A stretch of 64,000 nt of DNA, from NCBI RefSeq assembly GCF_002920895.1, contig NZ_PQVG01000003.1, positions 186,001 to 250,000 on the forward strand, given 5' to 3'. The notes under the pieces were generated by a model that made no database searches, was not told where the DNA came from, and saw only the letters and a program-made list of their open reading frames with translations. This stretch comes from Flavobacterium alvei (lineage in GTDB: Bacteria > Bacteroidota > Bacteroidia > Flavobacteriales > Flavobacteriaceae). A program made the position numbers and the translations under genes. Each line of letters opens with the position of its first letter. The stretch's first letter is position 1. Of the stretch, positions 1-64,000 are shown one piece after another.

Positions 1-28
1 ATGGAAATGGGCGGTTGTATTTTTAAGA

Positions 29-760
29 TTAAACATTTCCTTTTTTCTTATCGTCTTTCCAAGTAATGTAGCCTAGAATGGCATTAAAAAAATAGAAAAT
101 ATATTTTACTGTATTGGCAATATTCATTTGCAAGATATTTTGAACCATTTTGGTTAAATTATAGATTTGCCACATAAACCAATTATCGGGATACATCCTA
201 GCCATATTAAAGGTGCCTCCAAAAGTCAATCCCGCTGGAATTGTTACTGCAAAAAACAATTTCCAATCAATCGATTTTTCAGATAAATATCTGAAGGCAA
301 TATAGTTTAATAGAAAAGAAAAAACAAAACCTAGAATTAAATTTCTATAAAAAATAAAATCTACAGAACGAAGAACTTTGCTTTTCTTCCAAGCTTTGAA
401 AACGAGATAATTCCCAATAAAGGTTACAGGATAAGTCAAAATTGCACCAATATTCCCGAGTAAATAGTCGATAGAACCACTCAAGAAAGTATTGCAAGTA
501 GATAAAATATTTCCAATATTATTTTTCTTGGTTACCAATCTGTTACCAATCATCGAAAGACTAGTATTTACAATTGAAAGATAACCCAAATAAAAAACAT
601 ATTTCTGATGCTGAAATGTAAAATTGAAAACCGTTTTTTGGTATTCTAAAATAAAGGATGCGGTAATTACAATCACTAAACCAATGATATCCAAATAAGA
701 ACTATTGGTTATTGATTTAATCTGTTTTATTGATTTTTCGGAAAGTGAAAGTGAGTTCAT
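29..760 (-). CDS. pnuC: PnuC-like nicotinamide riboside/NMN transporter
   Basis: A polytopic inner-membrane protein of 243 residues with about seven hydrophobic segments. The C-terminal part has the pattern of PnuC vitamin transporters: DNWFMWQIYN, then a hydrophobic span and NAILGYITWK, with lysines at the end. An earlier LGNIGAILTY...FIGNYLVFKAWKK block also fits the family. PnuC proteins take up nicotinamide riboside or related vitamins by facilitated diffusion; the substrate cannot be read from the sequence. I chose the ATG at 760 because a longer TTG start at 778 overlaps a TATATTTG -7 element. The downstream neighbour is outside the window. No riboswitch is visible upstream. Confidence 0.62.
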   Translation of the reverse strand: MNSLSLSEKSIKQIKSITNSSYLDIIGLVIVITASFILEYQKTVFNFTFQHQKYVFYLGYLSIVNTSLSMIGNRLVTKKNNIGNILSTCNTFLSGSIDYLLGNIGAILTYPVTFIGNYLVFKAWKKSKVLRSVDFIFYRNLILGFVFSFLLNYIAFRYLSEKSIDWKLFFAVTIPAGLTFGGTFNMARMYPDNWFMWQIYNLTKMVQNILQMNIANTVKYIFYFFNAILGYITWKDDKKKGNV

Positions 761-775
761 CCAATTGTGTTTAGG

Positions 776-783
776 CAAATATA
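776..783 (-). promoter_or_regulatory. -7 promoter element of the pnuC-like gene
   Basis: Read on the minus strand this is TATATTTG, a perfect match to the Bacteroidota -7 consensus TAnnTTTG, 15 bp upstream of the ATG at 760. A TTTG occurs upstream, but the spacer is only 14 bp instead of 17-20, so the -33 half is weak. Confidence 0.45.
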
Positions 784-924
784 TAAAGATTATTATCCAA
801 ATTCCTTGCTTTTATTTCAACATCAAAAGAAAAATATTATTTTCTTGCAAAGGAAATAGTCAACTTAATGATACAAAGAGAATAGACTTGGAACTATAAG
901 ATTTACAAATAAAAACAAGAAAAT

Positions 925-2058
925 TTAAAAAAAAACGTATTTAAATTTAGGGTTTTTATACTTTTTTAATTTCTCAAAAGGGACTAAATAAGTTTCTTGA
1001 CAAGCTCTTATTACATGTGGAAAAGAGGGAGTAAATTCGATTCCTTTTTCAGTGTAAACCCAAGTTTCATCGCCCCACCATCTATCTAAGTCTGTCATAT
1101 CACAAGAATCTTCGTCATTTTCTTTTGGTTTTACAAAATGTTGTTCGCTGTTTACAATGGCAAATAGTTTAGGTGCAAAATAGTTCTGTCTGTATTTTAC
1201 CCAAGTGTCAAAATTACTTTCTTTTTCTGTTGTAACACTTTTGTCAAAAGCAATGATTTCATCTATCTCATAATTTTTGCCCGTATTCAAATCAATTAAA
1301 TATCCTGTAGTTCCATTGTCAGGATAAGCTCCGCCGCAATACCAACTTGAGGATGTTTTAAAACCAAGTAAATTACTGTTTAAAAAAGTTAATTCGGTAT
1401 CAAAACTTATATTTCCTCCCGTATTATATTCAAAATTTGATGAACAATTTAATTGGGCTAAAGTGTTTTTAATATGAGTTTTTTCTAAAACGGGATTAAC
1501 TATATTTCTGTTTTTTTCCAAAAAAGTATCTCCTAATCTAAAAAAAAGGGCGTTACAATGTTTTTCGGTGTACCAAACAAATTCTTTGTTTTTGTAAACA
1601 GTAGTTTTTTGTTTTTTGAATTCAAGAAATTTATTTTTTATAAGATAGAATTTTTCATCTCCATAATAATCTTCTAATAAAGTTGATTTATAATTGGAAA
1701 AATCAATTTGGGAGAGTTTTACAGGAAATGATTTTCCTTGAGCATTACTCCAAGTTCCTTCAAAATTATTCTTTCCTGTTTTTGTTATAATAAATTTTTC
1801 GTAAATCGTATCTTGGTTTTTAAAAACAAGAGTAAAAACATTGCTTTTTTGTGTTCCTTCCAGATGAATATCTTTTAATGAATTTTGGTAAAAATAAACA
1901 CCATTCGCATTTGGTTCTTCAGTAGCAGAGCCAAAAATATGTATCCTCATATAGATTTTACTTTTGGCTATTGTGCCTTCTAAATAGGTGTCTTCTTGAC
2001 TCTGACAAAATGCAATTATGGAATGAAATATAAAAAAGAGTATAATTAATTTTTTCAT
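925..2058 (-). CDS. secreted hypothetical protein with DUF3298-like C-terminus
   Basis: 377 residues with a clear signal peptide (MKKLIILFFIFHSIIAFCQS), so it is exported to the periplasm or outer membrane. The N-terminal half is rich in beta-type sequence (GVYFYQNS, FEGTWSNAQGK), like proteins that measure ligand or lipid accumulation. The C-terminal third (SWYCGGAYPDNGTTGYLIDLNTGK ... FTPSFPHVIRACQETYLVPFEKL, shown in part) has the layout of DUF3298/RsiV-type domains. Cysteines are present but no catalytic motif is recognisable. It lies downstream of polA on the same strand, separated by a 7-nt-period repeat. I do not recognise a function; the domain suggestion is a resemblance only. Confidence 0.6.
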   Translation of the reverse strand: MKKLIILFFIFHSIIAFCQSQEDTYLEGTIAKSKIYMRIHIFGSATEEPNANGVYFYQNSLKDIHLEGTQKSNVFTLVFKNQDTIYEKFIITKTGKNNFEGTWSNAQGKSFPVKLSQIDFSNYKSTLLEDYYGDEKFYLIKNKFLEFKKQKTTVYKNKEFVWYTEKHCNALFFRLGDTFLEKNRNIVNPVLEKTHIKNTLAQLNCSSNFEYNTGGNISFDTELTFLNSNLLGFKTSSSWYCGGAYPDNGTTGYLIDLNTGKNYEIDEIIAFDKSVTTEKESNFDTWVKYRQNYFAPKLFAIVNSEQHFVKPKENDEDSCDMTDLDRWWGDETWVYTEKGIEFTPSFPHVIRACQETYLVPFEKLKKYKNPKFKYVFF

Positions 2059-2071
2059 TATTTTGTAATTT

Positions 2072-2113
2072 TAATTGCAACTGATTACTAAAAACTGCCA
2101 ACTGAACACTATT
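2072..2113. repeat. heptanucleotide-period repeat array, locus 1
   Basis: About six consecutive 7-nt units, for example AACTGAT, TACTAAA, AACTGCC and AACTGAA, each keeping an AnCTnnn-like core. The array fills the gap between polA and the next gene downstream. Its next unit (2114-2120) holds the polA stop codon. Four other arrays of the same period but different unit sequence occur in this window. Confidence 0.6.
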
Positions 2114-2115
2114 TT

Positions 2116-4974
2116 CTAATGTGCTTCCAACCAATTTTTCCCCATTCCAATTTCAACATCTAATGGAACATCCATTTTAAAGGCATTTTCCATTTCGTGT
2201 TTAATCATCGGTTGAATTTTCTCTAATTCGCTATTATGAACATCAAACACAAGCTCATCGTGTACTTGCAGTAACATCTTCGACTTCCAGTTTTCAGAAA
2301 CTAATTTTTTGTGAATATTAATCATTGCAATTTTGATGATATCGGCTGCAGATCCTTGTATTGGGGCATTTACAGCATTTCGTTCCGCGCCACTTTTCAC
2401 CATCATATTAGCAGAATTGATGTCTTTCAAATAACGTCTTCTTCCCAAAACCGTTTGAACATATCCATTTTCTCTAGCAAAATCTACTTGATTCGACATA
2501 TAAGATTTCAGTTTGGGATAAGTCGCATAATAAGCATCAATTAACTCGGCACTTTCTTTTCGCGAAAGCGAAGTCTGGTTGCTCAATCCAAAGGCAGAAA
2601 CCCCATAAATAATCCCAAAATTCACGGTTTTGGCATTGCTACGTTGTTCTTTGGTGACTTCTTCCAAAGGCACATTGAATACTTTGGCAGCGGTCGATTT
2701 GTGAATATCTTCGTTATTTTGGAATGCTTTAATCATATTTTCTTCTCCAGACAAAGCAGCAATTATACGCAATTCTATTTGGGAATAATCAGCAGAAACT
2801 AAAGTGTAATTTTCGTCACGAGCAATAAAAGCTTTTCGAATTAATCGACCTCTTTCAGTACGAATCGGAATGTTTTGCAAGTTCGGATTATTGGAACTCA
2901 AACGTCCCGTTGCGGCCACTGTTTGCATATAATCAGTGTGAACGCGACCTGTTTTTTTATCGACTTGGTTGGGTAATGCATCAATATAAGTGCTTTGTAA
3001 TTTTACCATTTGACGCCATTCGAGAATGTCGCGCACAATTTCGTTGTCGTTTGCCAAATAACTTAAAATTTCTTCTCCGGTGGCATATTGGCCGGTTTTG
3101 GTTTTCTTTTGTTTGGCTCCGCCAATTTTTAATTTGTCGAACAAAATGTCGCCGAGTTGTTTGGGTGAAGCCAAATTGAATTTTTCTCCGGCTGTTTCGT
3201 ATATTTTTTGTTCCAATGCAGCACTTTCTTTTGCCATTTCAACGGACATCGATTTCAAGAAAGGAACATCTAGATTAATTCCTTCCAATTCCATTGCGGC
3301 AAGAACAGGAATTAATGGAATTTCGATTTCGTCAAACAGTTTTTTGGTTTCGGCTTTGTCGAGAATCGGACTGAAATTTTGTTTTAATTGAAAAGTAATG
3401 TCGGCATCTTCGGCGGCGTATTCTTTGATTTCTTCCAAGGCAACGTCGCGCATCGATTTTTGATTCTTACCTTTCTTTCCAATCAAATCTTCAATCGATT
3501 TTGGAGAATATTTCAAATAAGTTTCACTCAAAACATCCATATTATGACGCATATCTGGATTGATTAGATAATGCGCAATCATTGTGTCAAACAATTTTCC
3601 TTTGATTTGAACGCCATAATGTGAAAGGATTTTCAAATCATATTTGATGTTTTGACCAATTTTTTCGATGCTTTCACTTTCGAAAAACGGTTTGAATTTA
3701 TCTACCAAAATTTGTGCTTCGTCTTGGTTTTCGGGAAAAGGAACATAAAATGCTTTTCCTTTTTCGAAAGAAAATGACATTCCAACCAATTCCGCATTCA
3801 AGGCATCAATTCCTGTAGTTTCGGTGTCAAAACAAACCGAAGTTTGGTTCATCAAATTTTGCAGCAATAATTTTACGGCAAAATCGCCTTGAATACTTTG
3901 GTAAAAATGTTCCGTGTTTTCTAAAGTCGCATAATGTGAACTCGATTTTTCTTCACCACTTTCTTCATCCGAAAATCCGAATAAATCAAATTGGTCTTCG
4001 TTCGATTTTTTCGCAGGAGCTTTTTTTATTGCTTCAGGTATCTCGCTAGAAGTTCCATTTCCGTTGGTGTCGATTTCGTCGTATTCTTTTCCGGTTCCAA
4101 AATATTTATCAAACTGCGCTTTCATCTGGCGAAATTCCAATTCTTGGAACAATTCGTCTGTTTTTTCAACATCGGGTTTTGATAATTCGTAGTCTTCGGC
4201 ATTGAATGTCACGGGACAATCCAGTAGAATAGCGGCTAATTTTTTGGATAATAAACCCAATTCGGCATTGGCTTCAATTTTATCTTTTATGGCTCCTTTT
4301 AATTGATGTGTATTGGCCAAAAGGTTTTCCATCGTGCCATATTCTTTCAGGAATTTCTTGGCTGTTTTTTCGCCAACACCTGGTAATCCCGGAATATTAT
4401 CGGCTGCGTCGCCCATCATTCCCAAGAAATCAATCACTTGTTCTGGACGGTCGATTTCGAATCGGGCTAGAACTTCGGGAATTCCCCAAATCTCGATATC
4501 GTTGCCCATTCGAGCGGGTTTGTACATAAAAATATTTTCGGAAACCAATTGGGCAAAATCCTTATCAGGAGTCACCATATAGACTTTGAAATCTTCTTTT
4601 TCGGCTTGTTTGGCTAAAGTTCCAATTAAATCATCGGCTTCAAAGCCTTTGACTTCGATAATAGGAATGTGCATCGCTTTCAATAATTCTTGAATATAAG
4701 GAACGGCAATTTTTATGGCTTCGGGAGTTTCATCGCGATGGGCTTTGTATTCTTGGTACATTTCGTAGCGATAAGTGCTTCCGCCTTTGTCAAAAGCTAC
4801 TGCCAAATGGTCTGGTTTTTCTCTTTTGATTACGTCCATCAAGGCATTCATAAATCCCATAATGGCCGAAGTGTCCATTCCTTTGGAATTGATTCTTGGG
4901 TTTTTAATAAAAGCAAAATAACCGCGAAAGATTAAAGCGTAAGCATCGAGCAGGAAAAGACGTTTTTGTGACAT
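2116..4974 (-). CDS. polA: DNA polymerase I
   Basis: 952 residues, a complete three-domain family A polymerase for Okazaki fragment processing and repair. Residues about 1-290 form the 5'-3' flap exonuclease (FDKGGSTYRY, FEADDLIGTL, TPDKDFAQLV, GLPGVGEKTA). A low-complexity linker (about 295-345) leads to a 3'-5' exonuclease with DTETTG at 383-388 and a YAAEDADITF motif, so proofreading residues are present. The polymerase domain has motif A (DYSQIELR), motif B (RSNAKTVNFGIIYG) and motif C (QVHDELVFD). The ATG start begins MSQKRLFLLD, typical of the family. It is a single gene, divergent from the metallophosphoesterase upstream; I see no consensus promoter in the 231-bp gap. Confidence 0.97.
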   Translation of the reverse strand: MSQKRLFLLDAYALIFRGYFAFIKNPRINSKGMDTSAIMGFMNALMDVIKREKPDHLAVAFDKGGSTYRYEMYQEYKAHRDETPEAIKIAVPYIQELLKAMHIPIIEVKGFEADDLIGTLAKQAEKEDFKVYMVTPDKDFAQLVSENIFMYKPARMGNDIEIWGIPEVLARFEIDRPEQVIDFLGMMGDAADNIPGLPGVGEKTAKKFLKEYGTMENLLANTHQLKGAIKDKIEANAELGLLSKKLAAILLDCPVTFNAEDYELSKPDVEKTDELFQELEFRQMKAQFDKYFGTGKEYDEIDTNGNGTSSEIPEAIKKAPAKKSNEDQFDLFGFSDEESGEEKSSSHYATLENTEHFYQSIQGDFAVKLLLQNLMNQTSVCFDTETTGIDALNAELVGMSFSFEKGKAFYVPFPENQDEAQILVDKFKPFFESESIEKIGQNIKYDLKILSHYGVQIKGKLFDTMIAHYLINPDMRHNMDVLSETYLKYSPKSIEDLIGKKGKNQKSMRDVALEEIKEYAAEDADITFQLKQNFSPILDKAETKKLFDEIEIPLIPVLAAMELEGINLDVPFLKSMSVEMAKESAALEQKIYETAGEKFNLASPKQLGDILFDKLKIGGAKQKKTKTGQYATGEEILSYLANDNEIVRDILEWRQMVKLQSTYIDALPNQVDKKTGRVHTDYMQTVAATGRLSSNNPNLQNIPIRTERGRLIRKAFIARDENYTLVSADYSQIELRIIAALSGEENMIKAFQNNEDIHKSTAAKVFNVPLEEVTKEQRSNAKTVNFGIIYGVSAFGLSNQTSLSRKESAELIDAYYATYPKLKSYMSNQVDFARENGYVQTVLGRRRYLKDINSANMMVKSGAERNAVNAPIQGSAADIIKIAMINIHKKLVSENWKSKMLLQVHDELVFDVHNSELEKIQPMIKHEMENAFKMDVPLDVEIGMGKNWLEAH

Positions 4975-5205
4975 TGAAATAAAATTTGAGGTGTAAAAGT
5001 AACGAAAGTTTAAAACTTTTTGGGTTGTTTATTTTTGAACTTTGTGTTTAAAGCCCTTTTGCTTTTTGAAATGAGTTGACATAAAGAGATTTGTAGTCCC
5101 TTTTTAGTTTAAGAAGTGCTTTTTTGATACTGTTTTAGTTAAAATTGAATTAATGCCGAGTAATGAAACGAAGCAGTTATTTACATTTGCTAAAAAATAC
5201 CCAAA
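4975..5205. other. divergent intergenic region
   Basis: 231 bp separating divergent polA and the metallophosphoesterase gene. It holds one TACATTTG -7-like element at 5182-5189 for the plus-strand gene, without a good -33 partner. I see no conserved RNA, repeat or terminator. The minus-strand promoter of polA is not recognisable by the Bacteroidota consensus. Confidence 0.4.
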
Positions 5206-6441
5206 ATGATATCTCGTTTATTACTATTTTTATTTATTATTTTACTAATTGAATTTTATTCTTTTCAAGTTGTTAGAACTATGACTAATACTAGGTGGAT
5301 GTTAATCGCCTATTTGTTGCTTTCTGTTGCTGTTATTGGTTTTATTGTCTATCAGTTTTTAAATTTTGATAGAAGTGTAGGGCAAACTCAAATGACAATG
5401 ATGACTTTAGGGCTTTTGTTAGTAGTTTTCTTGCCCAAAATACTTTTAACATTTGTTTTGTTTTTAGAAGATATTTACAGATTTTCATCAGGAACCATTA
5501 GTCATTTTATTGGCGATACTAAAAACAGTTCTTTCTTGCCTGAGCGTAGAAAATTTGTGAGTCAAATGGCATTGGCGTTGGCAGCTATCCCCTTCAGCTC
5601 TTTGATTTACGGAATGACTTTAGGGAAATACAACTACAAAGTAATCAAACAACAAGTTTTTTTTCCTGATTTGCCCGATGCTTTTGATGGTTTTACCATT
5701 ACTCAAATATCCGATGTGCATAGCGGAAGTTTTGATAATCCCGATAAAATAAATTACGCCATTGACTTAATCAACGAGCAAAATTCGGATATGATTTTGT
5801 TTACAGGCGATATTGTCAATACCGATGCCAAGGAAATGCATCCTTGGATTGAGACATTCAAGAGGATTAAGGAACATCAATACGGAAAATATTCAGTGCT
5901 AGGGAATCACGATTATGGAGAATATGTGACTTGGCCAACTGAAGCAGCTAAAAATGATAATTTTCAAGCGATCAAAAATTTATACGGACAAATAGATTTT
6001 AAATTGTTGCTGAATGAACACCAATTCATTCAAAAAGGATCGGATAAAATTGCTTTGGTTGGTGTTGAAAATTGGGGAGTTAAGTTTAAAAAAGCAGGTG
6101 ATTTGAACAAAGCTTCCAAAGGCTTGGCTAAAGAGGATTTTAAAATTTTGATGAGTCACGATCCGAGTCATTGGGATGCCGAGATTAATCAACACCCAAA
6201 AGATTTTCATTTAACGCTTTCTGGGCACACACATGGTTTGCAATTTGGAATAGAAATACCAGGGTTTTTTAAATGGAGTCCTGCAGAATATGTCTATAAA
6301 CAATGGGCTGGTTTGTTTGAAACCGAAGGGAAATATATTTATGTGAATCGAGGTTTCGGATTTCACGCCTATCCTGGTAGAGTAGGGATTATGCCTGAAA
6401 TTACAGTAATTCAACTAAAAAAAGGTAAGAATGTAGCATAA
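5206..6441 (+). CDS. membrane-anchored metallophosphoesterase (YkuE/YaeI type)
   Basis: 411 residues. The first 130 or so contain three to four transmembrane segments, then a calcineurin-like phosphoesterase domain follows from about residue 155. All metal-binding motifs are visible in order: DVHSGSF, GDIVNTD, GNHDYG, a histidine in SHDPSHW and the final GHTHGLQFG. The family hydrolyses phosphoesters using two metal ions; related membrane enzymes act on phospholipid or UDP-sugar lipids, but the substrate here is unknown. It stands alone, divergent from polA, and a stem-loop overlaps its stop codon. The ATG at 5206 precedes the first hydrophobic helix. Confidence 0.88.
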   Translation: MISRLLLFLFIILLIEFYSFQVVRTMTNTRWMLIAYLLLSVAVIGFIVYQFLNFDRSVGQTQMTMMTLGLLLVVFLPKILLTFVLFLEDIYRFSSGTISHFIGDTKNSSFLPERRKFVSQMALALAAIPFSSLIYGMTLGKYNYKVIKQQVFFPDLPDAFDGFTITQISDVHSGSFDNPDKINYAIDLINEQNSDMILFTGDIVNTDAKEMHPWIETFKRIKEHQYGKYSVLGNHDYGEYVTWPTEAAKNDNFQAIKNLYGQIDFKLLLNEHQFIQKGSDKIALVGVENWGVKFKKAGDLNKASKGLAKEDFKILMSHDPSHWDAEINQHPKDFHLTLSGHTHGLQFGIEIPGFFKWSPAEYVYKQWAGLFETEGKYIYVNRGFGFHAYPGRVGIMPEITVIQLKKGKNVA

Positions 6442-6461
6442 TTCGTTTAAAATGCTACATT
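6430..6461 (+). terminator. candidate stem-loop at the end of the metallophosphoesterase gene
   Basis: A perfect 10-bp inverted repeat, AATGTAGCAT and ATGCTACATT with a 12-base loop, overlaps the stop codon. Only a broken T-rich stretch follows, so termination would be weak. The right arm also contains TACATTTG, a -7-like sequence, so it could instead be part of the promoter of the next gene. Confidence 0.4.
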
Positions 6462-6515
6462 TGTATTATATTTATCTCTTTTCAATAGATTTAGAAAATT
6501 AAATTCGTTGGTTTT

Positions 6516-6812
6516 ATGTCAAAATTTGGAGAACTTATAAGTGCGCAAGTTCCTGTGTTAATTGATTTTTACACAGATTGGAATGAATCATCAGTTTCGA
6601 TGCATCCAGTAATTCGAGATGTTGCCGCAGCTCTTGGAGACAAGGCAAAAGTTATTAAAATTGATGTGGATAAAAATCAAGAGCTTGCTGAAGCCTTGCG
6701 AATCAAGGGTCTTCCTACGTTGATGATTTACAAAGGAGGCCAGATGATTTGGAGACAATCAGGAGAATTAGATGCTAATACTATTATTGGCTTGGTTCAA
6801 GATTATCTTTAA
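6516..6812 (+). CDS. cysteine-free thioredoxin-fold protein
   Basis: 98 residues covering one complete thioredoxin fold. The normal WCGPC active site is replaced by WNESS (residues 22-26), and the protein contains no cysteine at all. The rest is well preserved: DFYTDW strand, IDVDKNQELAEA, and the cis-proline loop KGLPTLMIYKGG (Pro67). It therefore cannot be a disulfide reductase and may act as a binding or scaffold protein; that is inference. No signal peptide is seen, so it is probably cytoplasmic. It stands between the metallophosphoesterase and a convergent deacetylase gene. Confidence 0.85.
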   Translation: MSKFGELISAQVPVLIDFYTDWNESSVSMHPVIRDVAAALGDKAKVIKIDVDKNQELAEALRIKGLPTLMIYKGGQMIWRQSGELDANTIIGLVQDYL

Positions 6813-6829
6813 TTGAAAGCAAGAACAAT

Positions 6830-7444
6830 TTATTTAATTGCCTCAAAAACGAATCCCTTTTCATTCAAAATTTCCAGAGCTTTTGGCAAAGTATATTCCA
6901 AATTTGGAAATGCTTTTAAACTGTCGTGAAATACGATTATACTTCCTGATTGAACATTTTTGACTACATTTTCCAAACATTTTTCTTTGGTAATTGTTGC
7001 GTCATAATCGGCACTCAAAACATCCCACATAATTATTTGGTAGCCTAATTGTTTAAGTTTTTTTGCCTGAGAGGCTTTGATTTTGCCGTAAGGAGGACGA
7101 AATAGATTGCAGATCGTTTCACAGAGACGAGAATTTTCTAAATAATCGTCAGTCGAAGTTTTCCAACCATTCAAATGATTGAAAGTGTGATTCCCAATAG
7201 AATGTCCCTTGGAGATTAACTTTTCGAAAATTTCTGGATGTTTTTTGATGTTATTCCCAATGCAAAAAAAAGTAGCTTTGGCATTGTGTTTTTCTAATTC
7301 TTCAAGAACCCATTGGGTTATTTCTGGTGTTGGTCCATCGTCAAAAGTGAGGTATATTTTATTTTCAGTATTAGGAATATCCCAAACATAATTGCTGAAT
7401 AGCTTTTTAATAAAACGATTTGTTTTGACCCAATAGAAATTCAT
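6830..7444 (-). CDS. polysaccharide deacetylase (NodB domain)
   Basis: 204 residues, almost entirely a NodB homology domain. Motif 1 TFDDGPTP supplies the catalytic base and a metal-binding Asp, motif 2 GNHTFNH supplies the two metal-binding His, and motif 3 is FRPPYGK; motif 4 WDVLSADYD and motif 5 IIVFHDS follow. Such enzymes remove acetyl groups from GlcNAc or MurNAc in peptidoglycan or other polysaccharides. No signal peptide is obvious at the MNFYWVKTNRFIKKLF start, so export is uncertain. It lies downstream of the DUF2723 gene on the same strand, but a strong terminator lies between them. Confidence 0.9.
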   Translation of the reverse strand: MNFYWVKTNRFIKKLFSNYVWDIPNTENKIYLTFDDGPTPEITQWVLEELEKHNAKATFFCIGNNIKKHPEIFEKLISKGHSIGNHTFNHLNGWKTSTDDYLENSRLCETICNLFRPPYGKIKASQAKKLKQLGYQIIMWDVLSADYDATITKEKCLENVVKNVQSGSIIVFHDSLKAFPNLEYTLPKALEILNEKGFVFEAIK

Positions 7445-7463
7445 TATTCAGTTTTTATTAGAT

Positions 7464-7504
7464 GAAAAAAAATGCAGCGTTATTTTTCAATAAGGCTACA
7501 TTTT
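7464..7504 (-). terminator. intrinsic terminator of the DUF2723 gene
   Basis: On the minus strand, ATGTAGC and GCTGCAT pair (one G-U), then TTATT pairs with AATAA around a GAAA tetraloop, followed by a run of eight T. It starts 22 bases after the DUF2723 stop codon and separates that gene from the deacetylase. Confidence 0.75.
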
Positions 7505-7525
7505 GATTTCAATTTTTAAAAATAG

Positions 7526-10500
7526 TTATTCTCTGTCTCGACCAAAACGTTCAAACATTTTGATATAGGTGTTGAATACTGGTCGGCTTTTGTTGTACAA
7601 TTGGATGTCGCCACTTTCTTTCATTACGTGCAATAGACTTCTGTAACGTTCGATGTCTGTAATGATGTCAATAGCTAAATCAACTTGGTCAGAAGAGCTT
7701 AAAGTACCGTAATAATTTAAGTTTTCGTTATATTTTCCAATCAATTTTCCAAGAAGTTGTTGTGCTTTTTCTTTTTCACCTATTTGGTAATATCCTTTTG
7801 CGAATGGTTCTACCATTGAATAATAACCAAATTTTTCGACAGGCATTTTTGTTAAAGACAAGTTGATTATATTTTTGGCTTTATCCAATTTTCCTTCGGC
7901 AATTAGTTTGTCCATTAGTCTAGATAAGACAGAACGATAAGAAATGCTGTTTTTTCGAGTTTCAGGGTCGTGATAAATGTCTCCATTGCTATTGCCCCAA
8001 TCCCATTTCATTACAATTCCATACATTTTATCAGCATCAAGACCACCCATATCCATAGGATTTGTGTCTTTGTCAACTTTGGTTTTTATAGGGACTAATT
8101 TGTAAATCATTCCTTCTAATTGGAGGTAGTTTTTCATCCACAAATAATCTTCATCCTCAAATGCACCTGGGCTAAAATAAATAGGTCTTTTCCAATTGTT
8201 GTTAGCTACAAGGTCAAGCATCATCAAACGATTTTTGTATAAGGCATTTCCTTTGATGTCGATGTCGATGTAGGGAACAATAGAATCATTGAATTTCGCA
8301 TCCACCACTTTGTTCTGAATTATATTGTTTTTATCAACTGGAATCCTGATTTTGTTTGTTGGATAGAAATGAATAGTTTGTCCATTTTGCATTTCAACGG
8401 TTGACTTTGGATGTTTAATAAAATTGATAAAATCTTTGATTTCCCATCGGCTTTCTACTTTTTGAATATGAGCTACATAATCAAGTTTGTCTCCAACATA
8501 TTCGTCGTGATTAAATGAAATTGGCAACGGATTCGATTCGTATGTTTTGCTTTTCATTTGATCAATATACCAGTCTGTCATAAACAGACTTGTATTTACA
8601 ATTTTGACATCGGTTCGGATGTGTTCAATTTCTTGTGCATACCAAAGCGGGAACGTATCGTTGTCACCTATGGTAAATAAAATAGCATTTGGATCGCATG
8701 ATTCTAGATATGCTTTGGCCAATGCTGTTGCAGTATATTTCCCAGAACGGTCGTGGTCGTCCCAGTTTTGAAATGCCATAAGAGCAGGAACTGCTAGTAA
8801 ACTTGCACCAATAATAATGGGTCCAGCAATTTTTGGAGCTAAATATTTTTGAATACTTTCATATAATGAATAGACTCCAAAGCCTATCCAAATGGCAAAA
8901 ACATAAAACGATCCAACTAGTGCATAATCTCTTTCGCGAGGTTCAAAAGGTCTTTCGTTGAGGTAAATTTTTAGAGCAAGTCCCATAAATAGGAATAAAA
9001 CTAATAGTACATAAAAGCTTTTTCGATCTCTACTAGCGTGATACATTATTCCTATTAGACCTAAAATTAGGGGTAAAAAGAAATAAACATTGCGTCCTTT
9101 GTTATTTAACACATCCGACGGCAAGTTTTGTTGGGTTCCCAAATGCAATTCGTCAATAAAAGTAATGCCGCTTAGCCAGTTTCCGTCCTGATAATCGTAT
9201 CTTCCTTGAATGTCGTTTTGGCGTCCAACAAAATTCCACATCAAATATCTGAAATACATATAGCCAAATTGATATTCAGCCATAAATCTCAAATTATCAA
9301 ATGTCGAGGGTTTCTCTACAATTAAATAATCGCTGTAGGTTCTTAAGAATTTGACATAGTCGTCATTGTCAAGTTGTTTTTGAGCATAAGCTTTTCTGAA
9401 TTCAACAACCGTTTTTTCGATTTCATTTCTTAACTGTGCTGTTGCTTTTGCTAAATCTTCTTCCGAAAGTTGGTTGGGGTCAACGCCATATTTTGGCAAA
9501 TCCTGTTCGTAAGCATAATCAGGATTTAGTTTAAATTCAGGAGGATTTGTAAAACTAATGTAGCTTGTAATATTCTCACCACTCCATAATCTAGGCAAAA
9601 AGGTTTTTTGATTGTCATCGCTATTTTGTTCAGCATTTTTGAAATTATTTACAATAACATATTTGCCTGTTTTATAATCTCTTTCATAATTGGGAGCCTT
9701 GTCTAAATAAGGATTGTTTTCGTCTAAACCTGCAAAAGCTTCAGTATATTGTGGGCCATAAAACAAGGGGTTTGAACCGTATTGTTCTCTATTATAATAA
9801 GCCAAAACTTCACGCGCATCCGATGGTTTGTTCTCGTTAATTACTGTATTGGCATTAGCACGAATAGGCAGCATCATCCAAGTCGAAAATCCGATTAGGA
9901 TAAAAAGAATGCACAATATAAGAGTGTTGTATTTTATTAGACCTTTAGCTCGAGTGTATTTTAAGCTAAAATAAAAGAACGCAATAAGGAGTAAAACCAC
10001 GAAAATAGTTCCTGAGTCAAATGGCATTCCTAATTCGTTGACCATAAAAACCTCAGTTTTACCAAAAAATGCCATTGTTAAAGGCAATAATAACTTGAAA
10101 ATAAATAATAAAACAGCTACAACAACGATATTGGCAATAATAAAATTTTTGACTGTAACCTCTTTATAGTGTTTGAAATAATATAGAAAACCTATAGCAG
10201 GAATAGTTAATAATGCCATAAAATGAACTCCAAATGTAAGCCCAACCACTAGCGAAATGACTAACAACCATTTATTTCCTTTTGGAGAATCCATATCTTG
10301 TTCCCAACGCAAACCCAGCCAAAAAAGCAAGGCGATGAATAAGGATGCCATTGCATAAACTTCAGCTTCGACTGCACTTGCCCAAAAACTATCGGAAAAA
10401 GTAAAGGCCAATGCACCAACAAAGGAACTGCCAAGAATGGCAATAGCATTGTTTTTATTGATTTCTGAATATTGCGAAATTATTTTTTTCAAAATCATCG

Positions 10501-10798
10501 ATGAAGACCAGCACATAAACAAAATCGTGAAAGCACTTGAAAACACAGACATCATATTTACCATTAAAGCAATATGTTTGTCATCCATCGCAAACATAGC
10601 AAAAAAGGCACCCATCATTTGAAACAAAGGAGCTCCAGGAGGATGTCCCACTTGAAGTTTTGCAGACGTAGCAATGTATTCGCCACAATCCCAAAAACTC
10701 ATCGTTGGTTCAACAGTAAGTGTATAGGTGATTAATGCAATTGCAAATGCGCACCAACCCGTAATTGTATTCCATTTGTTGAAATTAAATGTTGTCAT
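7526..10798 (-). CDS. DUF2723 family membrane protein (putative protein O-glycosyltransferase)
   Basis: 1090 residues. The N-terminal region has the DUF2723 hallmark FWDCGEYIATSAKLQVGHPP and about a dozen transmembrane helices to roughly residue 680. A long soluble part follows (FTIGDNDTFPLWYAQ...) and the C-terminus has TPR-like helices (LDKAKNIINL, GYYQIGEKEKAQQLLGKL). The fold resembles GT-C glycosyltransferases; the human relative TMEM260 is an O-mannosyltransferase. In Bacteroidota this family is widespread and O-mannosylation of secreted proteins occurs, so a role in protein glycosylation is plausible but inferred. It is a single gene with its own terminator. Confidence 0.82.
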   Translation of the reverse strand: MTTFNFNKWNTITGWCAFAIALITYTLTVEPTMSFWDCGEYIATSAKLQVGHPPGAPLFQMMGAFFAMFAMDDKHIALMVNMMSVFSSAFTILFMCWSSSMILKKIISQYSEINKNNAIAILGSSFVGALAFTFSDSFWASAVEAEVYAMASLFIALLFWLGLRWEQDMDSPKGNKWLLVISLVVGLTFGVHFMALLTIPAIGFLYYFKHYKEVTVKNFIIANIVVVAVLLFIFKLLLPLTMAFFGKTEVFMVNELGMPFDSGTIFVVLLLIAFFYFSLKYTRAKGLIKYNTLILCILFILIGFSTWMMLPIRANANTVINENKPSDAREVLAYYNREQYGSNPLFYGPQYTEAFAGLDENNPYLDKAPNYERDYKTGKYVIVNNFKNAEQNSDDNQKTFLPRLWSGENITSYISFTNPPEFKLNPDYAYEQDLPKYGVDPNQLSEEDLAKATAQLRNEIEKTVVEFRKAYAQKQLDNDDYVKFLRTYSDYLIVEKPSTFDNLRFMAEYQFGYMYFRYLMWNFVGRQNDIQGRYDYQDGNWLSGITFIDELHLGTQQNLPSDVLNNKGRNVYFFLPLILGLIGIMYHASRDRKSFYVLLVLFLFMGLALKIYLNERPFEPRERDYALVGSFYVFAIWIGFGVYSLYESIQKYLAPKIAGPIIIGASLLAVPALMAFQNWDDHDRSGKYTATALAKAYLESCDPNAILFTIGDNDTFPLWYAQEIEHIRTDVKIVNTSLFMTDWYIDQMKSKTYESNPLPISFNHDEYVGDKLDYVAHIQKVESRWEIKDFINFIKHPKSTVEMQNGQTIHFYPTNKIRIPVDKNNIIQNKVVDAKFNDSIVPYIDIDIKGNALYKNRLMMLDLVANNNWKRPIYFSPGAFEDEDYLWMKNYLQLEGMIYKLVPIKTKVDKDTNPMDMGGLDADKMYGIVMKWDWGNSNGDIYHDPETRKNSISYRSVLSRLMDKLIAEGKLDKAKNIINLSLTKMPVEKFGYYSMVEPFAKGYYQIGEKEKAQQLLGKLIGKYNENLNYYGTLSSSDQVDLAIDIITDIERYRSLLHVMKESGDIQLYNKSRPVFNTYIKMFERFGRDRE

Positions 10799-10978
10799 AT
10801 TTTGTAAGCAAAAAATTAATTATTTTTCAGATACAAAGAAAATGTTTTTTTATTGAAACATACGTGCATTAACAAAAAATTCCCAAAAAACAGATTCAAC
10901 AAATTTCTCTTTTGGGTAATATGTGTTTAAGGGCGTTAAAATCAATTAAAAAATAATTAAAATAAAATTGGTTAAAAA
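10799..10978. other. intergenic region, no recognised feature
   Basis: AT-rich divergent gap between the DUF2723 gene and the tRNA-Gln promoter. I see no clear minus-strand promoter, hairpin or repeat. Confidence 0.4.
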
Positions 10979-11009
10979 TTTGTAGAAATTAAATTTTGTA
11001 TTAAATTTG
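10979..11009 (+). promoter_or_regulatory. promoter of tRNA-Gln
   Basis: TTTG at 10979-10982 and TAAATTTG at 11002-11009 with a 19-bp spacer, an exact match to the Bacteroidota sigma consensus. Predicted transcription begins near 11016, about 17 bases before the tRNA. Confidence 0.8.
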
Positions 11010-11032
11010 CACTCGCTTAACAGCAATGGAAT

Positions 11033-11103
11033 TGGTCTATGGTGTAATGGTAACACAACTGTTTTTGGTGCAGTCTTTCAAGGTTCGAGTCCTTGTAGAC
11101 CAA
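11033..11103 (+). tRNA. tRNA-Gln (anticodon TTG)
   Basis: A 71-base cloverleaf. The acceptor arms TGGTCTA and TAGACCA pair perfectly. The D arm is GTGT/ACAC, the anticodon stem ACTGT/GCAGT with loop TTTTGGT gives anticodon TTG, and the T arm is CAAGG/CCTTG with TTCGAGT loop. The discriminator base is A and CCA is not encoded, so it must be added after transcription. A consensus promoter lies upstream and a terminator directly downstream, so it is a single-gene unit. Confidence 0.97.
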
Positions 11104-11104
11104 C

Positions 11105-11137
11105 AAAAAACCTCTCAAATTTTTGAGAGGTTTTTTT
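11105..11137 (+). terminator. terminator of tRNA-Gln
   Basis: The stem CCTCTCAAA/TTTGAGAGG is flanked by an A run on the left and seven T on the right, so it can work in both directions. It could also serve the usp gene, which ends at 11170 on the other strand. Confidence 0.9.
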
Positions 11138-11169
11138 ATGCTTAATTGTCAACGAGTTAACTTTGGGAT

Positions 11170-11994
11170 TTAAATTTTGAAAGTTATAACGGGTTTTATG
11201 GCGTGATTAATTAAGTCTTCACTAATACTTCCGTTATAAAAATGCGCCAATCCTGTTCGACCATGAGTACACATACCAATTAAATCGGCATTTACACTTT
11301 TTGCAAAATTAATAATTCCATTTTCGATATTTGTGTCGTTATAGATGTGAGTGGAGTAATTTTCGATATCGAAATGAGCGATAAAATCATTCATGTTTTT
11401 TTCGGTAGCGCTCGTGGTTTTAAAACTGGAAGGCGTACAAATGGTTACTAAAAATAATTTTGAATCGAAAAGTTTTGCAAATTCAAGCATTTTTCGGAAT
11501 GGTTTTCGAGTTTCTTTTAAAAAATCGGAAGCAAAAACAAAGTTGCTTGCTTTAAACTCTTTCACACCTTTTTTGATTACCAAAACTGGAATTTCTGAAT
11601 ATCGAACTATTTTTTCAGTATTAGAACCTACTAATAATTCATTAAATCCCGATGTTCCGTGAGACCCCATTACAATTAAATCGACATCGTTTTTTATACT
11701 TGCATCAACAACTCCTTCATCGACCTTTTTGAATTCGATAGATTCAAGCACTTCAATTCCTTGCAAAAAAGGAGAGTCCATTAATACTTCAAGCTTTTCA
11801 ATAGCTTTGTTTTTAAAAAATACTATCTCAGGAATACTATTAACATTTCCGAAAGCATCACTTGATTGATGTGGTAATTCTAAAAGGTGTAAAAGGATAA
11901 TTTTGAAATTGTTTTTTCGGGCAATTTGAGCGGCTACTTTTAGAGCTTCAATTGAATATTCCGAGAAATCTACAGGTACTAAAATCCGTTTCAT
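11170..11994 (-). CDS. tandem universal stress protein (UspA domains)
   Basis: 274 residues made of two Usp domains (about 1-140 and 145-274). The first starts KRILVPVDFSEYS and carries the ATP-binding pattern G-x2-G-x9-G-S (GSHGTSGFNELLVGS). The second has CTHGRTGLAHFYNGS, where the first glycine of the pattern is replaced by cysteine, so its nucleotide binding may differ. Two-domain Usp proteins of this kind respond to starvation, hypoxia or energy stress in many bacteria; the precise role here is unknown. It is a single gene, convergent with the tRNA. Confidence 0.9.
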   Translation of the reverse strand: MKRILVPVDFSEYSIEALKVAAQIARKNNFKIILLHLLELPHQSSDAFGNVNSIPEIVFFKNKAIEKLEVLMDSPFLQGIEVLESIEFKKVDEGVVDASIKNDVDLIVMGSHGTSGFNELLVGSNTEKIVRYSEIPVLVIKKGVKEFKASNFVFASDFLKETRKPFRKMLEFAKLFDSKLFLVTICTPSSFKTTSATEKNMNDFIAHFDIENYSTHIYNDTNIENGIINFAKSVNADLIGMCTHGRTGLAHFYNGSISEDLINHAIKPVITFKI

Positions 11995-12082
11995 AATAAA
12001 AAGTGTTTAGATTATTGAACAAACAGGACATGAAATTTGGTTGATTAAATTTACAAAATATTTTTAACATGAAACAATCATT

Positions 12083-12111
12083 TTTGATTTATAAAAAAAA
12101 CACTATATTTG
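12083..12111 (+). promoter_or_regulatory. promoter of rimP-nusA-infB
   Basis: TTTG at 12083-12086 and TATATTTG at 12104-12111 with a 17-bp spacer. Transcription should begin near 12118, giving a leader of about 55 bases that contains a terminator-like hairpin. Confidence 0.8.
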
Positions 12112-12140
12112 CACAGTTATTTATTAAAAAACTAGATAAT

Positions 12141-12166
12141 GAGGCACGCAAAGCGTGCCTCTTTTT
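12141..12166 (+). promoter_or_regulatory. terminator-like leader hairpin before rimP (candidate attenuator)
   Basis: A perfect stem GAGGCACGC/GCGTGCCTC with an AAA loop is followed by five T. It lies after the predicted transcription start and 8 bases before the rimP ATG. The usp gene points the other way, so this is not a terminator of an upstream plus-strand gene. Because nusA is in the operon, feedback attenuation is a reasonable inference. Confidence 0.65.
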
Positions 12167-12173
12167 ATAAAAT

Positions 12174-12638
12174 ATGACATTTAAAGATAAAGTAAACGGC
12201 TTAGTAATTGAGGCATTGTTGGAGAAACCTTCTGTTTTTCTGATTGATTTGACAATAACGGATAGTTTTAAAATTATCGTGAATTTAGATGGCGATAATG
12301 GAGTAGCTTTGCAGGATTGTATTGATATAAGTCGTGCAATTGAAAATAATTTGGACCGAGAAGAGCAAGATTTTTCTTTAGAAGTAGCCTCGGTAGGTGT
12401 TGGTTCCCCCTTGAAAATGGTACGCCAATACAAGAAAAATGTGGGTAGAACATTAATAGTAAAATTAGCAACCGAAACAATTGAAGCAGAATTAGTTGAA
12501 GCTAATGATAATTTTATAATTTTGTCATGGAAAGCTAGAGAAGCCAAAAAGCTAGGAAAAGGAAAAGAAACGGTTCAAAAAAGACAAGAAATACCGTACG
12601 TAGAAATAAAAGAAGCAATTGTTACAGTAACATTTTAA
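12174..12638 (+). CDS. rimP: ribosome maturation factor RimP
   Basis: 154 residues, the normal length for RimP, which assists assembly of the 30S ribosomal subunit. Family features include [20 protein letters not shown] and the [24 protein letters not shown] segment, where most species have LEVSSPG before the linker. The C-terminal SH3-like domain follows ([16 protein letters not shown]). It is the first gene of the rimP-nusA-infB operon, 13 bases from nusA. A long open frame on the other strand is a shadow. Confidence 0.95.
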
Positions 12639-12651
12639 TTAAATAGTTGGC

Positions 12652-13905
12652 ATGGAAAATTTAGCATTAATCGATTCATTTTCAGAGTTTAAAGATGATA
12701 AACTTATTGATCGTGTAACGCTTATGGCGATATTAGAAGATGTGTTTAGAAATGCATTGAAGAAAAAATTTGGATCAGATGATAATTTCGACATCATTAT
12801 CAATCCAGATAAAGGAGATATGGAAATCTGGCAAAGAAGAGTTATCGTTGCGGATGATGATTTAGATTTAGAGCATTTAGAAATTACATTGTCTGACGCT
12901 AGAAAAATTGAGCCTGATTTTGAAATAGGAGAAGAAGTTTCAGAAGAAGTGAAACTAATAGATTTAGGAAGAAGAGCTATTTTAGCATTGCGTCAAAACT
13001 TGATTTCTAAAATTCATGAGCACGATAATACTAATCTTTACAAACAATTTAAAGATTTAATAGGCGAAATTTATACTGCCGAAGTACATCACGTTCGTCC
13101 AAGAGTTGTAATTTTGATTGACGACGAAGGAAATGAAATTGTTTTGCCAAAAGAAAAACAAATTCCATCTGACTTTTTCCGTAAAGGAGATAACGTTCGT
13201 GGAATCATTGAAAGCGTTGAATTAAAAGGAAATAAACCTCAGATAATTATGTCTAGAACTTCAGAAAAGTTCTTAGAAAAATTATTTGAACAAGAAATTC
13301 CAGAAGTTTTTGACGGATTGATTATTGTAAAAAATGTAGTGAGAATTCCAGGCGAAAAAGCAAAAGTAGCTGTAGATTCGTATGACGATAGAATAGATCC
13401 AGTTGGTGCTTGTGTGGGAATGAAAGGATCCCGTATTCACGGAATTGTTCGTGAATTAGGAAACGAAAACATTGATGTTATCAACTATACAAGCAATATT
13501 CAATTGTATATTACTAGAGCATTGAGTCCTGCAAAAGTTTCTTCTATCAAAATAAATGAAGACACAAAAAGAGCGGAAGTGTTTTTGAAATTAGAAGAAG
13601 TTTCTAAAGCAATTGGTAGAGGTGGACACAATATTAAATTGGCAGGTCAATTAACAGGTTATGAGCTTGACGTAATTCGTGAAGGTGATGTTGCGGGTAC
13701 GGTTGCAGATGAAGACGATGTTGAATTAACTGAGTTTTCAGATGAAATTGAAGAATGGGTTATCGAAGAATTTGCAAAAATTGGTTTGGATACAGCAAAA
13801 AGTATCTTGAAACAAGATGTAGATGATTTGGTTAGAAGAACTGACCTAGAAGAGGAAACAATTCTAGATGTAATGAAAATACTAAAAGAAGAATTTGACA
13901 GCTAG
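12652..13905 (+). CDS. nusA: transcription termination/antitermination factor NusA
   Basis: 417 residues: N-terminal RNA-polymerase-binding domain (1-130), S1 domain (about 135-200, GEIYTAEVHHVRPR), and two KH domains with GMKGSRIHGIVRELGNE and GRGGHNIKLAGQLTG. It ends soon after KH2 with a short acidic helix region (LTEFSDEIEEWVIEEF...), so the extra C-terminal repeats of the E. coli protein are absent, as in most non-proteobacteria. NusA binds RNA polymerase and modulates pausing and termination. The gene begins 13 bases after rimP. Confidence 0.97.
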   Translation: MENLALIDSFSEFKDDKLIDRVTLMAILEDVFRNALKKKFGSDDNFDIIINPDKGDMEIWQRRVIVADDDLDLEHLEITLSDARKIEPDFEIGEEVSEEVKLIDLGRRAILALRQNLISKIHEHDNTNLYKQFKDLIGEIYTAEVHHVRPRVVILIDDEGNEIVLPKEKQIPSDFFRKGDNVRGIIESVELKGNKPQIIMSRTSEKFLEKLFEQEIPEVFDGLIIVKNVVRIPGEKAKVAVDSYDDRIDPVGACVGMKGSRIHGIVRELGNENIDVINYTSNIQLYITRALSPAKVSSIKINEDTKRAEVFLKLEEVSKAIGRGGHNIKLAGQLTGYELDVIREGDVAGTVADEDDVELTEFSDEIEEWVIEEFAKIGLDTAKSILKQDVDDLVRRTDLEEETILDVMKILKEEFDS

Positions 13906-13929
13906 TCAATTCTTTAAAAAAATAAATTT

Positions 13930-13966
13930 CAAACCTTATTTTCTTCTCTAGCAGAGAGTTAGTTTG
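13930..13966 (+). repeat. nested inverted repeat in the nusA-infB gap
   Basis: CAAAC and GTTTG enclose TCTCT/AGAGA with an AGC loop. There is no T tract, so it is not a terminator. It sits in the 96-bp gap before infB and might be a processing or translation-control hairpin. Confidence 0.4.
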
Positions 13967-14001
13967 AGGAACAATAAAGAAGGTAATATTAAAAAGGTTT
14001 T

Positions 14002-16908
14002 ATGTCTGAAGAGAAAGTTATTAGAATAAACAAAGTTTTGAGGGAATTAAATATTTCTTTAGAAAGAGCTGTGGAATGTCTTAAAGATAAGGGGGTTTCT
14101 GTTGAATCAAATCCTAACACAAAAATTTCTGAAGCAGAATTCAATATCCTGCAAAATCAATTTGCTGGCGACAAGGGGAATAAAGAGGCTTCCAAAGAAG
14201 TAGGGGAAGAGAAAAGGAAAGAGAAAGAAGCATTGCGTATTGAACGAGAAAAAGAAGTTGAAGACAAACGCAAACAGGATGAAGAGCGTCAAAAAAGTCA
14301 AGAAGTCATCAGAGCTAAGGGTACTATCTCTGGGCCAGTTCACGTTGGAAAAATTGATCTTAATCCAAAAAAAGTAATTCCAACTCCAACACCTGAACCA
14401 GTTGTTGAAAAAACTCCACCACCAGTTCCAGTAGCCGAAATTCCTCAAGCAAAACCTATTCTAAGCGAACCAATTCAAAAAGAGACTCCGTTAAAAGTGA
14501 CTCTTCCAAAAGAACCAGTTCAAGAAAAAGTGATTCCTGAAGCAATAGTGAATAAGCCTGTTGCTGAAGCTAAAGAGATTAAAACGGAAGCTGTAGCTCC
14601 TAAAGCAGCAACTCCTCAAGTAAACGAAGTGCCTGCTGAAGAAACAATCACAACAAAATACCAAAAATTATCTGGTGCTACTTTAACGGGGCAAACCATT
14701 GATTTATCTCAATTTAATAAACCTAAAAAGAAAAAAGAAGAGCCAAAAATCACGCCTAACAAACCCGGAACTCCTGGAGCTCCTGGAAGTGCGGCAAATA
14801 ATGCCAACAAAAATAAAAGAAAAAGGATTGCTCCAAAACCAGGTGCGCCAAGACCACCAGCAACGCCTGGAGTTCCCGGAGCACCAAATCCAAATAAAAT
14901 CACTCCAAATGCTGGAGGTGGTGGAGGATTTAATGCTAACAGAGGTGCAAGACCTGGCTTCGTAAAAGGAGCGAGACCTGCTATTGTTGCTAAAGTTGAG
15001 CCTACCGAAGAAGAAGTTAAAAATCAAATTAGAGAGACTTTAGAGAAACTACAAGGAAAAGGTGGTAAATCGAAAGCAGCAAAATATAGAAGAGATAAAA
15101 GAGATACACACCGTCAAAAGTCCGATGATGAACAAAGAGCATTAGATGAAGGTAGCAAAACCATTAAAGTTACAGAGTTTGTAACTGTTGGTGAAATCGC
15201 TATTATGATGGATGTGCCAATTACTAAAGTGATTGGAACTTGTATGTCACTTGGAATTATGGTTACCATGAATCAGCGTCTTGATGCAGAAACGCTAACC
15301 ATTGTTGCGGATGAATTTGGCTATGAAGTAGAATTTATCACTGTTGATATTGAAGAAGCGATTCAAGTTGTTGAAGACAAAGAAGAAGATTTAGTTTTCA
15401 GAGCTCCTATCGTTACTGTAATGGGTCACGTAGATCACGGTAAAACATCTTTATTGGATTATATTCGTAAGGAAAATGTTATCGCAGGTGAGTCAGGAGG
15501 AATTACACAGCACATTGGTGCTTACGGAGTAACTTTGGAAGACGGTCAAAAAATTGCTTTCCTTGATACACCAGGTCACGAAGCGTTTACCGCAATGCGT
15601 GCGCGTGGTGCTCAAGTTACCGATATCGCTATTATTGTAGTAGCTGCCGATGATGATATTATGCCACAAACCAAAGAGGCCATTTCTCACGCTCAAGCTG
15701 CTGGTGTTCCAATTATATTTGCTATCAATAAGATTGATAAACCAAATGCTAATGTTGAAAAAATAAAAGAAAAATTAGCAGGTATGAATTTATTGGTTGA
15801 AGATTGGGGAGGAAAAATTCAATCACACGATATTTCAGCTAAATTCGGGATGGGTGTTAAAGAATTATTAGAAAAAGTATTATTAGAAGCAGAACTTTTA
15901 GATTTGAAATCTAATCCTAATAAAGCGGCACAAGGAACTGTTGTTGAAGCTTATTTAGATAAAGGGAAAGGATATGTTTCTACCATATTAGTACAACACG
16001 GAACTCTAAGAGTTGGAGATTACATGTTGGCAGGAAAACATCACGGTAAGATTAAAGCGATGCATGATGAACGTGGAAATATTGTTAAAGAAGCTGGACC
16101 TTCTACACCTGTATCTGTATTAGGTTTAGATGGTGCTGCAACTGCTGGTGATAAGTTCAATGTTTTTGAAGACGAAAAAGAAGCCAAACAAATTGCGGCC
16201 AAACGTTCTCAATTGATGCGTGAACAATCTGTTCGTACACAACGACACATTACTTTAGATGAAATTGGACGTCGAATCGCTTTGGGTCAATTTAAAGAAT
16301 TGAACATCATTCTTAAAGGTGACGTAGATGGTTCTGTTGAAGCCTTGTCTGATTCGTTCTCTAAACTTTCGACTGACGAAATCCAAATTAATATTATTCA
16401 TAAAGGAGTTGGAGCGATTACTGAAACCGATGTTATGTTGGCTTCTGCTTCGGATGCGATCATCATTGGATTTAATGTTCGTCCTGCTGGAAATGCAAGA
16501 CAATTAGCCGACAAAGAAGAAATTGATATCCGTTACTATTCTATCATTTACGCCGCAATCGACGACTTGAAAGATGCGATGGAAGGAATGTTGGCACCAG
16601 AAATGAAAGAAGAAGTGCTTGGTACTGCCGAAATTAGAGAGTTGTTTAAAATCTCTAAAGTAGGTACCATTGCAGGATGTATGGTTGTGGATGGAAAAAT
16701 TCTAAGAAATGCCAAAATCAGAATTATTCGCGAAGGTGTTGTGGTTCACACAGGTGAGCTAATCGCCTTGAAACGTTTCAAAGACGACGTGAAAGAAGTT
16801 GCCAAAGGGTACGATTGTGGTATTCAAATAAAAGGATACAACGACATCGAAGAAAGAGACGTTATCGAAGCCTTCCACGAAGTAGCTATCAAAAAGAAAT
16901 TGAAATAA
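14002..16908 (+). CDS. infB: translation initiation factor IF-2
   Basis: 968 residues. An IF2_N domain at the start ([20 protein letters not shown]) is followed by a long low-complexity region to about residue 340, rich in Pro, Lys, Glu and Gly with repeated PGAPG-type runs. The GTPase core has G1 [10 protein letters not shown]3 DTPGHEAF and G4 NKIDKP; the domains that bind initiator tRNA follow ([25 protein letters not shown]). IF-2 brings fMet-tRNA to the ribosome. It closes the rimP operon and has a strong terminator. Confidence 0.97.
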
Positions 16909-16925
16909 AATTTCGATTATTATAT

Positions 16926-16955
16926 AAAAATCCCGAGCAATCGGGATTTTTTTTG
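16926..16955 (+). terminator. terminator of the rimP-nusA-infB operon
   Basis: AAAAATCCCGA pairs with TCGGGATTTTT around a short loop and is followed by a T run. It begins 17 bases after the infB stop. Confidence 0.92.
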
Positions 16956-17001
16956 TTTTAAATGGCAGTTATTGTTTTTCTCAAATAACAGGAATTTTTA
17001 G

Positions 17002-17009
17002 TAGATTTG
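17002..17009 (+). promoter_or_regulatory. -7 element upstream of the orphan lipoprotein
   Basis: TAGATTTG matches TAnnTTTG. The best -33 candidate, TTTC at 16977-16980, has a 21-bp spacer, so this is a moderate prediction. Confidence 0.4.
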
Positions 17010-17074
17010 TTTAGATTCAATTAGAAATAGCACAGAAAGTAATTCTGCACTATTTGTGTAAAATTAAGTTGAAA

Positions 17075-17608
17075 ATGTTGGAACCTAATAAAAATCAAAA
17101 CAAGATAATATTAATATTCTTAATTAGTATTTTATCGCTTGTGTTTTCCTGTAAGAGGGATAAGCTTATAGAAAAAAGAAGAACTAAAAACTTAACTGAA
17201 ACTACAGCTTTTGTAAAGTTTGTTTTTCCTGACACTGTATATGTAAATAAATTATATAATGGTAAAATAGAATATAAAGGAGTTTTAGATACTATAACAA
17301 CTAGCTTTGATGAAAAAATAAAAAGTAGATACATCTCGTTTTATATGACTAAAACCAAAAACATAGATTATGAAATGAAACAATTATATAAGATTAAACT
17401 TGATACTTTTGGAGCGATTGATAATAGAACAATACCCTTTTATGATTTAAAATTTACTGAGTTGGGAGTCAATTATATTGATGGAATAATAAATGATCAT
17501 ATAACTATTGATACATTAACTAAACCAAAACCTACTGATAAAGTTAGATACATTGAAAACGTACTTCGTGCAACTCACAAAGTTGTTGTAATTGAAAGTC
17601 CAAAATAG
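17075..17608 (+). CDS. orphan lipoprotein of unknown function
   Basis: 177 residues from the ATG at 17075. A hydrophobic stretch IILIFLISILSLVFSC ends in a lipobox with Cys26, so it should be lipid-anchored. The rest is Lys/Ile/Thr-rich with likely beta strands (FVKFVFPDTVYVNKLYNGK) and no known motif. It is more AT-rich than the flanking core genes and sits alone between the infB terminator and another terminator, which suggests a lineage-specific insertion. A longer frame beginning with TTG at 17054 is less likely because the ATG is better placed before the signal peptide. I do not recognise a family. Confidence 0.6.
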   Translation: MLEPNKNQNKIILIFLISILSLVFSCKRDKLIEKRRTKNLTETTAFVKFVFPDTVYVNKLYNGKIEYKGVLDTITTSFDEKIKSRYISFYMTKTKNIDYEMKQLYKIKLDTFGAIDNRTIPFYDLKFTELGVNYIDGIINDHITIDTLTKPKPTDKVRYIENVLRATHKVVVIESPK

Positions 17609-17689
17609 GAAATCAAACTATTTTAGGTATAACGAAAATATCTCGTAAACATTAGCTTAAAATTGCATTCTGTAGCATGAAACACAAAC

Positions 17690-17722
17690 AAAAAAAGCAA
17701 CCCAATTGGAGTTGCTTTTTTT
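17690..17722. terminator. bidirectional terminator
   Basis: AAAAAAGCAAC and GTTGCTTTTTTT pair around CCAATTGGA. A and T runs on both sides allow it to serve the lipoprotein gene on the plus strand and the SPOR gene on the minus strand. Confidence 0.85.
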
Positions 17723-17742
17723 GTTAGAATTAATCAGAAAAT

Positions 17743-18132
17743 CTATCTACTCGGCTTTATCAAAAGTACATTTTTGTATCTGTCTTTAATGTCTGCCAAA
17801 GTTTTTTCAGCTTCGATTCTGGTTTTGTAATTGCCAACCCAAACTTTATAATTTGGCGTATTAAAGATAATTGTAGCATCAATATCTTTGAATTCCTGCC
17901 TGAATTCGGTCAAAGTTTTTTTAGCAATTTCGCTAGTGCCTGTATAAATTTGAATTTTATAGGAGTCATTTACAGTAAGCGAAGCATTTATTTTTCTTTT
18001 TTCATTCAGTAATTGTTCAAATTTGGGGTCTTGATTTACTGTGTTATTTTGGTCTTGAGCTATGGCATAATGCGAATAAAAGCCAAGGAATAAGAAGGTT
18101 AGTATGGCTTTGATAGGGGTTATATTTCTCAT
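17743..18132 (-). CDS. SPOR domain-containing exported protein
   Basis: 129 residues from the ATG at 18132. A signal peptide (AILTFLFLGFYSHYAIAQ) is followed by a SPOR domain of about 75 residues: YKIQIYTGTSEIAKKTL, VWVGNYKTRIEAEKTLADIK and YKNVLLIKP. SPOR domains bind glycan strands of peptidoglycan lacking stem peptides, usually at division sites. The domain alone makes up the mature protein. A TTG start at 18153 would lie inside the -7 promoter box, so the ATG is preferred. It is divergent from the act operon. Confidence 0.85.
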   Translation of the reverse strand: MRNITPIKAILTFLFLGFYSHYAIAQDQNNTVNQDPKFEQLLNEKRKINASLTVNDSYKIQIYTGTSEIAKKTLTEFRQEFKDIDATIIFNTPNYKVWVGNYKTRIEAEKTLADIKDRYKNVLLIKPSR

Positions 18133-18150
18133 AGTGATAGTGTTTTTATG

Positions 18151-18179
18151 CAAAAATAGTGTTTAATAAATAATTCAAA
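18151..18179 (-). promoter_or_regulatory. promoter of the SPOR gene
   Basis: On the minus strand, TTTG (18176-18179) and TATTTTTG (18151-18158) are separated by 17 bp. The predicted start of transcription is about 12 bases before the ATG at 18132. Confidence 0.75.
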
Positions 18180-18233
18180 CGAAAGGCGCTTATTTAGAAT
18201 TGGTATAAATTATATTTAAGACTATTTTAAGGT

Positions 18234-18263
18234 TTTGAGAATAACACATAAAGTGTATTTTTG
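18234..18263 (+). promoter_or_regulatory. promoter of the act-cta respiratory operon
   Basis: TTTG at 18234-18237 and TATTTTTG at 18256-18263 with an 18-bp spacer. It gives a leader of about 80 bases before actA. No other consensus promoter is seen until after ctaD, so it may drive all eight genes. Confidence 0.78.
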
Positions 18264-18348
18264 TCGAATATTTTAAGAAAAATGATTTTTGTCATATTTT
18301 ATGTTTACAAAAAGTCATATTCAATATTGTAGATAATCACTAAACTAT

Positions 18349-19692
18349 ATGAAAAAGGTGGGTTACCATAATTCGATTACAAGAAAATTATATTTAAGTT
18401 TAGCTTTAATGCTAAGTTTATCGTTAAGTTCTTATGCGCAAGAAGCGGCTCCAGCTGCAACAGCAACTCCGGCAGATGCTACTGCAGCTCCTGCAGCTAG
18501 TTCTGGTGGAGATGCAGTAAAAGGAAAAGAAATTTTCAATACAAATTGTGCTGCATGTCACAAACTTGATGCCAAAGCAACTGGTCCAGCTCTTAGAGGT
18601 GTTGGAGCTAAGTATGAAAAAGCTTGGATTTACAAATGGGTTCATAACAGTTCTGATTTAATTAAATCAGGTGATGCTCAGGCAGTAAAAGTTTTTGAAG
18701 CTAATAACAAAATTCCAATGACTGCTTTTCCTCAATTGTCGGAAGCTGATATTGATAATATCATCGCTTACACAATGGAAGAAAAAGCTGCTGCTCCTGC
18801 TGCTCCAGTTGGTGGAGAGAAAGTTCCGGGAACTGATGCAAATACTGGTGGAATTTCAAACAATGTAATTCTTGGTGCTTTGTGTTTAGTAATGGCAATA
18901 CTTATTGTAATGCTAGTTTTGGTAAACAATGTTTTAAGAAAAGTGGCTTCTGCAAATGGAATTGATGTGGTTTTAAAAGAGCCTAAAATATCCATTTGGA
19001 AAGCATTTGTTAAAAATCAATTTTTAGTTTTGGTTTCTGTAATATTCTTAATGTTGTCAGGTGCTTACTTTGTTTATGGTTACTTTATGCAAGTAGGTGT
19101 TGATCAAGATTACTCTCCAATTCAACCTATACATTATTCTCACAGAATTCACGCAGGAAGTAACGGAATCAATTGTAATTACTGCCACTCGGCTGCAAGG
19201 GTTGGAAAATCTGCTGGAATTCCATCTTTGAATGTGTGTATGAACTGTCACAAGAACATTTCTGAAGTTTCTGACACTACTGCAACTGCTGAGTATTCTA
19301 AAGATTTTTACGACAAAGAGATTGCAAAACTATACAAAGCGGTAGGTTGGGATAAAGACAATCAAAAATATACCGGAAAAACAGAACCTGTAAAGTGGGT
19401 TCGTATTCATAACTTGCAAAGTTTTGTTTACTTCAATCACTCACAACACGTTAATGTTGCTGGAGTTGAATGTCAAACCTGTCATGGTCCAGTTCAAACT
19501 TATGAAGTTCAAAAACAATTTGCGCCACTAACGATGAAATGGTGTGTAGATTGTCATAGAAAAACTGAAGTAAAAATGGAAGGGAATGAGTATTATACCA
19601 AAATTCACGAACAACTTTCTAAAAAATACGGTGTAGATAAATTGACTGCAGCGCAAATGGGAGGTTTGGAATGTGGTAAATGTCATTATTAA
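18349..19692 (+). CDS. actA: alternative complex III subunit ActA fused to a monoheme cytochrome c
   Basis: 447 residues with six CxxCH heme-c sites. Order: signal peptide (1-30), an Ala/Pro-rich spacer, a monoheme cytochrome c domain with CAACHK (about 55-145), two transmembrane helices (about 169-195 and 222-245), then the pentaheme ActA domain with CNYCHS, CMNCHK, CQTCHG, CVDCHR and CGKCHY, the last one at the very C-terminus. Alternative complex III oxidises menaquinol and passes electrons to cytochrome c or directly to an oxidase. The pentaheme part is the electron exit route, and the fused monoheme domain could hand electrons to the oxidase encoded downstream. Confidence 0.95.
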   Translation: MKKVGYHNSITRKLYLSLALMLSLSLSSYAQEAAPAATATPADATAAPAASSGGDAVKGKEIFNTNCAACHKLDAKATGPALRGVGAKYEKAWIYKWVHNSSDLIKSGDAQAVKVFEANNKIPMTAFPQLSEADIDNIIAYTMEEKAAAPAAPVGGEKVPGTDANTGGISNNVILGALCLVMAILIVMLVLVNNVLRKVASANGIDVVLKEPKISIWKAFVKNQFLVLVSVIFLMLSGAYFVYGYFMQVGVDQDYSPIQPIHYSHRIHAGSNGINCNYCHSAARVGKSAGIPSLNVCMNCHKNISEVSDTTATAEYSKDFYDKEIAKLYKAVGWDKDNQKYTGKTEPVKWVRIHNLQSFVYFNHSQHVNVAGVECQTCHGPVQTYEVQKQFAPLTMKWCVDCHRKTEVKMEGNEYYTKIHEQLSKKYGVDKLTAAQMGGLECGKCHY

Positions 19693-19709
19693 AAAAAGCT
19701 AAAAAGAAA

Positions 19710-19772
19710 GTCTTTGGTTTGTAGTTTGTAGTTTCAAACCAAAAACCAAAAACCAAAAACAATAAACAATAT
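19710..19772. repeat. heptanucleotide-period repeat array, locus 2 (actA-actB gap)
   Basis: Nine consecutive 7-nt units: two GTTTGTA, one GTTTCAA, three ACCAAAA and related ones. Within it TTTGGTTTG (19713-19721) and CAAACCAAA (19735-19743) form a perfect 9-bp inverted repeat, so the array can fold in the mRNA between actA and actB. There is no T tract after the stem. Confidence 0.7.
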
Positions 19773-19781
19773 TTATAGAAT

Positions 19782-22700
19782 ATGTCATCAAACAAAAAAT
19801 ACTGGAAAAGTGTTGAAGAGCTAGACGGAAATAGCTCTATTGTTGAGGCGCTTAGAAATAACGAATTTGTTGAAGAAATTCCTACTGATGAATTTTTAGG
19901 AAATGGCGATAGTTTGTCATCTTCTGCTACAACACGTCGTGACTTTTTAAAGTACGTTGGGTTTACCACAGCGGCAGCCACACTTGCAGCTTGCGAAGGT
20001 CCTGTACATATGTCAATACCTTACGTGGTTCAACCAGAACAAATTATTCCTGGAATTGCAGATTATTATGCAACTACAGTTTTTGATGGTTACGATTTTG
20101 CTAATCTGTTAGTAAAAACTCGTGAAGGGCGTCCTATCAAAATTGATAATAATACAATGCCTGGTGCAAAATTTGCCGCCAATGCTAGAATCCATGCGTC
20201 AGTATTGTCATTATATGATAGTATGCGTTTGAAACAACCAAAAATTGCAGGTAAAAATGCTACTTGGGTTGAAGTGGATTCAAAATTAAAATCAAGTTTG
20301 GCTGATGCTAAAGCTAAAGGAGGCACTGTTGCTCTTTTGACTAGTACTTTAGCAAGTCCTTCAACCGAAAAGTTGATTGCTGAATTTCTTAGTAAAAATC
20401 CAAACGCAAAACACGTTGTTTACGATGCTGTTTCTGAATCAGAAACATTAGATGCGTTCGAAGCAGTTTATGGAGAAAGAGCTTTGGTTGATTATGACTT
20501 TTCAAAAGCTTCGGTTATTGTTTCTGTTGGTGCAGATTTCTTAGGAGATTGGCAAGGTGGGAATTATGACTCCGGCTATGCAAAAGGAAGAATTCCACAA
20601 GGACCAAAAGGAAATCAAAAAATATCTCGTCATTTCCAGTTAGAAGCTAATATGACTTTGTCTGGTGCTGCTGCTGATAAACGTGTTGCAATTTCAACCG
20701 CTAATCAAAAACAAGCATTAGTCCTTATATATAATACAATTGTTGGTGCTTCGGTTCCAGTATCATTGGATGCAAAATTAAAAGCTGAAGTTACTAAAAT
20801 TGCTCAAGAACTTGCAAAAGCAGGAAGTAAAGGTGTTTTAGTTTCTGGTATTCAAGATAAAAACGCACAATTGTTGGTTTTGGCCATCAATCAAAAATTA
20901 GCAAGTGAATCTTTTTCAACTGTTGGAACTAGACAAATTAGAAAAGGATCTAATTTATCAGTATCTCAGTTGGTTGCTTCTATGAAATCAGGAGGCGTTC
21001 ATACTTTGATAATGAGTGGAGTGAATCCAGTTTATTCTTTATCAAATTCAAAAGATTTTGTTGAAGGATTGAAAAAAGTAAATCTTTCTGTTTGCTTCTC
21101 TATGAAAGAGGATGAGACTGCTGCCGTTTCTACAATTGCTGCTGCTGCACCTCATTATTTAGAATCTTGGGGAGATGTAGTTATTACAAAAGGAACTTAT
21201 AGTTTGACTCAACCAACGATTCGTCCTTTATTTGATACTAAACAATTTCAAGATGTTTTATTGTCATTGAATGGTATTCCTGGAACGTATTATAATTATT
21301 TAAAATCAGTAGCTTCTTCTGTAATCGCTGGTTCTTCTTGGAATCAAGTATTGCACGATGGATTCTATGTAGGAGCAATTTCTTCTGCAAGCGCCGGTTC
21401 TGCTGATTATACAGCTGCTGCAAGTGCTTTGTCTCGTGCAAAAGCATCTTCAAACTTAGAGTTGGTTTTATATACTAAAACAGGTTTAGGGGATGGTCAA
21501 CAAGCAAACAATCCTTGGTTGCAAGAATTTCCAGATCCAATTACAAGAGTTTCTTGGGATAACTATGTTACGGTTTCGAATGCTGACGCTAAAATTTTGG
21601 AATTATCAAACGAAATTGTTGCTAACGGAGGTTTGAACGGAAGTTATGCTACTATCAAAACGGCAGATGGAGTAACATTAGAAAATGTTCCTGTTATCGT
21701 TCAGCCAGGACAAGCTGTAGGTACTGTAGGCTTGGCTTTTGGTTATGGTAAAAAAGCAGCATTAAAAGAAGAAATGCAAGTAGGTGTAAATGCTTACTCT
21801 TTATATAAAGACTTTAATAATGTACAATCTGTTACTTTGACAAAAGGAGCAGGAGAACACGAATTTGCTTGTGTTCAAGGACAAAAAACCTTGATGGGTA
21901 GAGGAGATATTATCAAAGAAACAACTTTAGAAATATTTAATACCGCTAAGAATCCTGAAATATGGAATCCGCAACCAATGGTTTCATTGGATCACAAAGA
22001 AGTTAAATCAACAACTGTAGATTTATGGGATTCATTTGATCGCTCTGTTGGACATCATTTTAATCTTTCGATAGATTTAAATGCTTGTACAGGTTGTGGA
22101 TCTTGTGTTATTGCTTGTCACGCAGAAAATAACGTTCCTGTAGTTGGAAAATCTGAGGTAAGAAGAAGTCGCGATATGCACTGGTTGCGTATCGATAGAT
22201 ATTATTCTTCTGAAGAGACTTTTGAAGATGACAACAAGAAAAAAGAAGAATTGGATGGTTTAGATTTGACAGGATTTGTACTTGGAGATGAGGAAACAAA
22301 AGGTTCTTTAGGTGGATTTAGAAAAATGGAACACGCATCAGATAATCCACAAGTTGCTTTCCAACCTGTAATGTGTCAGCACTGTAATCACGCACCTTGT
22401 GAAACAGTTTGTCCTGTTGCAGCTACATCACACAGCCGTCAAGGTCAAAACCATATGGCATACAACAGATGTGTTGGTACTCGTTACTGTGCAAACAACT
22501 GTCCTTATAAAGTACGTCGTTTCAACTGGTTCTTATACAACAAAAACAGCGAATTTGATTTCCATATGAATGACGATTTAGGTCGTATGGTATTGAATCC
22601 AGATGTAAGCGTTCGTTCTCGTGGGGTTATGGAAAAATGTTCTATGTGTATTCAAAAAACACAAGCTACTATTTTGGCAGCCAAAAACGAAGGAAGAGTT

Positions 22701-22889
22701 ATTGTTGACGGAGAATTCCAAACAGCATGTTCAAGTGCTTGTACTACTGGTGCAATGGTTTTTGGAGATGTTAACGATACAGAAAGTAAAGTTGCCAAAT
22801 TAGCTGAAGACGAAAGAATGTATCATTTGTTAGAACATGTAGGTACAAAACCAAACGTTTTCTATCACGTTAAAGTTAGAAATACTTAA
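19782..22889 (+). CDS. actB: alternative complex III subunit ActB (molybdopterin-fold/iron-sulfur fusion)
   Basis: 1035 residues. A Tat-type motif TRRDFLK (RR at 52-53) and a following LAAC (Cys71) suggest folded export, perhaps with lipidation. Residues about 80-720 resemble a molybdopterin oxidoreductase, which in this family lacks the cofactor. The C-terminal ferredoxin-like part has four cysteine clusters: CTGCGSCVIAC, CQHCNHAPCETVCP, CVGTRYCANNCP and CSMC...CSSAC, matching three [4Fe-4S] and one [3Fe-4S] centre of known complexes. It carries electrons from the quinol site to the ActA hemes. It follows actA after an 89-bp gap filled mostly by a repeat. Confidence 0.95.
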   Translation: MSSNKKYWKSVEELDGNSSIVEALRNNEFVEEIPTDEFLGNGDSLSSSATTRRDFLKYVGFTTAAATLAACEGPVHMSIPYVVQPEQIIPGIADYYATTVFDGYDFANLLVKTREGRPIKIDNNTMPGAKFAANARIHASVLSLYDSMRLKQPKIAGKNATWVEVDSKLKSSLADAKAKGGTVALLTSTLASPSTEKLIAEFLSKNPNAKHVVYDAVSESETLDAFEAVYGERALVDYDFSKASVIVSVGADFLGDWQGGNYDSGYAKGRIPQGPKGNQKISRHFQLEANMTLSGAAADKRVAISTANQKQALVLIYNTIVGASVPVSLDAKLKAEVTKIAQELAKAGSKGVLVSGIQDKNAQLLVLAINQKLASESFSTVGTRQIRKGSNLSVSQLVASMKSGGVHTLIMSGVNPVYSLSNSKDFVEGLKKVNLSVCFSMKEDETAAVSTIAAAAPHYLESWGDVVITKGTYSLTQPTIRPLFDTKQFQDVLLSLNGIPGTYYNYLKSVASSVIAGSSWNQVLHDGFYVGAISSASAGSADYTAAASALSRAKASSNLELVLYTKTGLGDGQQANNPWLQEFPDPITRVSWDNYVTVSNADAKILELSNEIVANGGLNGSYATIKTADGVTLENVPVIVQPGQAVGTVGLAFGYGKKAALKEEMQVGVNAYSLYKDFNNVQSVTLTKGAGEHEFACVQGQKTLMGRGDIIKETTLEIFNTAKNPEIWNPQPMVSLDHKEVKSTTVDLWDSFDRSVGHHFNLSIDLNACTGCGSCVIACHAENNVPVVGKSEVRRSRDMHWLRIDRYYSSEETFEDDNKKKEELDGLDLTGFVLGDEETKGSLGGFRKMEHASDNPQVAFQPVMCQHCNHAPCETVCPVAATSHSRQGQNHMAYNRCVGTRYCANNCPYKVRRFNWFLYNKNSEFDFHMNDDLGRMVLNPDVSVRSRGVMEKCSMCIQKTQATILAAKNEGRVIVDGEFQTACSSACTTGAMVFGDVNDTESKVAKLAEDERMYHLLEHVGTKPNVFYHVKVRNT

Positions 22890-22918
22890 GATAATTTTAA
22901 AAATCAATTTAAAGGATT

Positions 22919-24322
22919 ATGTCTCATATATACGACGCGCCCATTAGAAAACCTTTAATCATAGGTGATAAAACTTATCACGATGTAACAGTAGATGTTG
23001 CTGCTCCTGTTGAAGGAAAAGCCAACAAACAATGGTGGATTGTATTTTCAATCGCACTTACAGCTTTCCTTTGGGGAATGGGCTGTATTATTTACACCAT
23101 TTCTACTGGTATTGGAACTTGGGGATTAAACAAAACAGTAGGTTGGGCTTGGGATATTACTAACTTCGTTTGGTGGGTTGGTATTGGTCACGCAGGAACC
23201 TTAATTTCAGCAGTACTTTTATTATTCCGTCAACGTTGGAGAATGGCCATTAACCGTTCTGCTGAAGCAATGACGATTTTCTCTGTAATTCAAGCGGGTT
23301 TATTTCCAATTATCCACATGGGGCGTCCTTGGATGGCTTATTGGGTTGTTCCAATTCCGAATCAATTTGGTTCACTTTGGGTAAACTTCAATTCACCATT
23401 ACTTTGGGATGTATTTGCAATTTCAACTTATCTTTCGGTTTCATTAGTTTTCTGGTGGACTGGTTTATTACCTGATTTCGCAATGCTAAGAGACAGAGCT
23501 GTTACTCCTTTCAGCAAAAGAGTGTATTCAATTTTGAGTTTCGGCTGGAGCGGTAGAGCAAAAGACTGGCAACGTTTTGAAGAAGTTTCCTTAGTTCTTG
23601 CAGGTTTGGCAACACCACTTGTACTTTCGGTACACACTATTGTATCTATGGACTTTGCTACTTCGGTAATTCCAGGATGGCATACTACAATTTTCCCTCC
23701 ATACTTTGTGGCTGGAGCGGTTTTCTCTGGATTTGCAATGGTAAATACCTTGCTTATTATTATGAGAAAAGTTTCTAATCTTGAAGCTTATATCACTATT
23801 CAACATATCGAATTGATGAATATCATCATTATGATTACGGGTTCTATCGTAGGTGTTGCTTATATCACTGAATTGTTTGTTGCTTGGTATTCAGGAGTTG
23901 AATACGAGCAATATGCTTTCTTGAATAGAGCTACTGGACCTTACTGGTGGGCGTATTGGTCAATGATGACTTGTAATGTATTTTCACCACAATTTATGTG
24001 GTTCAAAAAGTTAAGAACAAGTATTATGTTTTCTTTCATTATCTCGATTGTAGTAAACATTGGAATGTGGTTCGAAAGGTTTGTAATTATTGTAACTTCA
24101 TTACACAGAGATTACCTTCCTTCATCTTGGACAATGTTTTCACCAACATTCGTTGATATTGGAATTTTCATCGGAACAATTGGTTTCTTCTTTGTATTAT
24201 TTTTATTGTATGCAAGAACATTCCCAGTGATTGCACAAGCAGAGGTAAAAACAATTTTGAAAGGAACTGGAGATAATTTTATAAAAGCGAGAGCAGCAAA
24301 TAAAGATTCACACCATGAGTAA
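22919..24322 (+). CDS. actC: alternative complex III subunit ActC (NrfD-like, quinol-binding)
   Basis: 467 residues, an NrfD/PsrC-type integral membrane protein with about ten transmembrane helices. Typical stretches are GIGTWGLNKTVGWAWDITNF, WVGIGHAGTLISAVLLLFRQ and FPIIHMGRPWMAYW. In the complex it binds menaquinol next to ActB and may contain a proton path. It starts 29 bases after actB, and its last codons overlap the start of actD by 8 bases, indicating translational coupling. Confidence 0.95.
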   Translation: MSHIYDAPIRKPLIIGDKTYHDVTVDVAAPVEGKANKQWWIVFSIALTAFLWGMGCIIYTISTGIGTWGLNKTVGWAWDITNFVWWVGIGHAGTLISAVLLLFRQRWRMAINRSAEAMTIFSVIQAGLFPIIHMGRPWMAYWVVPIPNQFGSLWVNFNSPLLWDVFAISTYLSVSLVFWWTGLLPDFAMLRDRAVTPFSKRVYSILSFGWSGRAKDWQRFEEVSLVLAGLATPLVLSVHTIVSMDFATSVIPGWHTTIFPPYFVAGAVFSGFAMVNTLLIIMRKVSNLEAYITIQHIELMNIIIMITGSIVGVAYITELFVAWYSGVEYEQYAFLNRATGPYWWAYWSMMTCNVFSPQFMWFKKLRTSIMFSFIISIVVNIGMWFERFVIIVTSLHRDYLPSSWTMFSPTFVDIGIFIGTIGFFFVLFLLYARTFPVIAQAEVKTILKGTGDNFIKARAANKDSHHE

Positions 24323-24839
24323 TAAAGTAATACACGCCATTTATAATGACGATGATATATTGATGGATGCCGTAAAGAAAACACGTGCAGCTCATCATCA
24401 TATAGAAGAAGTTTTTACTCCATTCCCAGTTCACGGGTTGGATAAAGCAATGGGTCTAGCACCAACCAGATTAGCCATTTGTGCTTTCATTTATGGTTGT
24501 GTTGGAATATCATTTGGAACTTGGATGATGAATTTTATTATGATTCAAGATTGGCCACAGGATATAGGTGGTAAACCAAGTTTTAGTTATATCGAAAATA
24601 TGCCAGCATTTGTACCAATTATGTTTGAAGAAACGGTATTTTTTGCAGCACACTTAATGGTAATTACTTTTTATATGAGAAGTAGATTGTGGCCATTTAA
24701 AGAAGCTGAAAATCCTGATGTTCGTACTACTGATGACCATTTCTTGATGGAAGTTGCAGTAAATAATAACGAAAAAGAATTAATTTCTTTCTTCGAAAAC
24801 ACAGGAGCAGTAGAAGTTAAAGTAATTGATAAGCATTAA
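24315..24839 (+). CDS. actD: alternative complex III subunit ActD (DUF3341)
   Basis: 174 residues, the normal size of DUF3341 proteins. A soluble N-terminus (AIYNDDDILMDAVKKTRA ... EVFTPFPVHGLDKAMG) is followed by two transmembrane helices separated by a loop containing DWPQDIGGKPSFSYIENMPA. It is a structural subunit of alternative complex III. The gene overlaps actC by 8 bases. Confidence 0.93.
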   Translation: MSNKVIHAIYNDDDILMDAVKKTRAAHHHIEEVFTPFPVHGLDKAMGLAPTRLAICAFIYGCVGISFGTWMMNFIMIQDWPQDIGGKPSFSYIENMPAFVPIMFEETVFFAAHLMVITFYMRSRLWPFKEAENPDVRTTDDHFLMEVAVNNNEKELISFFENTGAVEVKVIDKH

Positions 24840-24847
24840 TTGTGGAT

Positions 24848-25399
24848 ATGAAAAGCATATATAAAATAACACTTTTAGTAGGTATTACTATTTTGGTTTC
24901 ATCTTGTAAAAATGATTCAAAACCAAATTACCAATACATGCCTAATATGTATGAGCCAGTAAGTTATGGTACTTACTCCCAAGCTGACGTTTTTAAAGGT
25001 GGTAAAGAAGGACAACTTCCTGTAGAGGGCACCATAAATAGAGGATTTGAAGTTTATGAATATCCAAATACTCCTGAGGCTTTGATTGCTGTTAAAGCAG
25101 CAAACTTGAAATCGCCTCTTGGTGTTTTGTCTGAAAAAGATATAGAAAAGGCTAAAGGTCTTTTTGAAATTTATTGCGCTATTTGTCACGGAAATGCAGG
25201 TGATGGACAAGGGAATCTTGTTAAGCAAGGTAAGTTTTTGGGTGTTCCTAATTATAAAGATAGAGAAATCAACGAAGGAAGTATTTTTCATGTTGAAACT
25301 TATGGTCTTAATAATATGGGTTCACATGCCAATCAATTGAGTAAAAAAGAGCGTTGGATGGTTGCGTCTTATGTGATGGATCTAAAAAGTAAATTATAA
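24848..25399 (+). CDS. actE: alternative complex III subunit ActE (monoheme lipoprotein)
   Basis: 183 residues from the ATG at 24848; a GTG at 24842 in frame is also possible. The signal peptide ends in a lipobox LVSSC (Cys20), so the protein is lipid-anchored on the periplasmic side. One heme-c site, CAICHG, is followed by GDGQG and a methionine-containing region (NNMGSHANQLS) that could give the axial ligand. It is the monoheme cytochrome of alternative complex III. It starts 8 bases after actD. Confidence 0.93.
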   Translation: MKSIYKITLLVGITILVSSCKNDSKPNYQYMPNMYEPVSYGTYSQADVFKGGKEGQLPVEGTINRGFEVYEYPNTPEALIAVKAANLKSPLGVLSEKDIEKAKGLFEIYCAICHGNAGDGQGNLVKQGKFLGVPNYKDREINEGSIFHVETYGLNNMGSHANQLSKKERWMVASYVMDLKSKL

Positions 25400-25426
25400 T
25401 TGTAGAACAAACTCATTGTATTAGAT

Positions 25427-26920
25427 ATGTATACATTTTCAAGTAAATTAAAAACATTTTCTCTAGTCTTAATGGTTGTAGGCTTTTTAGGAATAGGATA
25501 TGGTTTTTTATCTGCACCCAAAAATATTCAAGACGTAGAAAAAATTCTAGCTAAACAAGAACATGGTGGTCATCAAGAAGCAACACATGCCTCTGCAAAT
25601 GAACACGCTGTTGCTACTGAAGAACACGCTACAACAGAAGTAGAGCATATTGCCGTTGAGCCGAATGCTGAAAAAGCAGTAACTGATTCGGTTACTGAAG
25701 TTGCTGATTCTACTGAAGCAAAAATTGCAACTGAAGCAGTACAAGCTGTAGCATCTCATAAAGCTGAGCCAGTTAAACACGAGGTAAACGAAGCAGCTGA
25801 ACACGAAGAACATTTAAACCACGTTTTACATCAATTGCAAAACAAACCTTGGTCTGCATTATATGTTGCTTGTATTTTCTTTATGTTAGTATCTCTTGGT
25901 GTATTAGCTTTTTATGCTATTCAACAAGTGGCGCAATCGGGTTGGTCTCCAGTTTTGTTTAGAGTAATGCAAGGGATTACGGCTTATCTTCCAGTAGGAT
26001 CTGTTATCTTTTTTGTGATATTACTTCTTTGTGGATTGCACATTTTCGATTCTAATCATTTATTTGTTTGGTTGGATCCTCAAGTTGTTGCTCACGATGA
26101 ATTGATTCAAGCTAAATCGGGTTATTTGAATTTCCCTTTTTGGATCGTTAGAGCGGCAATATTTTTAGCTGGTTGGAATCTTTACAGATTTTATTCAAGA
26201 AAAAATTGTTTGGCTCAAGACGAAGCTAATGATGATAATTTCTATAAAAAGAATTTTAAATTGTCTGCAGGTTTTCTAGTATTCTTTATTGTTTCTGAAT
26301 CTATTATGTCTTGGGACTGGATTATGTCAATAGATCCACATTGGTTTAGTACATTATTTGGATGGTATGTTTTTGCTAGTTTCTTAGTTAGTGGTGTAAC
26401 AGTTATTTGCTTAACTACTTTGTATTTGAAATCAAAAGGATATTTAGAATATGTAAATACAAGTCACATTCATGATTTAGCAAAATTTATGTTTGGTTTT
26501 AGTGTGTTTTGGACTTATTTATGGTTCTCTCAATTTATGTTGATTTGGTATGCCGATATTCCTGAAGAAATTACTTATTTCGTAACAAGAATCCAACTTT
26601 ATAATCTTCCGTTCTTTGGGGCTGTAGTTATGAATTTTGTTTTCCCATTGTTGATACTAATCAATACTGATTTCAAAAGAATATCTTGGGTACTTGTAAT
26701 GGCTGGTACAGTAATATTATTAGGTCACTATGTTGATTTTTTCAATATGATTATGCCAGGTACAGTAGGTGATCAATGGTTTATTGGAATTCCAGAAATA
26801 TCTTCTGTGTTTTTCTTCTTAGGTTTATTCCTTTACGTAGTATTTACAGCATTGACTAAAGCGCCTTTGTTGCCAAAAAGAAATCCGTTTATTGAAGAAA
26901 GTAAACATTTTCATTATTAA
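25427..26920 (+). CDS. actF: alternative complex III subunit ActF
   Basis: 497 residues, the second NrfD-like membrane subunit. After one N-terminal helix there is a His/Ala/Glu-rich region of about 100 residues (EHGGHQEATHASANEHAVAT and similar), then about nine further helices. Conserved blocks include MSWDWIMSIDPHWFSTLFGWY and FSVFWTYLWFSQFMLIWYAD. ActF is paired with ActC in the membrane and is proposed to take part in proton movement. The His-rich linker is longer than I would expect for the family and might bind metal. Confidence 0.93.
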   Translation: MYTFSSKLKTFSLVLMVVGFLGIGYGFLSAPKNIQDVEKILAKQEHGGHQEATHASANEHAVATEEHATTEVEHIAVEPNAEKAVTDSVTEVADSTEAKIATEAVQAVASHKAEPVKHEVNEAAEHEEHLNHVLHQLQNKPWSALYVACIFFMLVSLGVLAFYAIQQVAQSGWSPVLFRVMQGITAYLPVGSVIFFVILLLCGLHIFDSNHLFVWLDPQVVAHDELIQAKSGYLNFPFWIVRAAIFLAGWNLYRFYSRKNCLAQDEANDDNFYKKNFKLSAGFLVFFIVSESIMSWDWIMSIDPHWFSTLFGWYVFASFLVSGVTVICLTTLYLKSKGYLEYVNTSHIHDLAKFMFGFSVFWTYLWFSQFMLIWYADIPEEITYFVTRIQLYNLPFFGAVVMNFVFPLLILINTDFKRISWVLVMAGTVILLGHYVDFFNMIMPGTVGDQWFIGIPEISSVFFFLGLFLYVVFTALTKAPLLPKRNPFIEESKHFHY

Positions 26921-26937
26921 TATTTAAAAAAAAATAG

Positions 26938-28092
26938 ATGACAAGTTTGTTGGTAATTATAGTTTTAGTTTTATTATCTATTGCTTTGTGGCAGTTGACT
27001 AAAATTTTCGATTTGACACAGGTAGGAAGCATTAAAGATGATTCACAAGTCGCTAATGATGGTGATAATAACGTTCAAGGTTATTTGATGTTTGGTTTCT
27101 TGGCATTCATTTATATTTTTACAATCTATGGATTGATAAAATGGGGTCCATTAGTACTTCATACTCCAGCATCAAAGCATGGTAGCATGGTAGATAGTTT
27201 GATGAATATTACTTGGGTTCTTATTTTTATAGTTCAGGCTATTACTCAGGCATTAGTTCATTATTTCTCATTCAAATACAGAGGAAATAAAAGTAATAAA
27301 GCCTTGTATCTTGCTGACAATAACAAATTAGAGGTTATATGGAGTGGTATTCCAGCAATTGTTTTGACAGGTTTAATTCTTTATGGTCTTTATGCTTGGA
27401 CTGATATTATGTTTGTGGACAAAGATGAAGATACAATCGAAATCGAATTATACGCTCAACAATTTAAATGGACTGCAAGATATTCTGGAACAGATAATGT
27501 TCTTGGTAAAGCCAACGTTAGATTAATTGAAGGTGTAAATACTTTAGGTGTAGATTTATCTGATCCTAACGCACAAGATGATATTGTTGTTTCAGAATTG
27601 CATATTCCTAAAGGAAAAAAAGTACATTTCAAGATTAGATCACAAGATGTATTGCACTCAGCTTATTTTCCACATTTTAGAGCTCAGATGAATTGTGTTC
27701 CGGGAATGGTAACAGAATTCGCTTTCGAACCAGTTTATACTTCAGATGAATATAGAGCTATGCCTTTTATGGTTGAGAAAGTAAAAAAAATTAATGATTT
27801 GCGTCAAGCTAAAAGTAAAGAACTTGTAGCAAATGGTTTGCCAGCTCTTGATCCTTATACTTTTGATTACCTTTTGCTTTGTAATAAAATATGTGGTGCT
27901 TCTCATTACAATATGCAAATGAAAGTTGTTGTTGATACACCAGAAGATTTTAAAACTTGGTTAAGTGATAAGCCAACTTTGGTTCAAGAAGTTAAGGCTG
28001 CTAATGCACCAAAACCTGTAGAAGGTGCAATAGGTGCGGATTCAACAAAAACAAATGATACTGCCGTTATTGCTAAAATTGCAATGAAATAA
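26938..28092 (+). CDS. ctaC: cytochrome c oxidase subunit II
   Basis: 384 residues with three to four N-terminal transmembrane helices, more than the usual two, followed by a cupredoxin CuA domain. CuA ligands are visible: the His of LHSAYFPHFRAQMNCVPGM and the C-x3-C-x3-H-x2-M of CNKICGASHYNM. The usual Glu between the cysteines is Lys here. There is no fused cytochrome c domain, so electrons must come from a separate cytochrome such as that of ActA. It follows actF by 17 bases in the same operon. Confidence 0.95.
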   Translation: MTSLLVIIVLVLLSIALWQLTKIFDLTQVGSIKDDSQVANDGDNNVQGYLMFGFLAFIYIFTIYGLIKWGPLVLHTPASKHGSMVDSLMNITWVLIFIVQAITQALVHYFSFKYRGNKSNKALYLADNNKLEVIWSGIPAIVLTGLILYGLYAWTDIMFVDKDEDTIEIELYAQQFKWTARYSGTDNVLGKANVRLIEGVNTLGVDLSDPNAQDDIVVSELHIPKGKKVHFKIRSQDVLHSAYFPHFRAQMNCVPGMVTEFAFEPVYTSDEYRAMPFMVEKVKKINDLRQAKSKELVANGLPALDPYTFDYLLLCNKICGASHYNMQMKVVVDTPEDFKTWLSDKPTLVQEVKAANAPKPVEGAIGADSTKTNDTAVIAKIAMK

Positions 28093-28122
28093 TAATAAAG
28101 AAAAATTTAAAGTAAAACAGAT

Positions 28123-29919
28123 ATGTCAGCAGAAGGTCACGATCACGAACATTCACACGAACACGAACACCACCATAAAGACACTTTTATTACTAAATAT
28201 ATTTTTAGTATAGATCACAAAATGATTGCCAAACAATACTTGATTACAGGTATTATTATGGGTGTTATTGGTGTGGTGATGTCAATGCTTTTTAGAATGC
28301 AATTAGCTTGGCCAGAAGAATCTTTCAAAATTTTCAATGTTTTGTTGGGTGATAAATGGGCTCCAAATGGAGTTATGGCCAATGATATTTATTTAGCCTT
28401 GGTAACGATACACGGAACTATAATGGTTTTCTTTGTGTTGACCGCAGGTTTAAGTGGAACTTTTAGTAATTTATTGATTCCATTACAAATTGGAGCAAGA
28501 GATATGGCCTCTGGTTTTTTGAATATGATTTCCTATTGGTTATTTTTCTTATCTAGTGTTATAATGGTAAGTTCTTTATTTGTTGAATCTGGACCTGCTA
28601 ACGCTGGTTGGACTATTTATCCTCCTTTGAGTGCTTTGCCACAAGCTATTTCGGGTTCTGGAGCAGGTATGACACTTTGGTTGGTTTCAATGGCATTGTT
28701 TATTGCGGCTTCCTTGATGGGCTCTTTAAATTATATCGTTACTGTAATCAATCTTAGAACAAAAGGAATGTCTATGACAAGATTGCCACTTACTATTTGG
28801 GCTTTCTTTGTAACGGCAATTATCGGAGTTATTTCCTTTCCAGTTTTATTGTCAGCGGCTTTATTGTTGATTTTTGACAGAAGTTTTGGGACTTCTTTCT
28901 TCTTGTCTGATATTTATATTGCTGGAGAAGTTTTGCATTATCAAGGTGGTTCACCAGTTTTGTTTGAGCATTTATTTTGGTTCTTAGGTCACCCTGAGGT
29001 TTATATCATTATTTTGCCTGCATTGGGTATTACTTCTGAAATTATTGCAACAAATTCTCGTAAACCAATTTTTGGTTATAGAGCGATGATTATGTCTATA
29101 TTGGCAATCGCATTTTTATCGACAATCGTTTGGGGTCACCATATGTTTGTATCAGGAATGAATCCATTCTTAGGGTCTGTGTTTACATTTACCACTTTAT
29201 TGATTGCAATTCCTTCGGCTGTAAAAGCTTTTAATTACATTACAACACTTTGGAAAGGTAACTTGCAATTAAATCCTGCGATGTTGTTCTCAATAGGTTT
29301 AGTATCTACATTTATCACAGGTGGTTTGACAGGAATTATTCTTGGCGACAGTACTCTAGATATTAATGTTCACGATACTTATTTTGTGGTAGCTCACTTT
29401 CACTTGGTAATGGGTATTTCTGCTCTTTACGGAATGTTTGCTGGAATTTACCACTGGTTTCCAAAAATGTTTGGTAGAATGTTGAACAAAAACTTAGGGT
29501 ATGTTCACTTTTGGGTAACTGCTGTTTGTGCTTATGGTGTTTTCTTTCCAATGCACTTCATCGGATTAGCTGGTTTGCCAAGACGTTACTATACAAATAC
29601 AAACTTTCCATTATTTGACGATTTGCAAAATGTTAACGTTCTTATTACTACATTTGCTTTGATAGGTGGGGCATTTCAATTGGTGTTCTTATATAATTTC
29701 TTCTCTAGTATTTTCTATGGTAAGAAAGCAGTTCAAAACCCTTGGAGATCAAACACTTTAGAATGGACAACTCCTGTAGAGCACATTCACGGAAACTGGC
29801 CAGGTGAAATTCCAGAAGTACACCGTTGGCCATATGATTACAGTAATCCTGCTCACGATGAGGATTTTGTACCGCAAACAGTTCCAATGAAAGAAGGAGA
29901 AGTAGTTCTTCATCATTAA
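28123..29919 (+). CDS. ctaD: cytochrome c oxidase subunit I
   Basis: 598 residues with about twelve transmembrane helices. An N-terminal His-rich tail (GHDHEHSHEHEHHH) precedes the first helix. Family A features are present: GHPEVY with the cross-linked Tyr and D-channel Glu, WGHHMFVSGM, IPSAVKAFN with the K-channel Lys, and HDTYFVVAHFHLVMG with heme ligands. It reduces O2 to water and pumps protons. It ends the respiratory operon, with a terminator directly after. Confidence 0.97.
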   Translation: MSAEGHDHEHSHEHEHHHKDTFITKYIFSIDHKMIAKQYLITGIIMGVIGVVMSMLFRMQLAWPEESFKIFNVLLGDKWAPNGVMANDIYLALVTIHGTIMVFFVLTAGLSGTFSNLLIPLQIGARDMASGFLNMISYWLFFLSSVIMVSSLFVESGPANAGWTIYPPLSALPQAISGSGAGMTLWLVSMALFIAASLMGSLNYIVTVINLRTKGMSMTRLPLTIWAFFVTAIIGVISFPVLLSAALLLIFDRSFGTSFFLSDIYIAGEVLHYQGGSPVLFEHLFWFLGHPEVYIIILPALGITSEIIATNSRKPIFGYRAMIMSILAIAFLSTIVWGHHMFVSGMNPFLGSVFTFTTLLIAIPSAVKAFNYITTLWKGNLQLNPAMLFSIGLVSTFITGGLTGIILGDSTLDINVHDTYFVVAHFHLVMGISALYGMFAGIYHWFPKMFGRMLNKNLGYVHFWVTAVCAYGVFFPMHFIGLAGLPRRYYTNTNFPLFDDLQNVNVLITTFALIGGAFQLVFLYNFFSSIFYGKKAVQNPWRSNTLEWTTPVEHIHGNWPGEIPEVHRWPYDYSNPAHDEDFVPQTVPMKEGEVVLHH

Positions 29920-29940
29920 AATTTAAAAATATTATATTAA

Positions 29941-29972
29941 AATGCCTTTCGTTTTGAAAGGCATTTTTATTT
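29941..29972 (+). terminator. terminator of the act-cta operon
   Basis: AATGCCTTTC and GAAAGGCATT pair around GTTTT, followed by a T-rich run. It lies 21 bases after the ctaD stop. Confidence 0.88.
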
Positions 29973-29986
29973 GCTCATAACTTTGT

Positions 29987-29994
29987 TATATTTG
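29987..29994 (+). promoter_or_regulatory. -7 promoter element of ruvB
   Basis: TATATTTG lies only 4 bases before the ruvB ATG. A TTTT at 29965-29968 would serve as a degenerate -33 with an 18-bp spacer, inside the T tract of the preceding terminator. If used, the mRNA would begin at or next to the ATG. Confidence 0.5.
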
Positions 29995-29998
29995 TAGA

Positions 29999-31021
29999 AT
30001 GAATGAAAATTTAGACCCAACAAACAAAGGCTTTAACTCAGAGGAACTTGATCTTGAAAAAAGATTAAGACCCTTGTCTTTTGATGATTTTGCAGGTCAG
30101 GATCAAATACTCGAAAACTTGAAGGTTTTTGTTCAAGCGGCCAATCAACGAAATGAAGCCCTTGATCATGCACTATTTCACGGCCCTCCAGGATTAGGAA
30201 AAACTACTTTGGCTAATATTCTCGCCAATGAATTGCAAGTTGGAATCAAAATTACTTCTGGACCTGTTTTAGATAAACCAGGTGATTTGGCAGGTTTATT
30301 GACCAATCTCGAAGAAAGAGATGTTTTGTTTATTGATGAAATTCACCGTTTGAGTCCCATTGTCGAAGAATATTTATATTCGGCTATGGAAGATTTCAAG
30401 ATTGATATTATGATTGAATCAGGGCCAAATGCTAGAACCGTTCAAATCAATTTGAATCCGTTTACATTAATTGGTGCTACAACTCGTTCTGGATTATTGA
30501 CCGCTCCAATGCGAGCTCGTTTTGGGATTTCATCGCGACTACAGTATTACACCACCGAACTTTTAACAACAATAGTCGAAAGAAGTGCATCCATCCTTAA
30601 AATGACTATTTCTATGGAAGCCGCTATCGAAATTGCAGGTCGAAGTAGAGGAACACCTCGTATAGCCAATGCCTTATTGCGAAGAGTGCGTGATTTTGCT
30701 CAAATCAAAGGAAATGGAACCATCGACATAGAAATTGCTAGATATGCTTTAAAAGCCTTAAATGTTGACGCTCACGGTTTGGACGAAATGGATAATAAAA
30801 TCCTAAACACCATTATCGATAAATTCAAAGGAGGACCTGTAGGATTATCCACTTTGGCAACAGCCGTATCTGAAAGTAGCGAAACTATCGAAGAAGTGTA
30901 CGAACCCTTTTTGATTCAAGAAGGTTTCATTATGCGAACACCAAGAGGAAGAGAAGTAACTGAGAAAGCTTATAAACATTTGGGGAAGGTTAGAACGAAT
31001 GTTCAAGGAGGTCTTTTTTAG
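29999..31021 (+). CDS. ruvB: Holliday junction branch migration ATPase RuvB
   Basis: 340 residues, normal length. It has Walker [13 protein letters not shown], Walker [10 protein letters not shown], a sensor GATTRSG and the C-terminal winged-helix DNA-binding end ([17 protein letters not shown]). RuvB hexamers pull DNA through the RuvA-bound junction during recombination. ruvA is 4 kb downstream in the same direction rather than adjacent. The ATG at 29999 is the only suitable start. queG follows after 18 bases. Confidence 0.97.
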
Positions 31022-31039
31022 GTTTTAATTTTCAAGTAA

Positions 31040-31966
31040 TTGTTTAACAATAAAGAAAAACATACCCAATTCATCAAATCCGAGGCTAAACGCCTCGGTT
31101 TTTTGTCTTGTGGTATATCCAAGGCGGGGTTTCTCGAAAAAGACGCACCACGATTGGAAAAATGGTTGAATAAGCAAATGAACGGTCAAATGTCTTATAT
31201 GGAAAATAATTTTGACAAGCGTTTGAACCCAACTTTATTAGTAGATGATGCCAAAAGTGTGGTTTCGCTTTTGTTGAATTATTATCCTTCCGAATTTCAG
31301 AATGAAGAAAGCTATAAAATTTCAAAATATGCCTACGGTCAAGATTACCATTTTGTCATTAAAGACAAATTGAAAGAATTGTTGTTTTCGATTCAATCCA
31401 ATATAGGCGAAGTATCAGGAAGAGCTTTTGTAGATTCGGCACCCGTTTTAGACAAAGCCTGGGCAGCCAAAAGCGGTTTGGGTTGGATTGGTAAAAACGG
31501 GAATTTATTGACACAGAAAGTGGGGTCTTTTTATTTCATAGCCGAACTTATTATCGACCTCGATTTAGAATACGATCACGCAACCACCGATCATTGCGGT
31601 TCTTGCACAGCCTGTATTGATGCTTGTCCGACCAATGCTATTGTTGCGCCTTATGTGGTTGACGGTAGTAAATGTATTTCCTATTTTACCATCGAACTCA
31701 AAGAAAACATTCCACAAGAAATGAAAGGTAAATTTGATAATTGGGCATTTGGTTGCGATGTTTGTCAAGATGTTTGCCCTTGGAATCGCTTTTCGAAAGC
31801 TCATAACGAACCTCTTTTTACTCCGAATAAAGAAATGCTTTCGATGTCTAAAAAGGATTGGACAGAAATCACTGAAAATACTTTTAATTTGGTTTTTAAA
31901 AATTCTCCTGTCAAAAGGACCAAATATTCTGGAATTAGGCGAAATATAGATTTCCTAAAAGAGTGA
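31040..31966 (+). CDS. queG: epoxyqueuosine reductase QueG
   Basis: 308 residues. It has the cobalamin-binding and catalytic region ([43 protein letters not shown]) and two [4Fe-4S] motifs, [13 protein letters not shown] and [11 protein letters not shown]. QueG reduces epoxyqueuosine to queuosine in tRNAs with GUN anticodons. No ATG is available near the expected N-terminus, so TTG at 31040 is probably the start. It is likely co-transcribed with ruvB. Confidence 0.95.
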
Positions 31967-32030
31967 TTTTTAAGTTAAAATTGTACTGTGTTTTATAATT
32001 TTTTGTTTTAAATATTTGATTAGGGTGTTG

Positions 32031-32057
32031 TAAAATTAGTTTTTTTTTCTAATTTTA
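32031..32057. repeat. AT-rich inverted repeat upstream of the CBS gene
   Basis: TAAAATTAG and CTAATTTTA form a perfect 9-bp stem around a loop of nine T. There is no T tract after the stem, so it is a poor terminator. It lies 24 bases before the CBS gene and could be an operator or a leader hairpin. Confidence 0.45.
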
Positions 32058-32080
32058 TAATTCAATTAAATTATTCTATT

Positions 32081-32515
32081 ATGACAGTAAATCAAATATT
32101 AGCAAAAAAGGGGAAAGAAGTATATTCAGTACCGCCTTCCATCACAGTATATGAAGCTTTGGTAAGCATGAGTGAAAAAAATATTGGAGCTATTTTAGTA
32201 GTAGAAAACGATCTTTTGATAGGAATTTTATCCGAAAGAGATTACGCTCGAAAAATTGCTTTGAAAGCTAAATCTTCGAAAAAAACATTTGTACATGAAA
32301 TTATGGCAAATAATGTTATTACTGTAAAACCTAGTGACAACTTAGATTATTGTATGGATTTGATGTACAACAAAAAAATTAGACACTTGCCAGTAGTGGA
32401 AAATGACAACATTCTAGGTATTATTTCTATTGGTGATGTTGTAAAATCTATAATAGATTTACAAAAAGAAACAATTCAGTACTTAGATTCTTATATAAGC
32501 GGTGGAAAATCATAA
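32081..32515 (+). CDS. CBS domain-pair protein
   Basis: 144 residues consisting of two CBS motifs (about 8-65 and 75-135): IGAILVVENDLLIGILSERDYARKI (shown in full only as a family pattern) and IRHLPVVENDNILGIISIGDVV. Such stand-alone CBS pairs bind adenine nucleotides such as AMP, ATP or NADH and regulate partner proteins. No other domain is present. It is a single gene with a strong terminator, preceding the malic enzyme gene; a regulatory link between them is speculative. Confidence 0.92.
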   Translation: MTVNQILAKKGKEVYSVPPSITVYEALVSMSEKNIGAILVVENDLLIGILSERDYARKIALKAKSSKKTFVHEIMANNVITVKPSDNLDYCMDLMYNKKIRHLPVVENDNILGIISIGDVVKSIIDLQKETIQYLDSYISGGKS

Positions 32516-32537
32516 ATTATTATCACAAAATAGTTAA

Positions 32538-32569
32538 AATAGCTGCGAATTTTGCAGCTATTTTTTTTT
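32538..32569 (+). terminator. terminator of the CBS gene
   Basis: AATAGCTGC and GCAGCTATT pair around GAATTTT, followed by at least six T. Confidence 0.92.
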
Positions 32570-32635
32570 AACATAAGACTTTATTTTTGTACAAAAATGA
32601 AGTCTAAAAAAGCCTCCTTTTTAATGCAAATCTGC

Positions 32636-32643
32636 TATCTTTG
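32636..32643 (+). promoter_or_regulatory. -7 promoter element of maeB
   Basis: TATCTTTG matches TAnnTTTG and overlaps an in-frame TTG at 32641, which rules that codon out as the start and supports the ATG at 32668. I see no clear TTTG at -33. Confidence 0.5.
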
Positions 32644-32667
32644 ATTGTCAGATTTAAAATTAACATA

Positions 32668-34953
32668 ATGGATAAGAATAGCAAACGATTAGAAGCATTA
32701 CTATATCATGCAAAACCAACACCTGGAAAAATTCAGGTTGTACCTACAAAAAAATACGCAACCCAAAGAGATCTTTCTTTAGCCTACTCACCCGGAGTTG
32801 CTGAACCTTGTTTAGAAATAGCAAAGGACATCAATAACGTTTATAAATATACTGCAAAAGGAAATTTAGTTGCAGTAATATCAAATGGAACCGCCGTTTT
32901 AGGACTTGGCGATATTGGACCAGAAGCAGGAAAACCAGTAATGGAAGGAAAAGGATTGCTGTTCAAAATCTTTGCAGGTATCGATGTATTCGACATTGAA
33001 GTTGGGACAAAAGATGTAGAAGAATTTATTCAAACCGTTAAGAATATTTCGCCAACCTTTGGCGGTATTAATCTTGAAGATATTAAAGCTCCTGAATCTT
33101 TTGAAATAGAAAGAAGATTGGTCGAAGAATTGAACATTCCAGTGATGCATGACGATCAGCACGGGACAGCAATAATTTCGTCAGCAGCATTATTAAATGC
33201 TGTAGAATTAGCGGGAAAAAAACCTGAGGATTTGAAAATGGTAGTTTCAGGTGCAGGTTCAGCGGCTTTGGCTTGTGCTAATATGTATGTTTTACTTGGA
33301 CTTAAGGTCGAAAATATATTAATGTTTAACAGCAAAGGCGTTTTAACAAAAGACAACTCATCATTGTCAGCTATGCAATTGTTGTATGCAACAGACAAGA
33401 AACCTATGAGTCTTGAAGAAGCCTTGGTGGGCGCAGACATCTTCTTAGGATTATCTTCGGGAGATATTATGACTCCAAAAATGTTGTTGGGAATGGCAGA
33501 AAATCCTATCGTTTTTGCGATGGCAAACCCAAATCCAGAAATTGCATACAATCTTGCTATTGCCACTCGAAAAGATGTTATTATGGCAACAGGACGATCT
33601 GACCATCCTAATCAGGTGAATAATGTACTAGGTTTCCCCTATATTTTTAGAGGAGCTTTAGATGTTCGCGCTACCAAAATAAACGAAGAAATGAAAATGG
33701 CTGCCGTGAGAGCTCTCGCTGCATTAGCTAAAGAACACGTGCCAGAACAAGTAAATATTGCCTATGGAGCAACTAAATTAACTTTTGGTCGCGAATACAT
33801 CATACCGTCTCCATTCGATCCAAGATTGATAACTGTTGTCGCTCCAGCAGTTGCAAAAGCAGCAATGGATTCTGGTGTGGCACAAAATCCAATTCACGAT
33901 TGGAAAAAATACGAGGAGGAACTATTAGACCGAATGGGTAGTGATAATAAAATGCTTCGAATGATTATCAACAGAGCCAAAACTAACCCTAAGAAAATTG
34001 TATTTTCTGAAGCAGATCATTTAGACGTTCTTAAAGCTGCACAAGTCGTATATGAAGAAGGAATTGGCTTCCCAATTTTGTTAGGAAAAAAAGATGTTAT
34101 TTTAGCATTGAAAAACGAACTTGGTTTTGATGCCGATGTTCCAATTATTGACCCTAAAACTACCGAAGAAGAAGTTAGAAGAAATAAATATGCCAAAGCC
34201 TATTGGAAAACCAGACAAAGAAGAGGAATCTCTTTGTTTGATGCTCAGAATCTAATGCGAGAAAGAAATTATTTCGCCGCAATGATGGTCAATCAAGGGG
34301 AAGCAGATGCATTATTGACGGGGTATTCCAGAAGTTATCCGTCAGTTGTGAAACCAATGTTGCAACTAATAGACAAAGCACCTGGAGTTTCACTTGTAGC
34401 AACTACAAACATGATGATTACGAGTCGTGGTCCAATGTTTTTATCGGATACCGCCATTAACACAAATCCAACTGCAGAAGAGCTGGCTAAAATTGCCATT
34501 ATGACTGCGAATGCTGCAAAAACACTCGGAGTTTCGCCTGTAATAGCTATGATATCTTTTTCGAATTTTGGTTCTTCAACCAATGAAAGTGCATCCAAAG
34601 TGAGACAAGCGGTAGAATATTTGCATAAAAACCATCCAGATATGATTATTGATGGTGAAATTCAAGCCGATTTTGCTTTAAATCCTGAAATGTTGAAAGC
34701 AAAATTCCCGTTTTCTAAACTAGCAGGCAAAAAAGTAAATACCTTGATTTTCCCTAATCTTGAAGCTGCAAATATTACTTATAAACTGTTGAAAGAATTG
34801 AACAAAGTAGATTCTATTGGTCCAATTATGTTGGGAATGGGAAAATCAGTTCACATCTTCCAATTAGGGGCAAGTGTAGAAGAAATGGTAAGCATGGCTG
34901 CAATTGCAGTGATTGATGCTCAAGAAATGGAAAAGAATAAATCAAAAAAGTAA
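32668..34953 (+). CDS. maeB: NADP-dependent malic enzyme with phosphotransacetylase-like domain
   Basis: 761 residues from the ATG at 32668. The first 430 or so form the malic enzyme ([56 protein letters not shown], and the nucleotide loop [16 protein letters not shown]). The rest is a phosphate acetyl/butyryltransferase-like domain ([39 protein letters not shown]). The enzyme decarboxylates malate to pyruvate, giving NADPH. In MaeB proteins the second domain is regulatory, binding acetyl-CoA, rather than catalytic. It is probably transcribed alone. Confidence 0.96.
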
Positions 34954-34976
34954 AATAATTTTTACTCAATAGCAGG

Positions 34977-35009
34977 ACTTATATAAATTTAATAAAAATT
35001 TATATAAGT
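34977..35009. terminator. 14-bp AT-rich inverted repeat between maeB and ruvA
   Basis: ACTTATATAAATTT and AAATTTATATAAGT pair perfectly around AATAA, followed by only four T. It may be a weak maeB terminator, or an operator, because it lies directly before the ruvA -7 element. Confidence 0.5.
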
Positions 35010-35014
35010 TTTGT

Positions 35015-35022
35015 TATATTTG
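35015..35022 (+). promoter_or_regulatory. -7 promoter element of ruvA-sprA
   Basis: TATATTTG lies 19 bases before the ruvA ATG. No TTTG is found at the right distance upstream; that region is occupied by the inverted repeat. Confidence 0.5.
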
Positions 35023-35041
35023 GGCACATTTATCAAACCGT

Positions 35042-35623
35042 ATGATCGCACATTTACAAGGTAAATTAGTAGAAAAAACGCCAACTCAAGTAGTAATAGA
35101 CTGCGGTGGAGTAGGTTATCACGTAAATATATCTTTGCATACCTATTCATTGCTTCCCGCAACTGATTTTATTAAATTGTTTACACATCTTCAAATAAAA
35201 GAAGACTCCCATACTTTATTTGGATTTGTAGAAAAATCTGAAAGAGAAATATTTAAATTATTGATATCGGTTTCTGGAATTGGAGCAAGTATAGCCAGAA
35301 CCATGTTGTCTTCATTAGATCCCAAACAAATTACAAATGCAATTGCATCAGGTGATGTGGTCACTATACAATCTATAAAAGGAATTGGCAGTAAAACGGC
35401 TCAAAGAGTAATACTCGATTTGAAAGAAAAAGTGCTAAAACTTTATGATTTAGATGAAGTTTCGATCTCGCAAAACAATACAAATAGAGATGAAGCGTTA
35501 TCTGCTTTGGAGGTTTTAGGTTTTGTTCGAAAAGCTTCTGAAAAAATAGTAGAAAAAATCATTAAAGATGCTCCAGAGAGTTCAGTAGAATATATTATCA
35601 AGCAAGCTTTAAAAAACTTATAA
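35042..35623 (+). CDS. ruvA: Holliday junction-binding protein RuvA
   Basis: 193 residues, normal for RuvA. It has the N-terminal OB fold (MIAHLQGKLVEKTPTQVVID), two helix-hairpin-helix motifs (LISVSGIGASIARTML and IQSIKGIGSKTAQRVILDLK) and the C-terminal RuvB-binding helical domain (EALSALEVLGFVRKASEKIV). RuvA recognises four-way junctions and loads RuvB. The sprA gene starts 3 bases after its stop, so the two genes are probably co-transcribed. Confidence 0.97.
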   Translation: MIAHLQGKLVEKTPTQVVIDCGGVGYHVNISLHTYSLLPATDFIKLFTHLQIKEDSHTLFGFVEKSEREIFKLLISVSGIGASIARTMLSSLDPKQITNAIASGDVVTIQSIKGIGSKTAQRVILDLKEKVLKLYDLDEVSISQNNTNRDEALSALEVLGFVRKASEKIVEKIIKDAPESSVEYIIKQALKNL

Positions 35624-35626
35624 AAC

Positions 35627-38600
35627 TTGAAGTTACCCAATTTTAAAAAGAACCCAAGCGTGTATAAAATTTGTGCGTTTTTAATACTAATGTTTTGTGG
35701 ATTTGTATCGCAGGCCCAAGTAAATCCTACAACTCAGGATACTGTTAAATCTGGGTATTCCACAGGAAAAATTGAAATTAAAGACCCGCCAAGTATTGTA
35801 AAAGCGTATTCCTATGACCCTGTTACGGGAATGTATATTTTATCAAAAAACATTGGCGATTTTCCAACAAGTTATCCTGCAATTTTGTCTCCAAAAGAAT
35901 TTGAAGATAGAGTAAGAAAGGAATCGATGCGCAGTTATTTTAAAGATAAATTAGACGCTATTGATGGAAAAAATGGAGACAATGATCTTGCCAAAAAGGA
36001 TTTATTACCCCGTTACTATATTAAATCAGGACTTTTTGAAACCATTTTTGGGAGTAATACTATTGATATAAAACCAACAGGATCTATTGAAATGGATTTT
36101 GGTATGCGTTATACAAAACAAGACAATCCTGCCTTTTCTCCTAGAAATAGATCAACACTTTCTTTCGATTTTAATCAAAGAATAAGTATGAGTTTGATGG
36201 GGAAAGTAGGAACCCGACTCAATGTAAATGTCAATTATGACACCCAATCTACTTTTGCATTTCAAAATTTAATCAAGCTCGAATACACGCCTACCGAAGA
36301 CGATATTGTTCAAAAAATTGAAGTAGGAAATGTAAGTATGCCTTTGAATAGCTCTTTGATAAAAGGAGCTCAAAGCCTTTTTGGGGTGAAAACCAAATTA
36401 CAGTTTGGCAAAACCAGTATTACAGGTGTTTTCTCTGAACAAAAATCACAGACCAAAACTGTTGTTGCCGAAGGTGGCGGAACGGTTCAAGATTTTGATA
36501 TGTTTGCACTAGATTATGATAATGATCGACACTTTTTTCTTTCGCAATATTTCAGAAATAAATACGATGCGGCCTTAAGAAACTATCCATTTATTGATAG
36601 TAGAGTTCAGATTTCTAGAATTGAGGTTTGGGTTACTAATAAGCAAAACCGAGTAACCACTACCAATAACAATCTTAGAAATATTATTGCTATTCAGGAT
36701 TTAGGTGAAGCCCAATTAACGGGTTTGCAAGATAGCGAAGTAGTAGTTTTAAGCCCGTCAACAGGGATGTTTAATAATCCGGCTGATTCTCCTGCCGACA
36801 ATACAAATAATGATTATGATCCAGCACAAATTGCAGCTGGAACAGGTTTGTTGAACAATAATATTCGTGAAATTGCTACTTCAAGTTCTGGATTTAATGC
36901 TAATGTTAATGAGGGTGCCGATTATTCGAAATTAGAAAATGCTAGAAAATTAAATGCAAACGAATATACTTTCAATCCTCAATTGGGATATATTTCGCTC
37001 CAACAACGTCTTGCTAATGATGAAGTTCTTGCCGTTGCATATCAATACACCATTGGTGATCAAGTCTATCAAGTAGGTGAATTTGGTAACGATGGGGTAG
37101 ATGCAACGATTGTAACCGGTACAACTCCATCTGATCAAGCCATTATTTCGCAAAGTTTGGTGTTGAAAATGCTGAAAAGTAATTTGACCAATGTTAAAAA
37201 TCCAGTTTGGAATTTGATGATGAAAAACATTTATCAAATTCCGGGAGCCTATCAATTGAAACAAGAAAATTTTAGATTCAATATCCTTTATACTGATCCT
37301 TCTCCAATAAATTATATTACACCAGTTTCAGGAAGTACTTTCCCGCCCAATCCATCCGTAGGAAATGAAGTAGCCGAAACACCATTGTTGAAAGTATTTA
37401 ATTTAGATAAATTAAATTTCAATAATGACCCTCAAGTGGGTGGTGATGGTTTCTTCGATTTTATGCAAGGTTTAACCATTGACACTCAAAATGGTCGAAT
37501 TATATTTACTACCAAAGAGCCTTTCGGGGAATTATTGTTCTCTAAATTATCTACAGGAACAGGAGAAAATTATAAGGATGTAAATACTTATAATGCCAAC
37601 CAAAAGAAATATGTGTTCCGAAATATGTATTCTAATACACAATCGGGAGCTTTGCAAGACAGCGACAAAAACAAATTCTTGCTAAGAGGTAAATACAAAT
37701 CTACAGGAGGCGATGGAATTCCGATTGGTGCTTTCAACGTGCCTAGAGGTTCAGTAGTTGTAACAGCAGGCGGAAGAGTTTTAGTAGAAGGGATTGATTA
37801 TAGTGTCAATTATCAATTAGGAAGGGTTCAAATTCTAGACCCATCTCTTCAAGCATCGAACACGCCAATTAGCGTTTCATTAGAGAACAATTCAATTTTT
37901 GGACAACAAACCAAACGCTTTTTTGGGGTTTATGTAGAGCATCAAATTTCAGACAAGTTTCTCCTTGGAGCCACTTTCTTGAAATTGAACGAAAGACCTT
38001 TTACTCAAAAATCTAGCTTTGGACAAGAAACGGTTAACAATAATATGTATGGTTTCAATGGAAATTATTCTTCCGAAATTCCATTTTTTACTCGATTGGT
38101 AAACAAATTACCTAATATGGATACTGATGTTCCTTCGAATCTTTCTATAAGAGGTGAAATCGCATTTTTAGAACCTCAAGATCCTAAAGGGAATAGTTTT
38201 CAGGGAGAATCAACCATATATGTAGATGATTTTGAAGGGTCGCAATCTACTATCGATATGCGCTCTCCTCACGCTTGGAAATTATCTTCAACTCCAACTA
38301 ATGATACCGAAAGTTTGTATAATTTTAATGCAAGTGCCAACGATTTGAGTTATGGTTTCAAAAGAGCCAAAATGTCTTGGTACACCATTGACCCCGTTTT
38401 TTATACAACAAAACCATCAGGAATTTCAAACGACGATTTGTCGCTTAATACTACAAGGAGAATTTTTAGCGAAGAATTATATCCACTAACTGATATTGCA
38501 CAAGGACAATCACAAGTAGTAAACACTTTAGATTTGAGCTATTATCCTGCCGAAAGAGGTCCTTATAATAACGCTTTGAATGTTGATGCCAATGCCAAAG

Positions 38601-41600
38601 ATAATTTTGGAGGGATTATGCGTTCGCTAAATTCTACCAATTTCGAACAAGGAAATGTTGAATACATTCAGTTTTGGGTTTTAGACCCTTATGTTGGTGC
38701 AGGTGAAATTCCAAAGACCAATACTGGAAAAATTTATTTTAATTTAGGTGAAATTTCCGAAGACGTTTTAAAAGACGGAAGAAAACAATACGAAAATGGA
38801 TTGGGGCCAGATCAAGTTAAAGTTAATCCTCAGCCACTTTGGGGAGATGTTCCAGCTTCGCAATCCTTGATTTATGCATTCGATGCCAATGCTGCAAATA
38901 GAACCAGTCAAGATTTAGGTTTAGACGGTTTAGAAAATGCTAAAGAAGGAGATATTTATAAAAATTATGCCTCTGATCCCGATCCAGCTGCAGATAATTA
39001 CAAATATTATTTGAATGCAAGTGGAGGAGTTGTAGATAGATACAGAGATTATAATGGAGTGGAAGGAAACTCTGCGGTTGATATTAATGATGCCAACAGA
39101 GCAGCAACTTCTGACCCAGATGTTGAAGATATCAATAGAGATAATACGATGAACACCATCAATGCCTATTATGAATATAGCGTAGATGTGAAACCCAATA
39201 TGAGTGTAGGTCAAAATTATATTACTGATATTAGAAATACTCAGGTTACCTTAGACAATGGGCAAGTGACAGATGCAAGATGGTTACAATTCAAAATCCC
39301 AGTTTCGCAACCCGAAAATACTATTGGAAATATTTCTGATTTTAGATCGATTCGATTCATGAGAATGTTTATGACCGGTTTTAGCAGTGATGTTACCGTT
39401 CGTTTTGGAGCTTTAGATTTAGTAAGAGGAGATTGGAGAAGATATACAAACACCTTGGATTCAAATGATCCCAACCCGGCCGATGACAAAACAAATTTGG
39501 ATGTTTTGGCAGTAAATCTTCAGGAAAATAATGATAGATGTCCAATAAATTATATCATACCTCCGGGTGTGCAACAAGAGCAATTGTATAGTGGTAATAC
39601 GGTTATCAATCAAAATGAGCAATCATTATCATTAAGAGTTTCGGGCGATGGATTAGAGCCAGAAGATTCAAGAGCCGTGTTTAAAAATGTCAGTGTCGAT
39701 ATGCGTCAGTTCAAAAAACTGAAAATGTTTTTGCATGCCGAATCGTTGCCAAGCGAAATTCAGCTTCGTGATGATCAAATGGTAGGTTTTATCCGCTTTG
39801 GAAACGACTATACTCAGAATTTCTATCAAATTGAAATCCCTTTAAAAGTAACATTGCCTTCGGGTTCTGTAGGTTCAAACTGTGGCGCGCTTAGTGCCGA
39901 AGTCGTTTGGCCTGCCGAAAATGAAATTGACCTTTCATTGGCATTATTGACCAAATTGAAAATTCAAGCAATGAGTATTGATCCAAGTACACTGCCAGCT
40001 GATGGAATATATTATCAAAATGAAGAAGATTTAGATCCTTCATTGGCAGGAAAAGCTAATAAATTAAGGATAGGAATTAAAGGAAATCCAAATTTCGGAT
40101 TAGTTCGAAATTTGATGTTGGGTGTAAAAAATAATGACCTCCACCAAGATATTAAAGGGGAGGTTTGGTTTGACGAACTTCGCGTTGCCGATATGGACAA
40201 TAGTCGAGGTATGGCTGCTGTATTAAATGTGGATACCAATTTTGCCGATTTCGCAACCGTTTCGGCCACAGGTAGAAAAAGCACCATTGGTTTTGGAGGT
40301 ATTGAACAAGGACCAAACGAAAGAAATCGTGAGGATACTCAGCAGTATAATATTGTAACTAATTTTAGTATGGGTAAATTATTGCCACCAAAATGGAGAA
40401 TCACTTTACCTTTTAATTACGCCATTGGAGAAGAAACAATCACTCCAGAATATGATCCGTTTAATGCCGATATTAAGCTGAAACAGTTATTAGACAATAC
40501 TACTGATGAAGCTGAAAAAGACAATATCAAAAATAGAGCAGTTGATTATACCAAAAGAAAAAGCATCAACTTTATTGGTGTAAGAAAAGAAAGAGGTCCT
40601 GAACAAAAACAAAGAGTATATGATGCTGAAAACTTTACATTTTCGCAGTCATATAACGAAGTAGAGCATCACGATTATGAAATTGAGCAATATACAAATC
40701 AAGAATCGAATACTACTGTTGACTATGCTTTTAGTTTCCAGCCGAAACCAATTGAACCTTTCAAAAAATCAAAATTCACTAAAAAAAGCAGCTATTATAA
40801 AGCATTAAGTGACTTTAATTTTAATTATTTGCCAACCAATATTAATTTCAATACTAATATTAATAGACAATACAATCGTCAACAATTTAGACAAGTAGAT
40901 GTTGTTGGAATTGGTATCGATCCAATGTACAGAAGGAATTATGCATTTAATTATAATTATGGGTTTAATTATAATTTGACTAAAAATTTAAAATTTACCT
41001 ACACTGCATCTTCAACCAATATTGTAAAAAACTACATGAATGATGATAATGTGCCCAACGATGATTTGAATATTTGGGATAGTTATTTAGATATTGGAAA
41101 TGCTAATCAACACATGCAACAATTGGTGATGAATTATGAAATTCCAATTAACAAGATACCTTTGTTAAGTTTTATAAAAGCTAATTATTCTTACACAGGC
41201 GACTATAATTGGCAACGTGCTTCAGTGGCATTGTCTGAATATACCGCAGCAGATGGAACTACTTATAATTTAGGAAACACAATTCAAAATGCAATGTCTC
41301 ATAATTTGAATGCCACGCTTTCAATGGATACATTTTATAAGTACATAGGATTAACCCAAAAAACACAATTAAAACCAAACCCGAAAGCAGTTGCTCCTAA
41401 ACCAGGTGAAAAAGTAGCCAATACGAATGCGTTAGTTCCAAAACAAAACAATTTCTATAATGGTTTGATAGGCATTTTAACAAGTGTGAAAAATATTCAG
41501 GCCAATTATACTAAAAATAGTGGTACCGTTTTGCCAGGATATACGCCAGGAATTGGATTCTTTGGTTCTTCAAAACCAACACTTGGATTTATTTTTGGAA

Positions 41601-42808
41601 GCCAAGATGATGTAAGATATGAAGCCGCAAAAAACGGTTGGCTTACGACTTATTCCGACTTTAATCAAAATTATACTCAGGTAAGCAATGAAGTATTTAA
41701 ATCAACGGTAAACATAGATTTGTTGCCCGATTTAAAAATAGATTTGTCGTTAGACAGATCTTATTCTGAGAATTTTTCTGAACAATATGACGTTACCAAC
41801 GGAATTTACAATCCAAGATCTCCTTATAGCTATGGAATGTTTTCTATTTCTACGGTTTTGATAAAAACTTCATTCTCAGCAAGCGATGAAGTTTCATCAG
41901 CAGCTTTTGATGATTTTAGAAGTAATAGGCTTGAGGTTGCTAATCGATTGGCAATTGAGCACCAAAAACGTGATCCTTTATATGATCCAACTATTAAAGA
42001 CGCAGATGGTTTTCCAAAAGGATATGGCAAAAACAATCAGGCCGTTTTATTACCAGCTTTTTTAGCAGCCTATTCTGGGCAAAGTGCCTCAAGTGTTTCT
42101 ACAGGAATTTTCAAAAGTTTTCCGGTACCCAATTGGTCTATCAAATATAATGGATTGATGCGTTATGAATTCTTCAAAAAGAATTTCAAACGATTCTCAT
42201 TGCAACAAAACTATAGAGCTTCTTATACAATTAATGCTTTTAGATCCAATTTTGAATTTGATAAAAACCCAAGTGGAGTCGATGCAAGTGGCAATTTCTT
42301 TAACAAAACCATTATGTCTAACGTCAATTTAGTCGAGCAGTTCAATCCGTTGCTTCGAATGGATTTCGAATTGAAAAACTCCTTAAAATTGCTTACCGAA
42401 ATCAAAAAAGACAGAGCATTATCGATGAGTTTTGACAACAATTTATTGACCGAAGTAAAAGGCATAGAATATATAGTTGGAATGGGATATAGAATAAAAG
42501 ACGTGGTTTTTTCTTCTCAACTTGCCGATAATCCTACAGGAATTATAAAAAGTGATATTATAATAAAAGCCGATTTGTCGTATCGAAACAACAAAACTAT
42601 CGTGAGATATTTAGATTATGACAACAATCAATTGGCTGGAGGACAAAATATTTGGTCGCTCAAACTAACCGCCGATTATTCTTTTAGTAAAAATCTAACC
42701 GCTATTTTCTATTATGACCATGCCTTTTCGCAAGCAGTAATATCAACTTCTTTTCCATTAACCAACATCCGTTCTGGTTTTACGCTTCGATATAATTTTG
42801 GGAATTAA
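35627..42808 (+). CDS. sprA: SprA, outer-membrane translocon of the type IX secretion system
   Basis: 2393 residues, the size expected for the giant SprA barrel. A signal peptide (KICAFLILMFCGFVSQAQ) is followed by repeated SprA-type blocks such as PSGSIEMDFG-like and NPFRKTGRLS-like positions (here IKPTGSIEMDFGMRYTKQ), VYVDDFEGSQSTIDMRSP, VWFDELRVADMDN, and a C-terminal strand SGFTLRYNFGN. SprA forms the channel by which proteins with type IX signals cross the outer membrane, and it is needed for gliding motility. No ATG is available before the signal peptide, so TTG at 35627 is the probable start, 3 bases after ruvA. The frame is intact. Confidence 0.96.
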   Translation: MKLPNFKKNPSVYKICAFLILMFCGFVSQAQVNPTTQDTVKSGYSTGKIEIKDPPSIVKAYSYDPVTGMYILSKNIGDFPTSYPAILSPKEFEDRVRKESMRSYFKDKLDAIDGKNGDNDLAKKDLLPRYYIKSGLFETIFGSNTIDIKPTGSIEMDFGMRYTKQDNPAFSPRNRSTLSFDFNQRISMSLMGKVGTRLNVNVNYDTQSTFAFQNLIKLEYTPTEDDIVQKIEVGNVSMPLNSSLIKGAQSLFGVKTKLQFGKTSITGVFSEQKSQTKTVVAEGGGTVQDFDMFALDYDNDRHFFLSQYFRNKYDAALRNYPFIDSRVQISRIEVWVTNKQNRVTTTNNNLRNIIAIQDLGEAQLTGLQDSEVVVLSPSTGMFNNPADSPADNTNNDYDPAQIAAGTGLLNNNIREIATSSSGFNANVNEGADYSKLENARKLNANEYTFNPQLGYISLQQRLANDEVLAVAYQYTIGDQVYQVGEFGNDGVDATIVTGTTPSDQAIISQSLVLKMLKSNLTNVKNPVWNLMMKNIYQIPGAYQLKQENFRFNILYTDPSPINYITPVSGSTFPPNPSVGNEVAETPLLKVFNLDKLNFNNDPQVGGDGFFDFMQGLTIDTQNGRIIFTTKEPFGELLFSKLSTGTGENYKDVNTYNANQKKYVFRNMYSNTQSGALQDSDKNKFLLRGKYKSTGGDGIPIGAFNVPRGSVVVTAGGRVLVEGIDYSVNYQLGRVQILDPSLQASNTPISVSLENNSIFGQQTKRFFGVYVEHQISDKFLLGATFLKLNERPFTQKSSFGQETVNNNMYGFNGNYSSEIPFFTRLVNKLPNMDTDVPSNLSIRGEIAFLEPQDPKGNSFQGESTIYVDDFEGSQSTIDMRSPHAWKLSSTPTNDTESLYNFNASANDLSYGFKRAKMSWYTIDPVFYTTKPSGISNDDLSLNTTRRIFSEELYPLTDIAQGQSQVVNTLDLSYYPAERGPYNNALNVDANAKDNFGGIMRSLNSTNFEQGNVEYIQFWVLDPYVGAGEIPKTNTGKIYFNLGEISEDVLKDGRKQYENGLGPDQVKVNPQPLWGDVPASQSLIYAFDANAANRTSQDLGLDGLENAKEGDIYKNYASDPDPAADNYKYYLNASGGVVDRYRDYNGVEGNSAVDINDANRAATSDPDVEDINRDNTMNTINAYYEYSVDVKPNMSVGQNYITDIRNTQVTLDNGQVTDARWLQFKIPVSQPENTIGNISDFRSIRFMRMFMTGFSSDVTVRFGALDLVRGDWRRYTNTLDSNDPNPADDKTNLDVLAVNLQENNDRCPINYIIPPGVQQEQLYSGNTVINQNEQSLSLRVSGDGLEPEDSRAVFKNVSVDMRQFKKLKMFLHAESLPSEIQLRDDQMVGFIRFGNDYTQNFYQIEIPLKVTLPSGSVGSNCGALSAEVVWPAENEIDLSLALLTKLKIQAMSIDPSTLPADGIYYQNEEDLDPSLAGKANKLRIGIKGNPNFGLVRNLMLGVKNNDLHQDIKGEVWFDELRVADMDNSRGMAAVLNVDTNFADFATVSATGRKSTIGFGGIEQGPNERNREDTQQYNIVTNFSMGKLLPPKWRITLPFNYAIGEETITPEYDPFNADIKLKQLLDNTTDEAEKDNIKNRAVDYTKRKSINFIGVRKERGPEQKQRVYDAENFTFSQSYNEVEHHDYEIEQYTNQESNTTVDYAFSFQPKPIEPFKKSKFTKKSSYYKALSDFNFNYLPTNINFNTNINRQYNRQQFRQVDVVGIGIDPMYRRNYAFNYNYGFNYNLTKNLKFTYTASSTNIVKNYMNDDNVPNDDLNIWDSYLDIGNANQHMQQLVMNYEIPINKIPLLSFIKANYSYTGDYNWQRASVALSEYTAADGTTYNLGNTIQNAMSHNLNATLSMDTFYKYIGLTQKTQLKPNPKAVAPKPGEKVANTNALVPKQNNFYNGLIGILTSVKNIQANYTKNSGTVLPGYTPGIGFFGSSKPTLGFIFGSQDDVRYEAAKNGWLTTYSDFNQNYTQVSNEVFKSTVNIDLLPDLKIDLSLDRSYSENFSEQYDVTNGIYNPRSPYSYGMFSISTVLIKTSFSASDEVSSAAFDDFRSNRLEVANRLAIEHQKRDPLYDPTIKDADGFPKGYGKNNQAVLLPAFLAAYSGQSASSVSTGIFKSFPVPNWSIKYNGLMRYEFFKKNFKRFSLQQNYRASYTINAFRSNFEFDKNPSGVDASGNFFNKTIMSNVNLVEQFNPLLRMDFELKNSLKLLTEIKKDRALSMSFDNNLLTEVKGIEYIVGMGYRIKDVVFSSQLADNPTGIIKSDIIIKADLSYRNNKTIVRYLDYDNNQLAGGQNIWSLKLTADYSFSKNLTAIFYYDHAFSQAVISTSFPLTNIRSGFTLRYNFGN

Positions 42809-42846
42809 TTTTTTGAAAACGGAACTATTTTTGAACAGAAGATTGT

Positions 42847-42854
42847 TACATTTG
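42847..42854 (+). promoter_or_regulatory. -7-like element before gcvH
   Basis: TACATTTG 32 bases before the ATG at 42887. A TTTG upstream has a spacer of only 13 bp, so the promoter is tentative. An in-frame TTG at 42854 begins in this box and is therefore not taken as start. Confidence 0.4.
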
Positions 42855-42886
42855 TGCCATTAAAAAAAAACTTAAATCATATTAAA

Positions 42887-43267
42887 ATGAACGTACCAGC
42901 AAATTTAAAATATACAAAAGACCACGAATGGGTTAGCATTGAAGGTGATGTTGCAACAGTAGGAATTACTCATTTTGCACAAAAAGAATTGGGAGATATC
43001 GTTTATGTTGAAGTGGAAACTTTAGACCAAACTTTAGATAAAGACGAAGTTTTTGGAACAGTTGAAGCTGTAAAAACAGTTTCAGATTTGTTTCTTCCAT
43101 TATCAGGCGAAATCTTTGCATTTAATGATGATCTTGAAAGCAATCCTGAAAGTGTAAACTCTGATCCTTATGGAGCGGGATGGATGATTAAAGTGAAAAT
43201 TTCTAATCCAGCCGAAATTGATTCTCTTCTTTCTAGTGAATCATACAAAGAATTAATTGGTGCGTAG
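42887..43267 (+). CDS. gcvH: glycine cleavage system H protein
   Basis: 126 residues from the ATG at 42887, the normal length. The N-terminus [20 protein letters not shown] and the lipoyl attachment site [15 protein letters not shown] are typical; the Lys in VKTVS carries lipoate. The H protein shuttles the aminomethyl group between the P, T and L proteins. gcvP and gcvT are not in this window. Its stop overlaps the start of the VanZ-like gene. Confidence 0.96.
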
Positions 43268-43646
43268 AACTATTTTTTTATACTCAGCCATATTCTGGAC
43301 CGGAATCATTTTGTTTTTGAGTTTAGAAAATGCCAACGAAATCAAACAAATCGAAATACCAAACTTTGATAAACTAATTCACGCGGTTTTTCATTTTGTC
43401 TTTACAACACTTTGGTTTTTGTATTTAAAAAAGAAATTAGTTACTATTACTAACTTTCCTCTTTTGAGTTTTGCATTAATGGGTTCCTTCTTTTTTGGTA
43501 TTGCAATTGAATTGATGCAACAGTATTTTACAACAACAAGAAGCGCCGATGTTTTGGATGTTTTGGCAAATCTATTTGGTGCATCTCTGGCCGTAATTTC
43601 AATTATTTTGTTGAATAATTACAACAGATTTATAGATAAGATTTAA
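43260..43646 (+). CDS. VanZ-like family membrane protein
   Basis: About 128 residues and four transmembrane helices. The pattern [18 protein letters not shown] and the ending [32 protein letters not shown] (shown as a family block) are diagnostic of VanZ-like proteins, whose function is unknown outside teicoplanin resistance. The start is GTG at 43260 or TTG at 43257; both overlap gcvH by about 10 bases, indicating translational coupling. Confidence 0.85.
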
Positions 43647-43657
43647 TTTTTACACTA

Positions 43658-44401
43658 ATGAATATCAAGCAATATTTAGATTCTACTTATTTAAAAACGC
43701 CTTCTCAAGCGGGACTTAATGAAGCCGAAAATACTGTTATAGTCAAAGAGTTTATTCAAGAAGCTATCGATGAGAATTTCAAACTCATTATGATTCGACC
43801 CAACATGGTCGCATTGGCAAACCAAATGATATCTCAAGCAAATTCGGCAGTGCAAATTGGAACAGTAATCAGTTTTCCAGGAGGAACAGCAGGAATTGAA
43901 GCCAAACTTGCCGAAGCGACTCAAGCCATTCATGATGGAGCTGACGACCTTGATTTTGTTTGTAATTACGAGGCTTTCAAAGCAGGAAATGTAGATTTGG
44001 TAAAAGAGGAAATCCTAAAAGGAACTCAATTAGGTTTGGCTCATAACAAAGTTGTAAAATGGATTATCGAAGTGGCAGCACTTACAGATAAACAAATTAT
44101 GCAACTTTCGGCATTGATTAAAAACATTGTTATTACTAATTTTAAAGAAGAAAATTACGCTTCGGTTTTTGTAAAATCGTCCACTGGCTTTTATAAAACT
44201 GAAAATAATTTGCCAAACGGAGCAACGGTTCCAGCCATAATTATCATGCTCGAAAATGCTTCTCCGCTTCCTGTAAAAGCAGCCGGCGGAGTGAGAACTT
44301 ATGAGGAAGCAGTCGAAATGATTCGATTGGGCGTAAAACGAATAGGTACTTCTGGAGCCAAAGCGATTGCTAATGGACAAAAAGCTTCTGGCGAATACTA
44401 A
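43658..44401 (+). CDS. deoC: deoxyribose-phosphate aldolase
   Basis: 247 residues. The Schiff-base lysine is in FVKSSTGF, and AAGGVRTYEEA and the phosphate-binding LGVKRIGTSGA follow. Early residues GTVISFPGGTAG and ADDLDFVCNY match DeoC. It converts 2-deoxyribose 5-phosphate to glyceraldehyde 3-phosphate and acetaldehyde in nucleoside catabolism. It lies 11 bases after the VanZ-like gene and 15 bases before remB. Confidence 0.94.
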   Translation: MNIKQYLDSTYLKTPSQAGLNEAENTVIVKEFIQEAIDENFKLIMIRPNMVALANQMISQANSAVQIGTVISFPGGTAGIEAKLAEATQAIHDGADDLDFVCNYEAFKAGNVDLVKEEILKGTQLGLAHNKVVKWIIEVAALTDKQIMQLSALIKNIVITNFKEENYASVFVKSSTGFYKTENNLPNGATVPAIIIMLENASPLPVKAAGGVRTYEEAVEMIRLGVKRIGTSGAKAIANGQKASGEY

Positions 44402-44416
44402 AACTATAGACACATT

Positions 44417-46537
44417 ATGAAAAAAGGATTTTTGACATTGCTTTCTACTCTTTGCCTTTTTGTTACTTTTGCTCAAGAGGTAAATGATAAAAAACAAACC
44501 AGTTTTTCTCCCGAGCAATTTCCTGTTTTTCCAAAATGTGAAAATTTACAATCCAAAGAATTAGAAAAGTGTTTCTACAACCAAGTTCAAGATTTTGTTT
44601 TTGAAAATTTTGTAGTTCCTGAAAATTTAGTTCAAAATAATTTTAAAGGAAATGTAAAAGTCCTGTTTGAAGTGGATAAAAATGGCTCATTCAATGTGAT
44701 TTATGTAAACGCTGTTGATGACGCATTAATCCAAGAAACAAAACGGGTTTTTGCTAAATTTCCAAAGATAAATCCTCCTACTTACAACGGAAATCCAACT
44801 TTTGCACAATATAATATTACCATTGCAATTCCCTTAAAAAGCGCTGAACAAATGACAGCCGAAACGGTTGTTGTTGCTGAAACGGCAAAAGCAATTCCCA
44901 AACAACTTACCGAATTGGATAGTATTGTGTATAAAAAATTCAACAATCCGCAGTTCAATAGTCATTTGAATGTTCCTTTTTCACACAGTTATTATGCTCA
45001 TTTTGATGGAGCAATGAATCAGGTTGGAGCCAATAATCATACTGCTTCTAAACCTTATTCTTATGTAGAAGTGGCTAAATATTACAATATTGCGGAAGAG
45101 AATGAAAAGATTAAAAAAAATAAAACAGGCTGGTGGGGACGAAAATTGTGGAACGAAAACTTGGTCGAAATTCAAGGCGAAGATTATTGGTTGCTCTTAA
45201 ATCCAATTTTCGATTTACAAGTGGGTTCGGCTTCTGGAAACAAGCATGTTAATACATTTACAAACACTCGCGGAATTAATTTGAGCGGTGGATTGGGTTC
45301 GCAGCTTAATTTTACCACCACCATTTATGAAAGTCAGGGTCGTTTTGCCGATTATTACAATCGATATGCCGAATCTATTAGACCTGCCGGTGGAAATCCA
45401 GCCATTATTCCCGGAATTGGAATTGCAAAAGATTTTAAAACTGATGCTTATGATATTCCTTCGGCTGATGCCAATTTGACTTTTGCACCCTCAAAATTTA
45501 TTGATTTGCAATTGGGTTATGGTCGAAATTTTATTGGCGATGGGTATCGTTCTTTATTTGAAGGAGATGGAGCAAGTCCGTATCCTTATTTTAAAATCAA
45601 CACCAATTTTTGGAAAATAAAATACACCAATACCTATATGTGGCTCAAAGATGTGCGTCCAGAAGTCACTTTAGAAAAAACATATGCTACCAAGTATATG
45701 GCCAATCATTATTTGAGTTGGAATATTTCTAATCGCTTTAATCTAGGTCTTTTTGAATCGGTGATTTGGACAGATACTAATAATCGAGGTTTTGATATGC
45801 ATTTTGTAAACCCAATTATTTTTTATCGTTCAGTCGAATTTGCCTCATCGGCAAGAACTGGAAATGCTGTTTTGGGCTTGAGTTCTAAATACAAATGGAA
45901 TAATAATGTAATCTTTTATGGGCAATTCCTGTTAGACGAGTTTTCTCTAAATGAAGTTAAAAACGAAAAAAACAGCTGGAAAAATAAATTTGCTTATCAA
46001 TTGGGTGTGAAATATTTCAATGCATTCAAAGTAGATAATTTATTATTGCAATTAGAATACAATCATGTGCGTCCTTATGTGTATTCGCATAGCGACCCGA
46101 TTACCAATTACGGACACAATAATCAAAGTGTAGGGCATCCTTGGGGAGGAAATTTTGAAGAACTTCTTGCCATTGCTCGCTATCACAAAGGGAGATTGTA
46201 TGCCGATGCAAAAATTACTTTTGGTACTAAAGGGTTTGATTTTGCCAATTCAGGAGCCAAATCCAATTACGGAGGTAATATTTACAGAGATTATGAGCTA
46301 GATCGTTATGCTGACAGTGGAGTAACAGTTGGTCAAGGAAACAAAACCAATATTTTCATCACCGATTTACAAGCGGGTTATTTGGTCAATCCAATGACGA
46401 ATTTGAAACTTTTTGGTAGTATTATTTACAGAAACTTCAACCCAAATCAAAATACAGCCACAGTCTTTAACGAAAGCACCACTTGGTTTTCTTTCGGAAT
46501 TCGCTCAGATGTGTTTAATTGGTATTTTGATTATTAA
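44417..46537 (+). CDS. remB: gliding motility protein RemB
   Basis: 706 residues. A signal peptide (MKKGFLTLLSTLCLFVTFAQ) is followed by a TonB C-terminal-like domain at about 35-150 (FPKCENLQSKELEKCFYNQV, GNVKVLFEVDKNGSFNVIYV). The remaining 500 residues look like an outer-membrane beta barrel of the capsule-assembly/Wzi type (LLNPIFDLQVGSASG, SWNISNRFNLGLFESVIWTD). RemB of Flavobacterium johnsoniae is a mobile surface protein that takes part in gliding, and its gene has the same neighbours (sprA, gcvH, deoC), so the name rests on both sequence type and gene order from memory. Confidence 0.82.
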   Translation: MKKGFLTLLSTLCLFVTFAQEVNDKKQTSFSPEQFPVFPKCENLQSKELEKCFYNQVQDFVFENFVVPENLVQNNFKGNVKVLFEVDKNGSFNVIYVNAVDDALIQETKRVFAKFPKINPPTYNGNPTFAQYNITIAIPLKSAEQMTAETVVVAETAKAIPKQLTELDSIVYKKFNNPQFNSHLNVPFSHSYYAHFDGAMNQVGANNHTASKPYSYVEVAKYYNIAEENEKIKKNKTGWWGRKLWNENLVEIQGEDYWLLLNPIFDLQVGSASGNKHVNTFTNTRGINLSGGLGSQLNFTTTIYESQGRFADYYNRYAESIRPAGGNPAIIPGIGIAKDFKTDAYDIPSADANLTFAPSKFIDLQLGYGRNFIGDGYRSLFEGDGASPYPYFKINTNFWKIKYTNTYMWLKDVRPEVTLEKTYATKYMANHYLSWNISNRFNLGLFESVIWTDTNNRGFDMHFVNPIIFYRSVEFASSARTGNAVLGLSSKYKWNNNVIFYGQFLLDEFSLNEVKNEKNSWKNKFAYQLGVKYFNAFKVDNLLLQLEYNHVRPYVYSHSDPITNYGHNNQSVGHPWGGNFEELLAIARYHKGRLYADAKITFGTKGFDFANSGAKSNYGGNIYRDYELDRYADSGVTVGQGNKTNIFITDLQAGYLVNPMTNLKLFGSIIYRNFNPNQNTATVFNESTTWFSFGIRSDVFNWYFDY

Positions 46538-46624
46538 AATTTCGGGAATATTTCGGGTAAAAGGGTATAAGCAAACTTTTTCAATTATAAAATGATAAAA
46601 CTCCTGTTTTAAGAATTATTTTTA

Positions 46625-46656
46625 TTTGCCAAATCCCTTTTGATAAACTACTTTTG
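46625..46656 (+). promoter_or_regulatory. promoter of the ctaB oxidase-assembly operon
   Basis: TTTG at 46625-46628 and TACTTTTG at 46649-46656, spacer 20 bp. Transcription would begin near 46662, which excludes the TTG at 46640 as the ctaB start. Confidence 0.65.
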
Positions 46657-46687
46657 CAAAAGTTTTAAAAAACAAACAAAACAAACA

Positions 46688-47590
46688 TTGAGTAGTACGC
46701 CCAATACCATTTCTATCAAATCAATTTATACTGATTTCAAAGCAATTACTAAAGCTGGTTTAGCCATTAGTGTTGTTTTCTCATCAATAGCAGGATTTTT
46801 GTTGGGTGTTTCTGATTTTCATTCTTTGCATTGGATTATTTTATTAAAGCTAGCTGTTGGTGGTTATTGTATGGTGGGTGCGTCAAATGCCTATAATCAA
46901 GTGATCGAAAAAGATTTGGATGCTTTGATGGACAGAACTAAAAACCGTCCTGTAGCCTCGGGAAGAATGAAGTCGAATGCGGCATTGGTTGTTGCCAGTA
47001 TTCTTACGGTTGTTGGAATTGTTTTGCTTTATACAATCAATCCTAAAACAGCGATGTTTGGTGCGATTTCTATATTTTTGTACACCAGCATTTATACGCC
47101 TTTGAAAACGGTGACTTCGTTGTCGGTTTTTGTGGGTGCTTTTCCGGGAGCGATTCCTTTTATGTTAGGTTGGGTTGCCGCAACGGGCAATTTTGGCATT
47201 GAAGCTGGAACCTTATTTCTGATTCAGTTTTTTTGGCAGTTTCCTCATTTTTGGGCAATCGGTTGGTTTTTATATGAAGATTACGAAAAAGCAGGGTTCT
47301 TTATGTTGCCTACAGGGAAAAAAGATAAAGGAACGGCCTTGCAAATCATTTTATACACCATTTGGCTTATTGTGGCGTCGCTTTTGCCATCTTTAGGTTT
47401 TACAGGACAATTGTTTATCTCGCCAGTGGCAGCAGTTTTAGTCTTTTTGCTTGGTCTTTGGATGCTTTTTTATTCGGTAAAATTGTATCAATTAAGAACA
47501 GCAAAAGCAGCAAGAACATTGATGTTAGTAAGTGTTTCTTACATTACATTATTGCAATTAATTTATATATTTGACAAAATTTTAAGATAG
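46688..47590 (+). CDS. ctaB: protoheme IX farnesyltransferase (heme O synthase)
   Basis: 300 residues from TTG at 46688. It is a UbiA-type prenyltransferase with about eight helices and the two Asp-rich motifs: NAYNQVIEKDLDALMDRT (followed by KNRPVASGRM) and YEDYEKAGFFMLP. It transfers a farnesyl group to heme b, giving heme O for the aa3 oxidase. The upstream TTG at 46640 precedes the predicted transcription start, so it is not used. It is the first gene of an oxidase assembly operon. Confidence 0.95.
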   Translation: MSSTPNTISIKSIYTDFKAITKAGLAISVVFSSIAGFLLGVSDFHSLHWIILLKLAVGGYCMVGASNAYNQVIEKDLDALMDRTKNRPVASGRMKSNAALVVASILTVVGIVLLYTINPKTAMFGAISIFLYTSIYTPLKTVTSLSVFVGAFPGAIPFMLGWVAATGNFGIEAGTLFLIQFFWQFPHFWAIGWFLYEDYEKAGFFMLPTGKKDKGTALQIILYTIWLIVASLLPSLGFTGQLFISPVAAVLVFLLGLWMLFYSVKLYQLRTAKAARTLMLVSVSYITLLQLIYIFDKILR

Positions 47591-47592
47591 AT

Positions 47593-48180
47593 ATGGCAAC
47601 GACAATGACCGCCGAAGAGCATAAATCAAGAACAGCAAGATCGTACAAATTGCTGCTATTGTTCGCTATGATCAGTATGATTATGATGTTTGCAGGACTT
47701 ACAAGTGCTTTTGTGGTAAGTAAATCAAGAGCCGATTGGTTGAAAGATTTTCAATTGCCAACTGCATTTTATTTCAGTACAGCAGTTATTATTGGTTGTA
47801 GCATCACTTTTCATTTGGCCAAGAAAGCCATTCAAAAAGACAATCAAAAAGCAACAACATCCCTTCTTTTGGCGACTTTAGCTTTAGGGATTTTATTTGT
47901 AGTATTGCAATTTATGGGCTTTGGACAAATTATCGATAGCGGATATTACTTCACAGGTGCCGAAAGTTCGATTACGACTACATTTTTATACATTGTTACA
48001 GTAGTTCACTTGCTTCATCTTGCTGGCGGATTAATTGCGCTTTTTATTATCATTTATAAACAACTAAAACACAAATACAATTCGAATCAAACACTAGGAA
48101 TAGAACTAGGTGCCATGTACTGGCACTTTCTAGATTTGTTGTGGATTTATTTATTTTTATTTTTATTTTTCTTTGAATAA
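47593..48180 (+). CDS. cytochrome c oxidase subunit III-like protein (short)
   Basis: 195 residues with five transmembrane helices, the size of the five-helix CtaE/CyoC type. Signature regions include MMFAGLTSAFVVSKSR, YFTGAESSITTTFLYIVTVVHLLHLAGG and GAMYWHFLDLLWIYLFLFLF. Subunit III stabilises subunit I and its proton uptake. It begins 2 bases after ctaB. A second subunit III gene follows, so the oxidase may contain two related subunits or alternative ones. Confidence 0.92.
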   Translation: MATTMTAEEHKSRTARSYKLLLLFAMISMIMMFAGLTSAFVVSKSRADWLKDFQLPTAFYFSTAVIIGCSITFHLAKKAIQKDNQKATTSLLLATLALGILFVVLQFMGFGQIIDSGYYFTGAESSITTTFLYIVTVVHLLHLAGGLIALFIIIYKQLKHKYNSNQTLGIELGAMYWHFLDLLWIYLFLFLFFFE

Positions 48181-48222
48181 GAAAAAATTGTAGATTTGAA
48201 AACTTTTAACTAATATTTTTTT

Positions 48223-49200
48223 ATGGACACAGTTACAACTGCGAATAGCGGAGACAAAGTTTGGGGGGGTGGAGACAACCAACCAATGGGAGCCAGTTAT
48301 GGTAAAATGATGATGTGGTTTTTTATCCTATCAGATGCTTTAACCTTTTCGGGATTTCTTGCCGCTTATGGATTTTCAAGATTTAAATTTATCGAAACTT
48401 GGCCTTTAGCCGATGAGGTATTTACACACTTTCCGTTTATGCACGGAAATCCTCAGCCCATGTTATATGTGGCATTCATGACATTTGTTTTGATTTTTTC
48501 ATCAGTTACAATGGTGCTTGCTGTTGATGCTGGTCATCAATTAAAAAAAGATAAAGTAGTCCTTTATCTGTTTTTAACGATTATTGGTGGTTTAATATTC
48601 GTTGGCTCACAAGCTTGGGAGTGGAAAAACTTTATTAAAGGCGAATATGGTGCAGTAGAAACCAAAGGAGGAAGTTTACTTCAGTTTGTTGACACAGAAG
48701 GTCACCGCGTTGCACTTGCTGATTTTGCTGCTACTTTACCTGAAGAAAGAGAGCAATTGACACGAAATAAAGGGCGTTGGTTTATGGATGAAGCTTCTTT
48801 GCCAGCCTATTCAGTTGCCGAAGTTCAAGCTGGTTTCAAAGCGCATCCAAATATTTTGGTAAGAACCGAACATATTGATGCCAATAAGAAAAAGACAGTT
48901 CTTTCTAGAAGTGAATCAGAATTACGTTTGAAAGATGCGAGTCTAGTTGTTGAAGGTGCAAACCTTACAAGAAACGAATATGGTAGCAAGTTATTTGCTG
49001 ATTTCTTTTTCTTTATCACAGGTTTCCACGGTTTCCACGTATTTTCTGGAGTAGTTATCAATATCATTATCTTCTTTAATGTATTACTTGGAACTTACGA
49101 GAAAAGAAAAAGTTATGAAATGGTAGAAAAAGTAGGACTATATTGGCACTTCGTTGATTTAGTTTGGGTTTTTGTATTCACAGTTTTCTATCTAATTTAA
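48223..49200 (+). CDS. ctaE: cytochrome c oxidase subunit III with a hydrophilic insertion
   Basis: 325 residues. The ends match subunit III (MWFFILSDALTFSGFLAAYG; ITGFHGFHVFSGVVINIIIF; VEKVGLYWHFVDLVWVFVF), but a soluble stretch of about 105 residues (about 145-250) is inserted between the helix ending GSQAWEWKNFIKG and the GFHGFH helix. The insert is charged (LPEEREQLTRNKGRWFMDE, SRSESELRLKDAS). It should face the periplasm and could contact the cytochrome donor complex; that is inference. It lies 42 bases after the shorter subunit III gene. Confidence 0.92.
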   Translation: MDTVTTANSGDKVWGGGDNQPMGASYGKMMMWFFILSDALTFSGFLAAYGFSRFKFIETWPLADEVFTHFPFMHGNPQPMLYVAFMTFVLIFSSVTMVLAVDAGHQLKKDKVVLYLFLTIIGGLIFVGSQAWEWKNFIKGEYGAVETKGGSLLQFVDTEGHRVALADFAATLPEEREQLTRNKGRWFMDEASLPAYSVAEVQAGFKAHPNILVRTEHIDANKKKTVLSRSESELRLKDASLVVEGANLTRNEYGSKLFADFFFFITGFHGFHVFSGVVINIIIFFNVLLGTYEKRKSYEMVEKVGLYWHFVDLVWVFVFTVFYLI

Positions 49201-49220
49201 TTCACAAAAAAGATATTATT

Positions 49221-49571
49221 ATGTCACACGCACACGTTTCTAACACAAAAAGAATTTGGACCGTTTTTGGTTTATTATCCATAATAACAATTGTTGAAGT
49301 AGCTTTGGGGATTGCAAAACCTGGTTTTTTGCATAACAATAATTTGGTAGGTGTAAATTTGTTAAACTGGATATTCATCATTTTGACATTGGTAAAAGCT
49401 TATTATATTGTATATGCTTTTATGCATATGGAAGGGGAGAGAAAATCATTGCAATATGCTGTAATTTTTCCGCTTATTTTCCTAGTGATTTATTTGCTTT
49501 TCATCCTTTTGACTGAAGGTGATTATGTCTTCGAGGTATTTAAAAACTCTACCATTAAGTGGAATTTTTAA
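49221..49571 (+). CDS. cytochrome c oxidase subunit IV family protein
   Basis: 116 residues from the ATG at 49221 with three transmembrane helices, typical of bacterial COX4/CyoD-like proteins: SIITIVEVALGIAKPG, LTLVKAYYIVYAFMHMEGE and FPLIFLVIYLLFILLTEGDY. It is a small accessory subunit of the oxidase. A longer frame that starts inside the previous gene is not needed. A terminator follows. Confidence 0.9.
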   Translation: MSHAHVSNTKRIWTVFGLLSIITIVEVALGIAKPGFLHNNNLVGVNLLNWIFIILTLVKAYYIVYAFMHMEGERKSLQYAVIFPLIFLVIYLLFILLTEGDYVFEVFKNSTIKWNF

Positions 49572-49590
49572 CAAAATATTAATTCAATAA

Positions 49591-49617
49591 AAAGGTGCGC
49601 TTTGCGTGCCTTTTTTT
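49591..49617 (+). terminator. terminator after oxidase subunit IV
   Basis: AAAGGTGCGC and GCGTGCCTTT pair (two G-U pairs) around TTT, followed by seven T. The stem is nearly the same sequence as the hairpin before rimP at 12141. Confidence 0.9.
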
Positions 49618-49624
49618 ATTTTTG
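49617..49624 (+). promoter_or_regulatory. -7-like element overlapping the terminator T tract
   Basis: TATTTTTG directly follows the terminator stem, 22 bases before the ATG at 49647. A -33 TTTG at the proper distance is missing. It could restart transcription for the SCO-like genes. Confidence 0.4.
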
Positions 49625-49646
49625 CAGACTATACTTCGGCACAATT

Positions 49647-50288
49647 ATGAAAAAAAATATTGTTCTCTTCATTCTTTTTGTTTTGCCAATTGTTGCCTAT
49701 CTTTTTTTTGCATCAGGTGTAAACAGTTTCACAAAGCTACCCGTTATTACTACTAAAGTTGCTGATTTTGGCAATTGGAAATCTTTGAAAAATGAAAAAG
49801 TTAGTTTGAATGGCAAGATTACAATTCTTGGCTTTTCGGGAACTAATTTGTTAAAAAATAGAGGAAACTATTTCAATTTAAACGAAAAAATTTATCAACG
49901 ATACCATACTTTCAAAGATTTGCAATTTGTGGTCGTTTGTCCTTTAGGAACCGAAATTCAAGCTGCGAAATTAATGGACAATTTGGATGATTTTACAGAT
50001 GTTAGTCAATGGCATTTTATTTTTACATCGCCAGAAGAAATAACTAAATATTACAACCAATTAAAACTTGTTGGGAAATTGGATGCAGATTTGGGAACAC
50101 CTAATGTTTATATTCTTGACAAAGAAAGAAATCTTAGAGGACGTAAAGAGAAAAAAGGATACAAAGAAGGGTACAGTACTTTTCATCCAGCAGATTTGAG
50201 CAACGAAATGCTGGACGATTTCAAAGTTATTCTCTACGAATATCGTGCTGCTCTGAAGAAAAATCATAATGCAACAAAACAACTTTAA
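49647..50288 (+). CDS. membrane-anchored SCO/thioredoxin-like protein without active-site cysteines
   Basis: 213 residues from the ATG at 49647. One N-terminal membrane helix (VLFILFVLPIVAYLFFASG) is followed by a domain with thioredoxin-like layout: GKITILGFSGTNLLKNRGN where SCO proteins have the CxxxC strand, VVVCPLGTEIQ, and GTPNVYILDKERNLRG near the cis-proline and turn. It has a single cysteine. It stands 12 bases before the canonical SCO gene, so it looks like a degenerate paralogue kept for oxidase assembly; this is inference from position and pattern. Confidence 0.65.
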   Translation: MKKNIVLFILFVLPIVAYLFFASGVNSFTKLPVITTKVADFGNWKSLKNEKVSLNGKITILGFSGTNLLKNRGNYFNLNEKIYQRYHTFKDLQFVVVCPLGTEIQAAKLMDNLDDFTDVSQWHFIFTSPEEITKYYNQLKLVGKLDADLGTPNVYILDKERNLRGRKEKKGYKEGYSTFHPADLSNEMLDDFKVILYEYRAALKKNHNATKQL

Positions 50289-50300
50289 TCTTTAGAAATA

Positions 50301-50987
50301 ATGCTTAAAAACAAATCATACATTGGGATTTCGTTTGTTATTTTGGTTTTCGGAATTTATGCCATTCCCAAGATTGTAAATCGTTTTCAAAACAATGAAA
50401 TTGTAAAAGGAGATCGATTGGACAAGGTTTCGAATGCAACAGTGGATAATGGAAAGTTGGAAAAAATTGGACCAGCTCCTAAATTCGAACTGGTTAATCA
50501 AGATAATAGTAAGATTAACAATGAAACTTATAAGGGAAAAGTGTATGTTTTAGAATTTTTCTTCTCTACTTGCCCTTCCATTTGTCCGAAAATGAATTTA
50601 AGTATGTTGCAAATCGAAAAAACATTTTTTGGCAATCCTAATTTTGGAATCGTTTCTATTACAATTGACCCAGAACATGATACTCCAGCAGTTTTGAAAG
50701 AACACAGGGAGTTATTAGGAGTAAAATCTTCGAATTGGAATTTTTTAACAGGCGATAAAACCTATATTTTTGATTTGTCTAACAAAGGATTTAATCTTTA
50801 TGCTGGGCAAGACAACAAAGCAAAAGGTGGTTTTGAACACTCTGGATTATTTGCCCTAATCGATAAAAATGGCGATATTCGTTGTCGTAAAGATGATTAT
50901 GGAAATCCCATTTTGTATTATGATGGTTTAGATAAAAAAGGAGTTAGAGACATTCAACAAGATATAGCAATTTTACTAAAAGAATAA
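50301..50987 (+). CDS. SCO1/SenC family copper chaperone
   Basis: 228 residues. An N-terminal membrane helix is followed by a thioredoxin fold with the copper-binding CPSIC motif (Cys91, Cys95) and the distal His in GGFEHSGLFAL. SCO proteins deliver copper or reduce cysteines for assembly of the CuA centre in subunit II. It is followed after 2 bases by the DUF420 gene. All expected ligands are present, in contrast to the gene before it. Confidence 0.93.
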   Translation: MLKNKSYIGISFVILVFGIYAIPKIVNRFQNNEIVKGDRLDKVSNATVDNGKLEKIGPAPKFELVNQDNSKINNETYKGKVYVLEFFFSTCPSICPKMNLSMLQIEKTFFGNPNFGIVSITIDPEHDTPAVLKEHRELLGVKSSNWNFLTGDKTYIFDLSNKGFNLYAGQDNKAKGGFEHSGLFALIDKNGDIRCRKDDYGNPILYYDGLDKKGVRDIQQDIAILLKE

Positions 50988-50989
50988 AA

Positions 50990-51538
50990 ATGGAACAGAA
51001 ATCAAAATCAATTGAACAAAAATTCAGCACATTTATAATACTAGTTTCTATTTTAATTCCGGTTGCAGTAGCGGTTCTTCTTAGTGTTAGACTAAAAGAT
51101 TTTGGGATAAATGTTGAGCCACTTCATTTTCTACCTCCCATTTATGCGACGATAAACGGTTTAACTGCTATAGTTTTAGTAACTGGAGTTTGGGCAATCA
51201 AAAATGGAAATAGAGAATTGCACAAACGACTAATGACAACGGCTATTGCACTTTCGGTTGTTTTTTTAGTGATGTATATTGCCTATCATTTGACTACTGA
51301 TTCGACTAAATTTGGAGGCGAGGGATTTATAAGACCCATTTATTTCTTTATTTTAATATCGCATATTGTTTTGTCCATTGCGGTTATTCCATTAGTAATG
51401 ATTACTTATGTTCGCGCTTTGGCAGAAAAATTCGATGCACATAAAAAAATTGCAAAAATCACATTCCCAATTTGGTTGTATGTTGCTGTAACTGGAGTAG
51501 TTGTTTATTTAATGATTTCGCCTTATTATGTTCAGTAA
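50990..51538 (+). CDS. DUF420 family membrane protein (oxidase biogenesis)
   Basis: 182 residues with about five transmembrane helices. Conserved His and Asn positions of DUF420 are seen in LPPIYATINGLTAIVLVTG, NRELHKRLMTTAIALSV and ILISHIVLSIAVIPLVMITY. DUF420 members such as YozB/CtaM of Firmicutes are linked to aa3 oxidase biogenesis. Its location right after a SCO gene fits that role. It overlaps the next gene by 11 bases. Confidence 0.88.
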   Translation: MEQKSKSIEQKFSTFIILVSILIPVAVAVLLSVRLKDFGINVEPLHFLPPIYATINGLTAIVLVTGVWAIKNGNRELHKRLMTTAIALSVVFLVMYIAYHLTTDSTKFGGEGFIRPIYFFILISHIVLSIAVIPLVMITYVRALAEKFDAHKKIAKITFPIWLYVAVTGVVVYLMISPYYVQ

Positions 51539-51785
51539 AGTTAGAAGTGAGAAGCGGGGAGCGGGGATCGGGAAGCTGGTTCTTTTTGGAATTTGCTTTT
51601 TGTTTTTTGTAATGTCATCCTATGCTCAATGCGCTATGTGTCGAGCAGCTTTGGCAGGTGAAGATAATAAAGTTAAAGCCCAAGCTGTAAATGATGGTAT
51701 CGTTTATTTGATGATAATTCCTTATGTGCTTGTGGCTGGAATTGGGTATTACATTTATCGAATGAGGAAAAAGAAGAATAATTAA
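51528..51785 (+). CDS. small membrane protein with a CAMC motif
   Basis: 85 residues. A signal-like helix (KLVLFGICFLFFVMSSYAQ) is directly followed by CAMC (Cys35, Cys38), then a short polar part and a C-terminal transmembrane helix with a basic tail. A CxxC next to the membrane in an oxidase assembly operon suggests a role in copper or thiol chemistry, but I know of no proven function. Codons 6-17 are formed by a 7-nt-period repeat, and the ATG overlaps the DUF420 gene by 11 bases. Confidence 0.75.
   Translation: MFSKVRSEKRGAGIGKLVLFGICFLFFVMSSYAQCAMCRAALAGEDNKVKAQAVNDGIVYLMIIPYVLVAGIGYYIYRMRKKKNN
51544..51578. repeat. heptanucleotide-period repeat array, locus 3
   Basis: Five units such as GAAGTGA, GAAGCGG, GGAGCGG and GGATCGG. 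It is G-rich in an AT-rich genome and lies inside the first codons of the CAMC protein, just after the DUF420 stop. Confidence 0.65.
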
Positions 51786-51790
51786 TTTTT

Positions 51791-51839
51791 CAGAGTCCTA
51801 CTTTCCAACACCTAAGACCCTGAACCCAATGCCTATTTC
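51791..51839. repeat. heptanucleotide-period repeat array, locus 4
   Basis: Seven units starting CAGAGTC, CTACTTT and CCAACAC, most of them beginning and ending in C. It fills the gap between two convergent genes and contains the stop codon of the DUF4403 gene (minus strand). Confidence 0.6.
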
Positions 51840-53242
51840 AACCCATCAACAGCAACATTCACTGTTCCGTTTACTTTTATAAAAGCAATAATGGCTTTGT
51901 TGGTCAATTGCACTTTTTGAAATTGTAGGTTGTCCATTTTTCCATTGACAAAAACACCTGGCATTGGCGAATAATTTTTTAAATAGTTTGCCATTGTTTG
52001 TTTTCCTTCTTCAAGATTTGGAACGATAGAATAGCGACAGCTTTCCTGAATTTTTCTTAAAACTAGTCCTTGTGCAAGCCAATTGGCAGTTCGCATTAAT
52101 TTATTTTTGGTATCCAAAGCATAATCTAATTTATCGAAAAAAATTTCTTTGGTTTGCTCATTATATTGTGGGAAACCAGTTAAATAAATAGTTCCGTTAA
52201 CAGTTCCTATAACGTCCAAAGCAATAACCATTTTGTCGTTTTTATGCCAGATATCAACTTTTTGAACAGTTATTTTCTTACTTCCAGAACCAAATTCTTG
52301 GCCTGCAAAATTCTTGTTCATAATTTTTGCAGCTTCGGCAAAAGTTGAAACGGCTGCAATATTTGCTGAGATTTGATTTGGAATTTTAGTTACGGGTTTC
52401 AGTATGATTTTGGATGCATCAAATTTTGATTCTGGTTTCGTGCCAACCAAAGTGGTCATAGTGCATTTCATTCCCATGTCCATCAAAAAAGTATCGTTTT
52501 TGAGGACAGCATCAGTCGAATAGATTTCAATTGGAGTAATACGCAACCAACTTTCATAAGCTTCGCTCATTTGAAAAGGAGAACAAATTTTTTCTAAAGC
52601 TGCCAAAACATTAGGTTTAAAATCCATCGATTTTTCTATCGCCCCATCAATTTTGCTCTCTATTTTTGAACTGAAAATCTTGATTGCTGGAGTCATAAGA
52701 TAGGTAACAGGGACGTTTTTCCCGAAAACAACCATCGTCGGACTTTCGTTCCAATCCAACGATTTAAGTTCGGTTTTGGTTATGAGTTTCCAATTAGTCA
52801 AAGCCACATCGCTCATCAAAGTAACCACTCCGTTAAGGTTGAATTCTTTCGTATTATATAAATCTACGCCTAAACTTTTTGTTCCAATTCTATATTTGAA
52901 CAAGACTTTCAAAGGTAAAATAGTTTTTATTTTTCCGCCATTCACTTGGGGATCGTTCGTGATAGAAATGGGAGCCAATTTCCAAATTTTCATCTCGATA
53001 TTATCGTCTTCGATATTGTTGTCTTCATAAATCAAACCATTCAAGAGTGTGTTGGTTTGGTTTTCGACATCTTTTAATTTTACACTAATGGGCAAATTAA
53101 TAAAGGAAACAGAGTTTTCATAAACCAATGGGTCGGCATTGTCGGGTTCTGGTTTTAAGGCTGCTATTTTATTAGAAGTAGAACAACTTGAAATCAAGAA
53201 AATGATTAGAAAAACAACTAGGACGGAAAGGAATTTGAGCAT
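51833..53242 (-). CDS. DUF4403 family lipoprotein
   Basis: 469 residues with a lipobox LISSC (Cys20), so it is an outer-membrane or periplasmic lipoprotein. The body matches DUF4403 in layout: SVSFINLPISVKLKDVENQ near the start, repeated strands, ITPIEIYSTDAVLKNDTFLM in the centre and FVNGKMDNLQFQKVQLTNKA at the end. These domains have a lipid-binding-like tubular appearance in predictions, but I know of no demonstrated function. It is a single gene, divergent from the ABC exporter operon and convergent with the oxidase assembly operon. Confidence 0.8.
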   Translation of the reverse strand: MLKFLSVLVVFLIIFLISSCSTSNKIAALKPEPDNADPLVYENSVSFINLPISVKLKDVENQTNTLLNGLIYEDNNIEDDNIEMKIWKLAPISITNDPQVNGGKIKTILPLKVLFKYRIGTKSLGVDLYNTKEFNLNGVVTLMSDVALTNWKLITKTELKSLDWNESPTMVVFGKNVPVTYLMTPAIKIFSSKIESKIDGAIEKSMDFKPNVLAALEKICSPFQMSEAYESWLRITPIEIYSTDAVLKNDTFLMDMGMKCTMTTLVGTKPESKFDASKIILKPVTKIPNQISANIAAVSTFAEAAKIMNKNFAGQEFGSGSKKITVQKVDIWHKNDKMVIALDVIGTVNGTIYLTGFPQYNEQTKEIFFDKLDYALDTKNKLMRTANWLAQGLVLRKIQESCRYSIVPNLEEGKQTMANYLKNYSPMPGVFVNGKMDNLQFQKVQLTNKAIIAFIKVNGTVNVAVDGLK

Positions 53243-53276
53243 TTTATTTTAGTTTGATTCAACAAAATTAACAAAA

Positions 53277-53284
53277 CAAATATA
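53277..53284 (-). promoter_or_regulatory. -7-like element of the DUF4403 gene
   Basis: TATATTTG on the minus strand, 35 bases before the ATG. The -33 element is not clear, and a second -7-like sequence lies at 53263-53270. Confidence 0.35.
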
Positions 53285-53336
53285 TTTTAGAATTAAACTG
53301 TAACATTTTAAATCGAAATAAGTCTTATTCACATAT

Positions 53337-53350
53337 ATACGATACCGTAT
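53337..53350. promoter_or_regulatory. small inverted repeat upstream of the ABC exporter
   Basis: ATACG and CGTAT around ATAC, in the divergent gap between the DUF4403 gene and the exporter operon. It might be an operator half-site pair; evidence is weak. Confidence 0.25.
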
Positions 53351-53414
53351 TAACATTCCGTTATTACAATTTCTTTCGCAGAATAATTAATATTGCTCTC
53401 TAATTCAGGTAGAT

Positions 53415-54116
53415 ATGATTGAAATTAAAGATTTACACAAATCCTATAAAATGGGTAATTCCGAGCTGCACGTGCTAAAAGGAATCAATTTCAATATTAA
53501 AGAAGGCGAATTGGTTGCCATTATGGGCTCTTCTGGTTCAGGAAAATCTACGTTGCTTAATATTCTTGGAATACTGGACGAAGCGGATTCTGGTGACTAT
53601 ATTTTAGATAAAATGCCAGTCAAAAATCTTAATGAAACAATTGCCTCTAAATACCGAAACCAATTTTTGGGTTTCGTTTTCCAATCTTTTAATTTGATAA
53701 ATTACAAATCGGCTTTAGATAATGTGGCGATGCCATTGTATTATAAAGGAGTAAAACGAAAAGAACGCAACGAAATTGCAATGAAATATCTAGAGAAAGT
53801 AGGTTTGGTTTCGCATTCACATCACTTGCCAAGCGAACTTTCTGGTGGACAAAAACAACGTGTGGCGATTGCAAGAGCATTAGCTTCAAATCCAAAAGTT
53901 TTATTGGCCGATGAGCCAACAGGAGCTTTAGATACCTTGACTTCTTATGAAGTAATGGAACTCATTCAGGGAATCAACGATGAAGGAAAAACCATTTTGA
54001 TTGTAACCCACGAACCCGATATTGCCGCAATGTGCAAAAGGAACGTGGTTTTGAAAGATGGAGTAATCATCGATGATAAATATGTAGAACAAGTAAGAGC
54101 CTCTTCTTATGTTTAA
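53415..54116 (+). CDS. ABC transporter ATP-binding protein (MacB/LolD type)
   Basis: 233 residues with Walker A GSSGSGKST, Q loop in FVFQSFNLI, signature LSGGQKQR, Walker B VLLADEPTGALD and H loop VTHEPD. It belongs to the MacB/LolD/FtsE group, which powers mechanotransmission type exporters. It is the first of six genes encoding a complete tripartite pump and overlaps the first permease gene by 8 bases. Confidence 0.95.
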   Translation: MIEIKDLHKSYKMGNSELHVLKGINFNIKEGELVAIMGSSGSGKSTLLNILGILDEADSGDYILDKMPVKNLNETIASKYRNQFLGFVFQSFNLINYKSALDNVAMPLYYKGVKRKERNEIAMKYLEKVGLVSHSHHLPSELSGGQKQRVAIARALASNPKVLLADEPTGALDTLTSYEVMELIQGINDEGKTILIVTHEPDIAAMCKRNVVLKDGVIIDDKYVEQVRASSYV

Positions 54117-55356
54117 TATTGAACGCTGGCAGGAAATATTTGAGGCCATTGCCAAAAATAAACTGAGAACCTTTCTCACGGGAACTTCTGTGGCCTCGGG
54201 GATTTTTATTTTGGTCATTCTTCTCGGAGCAGGAAAAGGACTCGAAAACGGAATCGCCAAACAATTTGAAAACGATGCCGATGGCGTAATTTGGATTTGG
54301 GCAGGAACCACAACCAAAGAATACAAAGGACTAAATCCTGGAAGACGCATTCAATTGCGAAACAGTGATTTTGAAATATCGAAACAAAAATTTGAAGATC
54401 AAATTGATAAAAAAAGTTCGAAATTCAGTATTTGGAATGGCAACATCGTTTACGGAAAAGAAACCGGAAACTATGACTGTCAGGGGGTTTCTCCAGATCA
54501 TCAAGCCATCGAAAAGGTAACCATTACAGAAGGAAGGTTTGTTAATTTACTTGATATAAAGAATAATAGAAAAGTAGCTGTTATTGGGCAGAAATTAAAA
54601 AATGATTTGTTTAAAGAAAAAAATGCCATTGGAGAACAAATCGCCATTAGTAATGTCAAATTTGAAGTAGTTGGCGTTTTTACAGACCCAGGTGGTGAGC
54701 GAGAAGAAACTAGAACCTATTTGCCTGTCACAACAGTGCAACAAGTTTTTGGAAGCGGAAGTGATAAAATAAACGATATGTCTTTTACATTACACAAAAA
54801 AGACACTTATGAAGAAGCTCTTGCTGAATCGAAGAAATTTACTGACGGAGTTAGTCAATTGCTTAAAGGCAAAAATACCGTCGCTCCTGATGATACAAGT
54901 GCTATAGGAATTAATAGTACAGTCGAAAATATCAAACAATTTTATGATTTGAATTTGTATATAAGATTGTTTTTTTGGTGGGTGGGAATTTGCACCATCA
55001 TAGCCGGAGTTGTGGGAGTAAGTAATATTATGTTGATTATTGTAAAAGAACGAACCAAGGAAATTGGAATTAGAAAAGCCCTCGGAGCAACACCACTTTC
55101 CATTGTGGGGATGATTTTGCACGAATCTATTTTTATTACCACAATAGCTGGATTTGTTGGGCTTTTGTCAAGCTTGGCGCTATTGGAATTAGTTGGACCA
55201 CAAATAAAAAGCGACTATTTTTTAAATCCAGAAGTCGATTTTACCATAGCATTAAGCACATTGATATTGTTAGTAATTGCAGGAGCTTTGGCTGGTTTTT
55301 TTCCAGCATATCGAGCAGCCAAAATTAAACCTATTGTAGCACTTAGAGACGAATAA
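54109..55356 (+). CDS. MacB-type ABC permease, first copy
   Basis: 415 residues with the four-helix MacB layout: one N-terminal helix (GIFILVILLGAGKGLENGI), a periplasmic domain of about 230 residues (VTITEGRFVNLLDIKNNRKV), and three C-terminal helices of the FtsX domain (SNIMLIIVKERTKEIGIRKA, ending in AYRAAKIKPIVALRDE). The ATPase is separate, so this is the permease half only. It is similar to the next gene in design and in its ends, which suggests an old tandem duplication and a heterodimer. Confidence 0.93.
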   Translation: MFNIERWQEIFEAIAKNKLRTFLTGTSVASGIFILVILLGAGKGLENGIAKQFENDADGVIWIWAGTTTKEYKGLNPGRRIQLRNSDFEISKQKFEDQIDKKSSKFSIWNGNIVYGKETGNYDCQGVSPDHQAIEKVTITEGRFVNLLDIKNNRKVAVIGQKLKNDLFKEKNAIGEQIAISNVKFEVVGVFTDPGGEREETRTYLPVTTVQQVFGSGSDKINDMSFTLHKKDTYEEALAESKKFTDGVSQLLKGKNTVAPDDTSAIGINSTVENIKQFYDLNLYIRLFFWWVGICTIIAGVVGVSNIMLIIVKERTKEIGIRKALGATPLSIVGMILHESIFITTIAGFVGLLSSLALLELVGPQIKSDYFLNPEVDFTIALSTLILLVIAGALAGFFPAYRAAKIKPIVALRDE

Positions 55357-55358
55357 TT

Positions 55359-56627
55359 ATGTTGGATAGAGATAAATGGGCTGAGATTTTAGAAGCATTG
55401 ACAGCAAATACTTTTCGGACATTGCTTACTGCTTTTGGTGTTTTCTGGGGGATATTCATCTTGGTAATTTTACTTGCCGCAGGAAATGGGCTGGAAAATG
55501 GAGTGAAACAAGGATTTTCGGGTATGGCAACCAATACGATGTTTATGTGGACACAAACCACTTCAAAACCGTATAAAGGGCTACCAAAATCGAGACAGTT
55601 TAGTTTTCAAAATAGTGATGTTCCTGCTTTAAAAGAAAAATTTCCAGACCTTTTGTATGTTTCGCCTAGAAATCAATTAGGAGGTTTTAGAGGTGGAAAT
55701 AATGTGGTTAGAGGAACAAAAACAGCTGCTTTTAGTGTTTATGGAGACTATCCTGAATATGTGAAGCAGGAATCTATGGATATTGTAAAAGGACGTTTTG
55801 TAAATTATCAAGACATTGAGTTGAGTCGCAAAGTGGCCGTAATCGGTCAGGGTGTAATTGACGGATTGTATGATAAAACAGAGGAGGTTATAGGTTCTTA
55901 CATCAAAGTCAATGGTGTGAATTTTATGGTTGTTGGCATTTATAAGAAAAAAGCAAATGGTAATGATGGCAATGCCGAGGAACAGCAAAAAAATATTTTC
56001 ACGCCTTTCACAGCTTTTCAACAGGCTTTTAATTTTGGTGACAAAGTGGGTTGGATGGCAATTACCGCCAAAGATGAAGCTTCAATAACCGAATTAAAAC
56101 CCCAAATTCTAGAGTTTATGAAATCCAGACATTCCATAAGTCCAGATGATGAAAGAGCCATAGGAAATTTTGATTTGTACGAGCAATTTGCAAAGATTTT
56201 GGGATTGTTTTCCATACTTAGATTTATTGCTTATTTCGTTGGAACCTTGGTTTTGCTTTCGGGAGTTATTGGGATTTCGAATATTATGCTCATTGTGGTG
56301 AAAGAACGCACCAAAGAAATAGGAATTAGAAGAGCTTTGGGGGCAACACCTATGGCTATTCGATCCCAAATATTATTAGAAGCTATTTTCCTGACCATAT
56401 CTTCTGGAATGTTAGGCATTGCCGCCGCAACAGGAGTTTTGATACTTGTCAATAATATTTTAGATTCAATGCCAAGCGAGGGGTCAATGTTTGCCAATCC
56501 AAGTGTCGATTTGGGAGTAGTGTTTTTTGCCTTAGTAATATTAGTGGGTTCTGGATTATTAGCCGGACTTATTCCCGCTCAAACCGCTATAAAAGTAAAA
56601 CCAGTTGACGCATTACGAACCGAATAA
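55359..56627 (+). CDS. MacB-type ABC permease, second copy
   Basis: 422 residues. It has the same order as the first permease: N-terminal helix GIFILVILLAAGNGLENGVK, periplasmic domain (MDIVKGRFVNYQDIELSRKV), then FtsX helices with SNIMLIVVKERTKEIGIRRA and the ending QTAIKVKPVDALRTE. It starts 2 bases after the first copy. MacB normally works as a homodimer, so two different permeases with one ATPase probably form an asymmetric dimer. Confidence 0.93.
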   Translation: MLDRDKWAEILEALTANTFRTLLTAFGVFWGIFILVILLAAGNGLENGVKQGFSGMATNTMFMWTQTTSKPYKGLPKSRQFSFQNSDVPALKEKFPDLLYVSPRNQLGGFRGGNNVVRGTKTAAFSVYGDYPEYVKQESMDIVKGRFVNYQDIELSRKVAVIGQGVIDGLYDKTEEVIGSYIKVNGVNFMVVGIYKKKANGNDGNAEEQQKNIFTPFTAFQQAFNFGDKVGWMAITAKDEASITELKPQILEFMKSRHSISPDDERAIGNFDLYEQFAKILGLFSILRFIAYFVGTLVLLSGVIGISNIMLIVVKERTKEIGIRRALGATPMAIRSQILLEAIFLTISSGMLGIAAATGVLILVNNILDSMPSEGSMFANPSVDLGVVFFALVILVGSGLLAGLIPAQTAIKVKPVDALRTE

Positions 56628-56666
56628 AACAGCAATCAATATAAATCGAATTAAACAATCATCAAT

Positions 56667-57782
56667 ATGAAAAAAGGAGTAACCATAACCATTTTAATCT
56701 TTATAGCCATTGTATTTTTCGGTGCGCTCTATTATTTGTATGCCAAAAACCAGGAATCTCCTGTTGTTTTTCAGACAGACAAAACCGAAGTTAAAACTAT
56801 TGTCAAAAACACAATCGCAACAGGAAACATTGTTCCAGACGAAGAAGTGCTCATAAAACCAAATATTTCAGGAATTATCGAAGAAATTTATATCGAAGCT
56901 GGACAAACGATTAAAGCAGGCGATTTAATTGCAAAAATAAAAGTGGTTGCCAATGTTTCTAGTTTAAACAATACGCAAAACCAAGTTCAAACGGCTAAAA
57001 TAAATTTGGATAACCAAGAAAAATTGTTCCAAAGACAAAAAACCTTGTTTGATAAAGGAGTGATTTCAGCCAATGATTTTGATGCAGCTCAAGTAGCTTA
57101 CAAACAAGCCAAGCAAAATTATGTGGCAGCCCAAAAAAGCAACGATATTGTAAAAACAGGTACCACTTCAGGAATGGGTAATTATGCCAATACTTTAATT
57201 CGTTCTACTGTAAACGGAATGGTATTAGAAGTTCCCGTGAAAGTTGGAAATCAGGTAATTGAAAGCAATAATTTCAACGAAGGAACGACTATTGCTAGTG
57301 TTGCCGATGTTGGAAAAATGATATTCGTTGGAAAAATTGACGAATCCGAAGTTGGAAAAATAAAAGTAAACTTGCCTATCGAAATTACTGTTGGAGCCAT
57401 CGAAAATAAAAAGTTTGATGCCGTTTTAACCGATATTGCTCCAAAAGGAAAAACCGAAAACGGAGCCATACAATTCGAAATAAAAGCTTCGCTATCCAAC
57501 AGAGACGATACTTTTATCAGGGCAGGTCTGAGTGCCAATGCCTCGATTATTCTAGAAAAAGCCGATAAAGTGATGGCTGTAAAAGAAGCTTTAATACAGT
57601 TTGATGCCAAAACACAAAAACCGTTTGTAGAAGTTGAAACTGCGAATCAAAAATTTGTTAGAAAAGATCTTGTTTTAGGTGTAAGCGATGGGATTTATGT
57701 AGAAATAAAAAGCGGTTTGAAATCTACCGACAAAATAAAAATATGGAATCAAGGCTTGAATACAGAAGAGCCAAAACCGTAA
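56667..57782 (+). CDS. membrane-fusion protein (HlyD/MacA type), first copy
   Basis: 371 residues: an N-terminal membrane anchor (ITILIFIAIVFFGALYYLYA), a lipoyl-like part (VLIKPNISGIIEEIYIEAGQ), an alpha hairpin (about 110-160, LFQRQKTLFDKGVISANDFD), then the second lipoyl half and a beta-barrel domain. Adaptors of this kind connect the inner-membrane permease to TolC. It is encoded 39 bases after the second permease. Confidence 0.92.
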   Translation: MKKGVTITILIFIAIVFFGALYYLYAKNQESPVVFQTDKTEVKTIVKNTIATGNIVPDEEVLIKPNISGIIEEIYIEAGQTIKAGDLIAKIKVVANVSSLNNTQNQVQTAKINLDNQEKLFQRQKTLFDKGVISANDFDAAQVAYKQAKQNYVAAQKSNDIVKTGTTSGMGNYANTLIRSTVNGMVLEVPVKVGNQVIESNNFNEGTTIASVADVGKMIFVGKIDESEVGKIKVNLPIEITVGAIENKKFDAVLTDIAPKGKTENGAIQFEIKASLSNRDDTFIRAGLSANASIILEKADKVMAVKEALIQFDAKTQKPFVEVETANQKFVRKDLVLGVSDGIYVEIKSGLKSTDKIKIWNQGLNTEEPKP

Positions 57783-57835
57783 GTTTAGCTTTTAAAAAGA
57801 ATTTCGATTTTAAAAAAAATGTAAAATTTGTGTAG

Positions 57836-57843
57836 TACCTTTG
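57836..57843 (+). promoter_or_regulatory. -7-like element before the TolC gene
   Basis: TACCTTTG overlaps a TTG at 57841 and lies 22 bases before the ATG at 57865. No -33 element is evident, so it may be a weak internal promoter. Confidence 0.4.
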
Positions 57844-57864
57844 CTATGCTTTCATTCCAAAAAT

Positions 57865-59223
57865 ATGAAAAAAATAAAAAGTATCAGTCTCGTTATATTC
57901 TTGCTGTTTGGCTTGTCGATTCAGGCTCAAACTAAAACTTGGACATTAGAAGAATGCGTTAAATACGCCATAGACAACAATATTTCTATCAAGCAAACCG
58001 AATTAGATACTAAAACGGCCGATATTGACAAAAAAGGAGCCATCGGGAATTTTATTCCTTCGTTAAACTCTAATGCTTCGCATTCATGGAACGTGGGTTT
58101 AAATCAAGACCCAACTACTGGACTTTTAAGAAATCAAACCACTCAATACTCCTCAATGGGAGTTGGTGTTGGTGTTGATATTTACAAAGGAATGCAAAAT
58201 CAAAATACACTTCGAAGAGCTAATCTTTCCATAATTGCGGCTAAGTATCAGTTGACAAAAATGCAGGAAGATGTCGCTTTAAATGTTGCTAATGCCTTTT
58301 TGCAAGTGCTTTTTAATAAAGAAAATTTAAAAGTACAAAAAGAACAAAAAGCCAATAACGAAAAGCAATTGTCTCGTTCAGAAGAATTGGTAAAAGCAGG
58401 TTCTGTTCCAAAAGGAGATTTATTAGACATAAAAGCAACTGTAGCATCCGATGGCCAAAAAGTAGTGGCTGCTGAAAATGCGTTGTTGATTTCAAAATTA
58501 TCTTTGGCTCAATTATTACAGTTGAAAGAATTTTATGATTTTGATGTAACAGATGAGACTACGGTTAAAGATGAAAATAATATCTTGGCTCAAACTCCAT
58601 TGGCTATTTATGATAAGGCAAAAGAGCAAAGAACTGAATTGAAAATTGCTAAAACTAATCTTGAAATTGCCGAGAAAAATGTAGCTATTGCCAAAGGAGG
58701 TTATCAACCTACATTGCAAGGTTTTTACAATATTAATACTCGAATTTCTTATGCTGATTCGTATAATTTTCAAACAGGTTTAAGTTCTCCAGCACCTCCA
58801 TTTTCACAGCAATTTGCTGACAATAGAGGTCAAGCTTTTGGGGCACAACTAAATATACCTATTTTTAATGGTTGGTCTGCAAAAAATAATGTAGAACGAT
58901 CTAAAGTAAATTTAGAAAAATCAAAAATTGCGGTTGAACAAGAAGAATTGGCTTTGCAAAGAAATGTCTATACTGCATTTACGGATGCTAAAGGAGGTTT
59001 AAATGCCTATGAATCGGCTCTTTCAGCTTTAGAAGCAAGACAAGAGGCCTACAATTATGCTAAAGAAAAATACGCAGTTGGAATGATGAATTCTTTCGAT
59101 TTTAACCAATCGCAAACTTTATTTTCAGCAGCACAATCCGAAGTGCTTAGAACTAAATACGATTACATTTTCAAAATAAAAATACTCGAATTCTATTTTG
59201 GAATTCCAATCATAAAAAACTAA
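57865..59223 (+). CDS. TolC family outer-membrane efflux protein
   Basis: 452 residues from the ATG at 57865. The signal peptide (SISLVIFLLFGLSIQAQ) is followed by the two OEP repeats of TolC: TWTLEECVKYAIDNNISIKQ at the start, LNVANAFLQVLFNKENLKVQ, and FGAQLNIPIFNGWSAKNNVE with its helices in the second half. It forms the trimeric outer-membrane tunnel. It lies between the two membrane-fusion protein genes and 6 bases before the second. Confidence 0.94.
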   Translation: MKKIKSISLVIFLLFGLSIQAQTKTWTLEECVKYAIDNNISIKQTELDTKTADIDKKGAIGNFIPSLNSNASHSWNVGLNQDPTTGLLRNQTTQYSSMGVGVGVDIYKGMQNQNTLRRANLSIIAAKYQLTKMQEDVALNVANAFLQVLFNKENLKVQKEQKANNEKQLSRSEELVKAGSVPKGDLLDIKATVASDGQKVVAAENALLISKLSLAQLLQLKEFYDFDVTDETTVKDENNILAQTPLAIYDKAKEQRTELKIAKTNLEIAEKNVAIAKGGYQPTLQGFYNINTRISYADSYNFQTGLSSPAPPFSQQFADNRGQAFGAQLNIPIFNGWSAKNNVERSKVNLEKSKIAVEQEELALQRNVYTAFTDAKGGLNAYESALSALEARQEAYNYAKEKYAVGMMNSFDFNQSQTLFSAAQSEVLRTKYDYIFKIKILEFYFGIPIIKN

Positions 59224-59229
59224 TTCATT

Positions 59230-60516
59230 ATGTCAAAAAAAACCATTTATTTATTAATAGGAGGAGCAGTTGCACTAATTGCTTTATTAATAGCACTTTC
59301 TAAAACAGGAGTTATTGGAAATAAAGACAAAGGAAAATCTATTGAAATCGCAAAAGTCAATTCTTCAACAATCGTCGAAACCGTTTCTGCTACAGGGAAA
59401 ATTCAACCCGAAATCGAAGTGAAAATTTCCTCGGAAGTGTCGGGCGAAATTATTGCTTTGAATGTAATTGAAGGTCAAGTAGTTAAAAAAGGCGATTTGT
59501 TAGTAAAGATAAATCCCGATTTGTACACATCAGGATATAATCGAACACTTTCGAATTTGTCGGGAACTAAAGCAAATTTAAGCCAAGCCGATGCTTCGTT
59601 TAAAGAAGCCAAAGCCAATTATGACCGAAATAAAACATTATTCGACAAAGGAATTATTTCTAAATCGGATTGGGATAAATCAGTAGCTTCTTTTGAAGTG
59701 GCCAAAGCCAACAAACAATCGGCTTATTTCAATGTGCAATCTGCTTCGGCAACAGTAAATGAAGCCAAAGACAATCTAGGACGAACCACCATTTATGCAC
59801 CTGCCGATGGAACAATTTCTGTACTTAACGTGGAATTGGGCGAAAGAGTTTTGGGAACCCAACAAATGGCAGGAACCGAAATTCTTCGAGTAGCCAATTT
59901 AAATAATATGGAAGTTGAAGTAGATGTAAATGAAAACGACATCGTAAAAATAAAAGTAGGAAACGAAGCCAAAGTGGAAGTGGATGCTTATTTGAAAAAA
60001 CAATTCAAAGGAATTGTGACCAGTATTTCCAATTCAGCCAGTTCGACTTTAACTGCGGATCAAGTAACTAATTTTAAAGTAAAAGTTAGAATTTTGAAAG
60101 AATCCTATCAAGATTTATTGGAAGGGAAACCAGCTACTTATTCGCCTTTTAGACCAGGAATGACCGCTACGGTTGATATTATTACCAAAACTAGAGCCAA
60201 TGTTTTGGCAGTACCAATTAGTTCTGTAGTTGTAAAATCAGATACTACAGCCGTAAAAGGATTTAAGGTAGAAGATGAAGATGAGAAAAAAGCTGCTCCC
60301 AAAAGCGACAAAAAACTGGAATGTGTATTCGTAAAAGTGGGTGATAAAGCTAAAATTCGCATTATCAAAACTGGTATTCAAGACGATACCAATATCGAAG
60401 TGCTTACTGGACTTAAAAAAGGAGATGTTGTCATCACAGGACCCTATTCGACAGTTTCAAAAGATTTAAATTCTGGTGATAAAGTAACTACCGATAAAGT
60501 CGAAGAGAAAAAATAG
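59230..60516 (+). CDS. membrane-fusion protein (HlyD/MacA type), second copy
   Basis: 428 residues. It has an N-terminal anchor (LLIGGAVALIALLIALS), the lipoyl-type VKISSEVSGEIIALNVIEGQ, an alpha hairpin (NYDRNKTLFDKGIISKSDWD), a beta-barrel and a membrane-proximal end with an unusual charged insert (VEDEDEKKAAPKSDKKLE) near residue 345. It resembles MacA more closely than the first copy does. Its stop codon overlaps a 7-nt-period repeat. Confidence 0.92.
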   Translation: MSKKTIYLLIGGAVALIALLIALSKTGVIGNKDKGKSIEIAKVNSSTIVETVSATGKIQPEIEVKISSEVSGEIIALNVIEGQVVKKGDLLVKINPDLYTSGYNRTLSNLSGTKANLSQADASFKEAKANYDRNKTLFDKGIISKSDWDKSVASFEVAKANKQSAYFNVQSASATVNEAKDNLGRTTIYAPADGTISVLNVELGERVLGTQQMAGTEILRVANLNNMEVEVDVNENDIVKIKVGNEAKVEVDAYLKKQFKGIVTSISNSASSTLTADQVTNFKVKVRILKESYQDLLEGKPATYSPFRPGMTATVDIITKTRANVLAVPISSVVVKSDTTAVKGFKVEDEDEKKAAPKSDKKLECVFVKVGDKAKIRIIKTGIQDDTNIEVLTGLKKGDVVITGPYSTVSKDLNSGDKVTTDKVEEKK

Positions 60517-60570
60517 TGATCAGTGTTCAGTGATCGGTAATTACAGAAAACTCATAACTCATAATTCATT
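60515..60570. repeat. heptanucleotide-period repeat array, locus 5
   Basis: Eight units: two AGTGATC and one AGTGTTC, then GGTAATT, ACAGAAA, two ACTCATA and ATTCATT. The stop codon TAG of the second membrane-fusion gene enters its first unit, and the array ends 6 bases before the tsaB start. Confidence 0.7.
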
Positions 60571-60576
60571 CCCGTT

Positions 60577-61245
60577 TTGTCTTATATTTTAAACATCGAA
60601 ACCGCTACCAAGAATTGTTCTGTTGCTTTGGCAAAAGAAGGAAAAACAATTCTATGCAAAGAAATTGCCGAAGAAGGCTATTCGCATGCTGAACGTTTGC
60701 ATGTTTTTATCGAACAAATCATCCAAGAAGCTGGAATAACTTTCAAAGACATTTCTGCGATTGCAGTGAGTCAAGGCCCAGGTTCCTACACAGGTTTGCG
60801 AATTGGTGTTTCTGCGGCAAAAGGCTTGTGTTATGCCTTGGGAATTCCGCTGATTGCAGTAGATACTTTACAAGTTTTGGCTTCGCAAGCCAAGGTTTCT
60901 AATGGATGGATAATTCCAATGCTCGATGCCCGAAGAATGGAAGTCTATAGTGCTATTTTTACACCCAATTTCGAAAATAAAAGAGCCGTTCAAGCCGAAA
61001 TCATCACCGAAAACTCTTTCGAAGATTTACAGGAAACCCTTTATTTTGTTGGTGATTGTGCGGAGAAATGCAAGCCAATTTTGACCAAGGAAAATTATAT
61101 TTTTTTAGAAGAAATCAAATATCCTTCGGCAAGGGAAATGAGTTACTTAAGTTTCGATAAATACAAAAAAAACGACACTGTGGATGTCGCTTATTTTGAA
61201 CCTTATTATTTGAAAGACTTTATGATGACCGTTTCGAAGAAATAA
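60577..61245 (+). CDS. tsaB: tRNA threonylcarbamoyladenosine biosynthesis protein TsaB
   Basis: 222 residues with the ASKHA fold motifs ILNIETATKNCSVAL and SQGPGSYTGLRIGVSAAKGL. TsaB works with TsaD and TsaE in making t6A at position 37 of ANN-decoding tRNAs. The only start near the expected N-terminus is TTG at 60577 (then SYILNIETA). It lies 60 bases after the exporter operon, with the repeat between them, and is convergent with the MscS gene. Confidence 0.93.
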   Translation: MSYILNIETATKNCSVALAKEGKTILCKEIAEEGYSHAERLHVFIEQIIQEAGITFKDISAIAVSQGPGSYTGLRIGVSAAKGLCYALGIPLIAVDTLQVLASQAKVSNGWIIPMLDARRMEVYSAIFTPNFENKRAVQAEIITENSFEDLQETLYFVGDCAEKCKPILTKENYIFLEEIKYPSAREMSYLSFDKYKKNDTVDVAYFEPYYLKDFMMTVSKK

Positions 61246-61261
61246 TTTTTTAATTATTCTT
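61237..61261. terminator. candidate bidirectional terminator between tsaB and the MscS gene
   Basis: AATAATT and AATTATT pair around a T run, with AAGAA/TTCTT extensions. It is AT-only and overlaps both stop codons, so it is weak. Confidence 0.35.
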
Positions 61262-62074
61262 AGAAACCTCTTTCACAAAAGGTTGAATCACGATTCCAGC
61301 GGCATCAAAAGCTAATTTACAATTTTCTAAAGTATCGGAAGAAACAGAACCAAAATCGGCATTGTTTGCCCAAGGTCTAACAGCGAGTTGAATCGAGCTG
61401 TCTGTCAAAAGTTTTACGGAAACTTCGGCTTCGGGGGTTTTTAATACTTTTGGATTGTTGTTTAAAACTTCGGTAATCAGGTCTTTTGCTTTTTTGATAT
61501 CGGTGTCATAAGAAATGGAAAGGGTCAAATCGGCTCTTCGGATTCCTTGCAAAGAATAATTGATAATCGTGCCATTCGACAACGAACCATTCGGAACAAA
61601 AATAGTTTGGTTGTTGGAGTTGATTAATTTGGTCACGAATATTTGGATTTCGGCTACTGTTCCAATGTTGCCTTGTGCTTCGATTGTGTCGCCCACTTTG
61701 AACGGTTTGAAAAGAATAATCAGCATTCCACCGGCAAAATTAGACAAGGAGCCTTGAAGTGACAATCCTACCGCAAGTCCCATTGCGCCTAAGATGGCAA
61801 CAAAAGAGGAGGTTTCGATTCCTAATTTAGAAATAAAAGTCACGAACAACAAGACTCTCAAAATCCAAAGCAGAATGTCAGCGAGAAATTTGGTCAATGT
61901 TGGGTCTAATTCTCTTTTTACCATAATTCTCCTAATGAGTCTATTGATTACTCGAATTACATAAAGTCCAACAAATAGAATCAGGAAAGCCGAAATTAAT
62001 TTTGGTGAATAATCAATTAAAACTTTAATAAAAGTTTCAGCATAGTTGGCAATGTGTTCTGGATTGACTGTCAT
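61250..62074 (-). CDS. small-conductance mechanosensitive channel (MscS family)
   Basis: 274 residues with three transmembrane helices. The pore-lining third helix is GAMGLAVGLSLQGSLSNFAG, with alternating small residues, followed by GGMLIILFKPFKVGDTIEAQ and the soluble beta and alpha-beta domains (FVPNGSLSNGTIINYS). It opens on membrane tension to release solutes after osmotic downshock. Its length is that of E. coli MscS. It is downstream of the DUF255 gene, 18 bases away, on the same strand. Confidence 0.93.
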   Translation of the reverse strand: MTVNPEHIANYAETFIKVLIDYSPKLISAFLILFVGLYVIRVINRLIRRIMVKRELDPTLTKFLADILLWILRVLLFVTFISKLGIETSSFVAILGAMGLAVGLSLQGSLSNFAGGMLIILFKPFKVGDTIEAQGNIGTVAEIQIFVTKLINSNNQTIFVPNGSLSNGTIINYSLQGIRRADLTLSISYDTDIKKAKDLITEVLNNNPKVLKTPEAEVSVKLLTDSSIQLAVRPWANNADFGSVSSDTLENCKLAFDAAGIVIQPFVKEVSKNN

Positions 62075-62092
62075 TATGAAATAAGTGAAGTT

Positions 62093-64000
62093 TTAAATTA
62101 AATTAGTAATAATTTCTTGAAAATCTGAGTCTGGAGTTTGACACGTTTTATTTTGACAAAGATAAAATAGGGTTTGGTCGGCAACAAATCGGTCTTTCAA
62201 AAAGGGAAGATTCGAAACTTTTTTGGCTCCAGCCAAAACTACATTTGGAAAGTAGAAACTGTTTATTTTATGGCAATATTCTAATGCTGAATCTCCGCAA
62301 ATCGCCAATTCTTTATTTTGTTCAGAATAATTCAAAGCCAAATCCATCCAATTCGAATAGGCCGACGGATATTCTATAAACGAAATTATATTTTGCAACA
62401 TGCGTTGACTTACTTTTTCGTAATAGGAATTATTGAAATAAATACTCAACTGAAATAGATTTTTACCCATAACCGAGTTTGAGGCCGGAATTACATTGTC
62501 TTCTGTTTCAAAATGCGAACTGATCAAAGCTTCGTCTAGATTGGAAGTAAAGGCAAAAAAACCTGATGTTTCGTCATAAAAATGTTCTAAGCTGTAATCG
62601 GTTAATTGCTTTGCTTTTTGAAGCCATTTTTCGTCAAAAGTTACTTCATACAAACTGATAAAAGCAGCAATTACAAAGCAATAATCTTCTAAATATCCGT
62701 TGATGGTACTTTTTTTGTTTTTGTAATTATGATACAAATTGCCCTCGCTTGACCACAGATTTTTGATGATGAAATTGGCGTTTTGTAAAGCTAATTTTAA
62801 ATAGTTTTTGTCTTCTAAAGCTTTGTAGGCATCAACAAATCCTTTGAGCATTATAGCATTCCAAGAAGTCAAACACTTGTCATCTAATCTGGGTTTAGAG
62901 CGTTTTTCTCTTTTGAGATAGAGTATTTTCTCCCAGAAAATTTTCTTTTTTTCGAGGCTTGAAACTTTGATATGGTTGAGTTCTGCAATGTCTTTCAAGC
63001 TTTTGTTTTGTATCAAGACATAATTCCCGTCTTCCCATAACCCAAAAGTATTGATATTGAAAACCTGACTAAATAATTCGAAATCATCTCCAATGATTGT
63101 CTTCAATTCTGGAATTTTCCATACATAAAAAGCTCCTTCTTCAAGATGATTTTCTGTATTCAAGCTATCTGCATCGAGCGCACAATAAAATCCGTTTTCG
63201 GCATTCATTAATTCTCTTTCAACGAAAGAAAGTGTTTTTATGACTACTTCTTTATATAATGGGTTTTGGGTCAATTTATAAGCATCGCTGTACAAAGAAA
63301 CCAATTGCCCGTTGTCGTAAAGCATTTTTTCGAAATGAGGAACGTGCCATTTATTATCTACCGAATAGCGAGAAAATCCACCATCTACGGTGTCAAAAAC
63401 TCCTCCATAAGCCATTCGAGTTAAGGTTAGATTTACAAAATCGAACAGATTCATATCTTTTTTTTGGAATGCAAAACGCAACAAAAACTGATAATTGTTG
63501 GGCATCATAAATTTGGGAGATCTTGACATTCCTCCAAATTCCAAATCAAATTCTTCTTTCCATTTTTCGACTAATAGAGTTAAATCTTCTTGATTTACGG
63601 AGGTCCCTGATTTCAAGTTTTCGATAATATTCAGCGATTGAATTCCTTCGTGTAATCTTTCGGCATAATCAATCACTTTATCAGGATTCGATTGATAAAC
63701 TTCTTGCAATTGACCAAGCGTTTGCATCCATTCCTCTTTTCTAAAATAAGTGCCGCCCCAAATAGGTCTTCCGTCAGGAAGTGTCACCACATTCAAAGGC
63801 CATCCACCTCGGCGAATCATTATTTGAACGGCTTTCATATAAACGGCATCCACATCAGGTCGTTCTTCGCGATCGACTTTGATGTTGACGAAATTTTTGT
63901 TCATAACATCAGCAACTTCCTGATCTTCGAAACTTTCGTGCTCCATAACGTGACACCAATGACAAGCTGAATAGCCAATACTGATAATAATGAGGCTATT
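62093..64000 (-). CDS. DUF255 thioredoxin-domain protein (YyaL/SPATA20 family), 5' end outside the window
   Basis: The open frame reaches the right edge, so at least 635 residues are present and the N-terminus is missing. The upstream codons give SACHWCHVMEHESFEDQEVA, the family hallmark with a CHWC redox-type motif; an internal ATG at 63946 is not the start. The thioredoxin-like domain is followed by an (alpha/alpha)6 barrel (GGWPLNVVTLPDGRPIWGGT, GGFSRYSVDNKWHVPHFEKM, LTSWNAIMLKGFVDAYKAL). The activity is unknown; the barrel resembles N-acyl-glucosamine epimerase-like enzymes. Confidence 0.92.
   Translation of the reverse strand, partial: NSLIIISIGYSACHWCHVMEHESFEDQEVADVMNKNFVNIKVDREERPDVDAVYMKAVQIMIRRGGWPLNVVTLPDGRPIWGGTYFRKEEWMQTLGQLQEVYQSNPDKVIDYAERLHEGIQSLNIIENLKSGTSVNQEDLTLLVEKWKEEFDLEFGGMSRSPKFMMPNNYQFLLRFAFQKKDMNLFDFVNLTLTRMAYGGVFDTVDGGFSRYSVDNKWHVPHFEKMLYDNGQLVSLYSDAYKLTQNPLYKEVVIKTLSFVERELMNAENGFYCALDADSLNTENHLEEGAFYVWKIPELKTIIGDDFELFSQVFNINTFGLWEDGNYVLIQNKSLKDIAELNHIKVSSLEKKKIFWEKILYLKREKRSKPRLDDKCLTSWNAIMLKGFVDAYKALEDKNYLKLALQNANFIIKNLWSSEGNLYHNYKNKKSTINGYLEDYCFVIAAFISLYEVTFDEKWLQKAKQLTDYSLEHFYDETSGFFAFTSNLDEALISSHFETEDNVIPASNSVMGKNLFQLSIYFNNSYYEKVSQRMLQNIISFIEYPSAYSNWMDLALNYSEQNKELAICGDSALEYCHKINSFYFPNVVLAGAKKVSNLPFLKDRFVADQTLFYLCQNKTCQTPDSDFQEIITNLI

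Follow-up and report, generated by a model that had tools for sequence, protein, structure and literature searches.

A terminator-like hairpin before rimP-nusA-infB in Flavobacterium alvei and its relatives, a putative transcription attenuator

NusA sets how well hairpins terminate. In Flavobacterium alvei its gene stands in the operon rimP-nusA-infB, and a hairpin followed by a T tract is found between the promoter and the first gene. The locus thus raises the question of whether the operon is limited by termination in its own leader, and whether NusA itself decides how much. The leader was examined here in a window of 64,000 nucleotides (the whole stretch of DNA that was analysed; contig NZ_PQVG01000003.1, positions 186,001 to 250,000) and in the corresponding leaders of related genomes. 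The features of the window that bear on the question are listed below.

11033-11104: tRNA-Gln (ttg), upstream of the operon (Rfam match)
11170-11994, minus strand: Usp gene, divergent upstream neighbour (Pfam)
12083..12111, plus strand: promoter, -33 box TTTG at 12083-12086 and -7 box TATATTTG at 12104-12111 (sequence; -7 box also in relatives)
12112..12140, plus strand: short leader of 29 nt from -7 box to hairpin (spacing in relatives, folding)
12141..12161, plus strand: terminator-like hairpin with a perfect 9-bp stem, GAGGCACGC-AAA-GCGTGCCTC, loop AAA (sequence, terminator scan, conservation, paired changes)
12162..12166, plus strand: T tract TTTTT, then ATA (sequence; kept in relatives)
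12174..12638, plus strand: rimP (Pfam RimP_N, 30.8 bits against a cut-off of 22.7)
12652..13905, plus strand: nusA (Pfam NusA_N and KH_5)
14002..16908, plus strand: infB, encoding IF2 (Pfam IF-2, GTP_EFTU and IF2_N)
16926..16951, plus strand: terminator-like hairpin, probable end of the operon (terminator scan)

The promoter that an earlier note on this DNA had called a consensus one was indeed present, although its TTTG and TATATTTG boxes are those of a Bacteroidota-type promoter and not of the E. coli sigma-70 type. It was the sole full plus-strand match to TTTG-N16-23-TAnnTTTG between 11991 and 14100. Because the Usp gene is divergent and the tRNA-Gln is followed, as read in the sequence, by an inverted repeat with a T run, plus-strand transcription of the operon most likely starts from this promoter, as had been claimed. 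At gathering score, Rfam detected tRNA alone in the window.

The succession of promoter, perfect 9-bp stem and T tract before rimP was confirmed by the sequence and by the terminator scan, which ranked this hairpin first. Seven of the nine pairs were G-C, and none of 5000 dinucleotide shuffles of 12083-12173 gave even a 7-bp Watson-Crick stem with four G-C pairs and a T tract. The rimP ATG at 12174 was found 7 nt (not 8, as the earlier note had it) past the T run and 12 nt past the stem. Hairpin strength was compared with 484 kb of the same contig, on which 395 ORFs were crudely called. Of these ORFs, 22 had a hairpin with T's no more than 120 nt upstream of their start, 17 with a same-strand upstream neighbour and five without (rimP included). 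The leader hairpin displayed a stem energy of -15.9 and a T run of five, against medians of -12.65 and five for 56 terminator-like 3' sites. A weak, NusA-needy terminator was thus unsupported as judged by strength, the strength of the element being close to that of ordinary 3' terminators. This ordinary strength predicts marked termination before rimP-nusA-infB, and hence a need for read-through. The shortness of the T tract (five residues, then A) was counted against an attenuator, though its run equalled the local median.

The element was highly conserved in genus and family. Of 150 genus genomes, 146 gave a match to rimP, as did 186 of 199 family genomes (a sample that also contained F. alvei itself and a further Flavobacterium genome); leaders were read from 111 of the former 146, own genome included, and from 88 of 184 from other genera. 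Stem and T tract were found by script in 193 of these 199 leaders and by eye in four more (L049, L255, L265 and L274, for which the script had preferred another hairpin further up), while the two missed by the script, L192 (at a contig edge) and L225, had imperfect stems. Among the best 80 of 389 named relatives, which were mostly Flavobacterium and included one locus cut at a contig end (L063), the nearest was F. franklandianum, with 95% protein identity. The commonest family form was GAGGGGAC-N5-GTCCCCTC-TTTTTATA, the plain 8-bp stem being encountered in 108 and the tail TTTTTATA in 164 of the 193 leaders. Two other stems were frequent in the genus, namely GAGGGAAGC/GCTTCCCTC (28 leaders) and the window's form, GAGGCACGC/GCGTGCCTC (21 leaders). 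The first four bases past the stem were all T in 188 of the 193 leaders, the finder itself having required a T and four T in six. The consensus stem had a single site per genome in 80 out of 100 family genomes, against one out of 100 matched by a reversed control, and in all 64 single-copy genomes checked it lay 13-56 nt from the rimP match. A regulon formed by other copies was rejected, as the window's stem was found once in its own genome.

Pairing was preserved while the letters of the stem changed. A first count (ten distinct arm pairs, 100% paired) was circular, since the hairpin finder required pairing, and it was replaced by a MAFFT alignment blind to pairing, which contained 88 distinct genus leaders from 110 of the 111 (L192 left out). 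The nine pairs of the window's stem were standard in 96.2% of cells, against a mean of 79.6% and a maximum of 82.3% in column shuffles, which leave relatedness in; registers slid by one to three positions were 52 to 71% paired. Two Watson-Crick forms were encountered at each of pairs 5, 6, 7 and 8, and all rows having letters there were paired: pair 5 was C-G in 22 rows and G-C in 66, pair 6 A-T in 50 and G-C in 38, pair 7 A-T in 64, C-G in 22 and G-T in two, and pair 8 G-C in 51 and C-G in 29, with eight gaps. Pair 9 was only partly kept. A fixed-anchor test found eight of eight positions paired in 176 of the 193 genus and family leaders; its 19 distinct arm pairs, many of which came from slipped anchors, were 79% paired against 73% after shuffling (maximum 84%), which is not above chance.

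The position of the hairpin varied little with respect to the promoter. Measured from the last base of the -7 box, the hairpin stood at a median distance of 28 nt in the genus (sd 1.0, range 26-32, 110 leaders) and 27 nt in other genera (sd 2.6, range 11-30, 83 leaders with four script mis-picks dropped; sd 13.5 with them). Stem and start codon were 11-25 nt apart in the genus (sd 1.7) and 9-115 nt apart in other genera (sd 20.1). Being narrow on the promoter side and wide on the other over the family, these distances indicate that the hairpin is tied more to the promoter than to the start codon.

Outside the family, a hairpin with T's was found within 100 nt of the start in 78 of 81 leaders, against 1.5-3.5% in shuffles. 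These leaders represented 24 loci from the order, 30 from the class and 27 from the phylum; they were drawn from the best-scoring RimP matches, not at random, and their start codons were picked by rule, not annotated. Stem sequences differed in these outer groups. Three loci (L336, L340 and L349) failed the final criterion, of which L336 still displayed a 6-bp hairpin with TTT.

Elements of this kind are already known. The rimP-leader of Naville and Gautheret (2010) was described as an intrinsic-terminator hairpin with a U stretch just before rimP of rimP-nusA-infB, generally with no visible antiterminator and 4-130 nt from the gene, with a stem motif GGGc...gCCC and with Firmicutes and Gammaproteobacteria among its species; whether RimP or NusA is the regulator was posed as a question there, and the main text of that paper makes no mention of Bacteroidetes or Flavobacter (PMC2965389). 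The window's element resembles it, as far as that description goes, in its 5' UTR place before rimP-nusA-infB and in its hairpin and T stretch. It differs from the motif as given there in its arms, GAGGCACGC/GCGTGCCTC, the family consensus being GAGGGGAC...GTCCCCTC; the commonest form of the relatives, GGGGAC/GTCCCC (108 of 193 as plain 8-bp stem), holds GGG/CCC, not GGGc. The window's element would thus work like a rimP-leader, and strict membership of the motif is not claimed. The gammaproteobacterial leader of Rfam RF01770 (rimP) shares the gene context; its covariance model gave no plus-strand match, and with 14.2 bits its minus-strand match fell short of the gathering score of 47. The rimP leader of E. 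coli K-12 likewise closes with a G-rich hairpin and T run near rimP (GGGCTTTAGGCCCTTTTTTT), which contradicts the claim of the earlier note that autoregulation in F. alvei would proceed by a different element than in E. coli: the kind of element is the same and the stem sequence is another. Fusions of the E. coli rimP 5' UTR in a Rho mutant are mentioned in PMC7815308.

The closest functional precedent is that of B. subtilis, where, according to the statement in PMC12288461 (citing Mondal 2016), NusA controls its own expression by stimulating termination in the 5' leader. As in Flavobacterium, nusA lies there behind a leader hairpin on the same strand, which here was also the case without a detected rimP. 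The role of NusA is stated in PMC12288461 from NusA-depletion work, while in Flavobacterium it is a putative one; the B. subtilis leader is also longer (180 nt as given in PMC2965389), which was counted against the attenuator. Within the family, a structured 5' element before rimP of F. psychrophilum, also encountered in other genera of Flavobacteriaceae, is listed in PMC9723704 with no Rfam hit and no mechanism, and is very likely the same as the window's hairpin. In the literature searched, which covered few subscription journals, no mechanism was found for a rimP or nusA leader of Bacteroidota.

Genomes in which rimP was undetected allowed the hairpin to be followed independently of its neighbouring gene. 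They amounted to 13 of 199 in the family and to 21 of 98 and nine of 99 in two wider samples, of which three, ten and eight (21 in total) were searched for nusA. It was found in 19, with infB behind it at all 19 loci. Two of these loci (L383 and L384, cut or odd), two others with a rimP-like frame by eye between hairpin and nusA (L379 and L385) and four genomes with nusA at a contig start were left out, and 11 leaders could be assessed. A clear hairpin with T's stood directly before nusA in eight of them (L368, L371, L373, L376, L377, L380, L381 and L382), at a distance of 20 to 161 nt from nusA, which leaves no room for an intervening rimP. Two hairpins were weaker by eye (L375 and L378) and one leader, from a 0.3-Mb genome (L386), had none. 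The frame of L379 scored 19.2 bits with RimP_N, under the cut-off of 22.7, and represents a divergent rimP-like gene despite its undetected status; that of L385, which contains unknown bases, had no Pfam match. In four genomes of 0.6 Mb (L369, L370, L372 and L374; L408-L411) the contig end, which is the true nusA leader only if the contigs are circular, displayed no clear GC hairpin; rimP and hairpin both seem to have been lost from these reduced genomes. The missing hairpin in these four and in the 0.3-Mb genome was counted against the attenuator. The element seems to go with nusA-infB rather than with rimP, the latter being absent by detection, with a distant or divergent copy elsewhere being possible.

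Some of these loci displayed further peculiarities. A tRNA-Gln (ttg) lies directly before the nusA leader in L368 (1304-1377) and L376 (289-362), both without a detected rimP; its presence upstream of the operon in the window as well is consistent with rimP having been lost from this very place. A tRNA-Gln is also present in L255 and L265. The nusA match of L383 (G189) starts only at residue 144 and lies inside an open frame of 1964 codons, a fusion or an assembly fault.

The possible attenuator put forward in the earlier note was therefore supported by position and anatomy, by deep conservation with paired changes, by the kept T tract, by the narrow promoter distance, by the single place per genome and by the presence before nusA without detected rimP, the link with nusA-infB seeming to outlive that gene. 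Breadth, promoter-tied geometry, paired changes and persistence with nusA are the most useful additions to what was known of such elements. From the sequence, the hairpin likely terminates a fraction of transcripts. With somewhat more reserve, it can be regarded as a transcription attenuator that limits the rimP-nusA-infB operon and is probably stimulated by NusA. Transcription would start about 5-8 nt behind the -7 box; RNA polymerase would make a leader of some 20-25 nt, followed by the hairpin with its U tract, and part of the complexes would terminate before rimP. As NusA promotes hairpin-dependent termination, it would probably set this part, abundant NusA raising termination and lowering operon mRNA, scarce NusA allowing read-through. 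That the NusA level is the main input, the likeliest one by precedent, is a proposal for and against which we find the case about evenly balanced. A dedicated NusA sensor throughout Bacteroidota and near relatives, tied to the promoter, with the family stem present once per genome and following nusA-infB when rimP is lost, is suggested tentatively.

If this holds, the leaders of E. coli and B. subtilis would join those of Bacteroidota in indicating that NusA-stimulated termination before its own operon is a feedback loop both very old and bacteria-wide, with pairing kept and not stem sequence. A minimal leader of about 25 nt and one hairpin before nusA across much of the phylum would make a feedback device that is compact and can be tested, and NusA activity in Bacteroidota would have a natural reporter in it. 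On the question of RimP or NusA as posed in PMC2965389, the genomes without detected rimP speak for nusA-infB.

An attenuator of the same build could respond to something else, such as growth-linked elongation speed, NusG or Rho, or IF2 and translation, with NusA as a general helper only. Gene content cannot separate nusA from infB, linked at all 19 loci checked, so that IF2 or another factor could be sensed, which was counted against NusA as input. Folding and a check of the 5' stem against shuffles also revealed no antiterminator, alternative fold or sensor in the window's leader. The precedent of B. subtilis, as stated in PMC12288461, concerns NusA itself, and another input appears unlikely, though it is the most serious competitor. 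The same lack of an alternative fold, together with a strength like that of ordinary 3' terminators, would suit a constant partial terminator that, unregulated, holds short RNA and operon mRNA at a set ratio. By argument only, wide retention of a constant brake, instead of a weaker promoter, is hard to explain, and we consider this improbable.

Still less probable is a hairpin acting in the mRNA, by protecting its 5' end or controlling ribosome access at rimP. The ATG is just 12 nt away in the window, which would suit such a role, but the variable start distance in other genera, the narrow promoter distance, the kept T tract, without a role at mRNA level, and the presence before nusA without detected rimP all argue otherwise. 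Palindromic arms near a transcription start might also form an operator for a DNA-binding protein; the spacer between the 8-bp arms ranged from 1 to 8 nt among the 193 leaders (5 nt in 153), which a dimeric protein would tolerate poorly, the T tract was kept on one side, and arm sequences changed while pairing stayed, making an operator very hard to sustain. Control by a leader peptide, opened by the ATG at 12139 with a stop overlapping the rimP start, was rejected, since the ATG found at the base of the stem in 107 of 110 leaders of the genus was present in only 39 of 83 from other genera, the frame relative to rimP was mixed in both groups and no short ORF with a fixed frame was conserved.

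For a second, AU-rich 5' stem the genus leaders gave no clear support (the mean stem was 7.19, and 7.12 with shuffled 3' ends, sd 0.06); in other genera it was slightly above shuffles (3.36 against 3.02, sd 0.11, maximum 3.33), relatedness being left in. NusA is essential in model species according to PMC12288461. Outside the family, the leader of L340 carries an intact consensus stem upstream of rimP with a broken T tract (TTGCATTT); it was counted against the attenuator and constitutes a natural case bearing on the role of the T tract. Within the genus, the stretch TTATTTATTAAAA..TA(A/G)ATAAT, at 12117-12140 in the window, was strikingly alike in many leaders for no evident reason.
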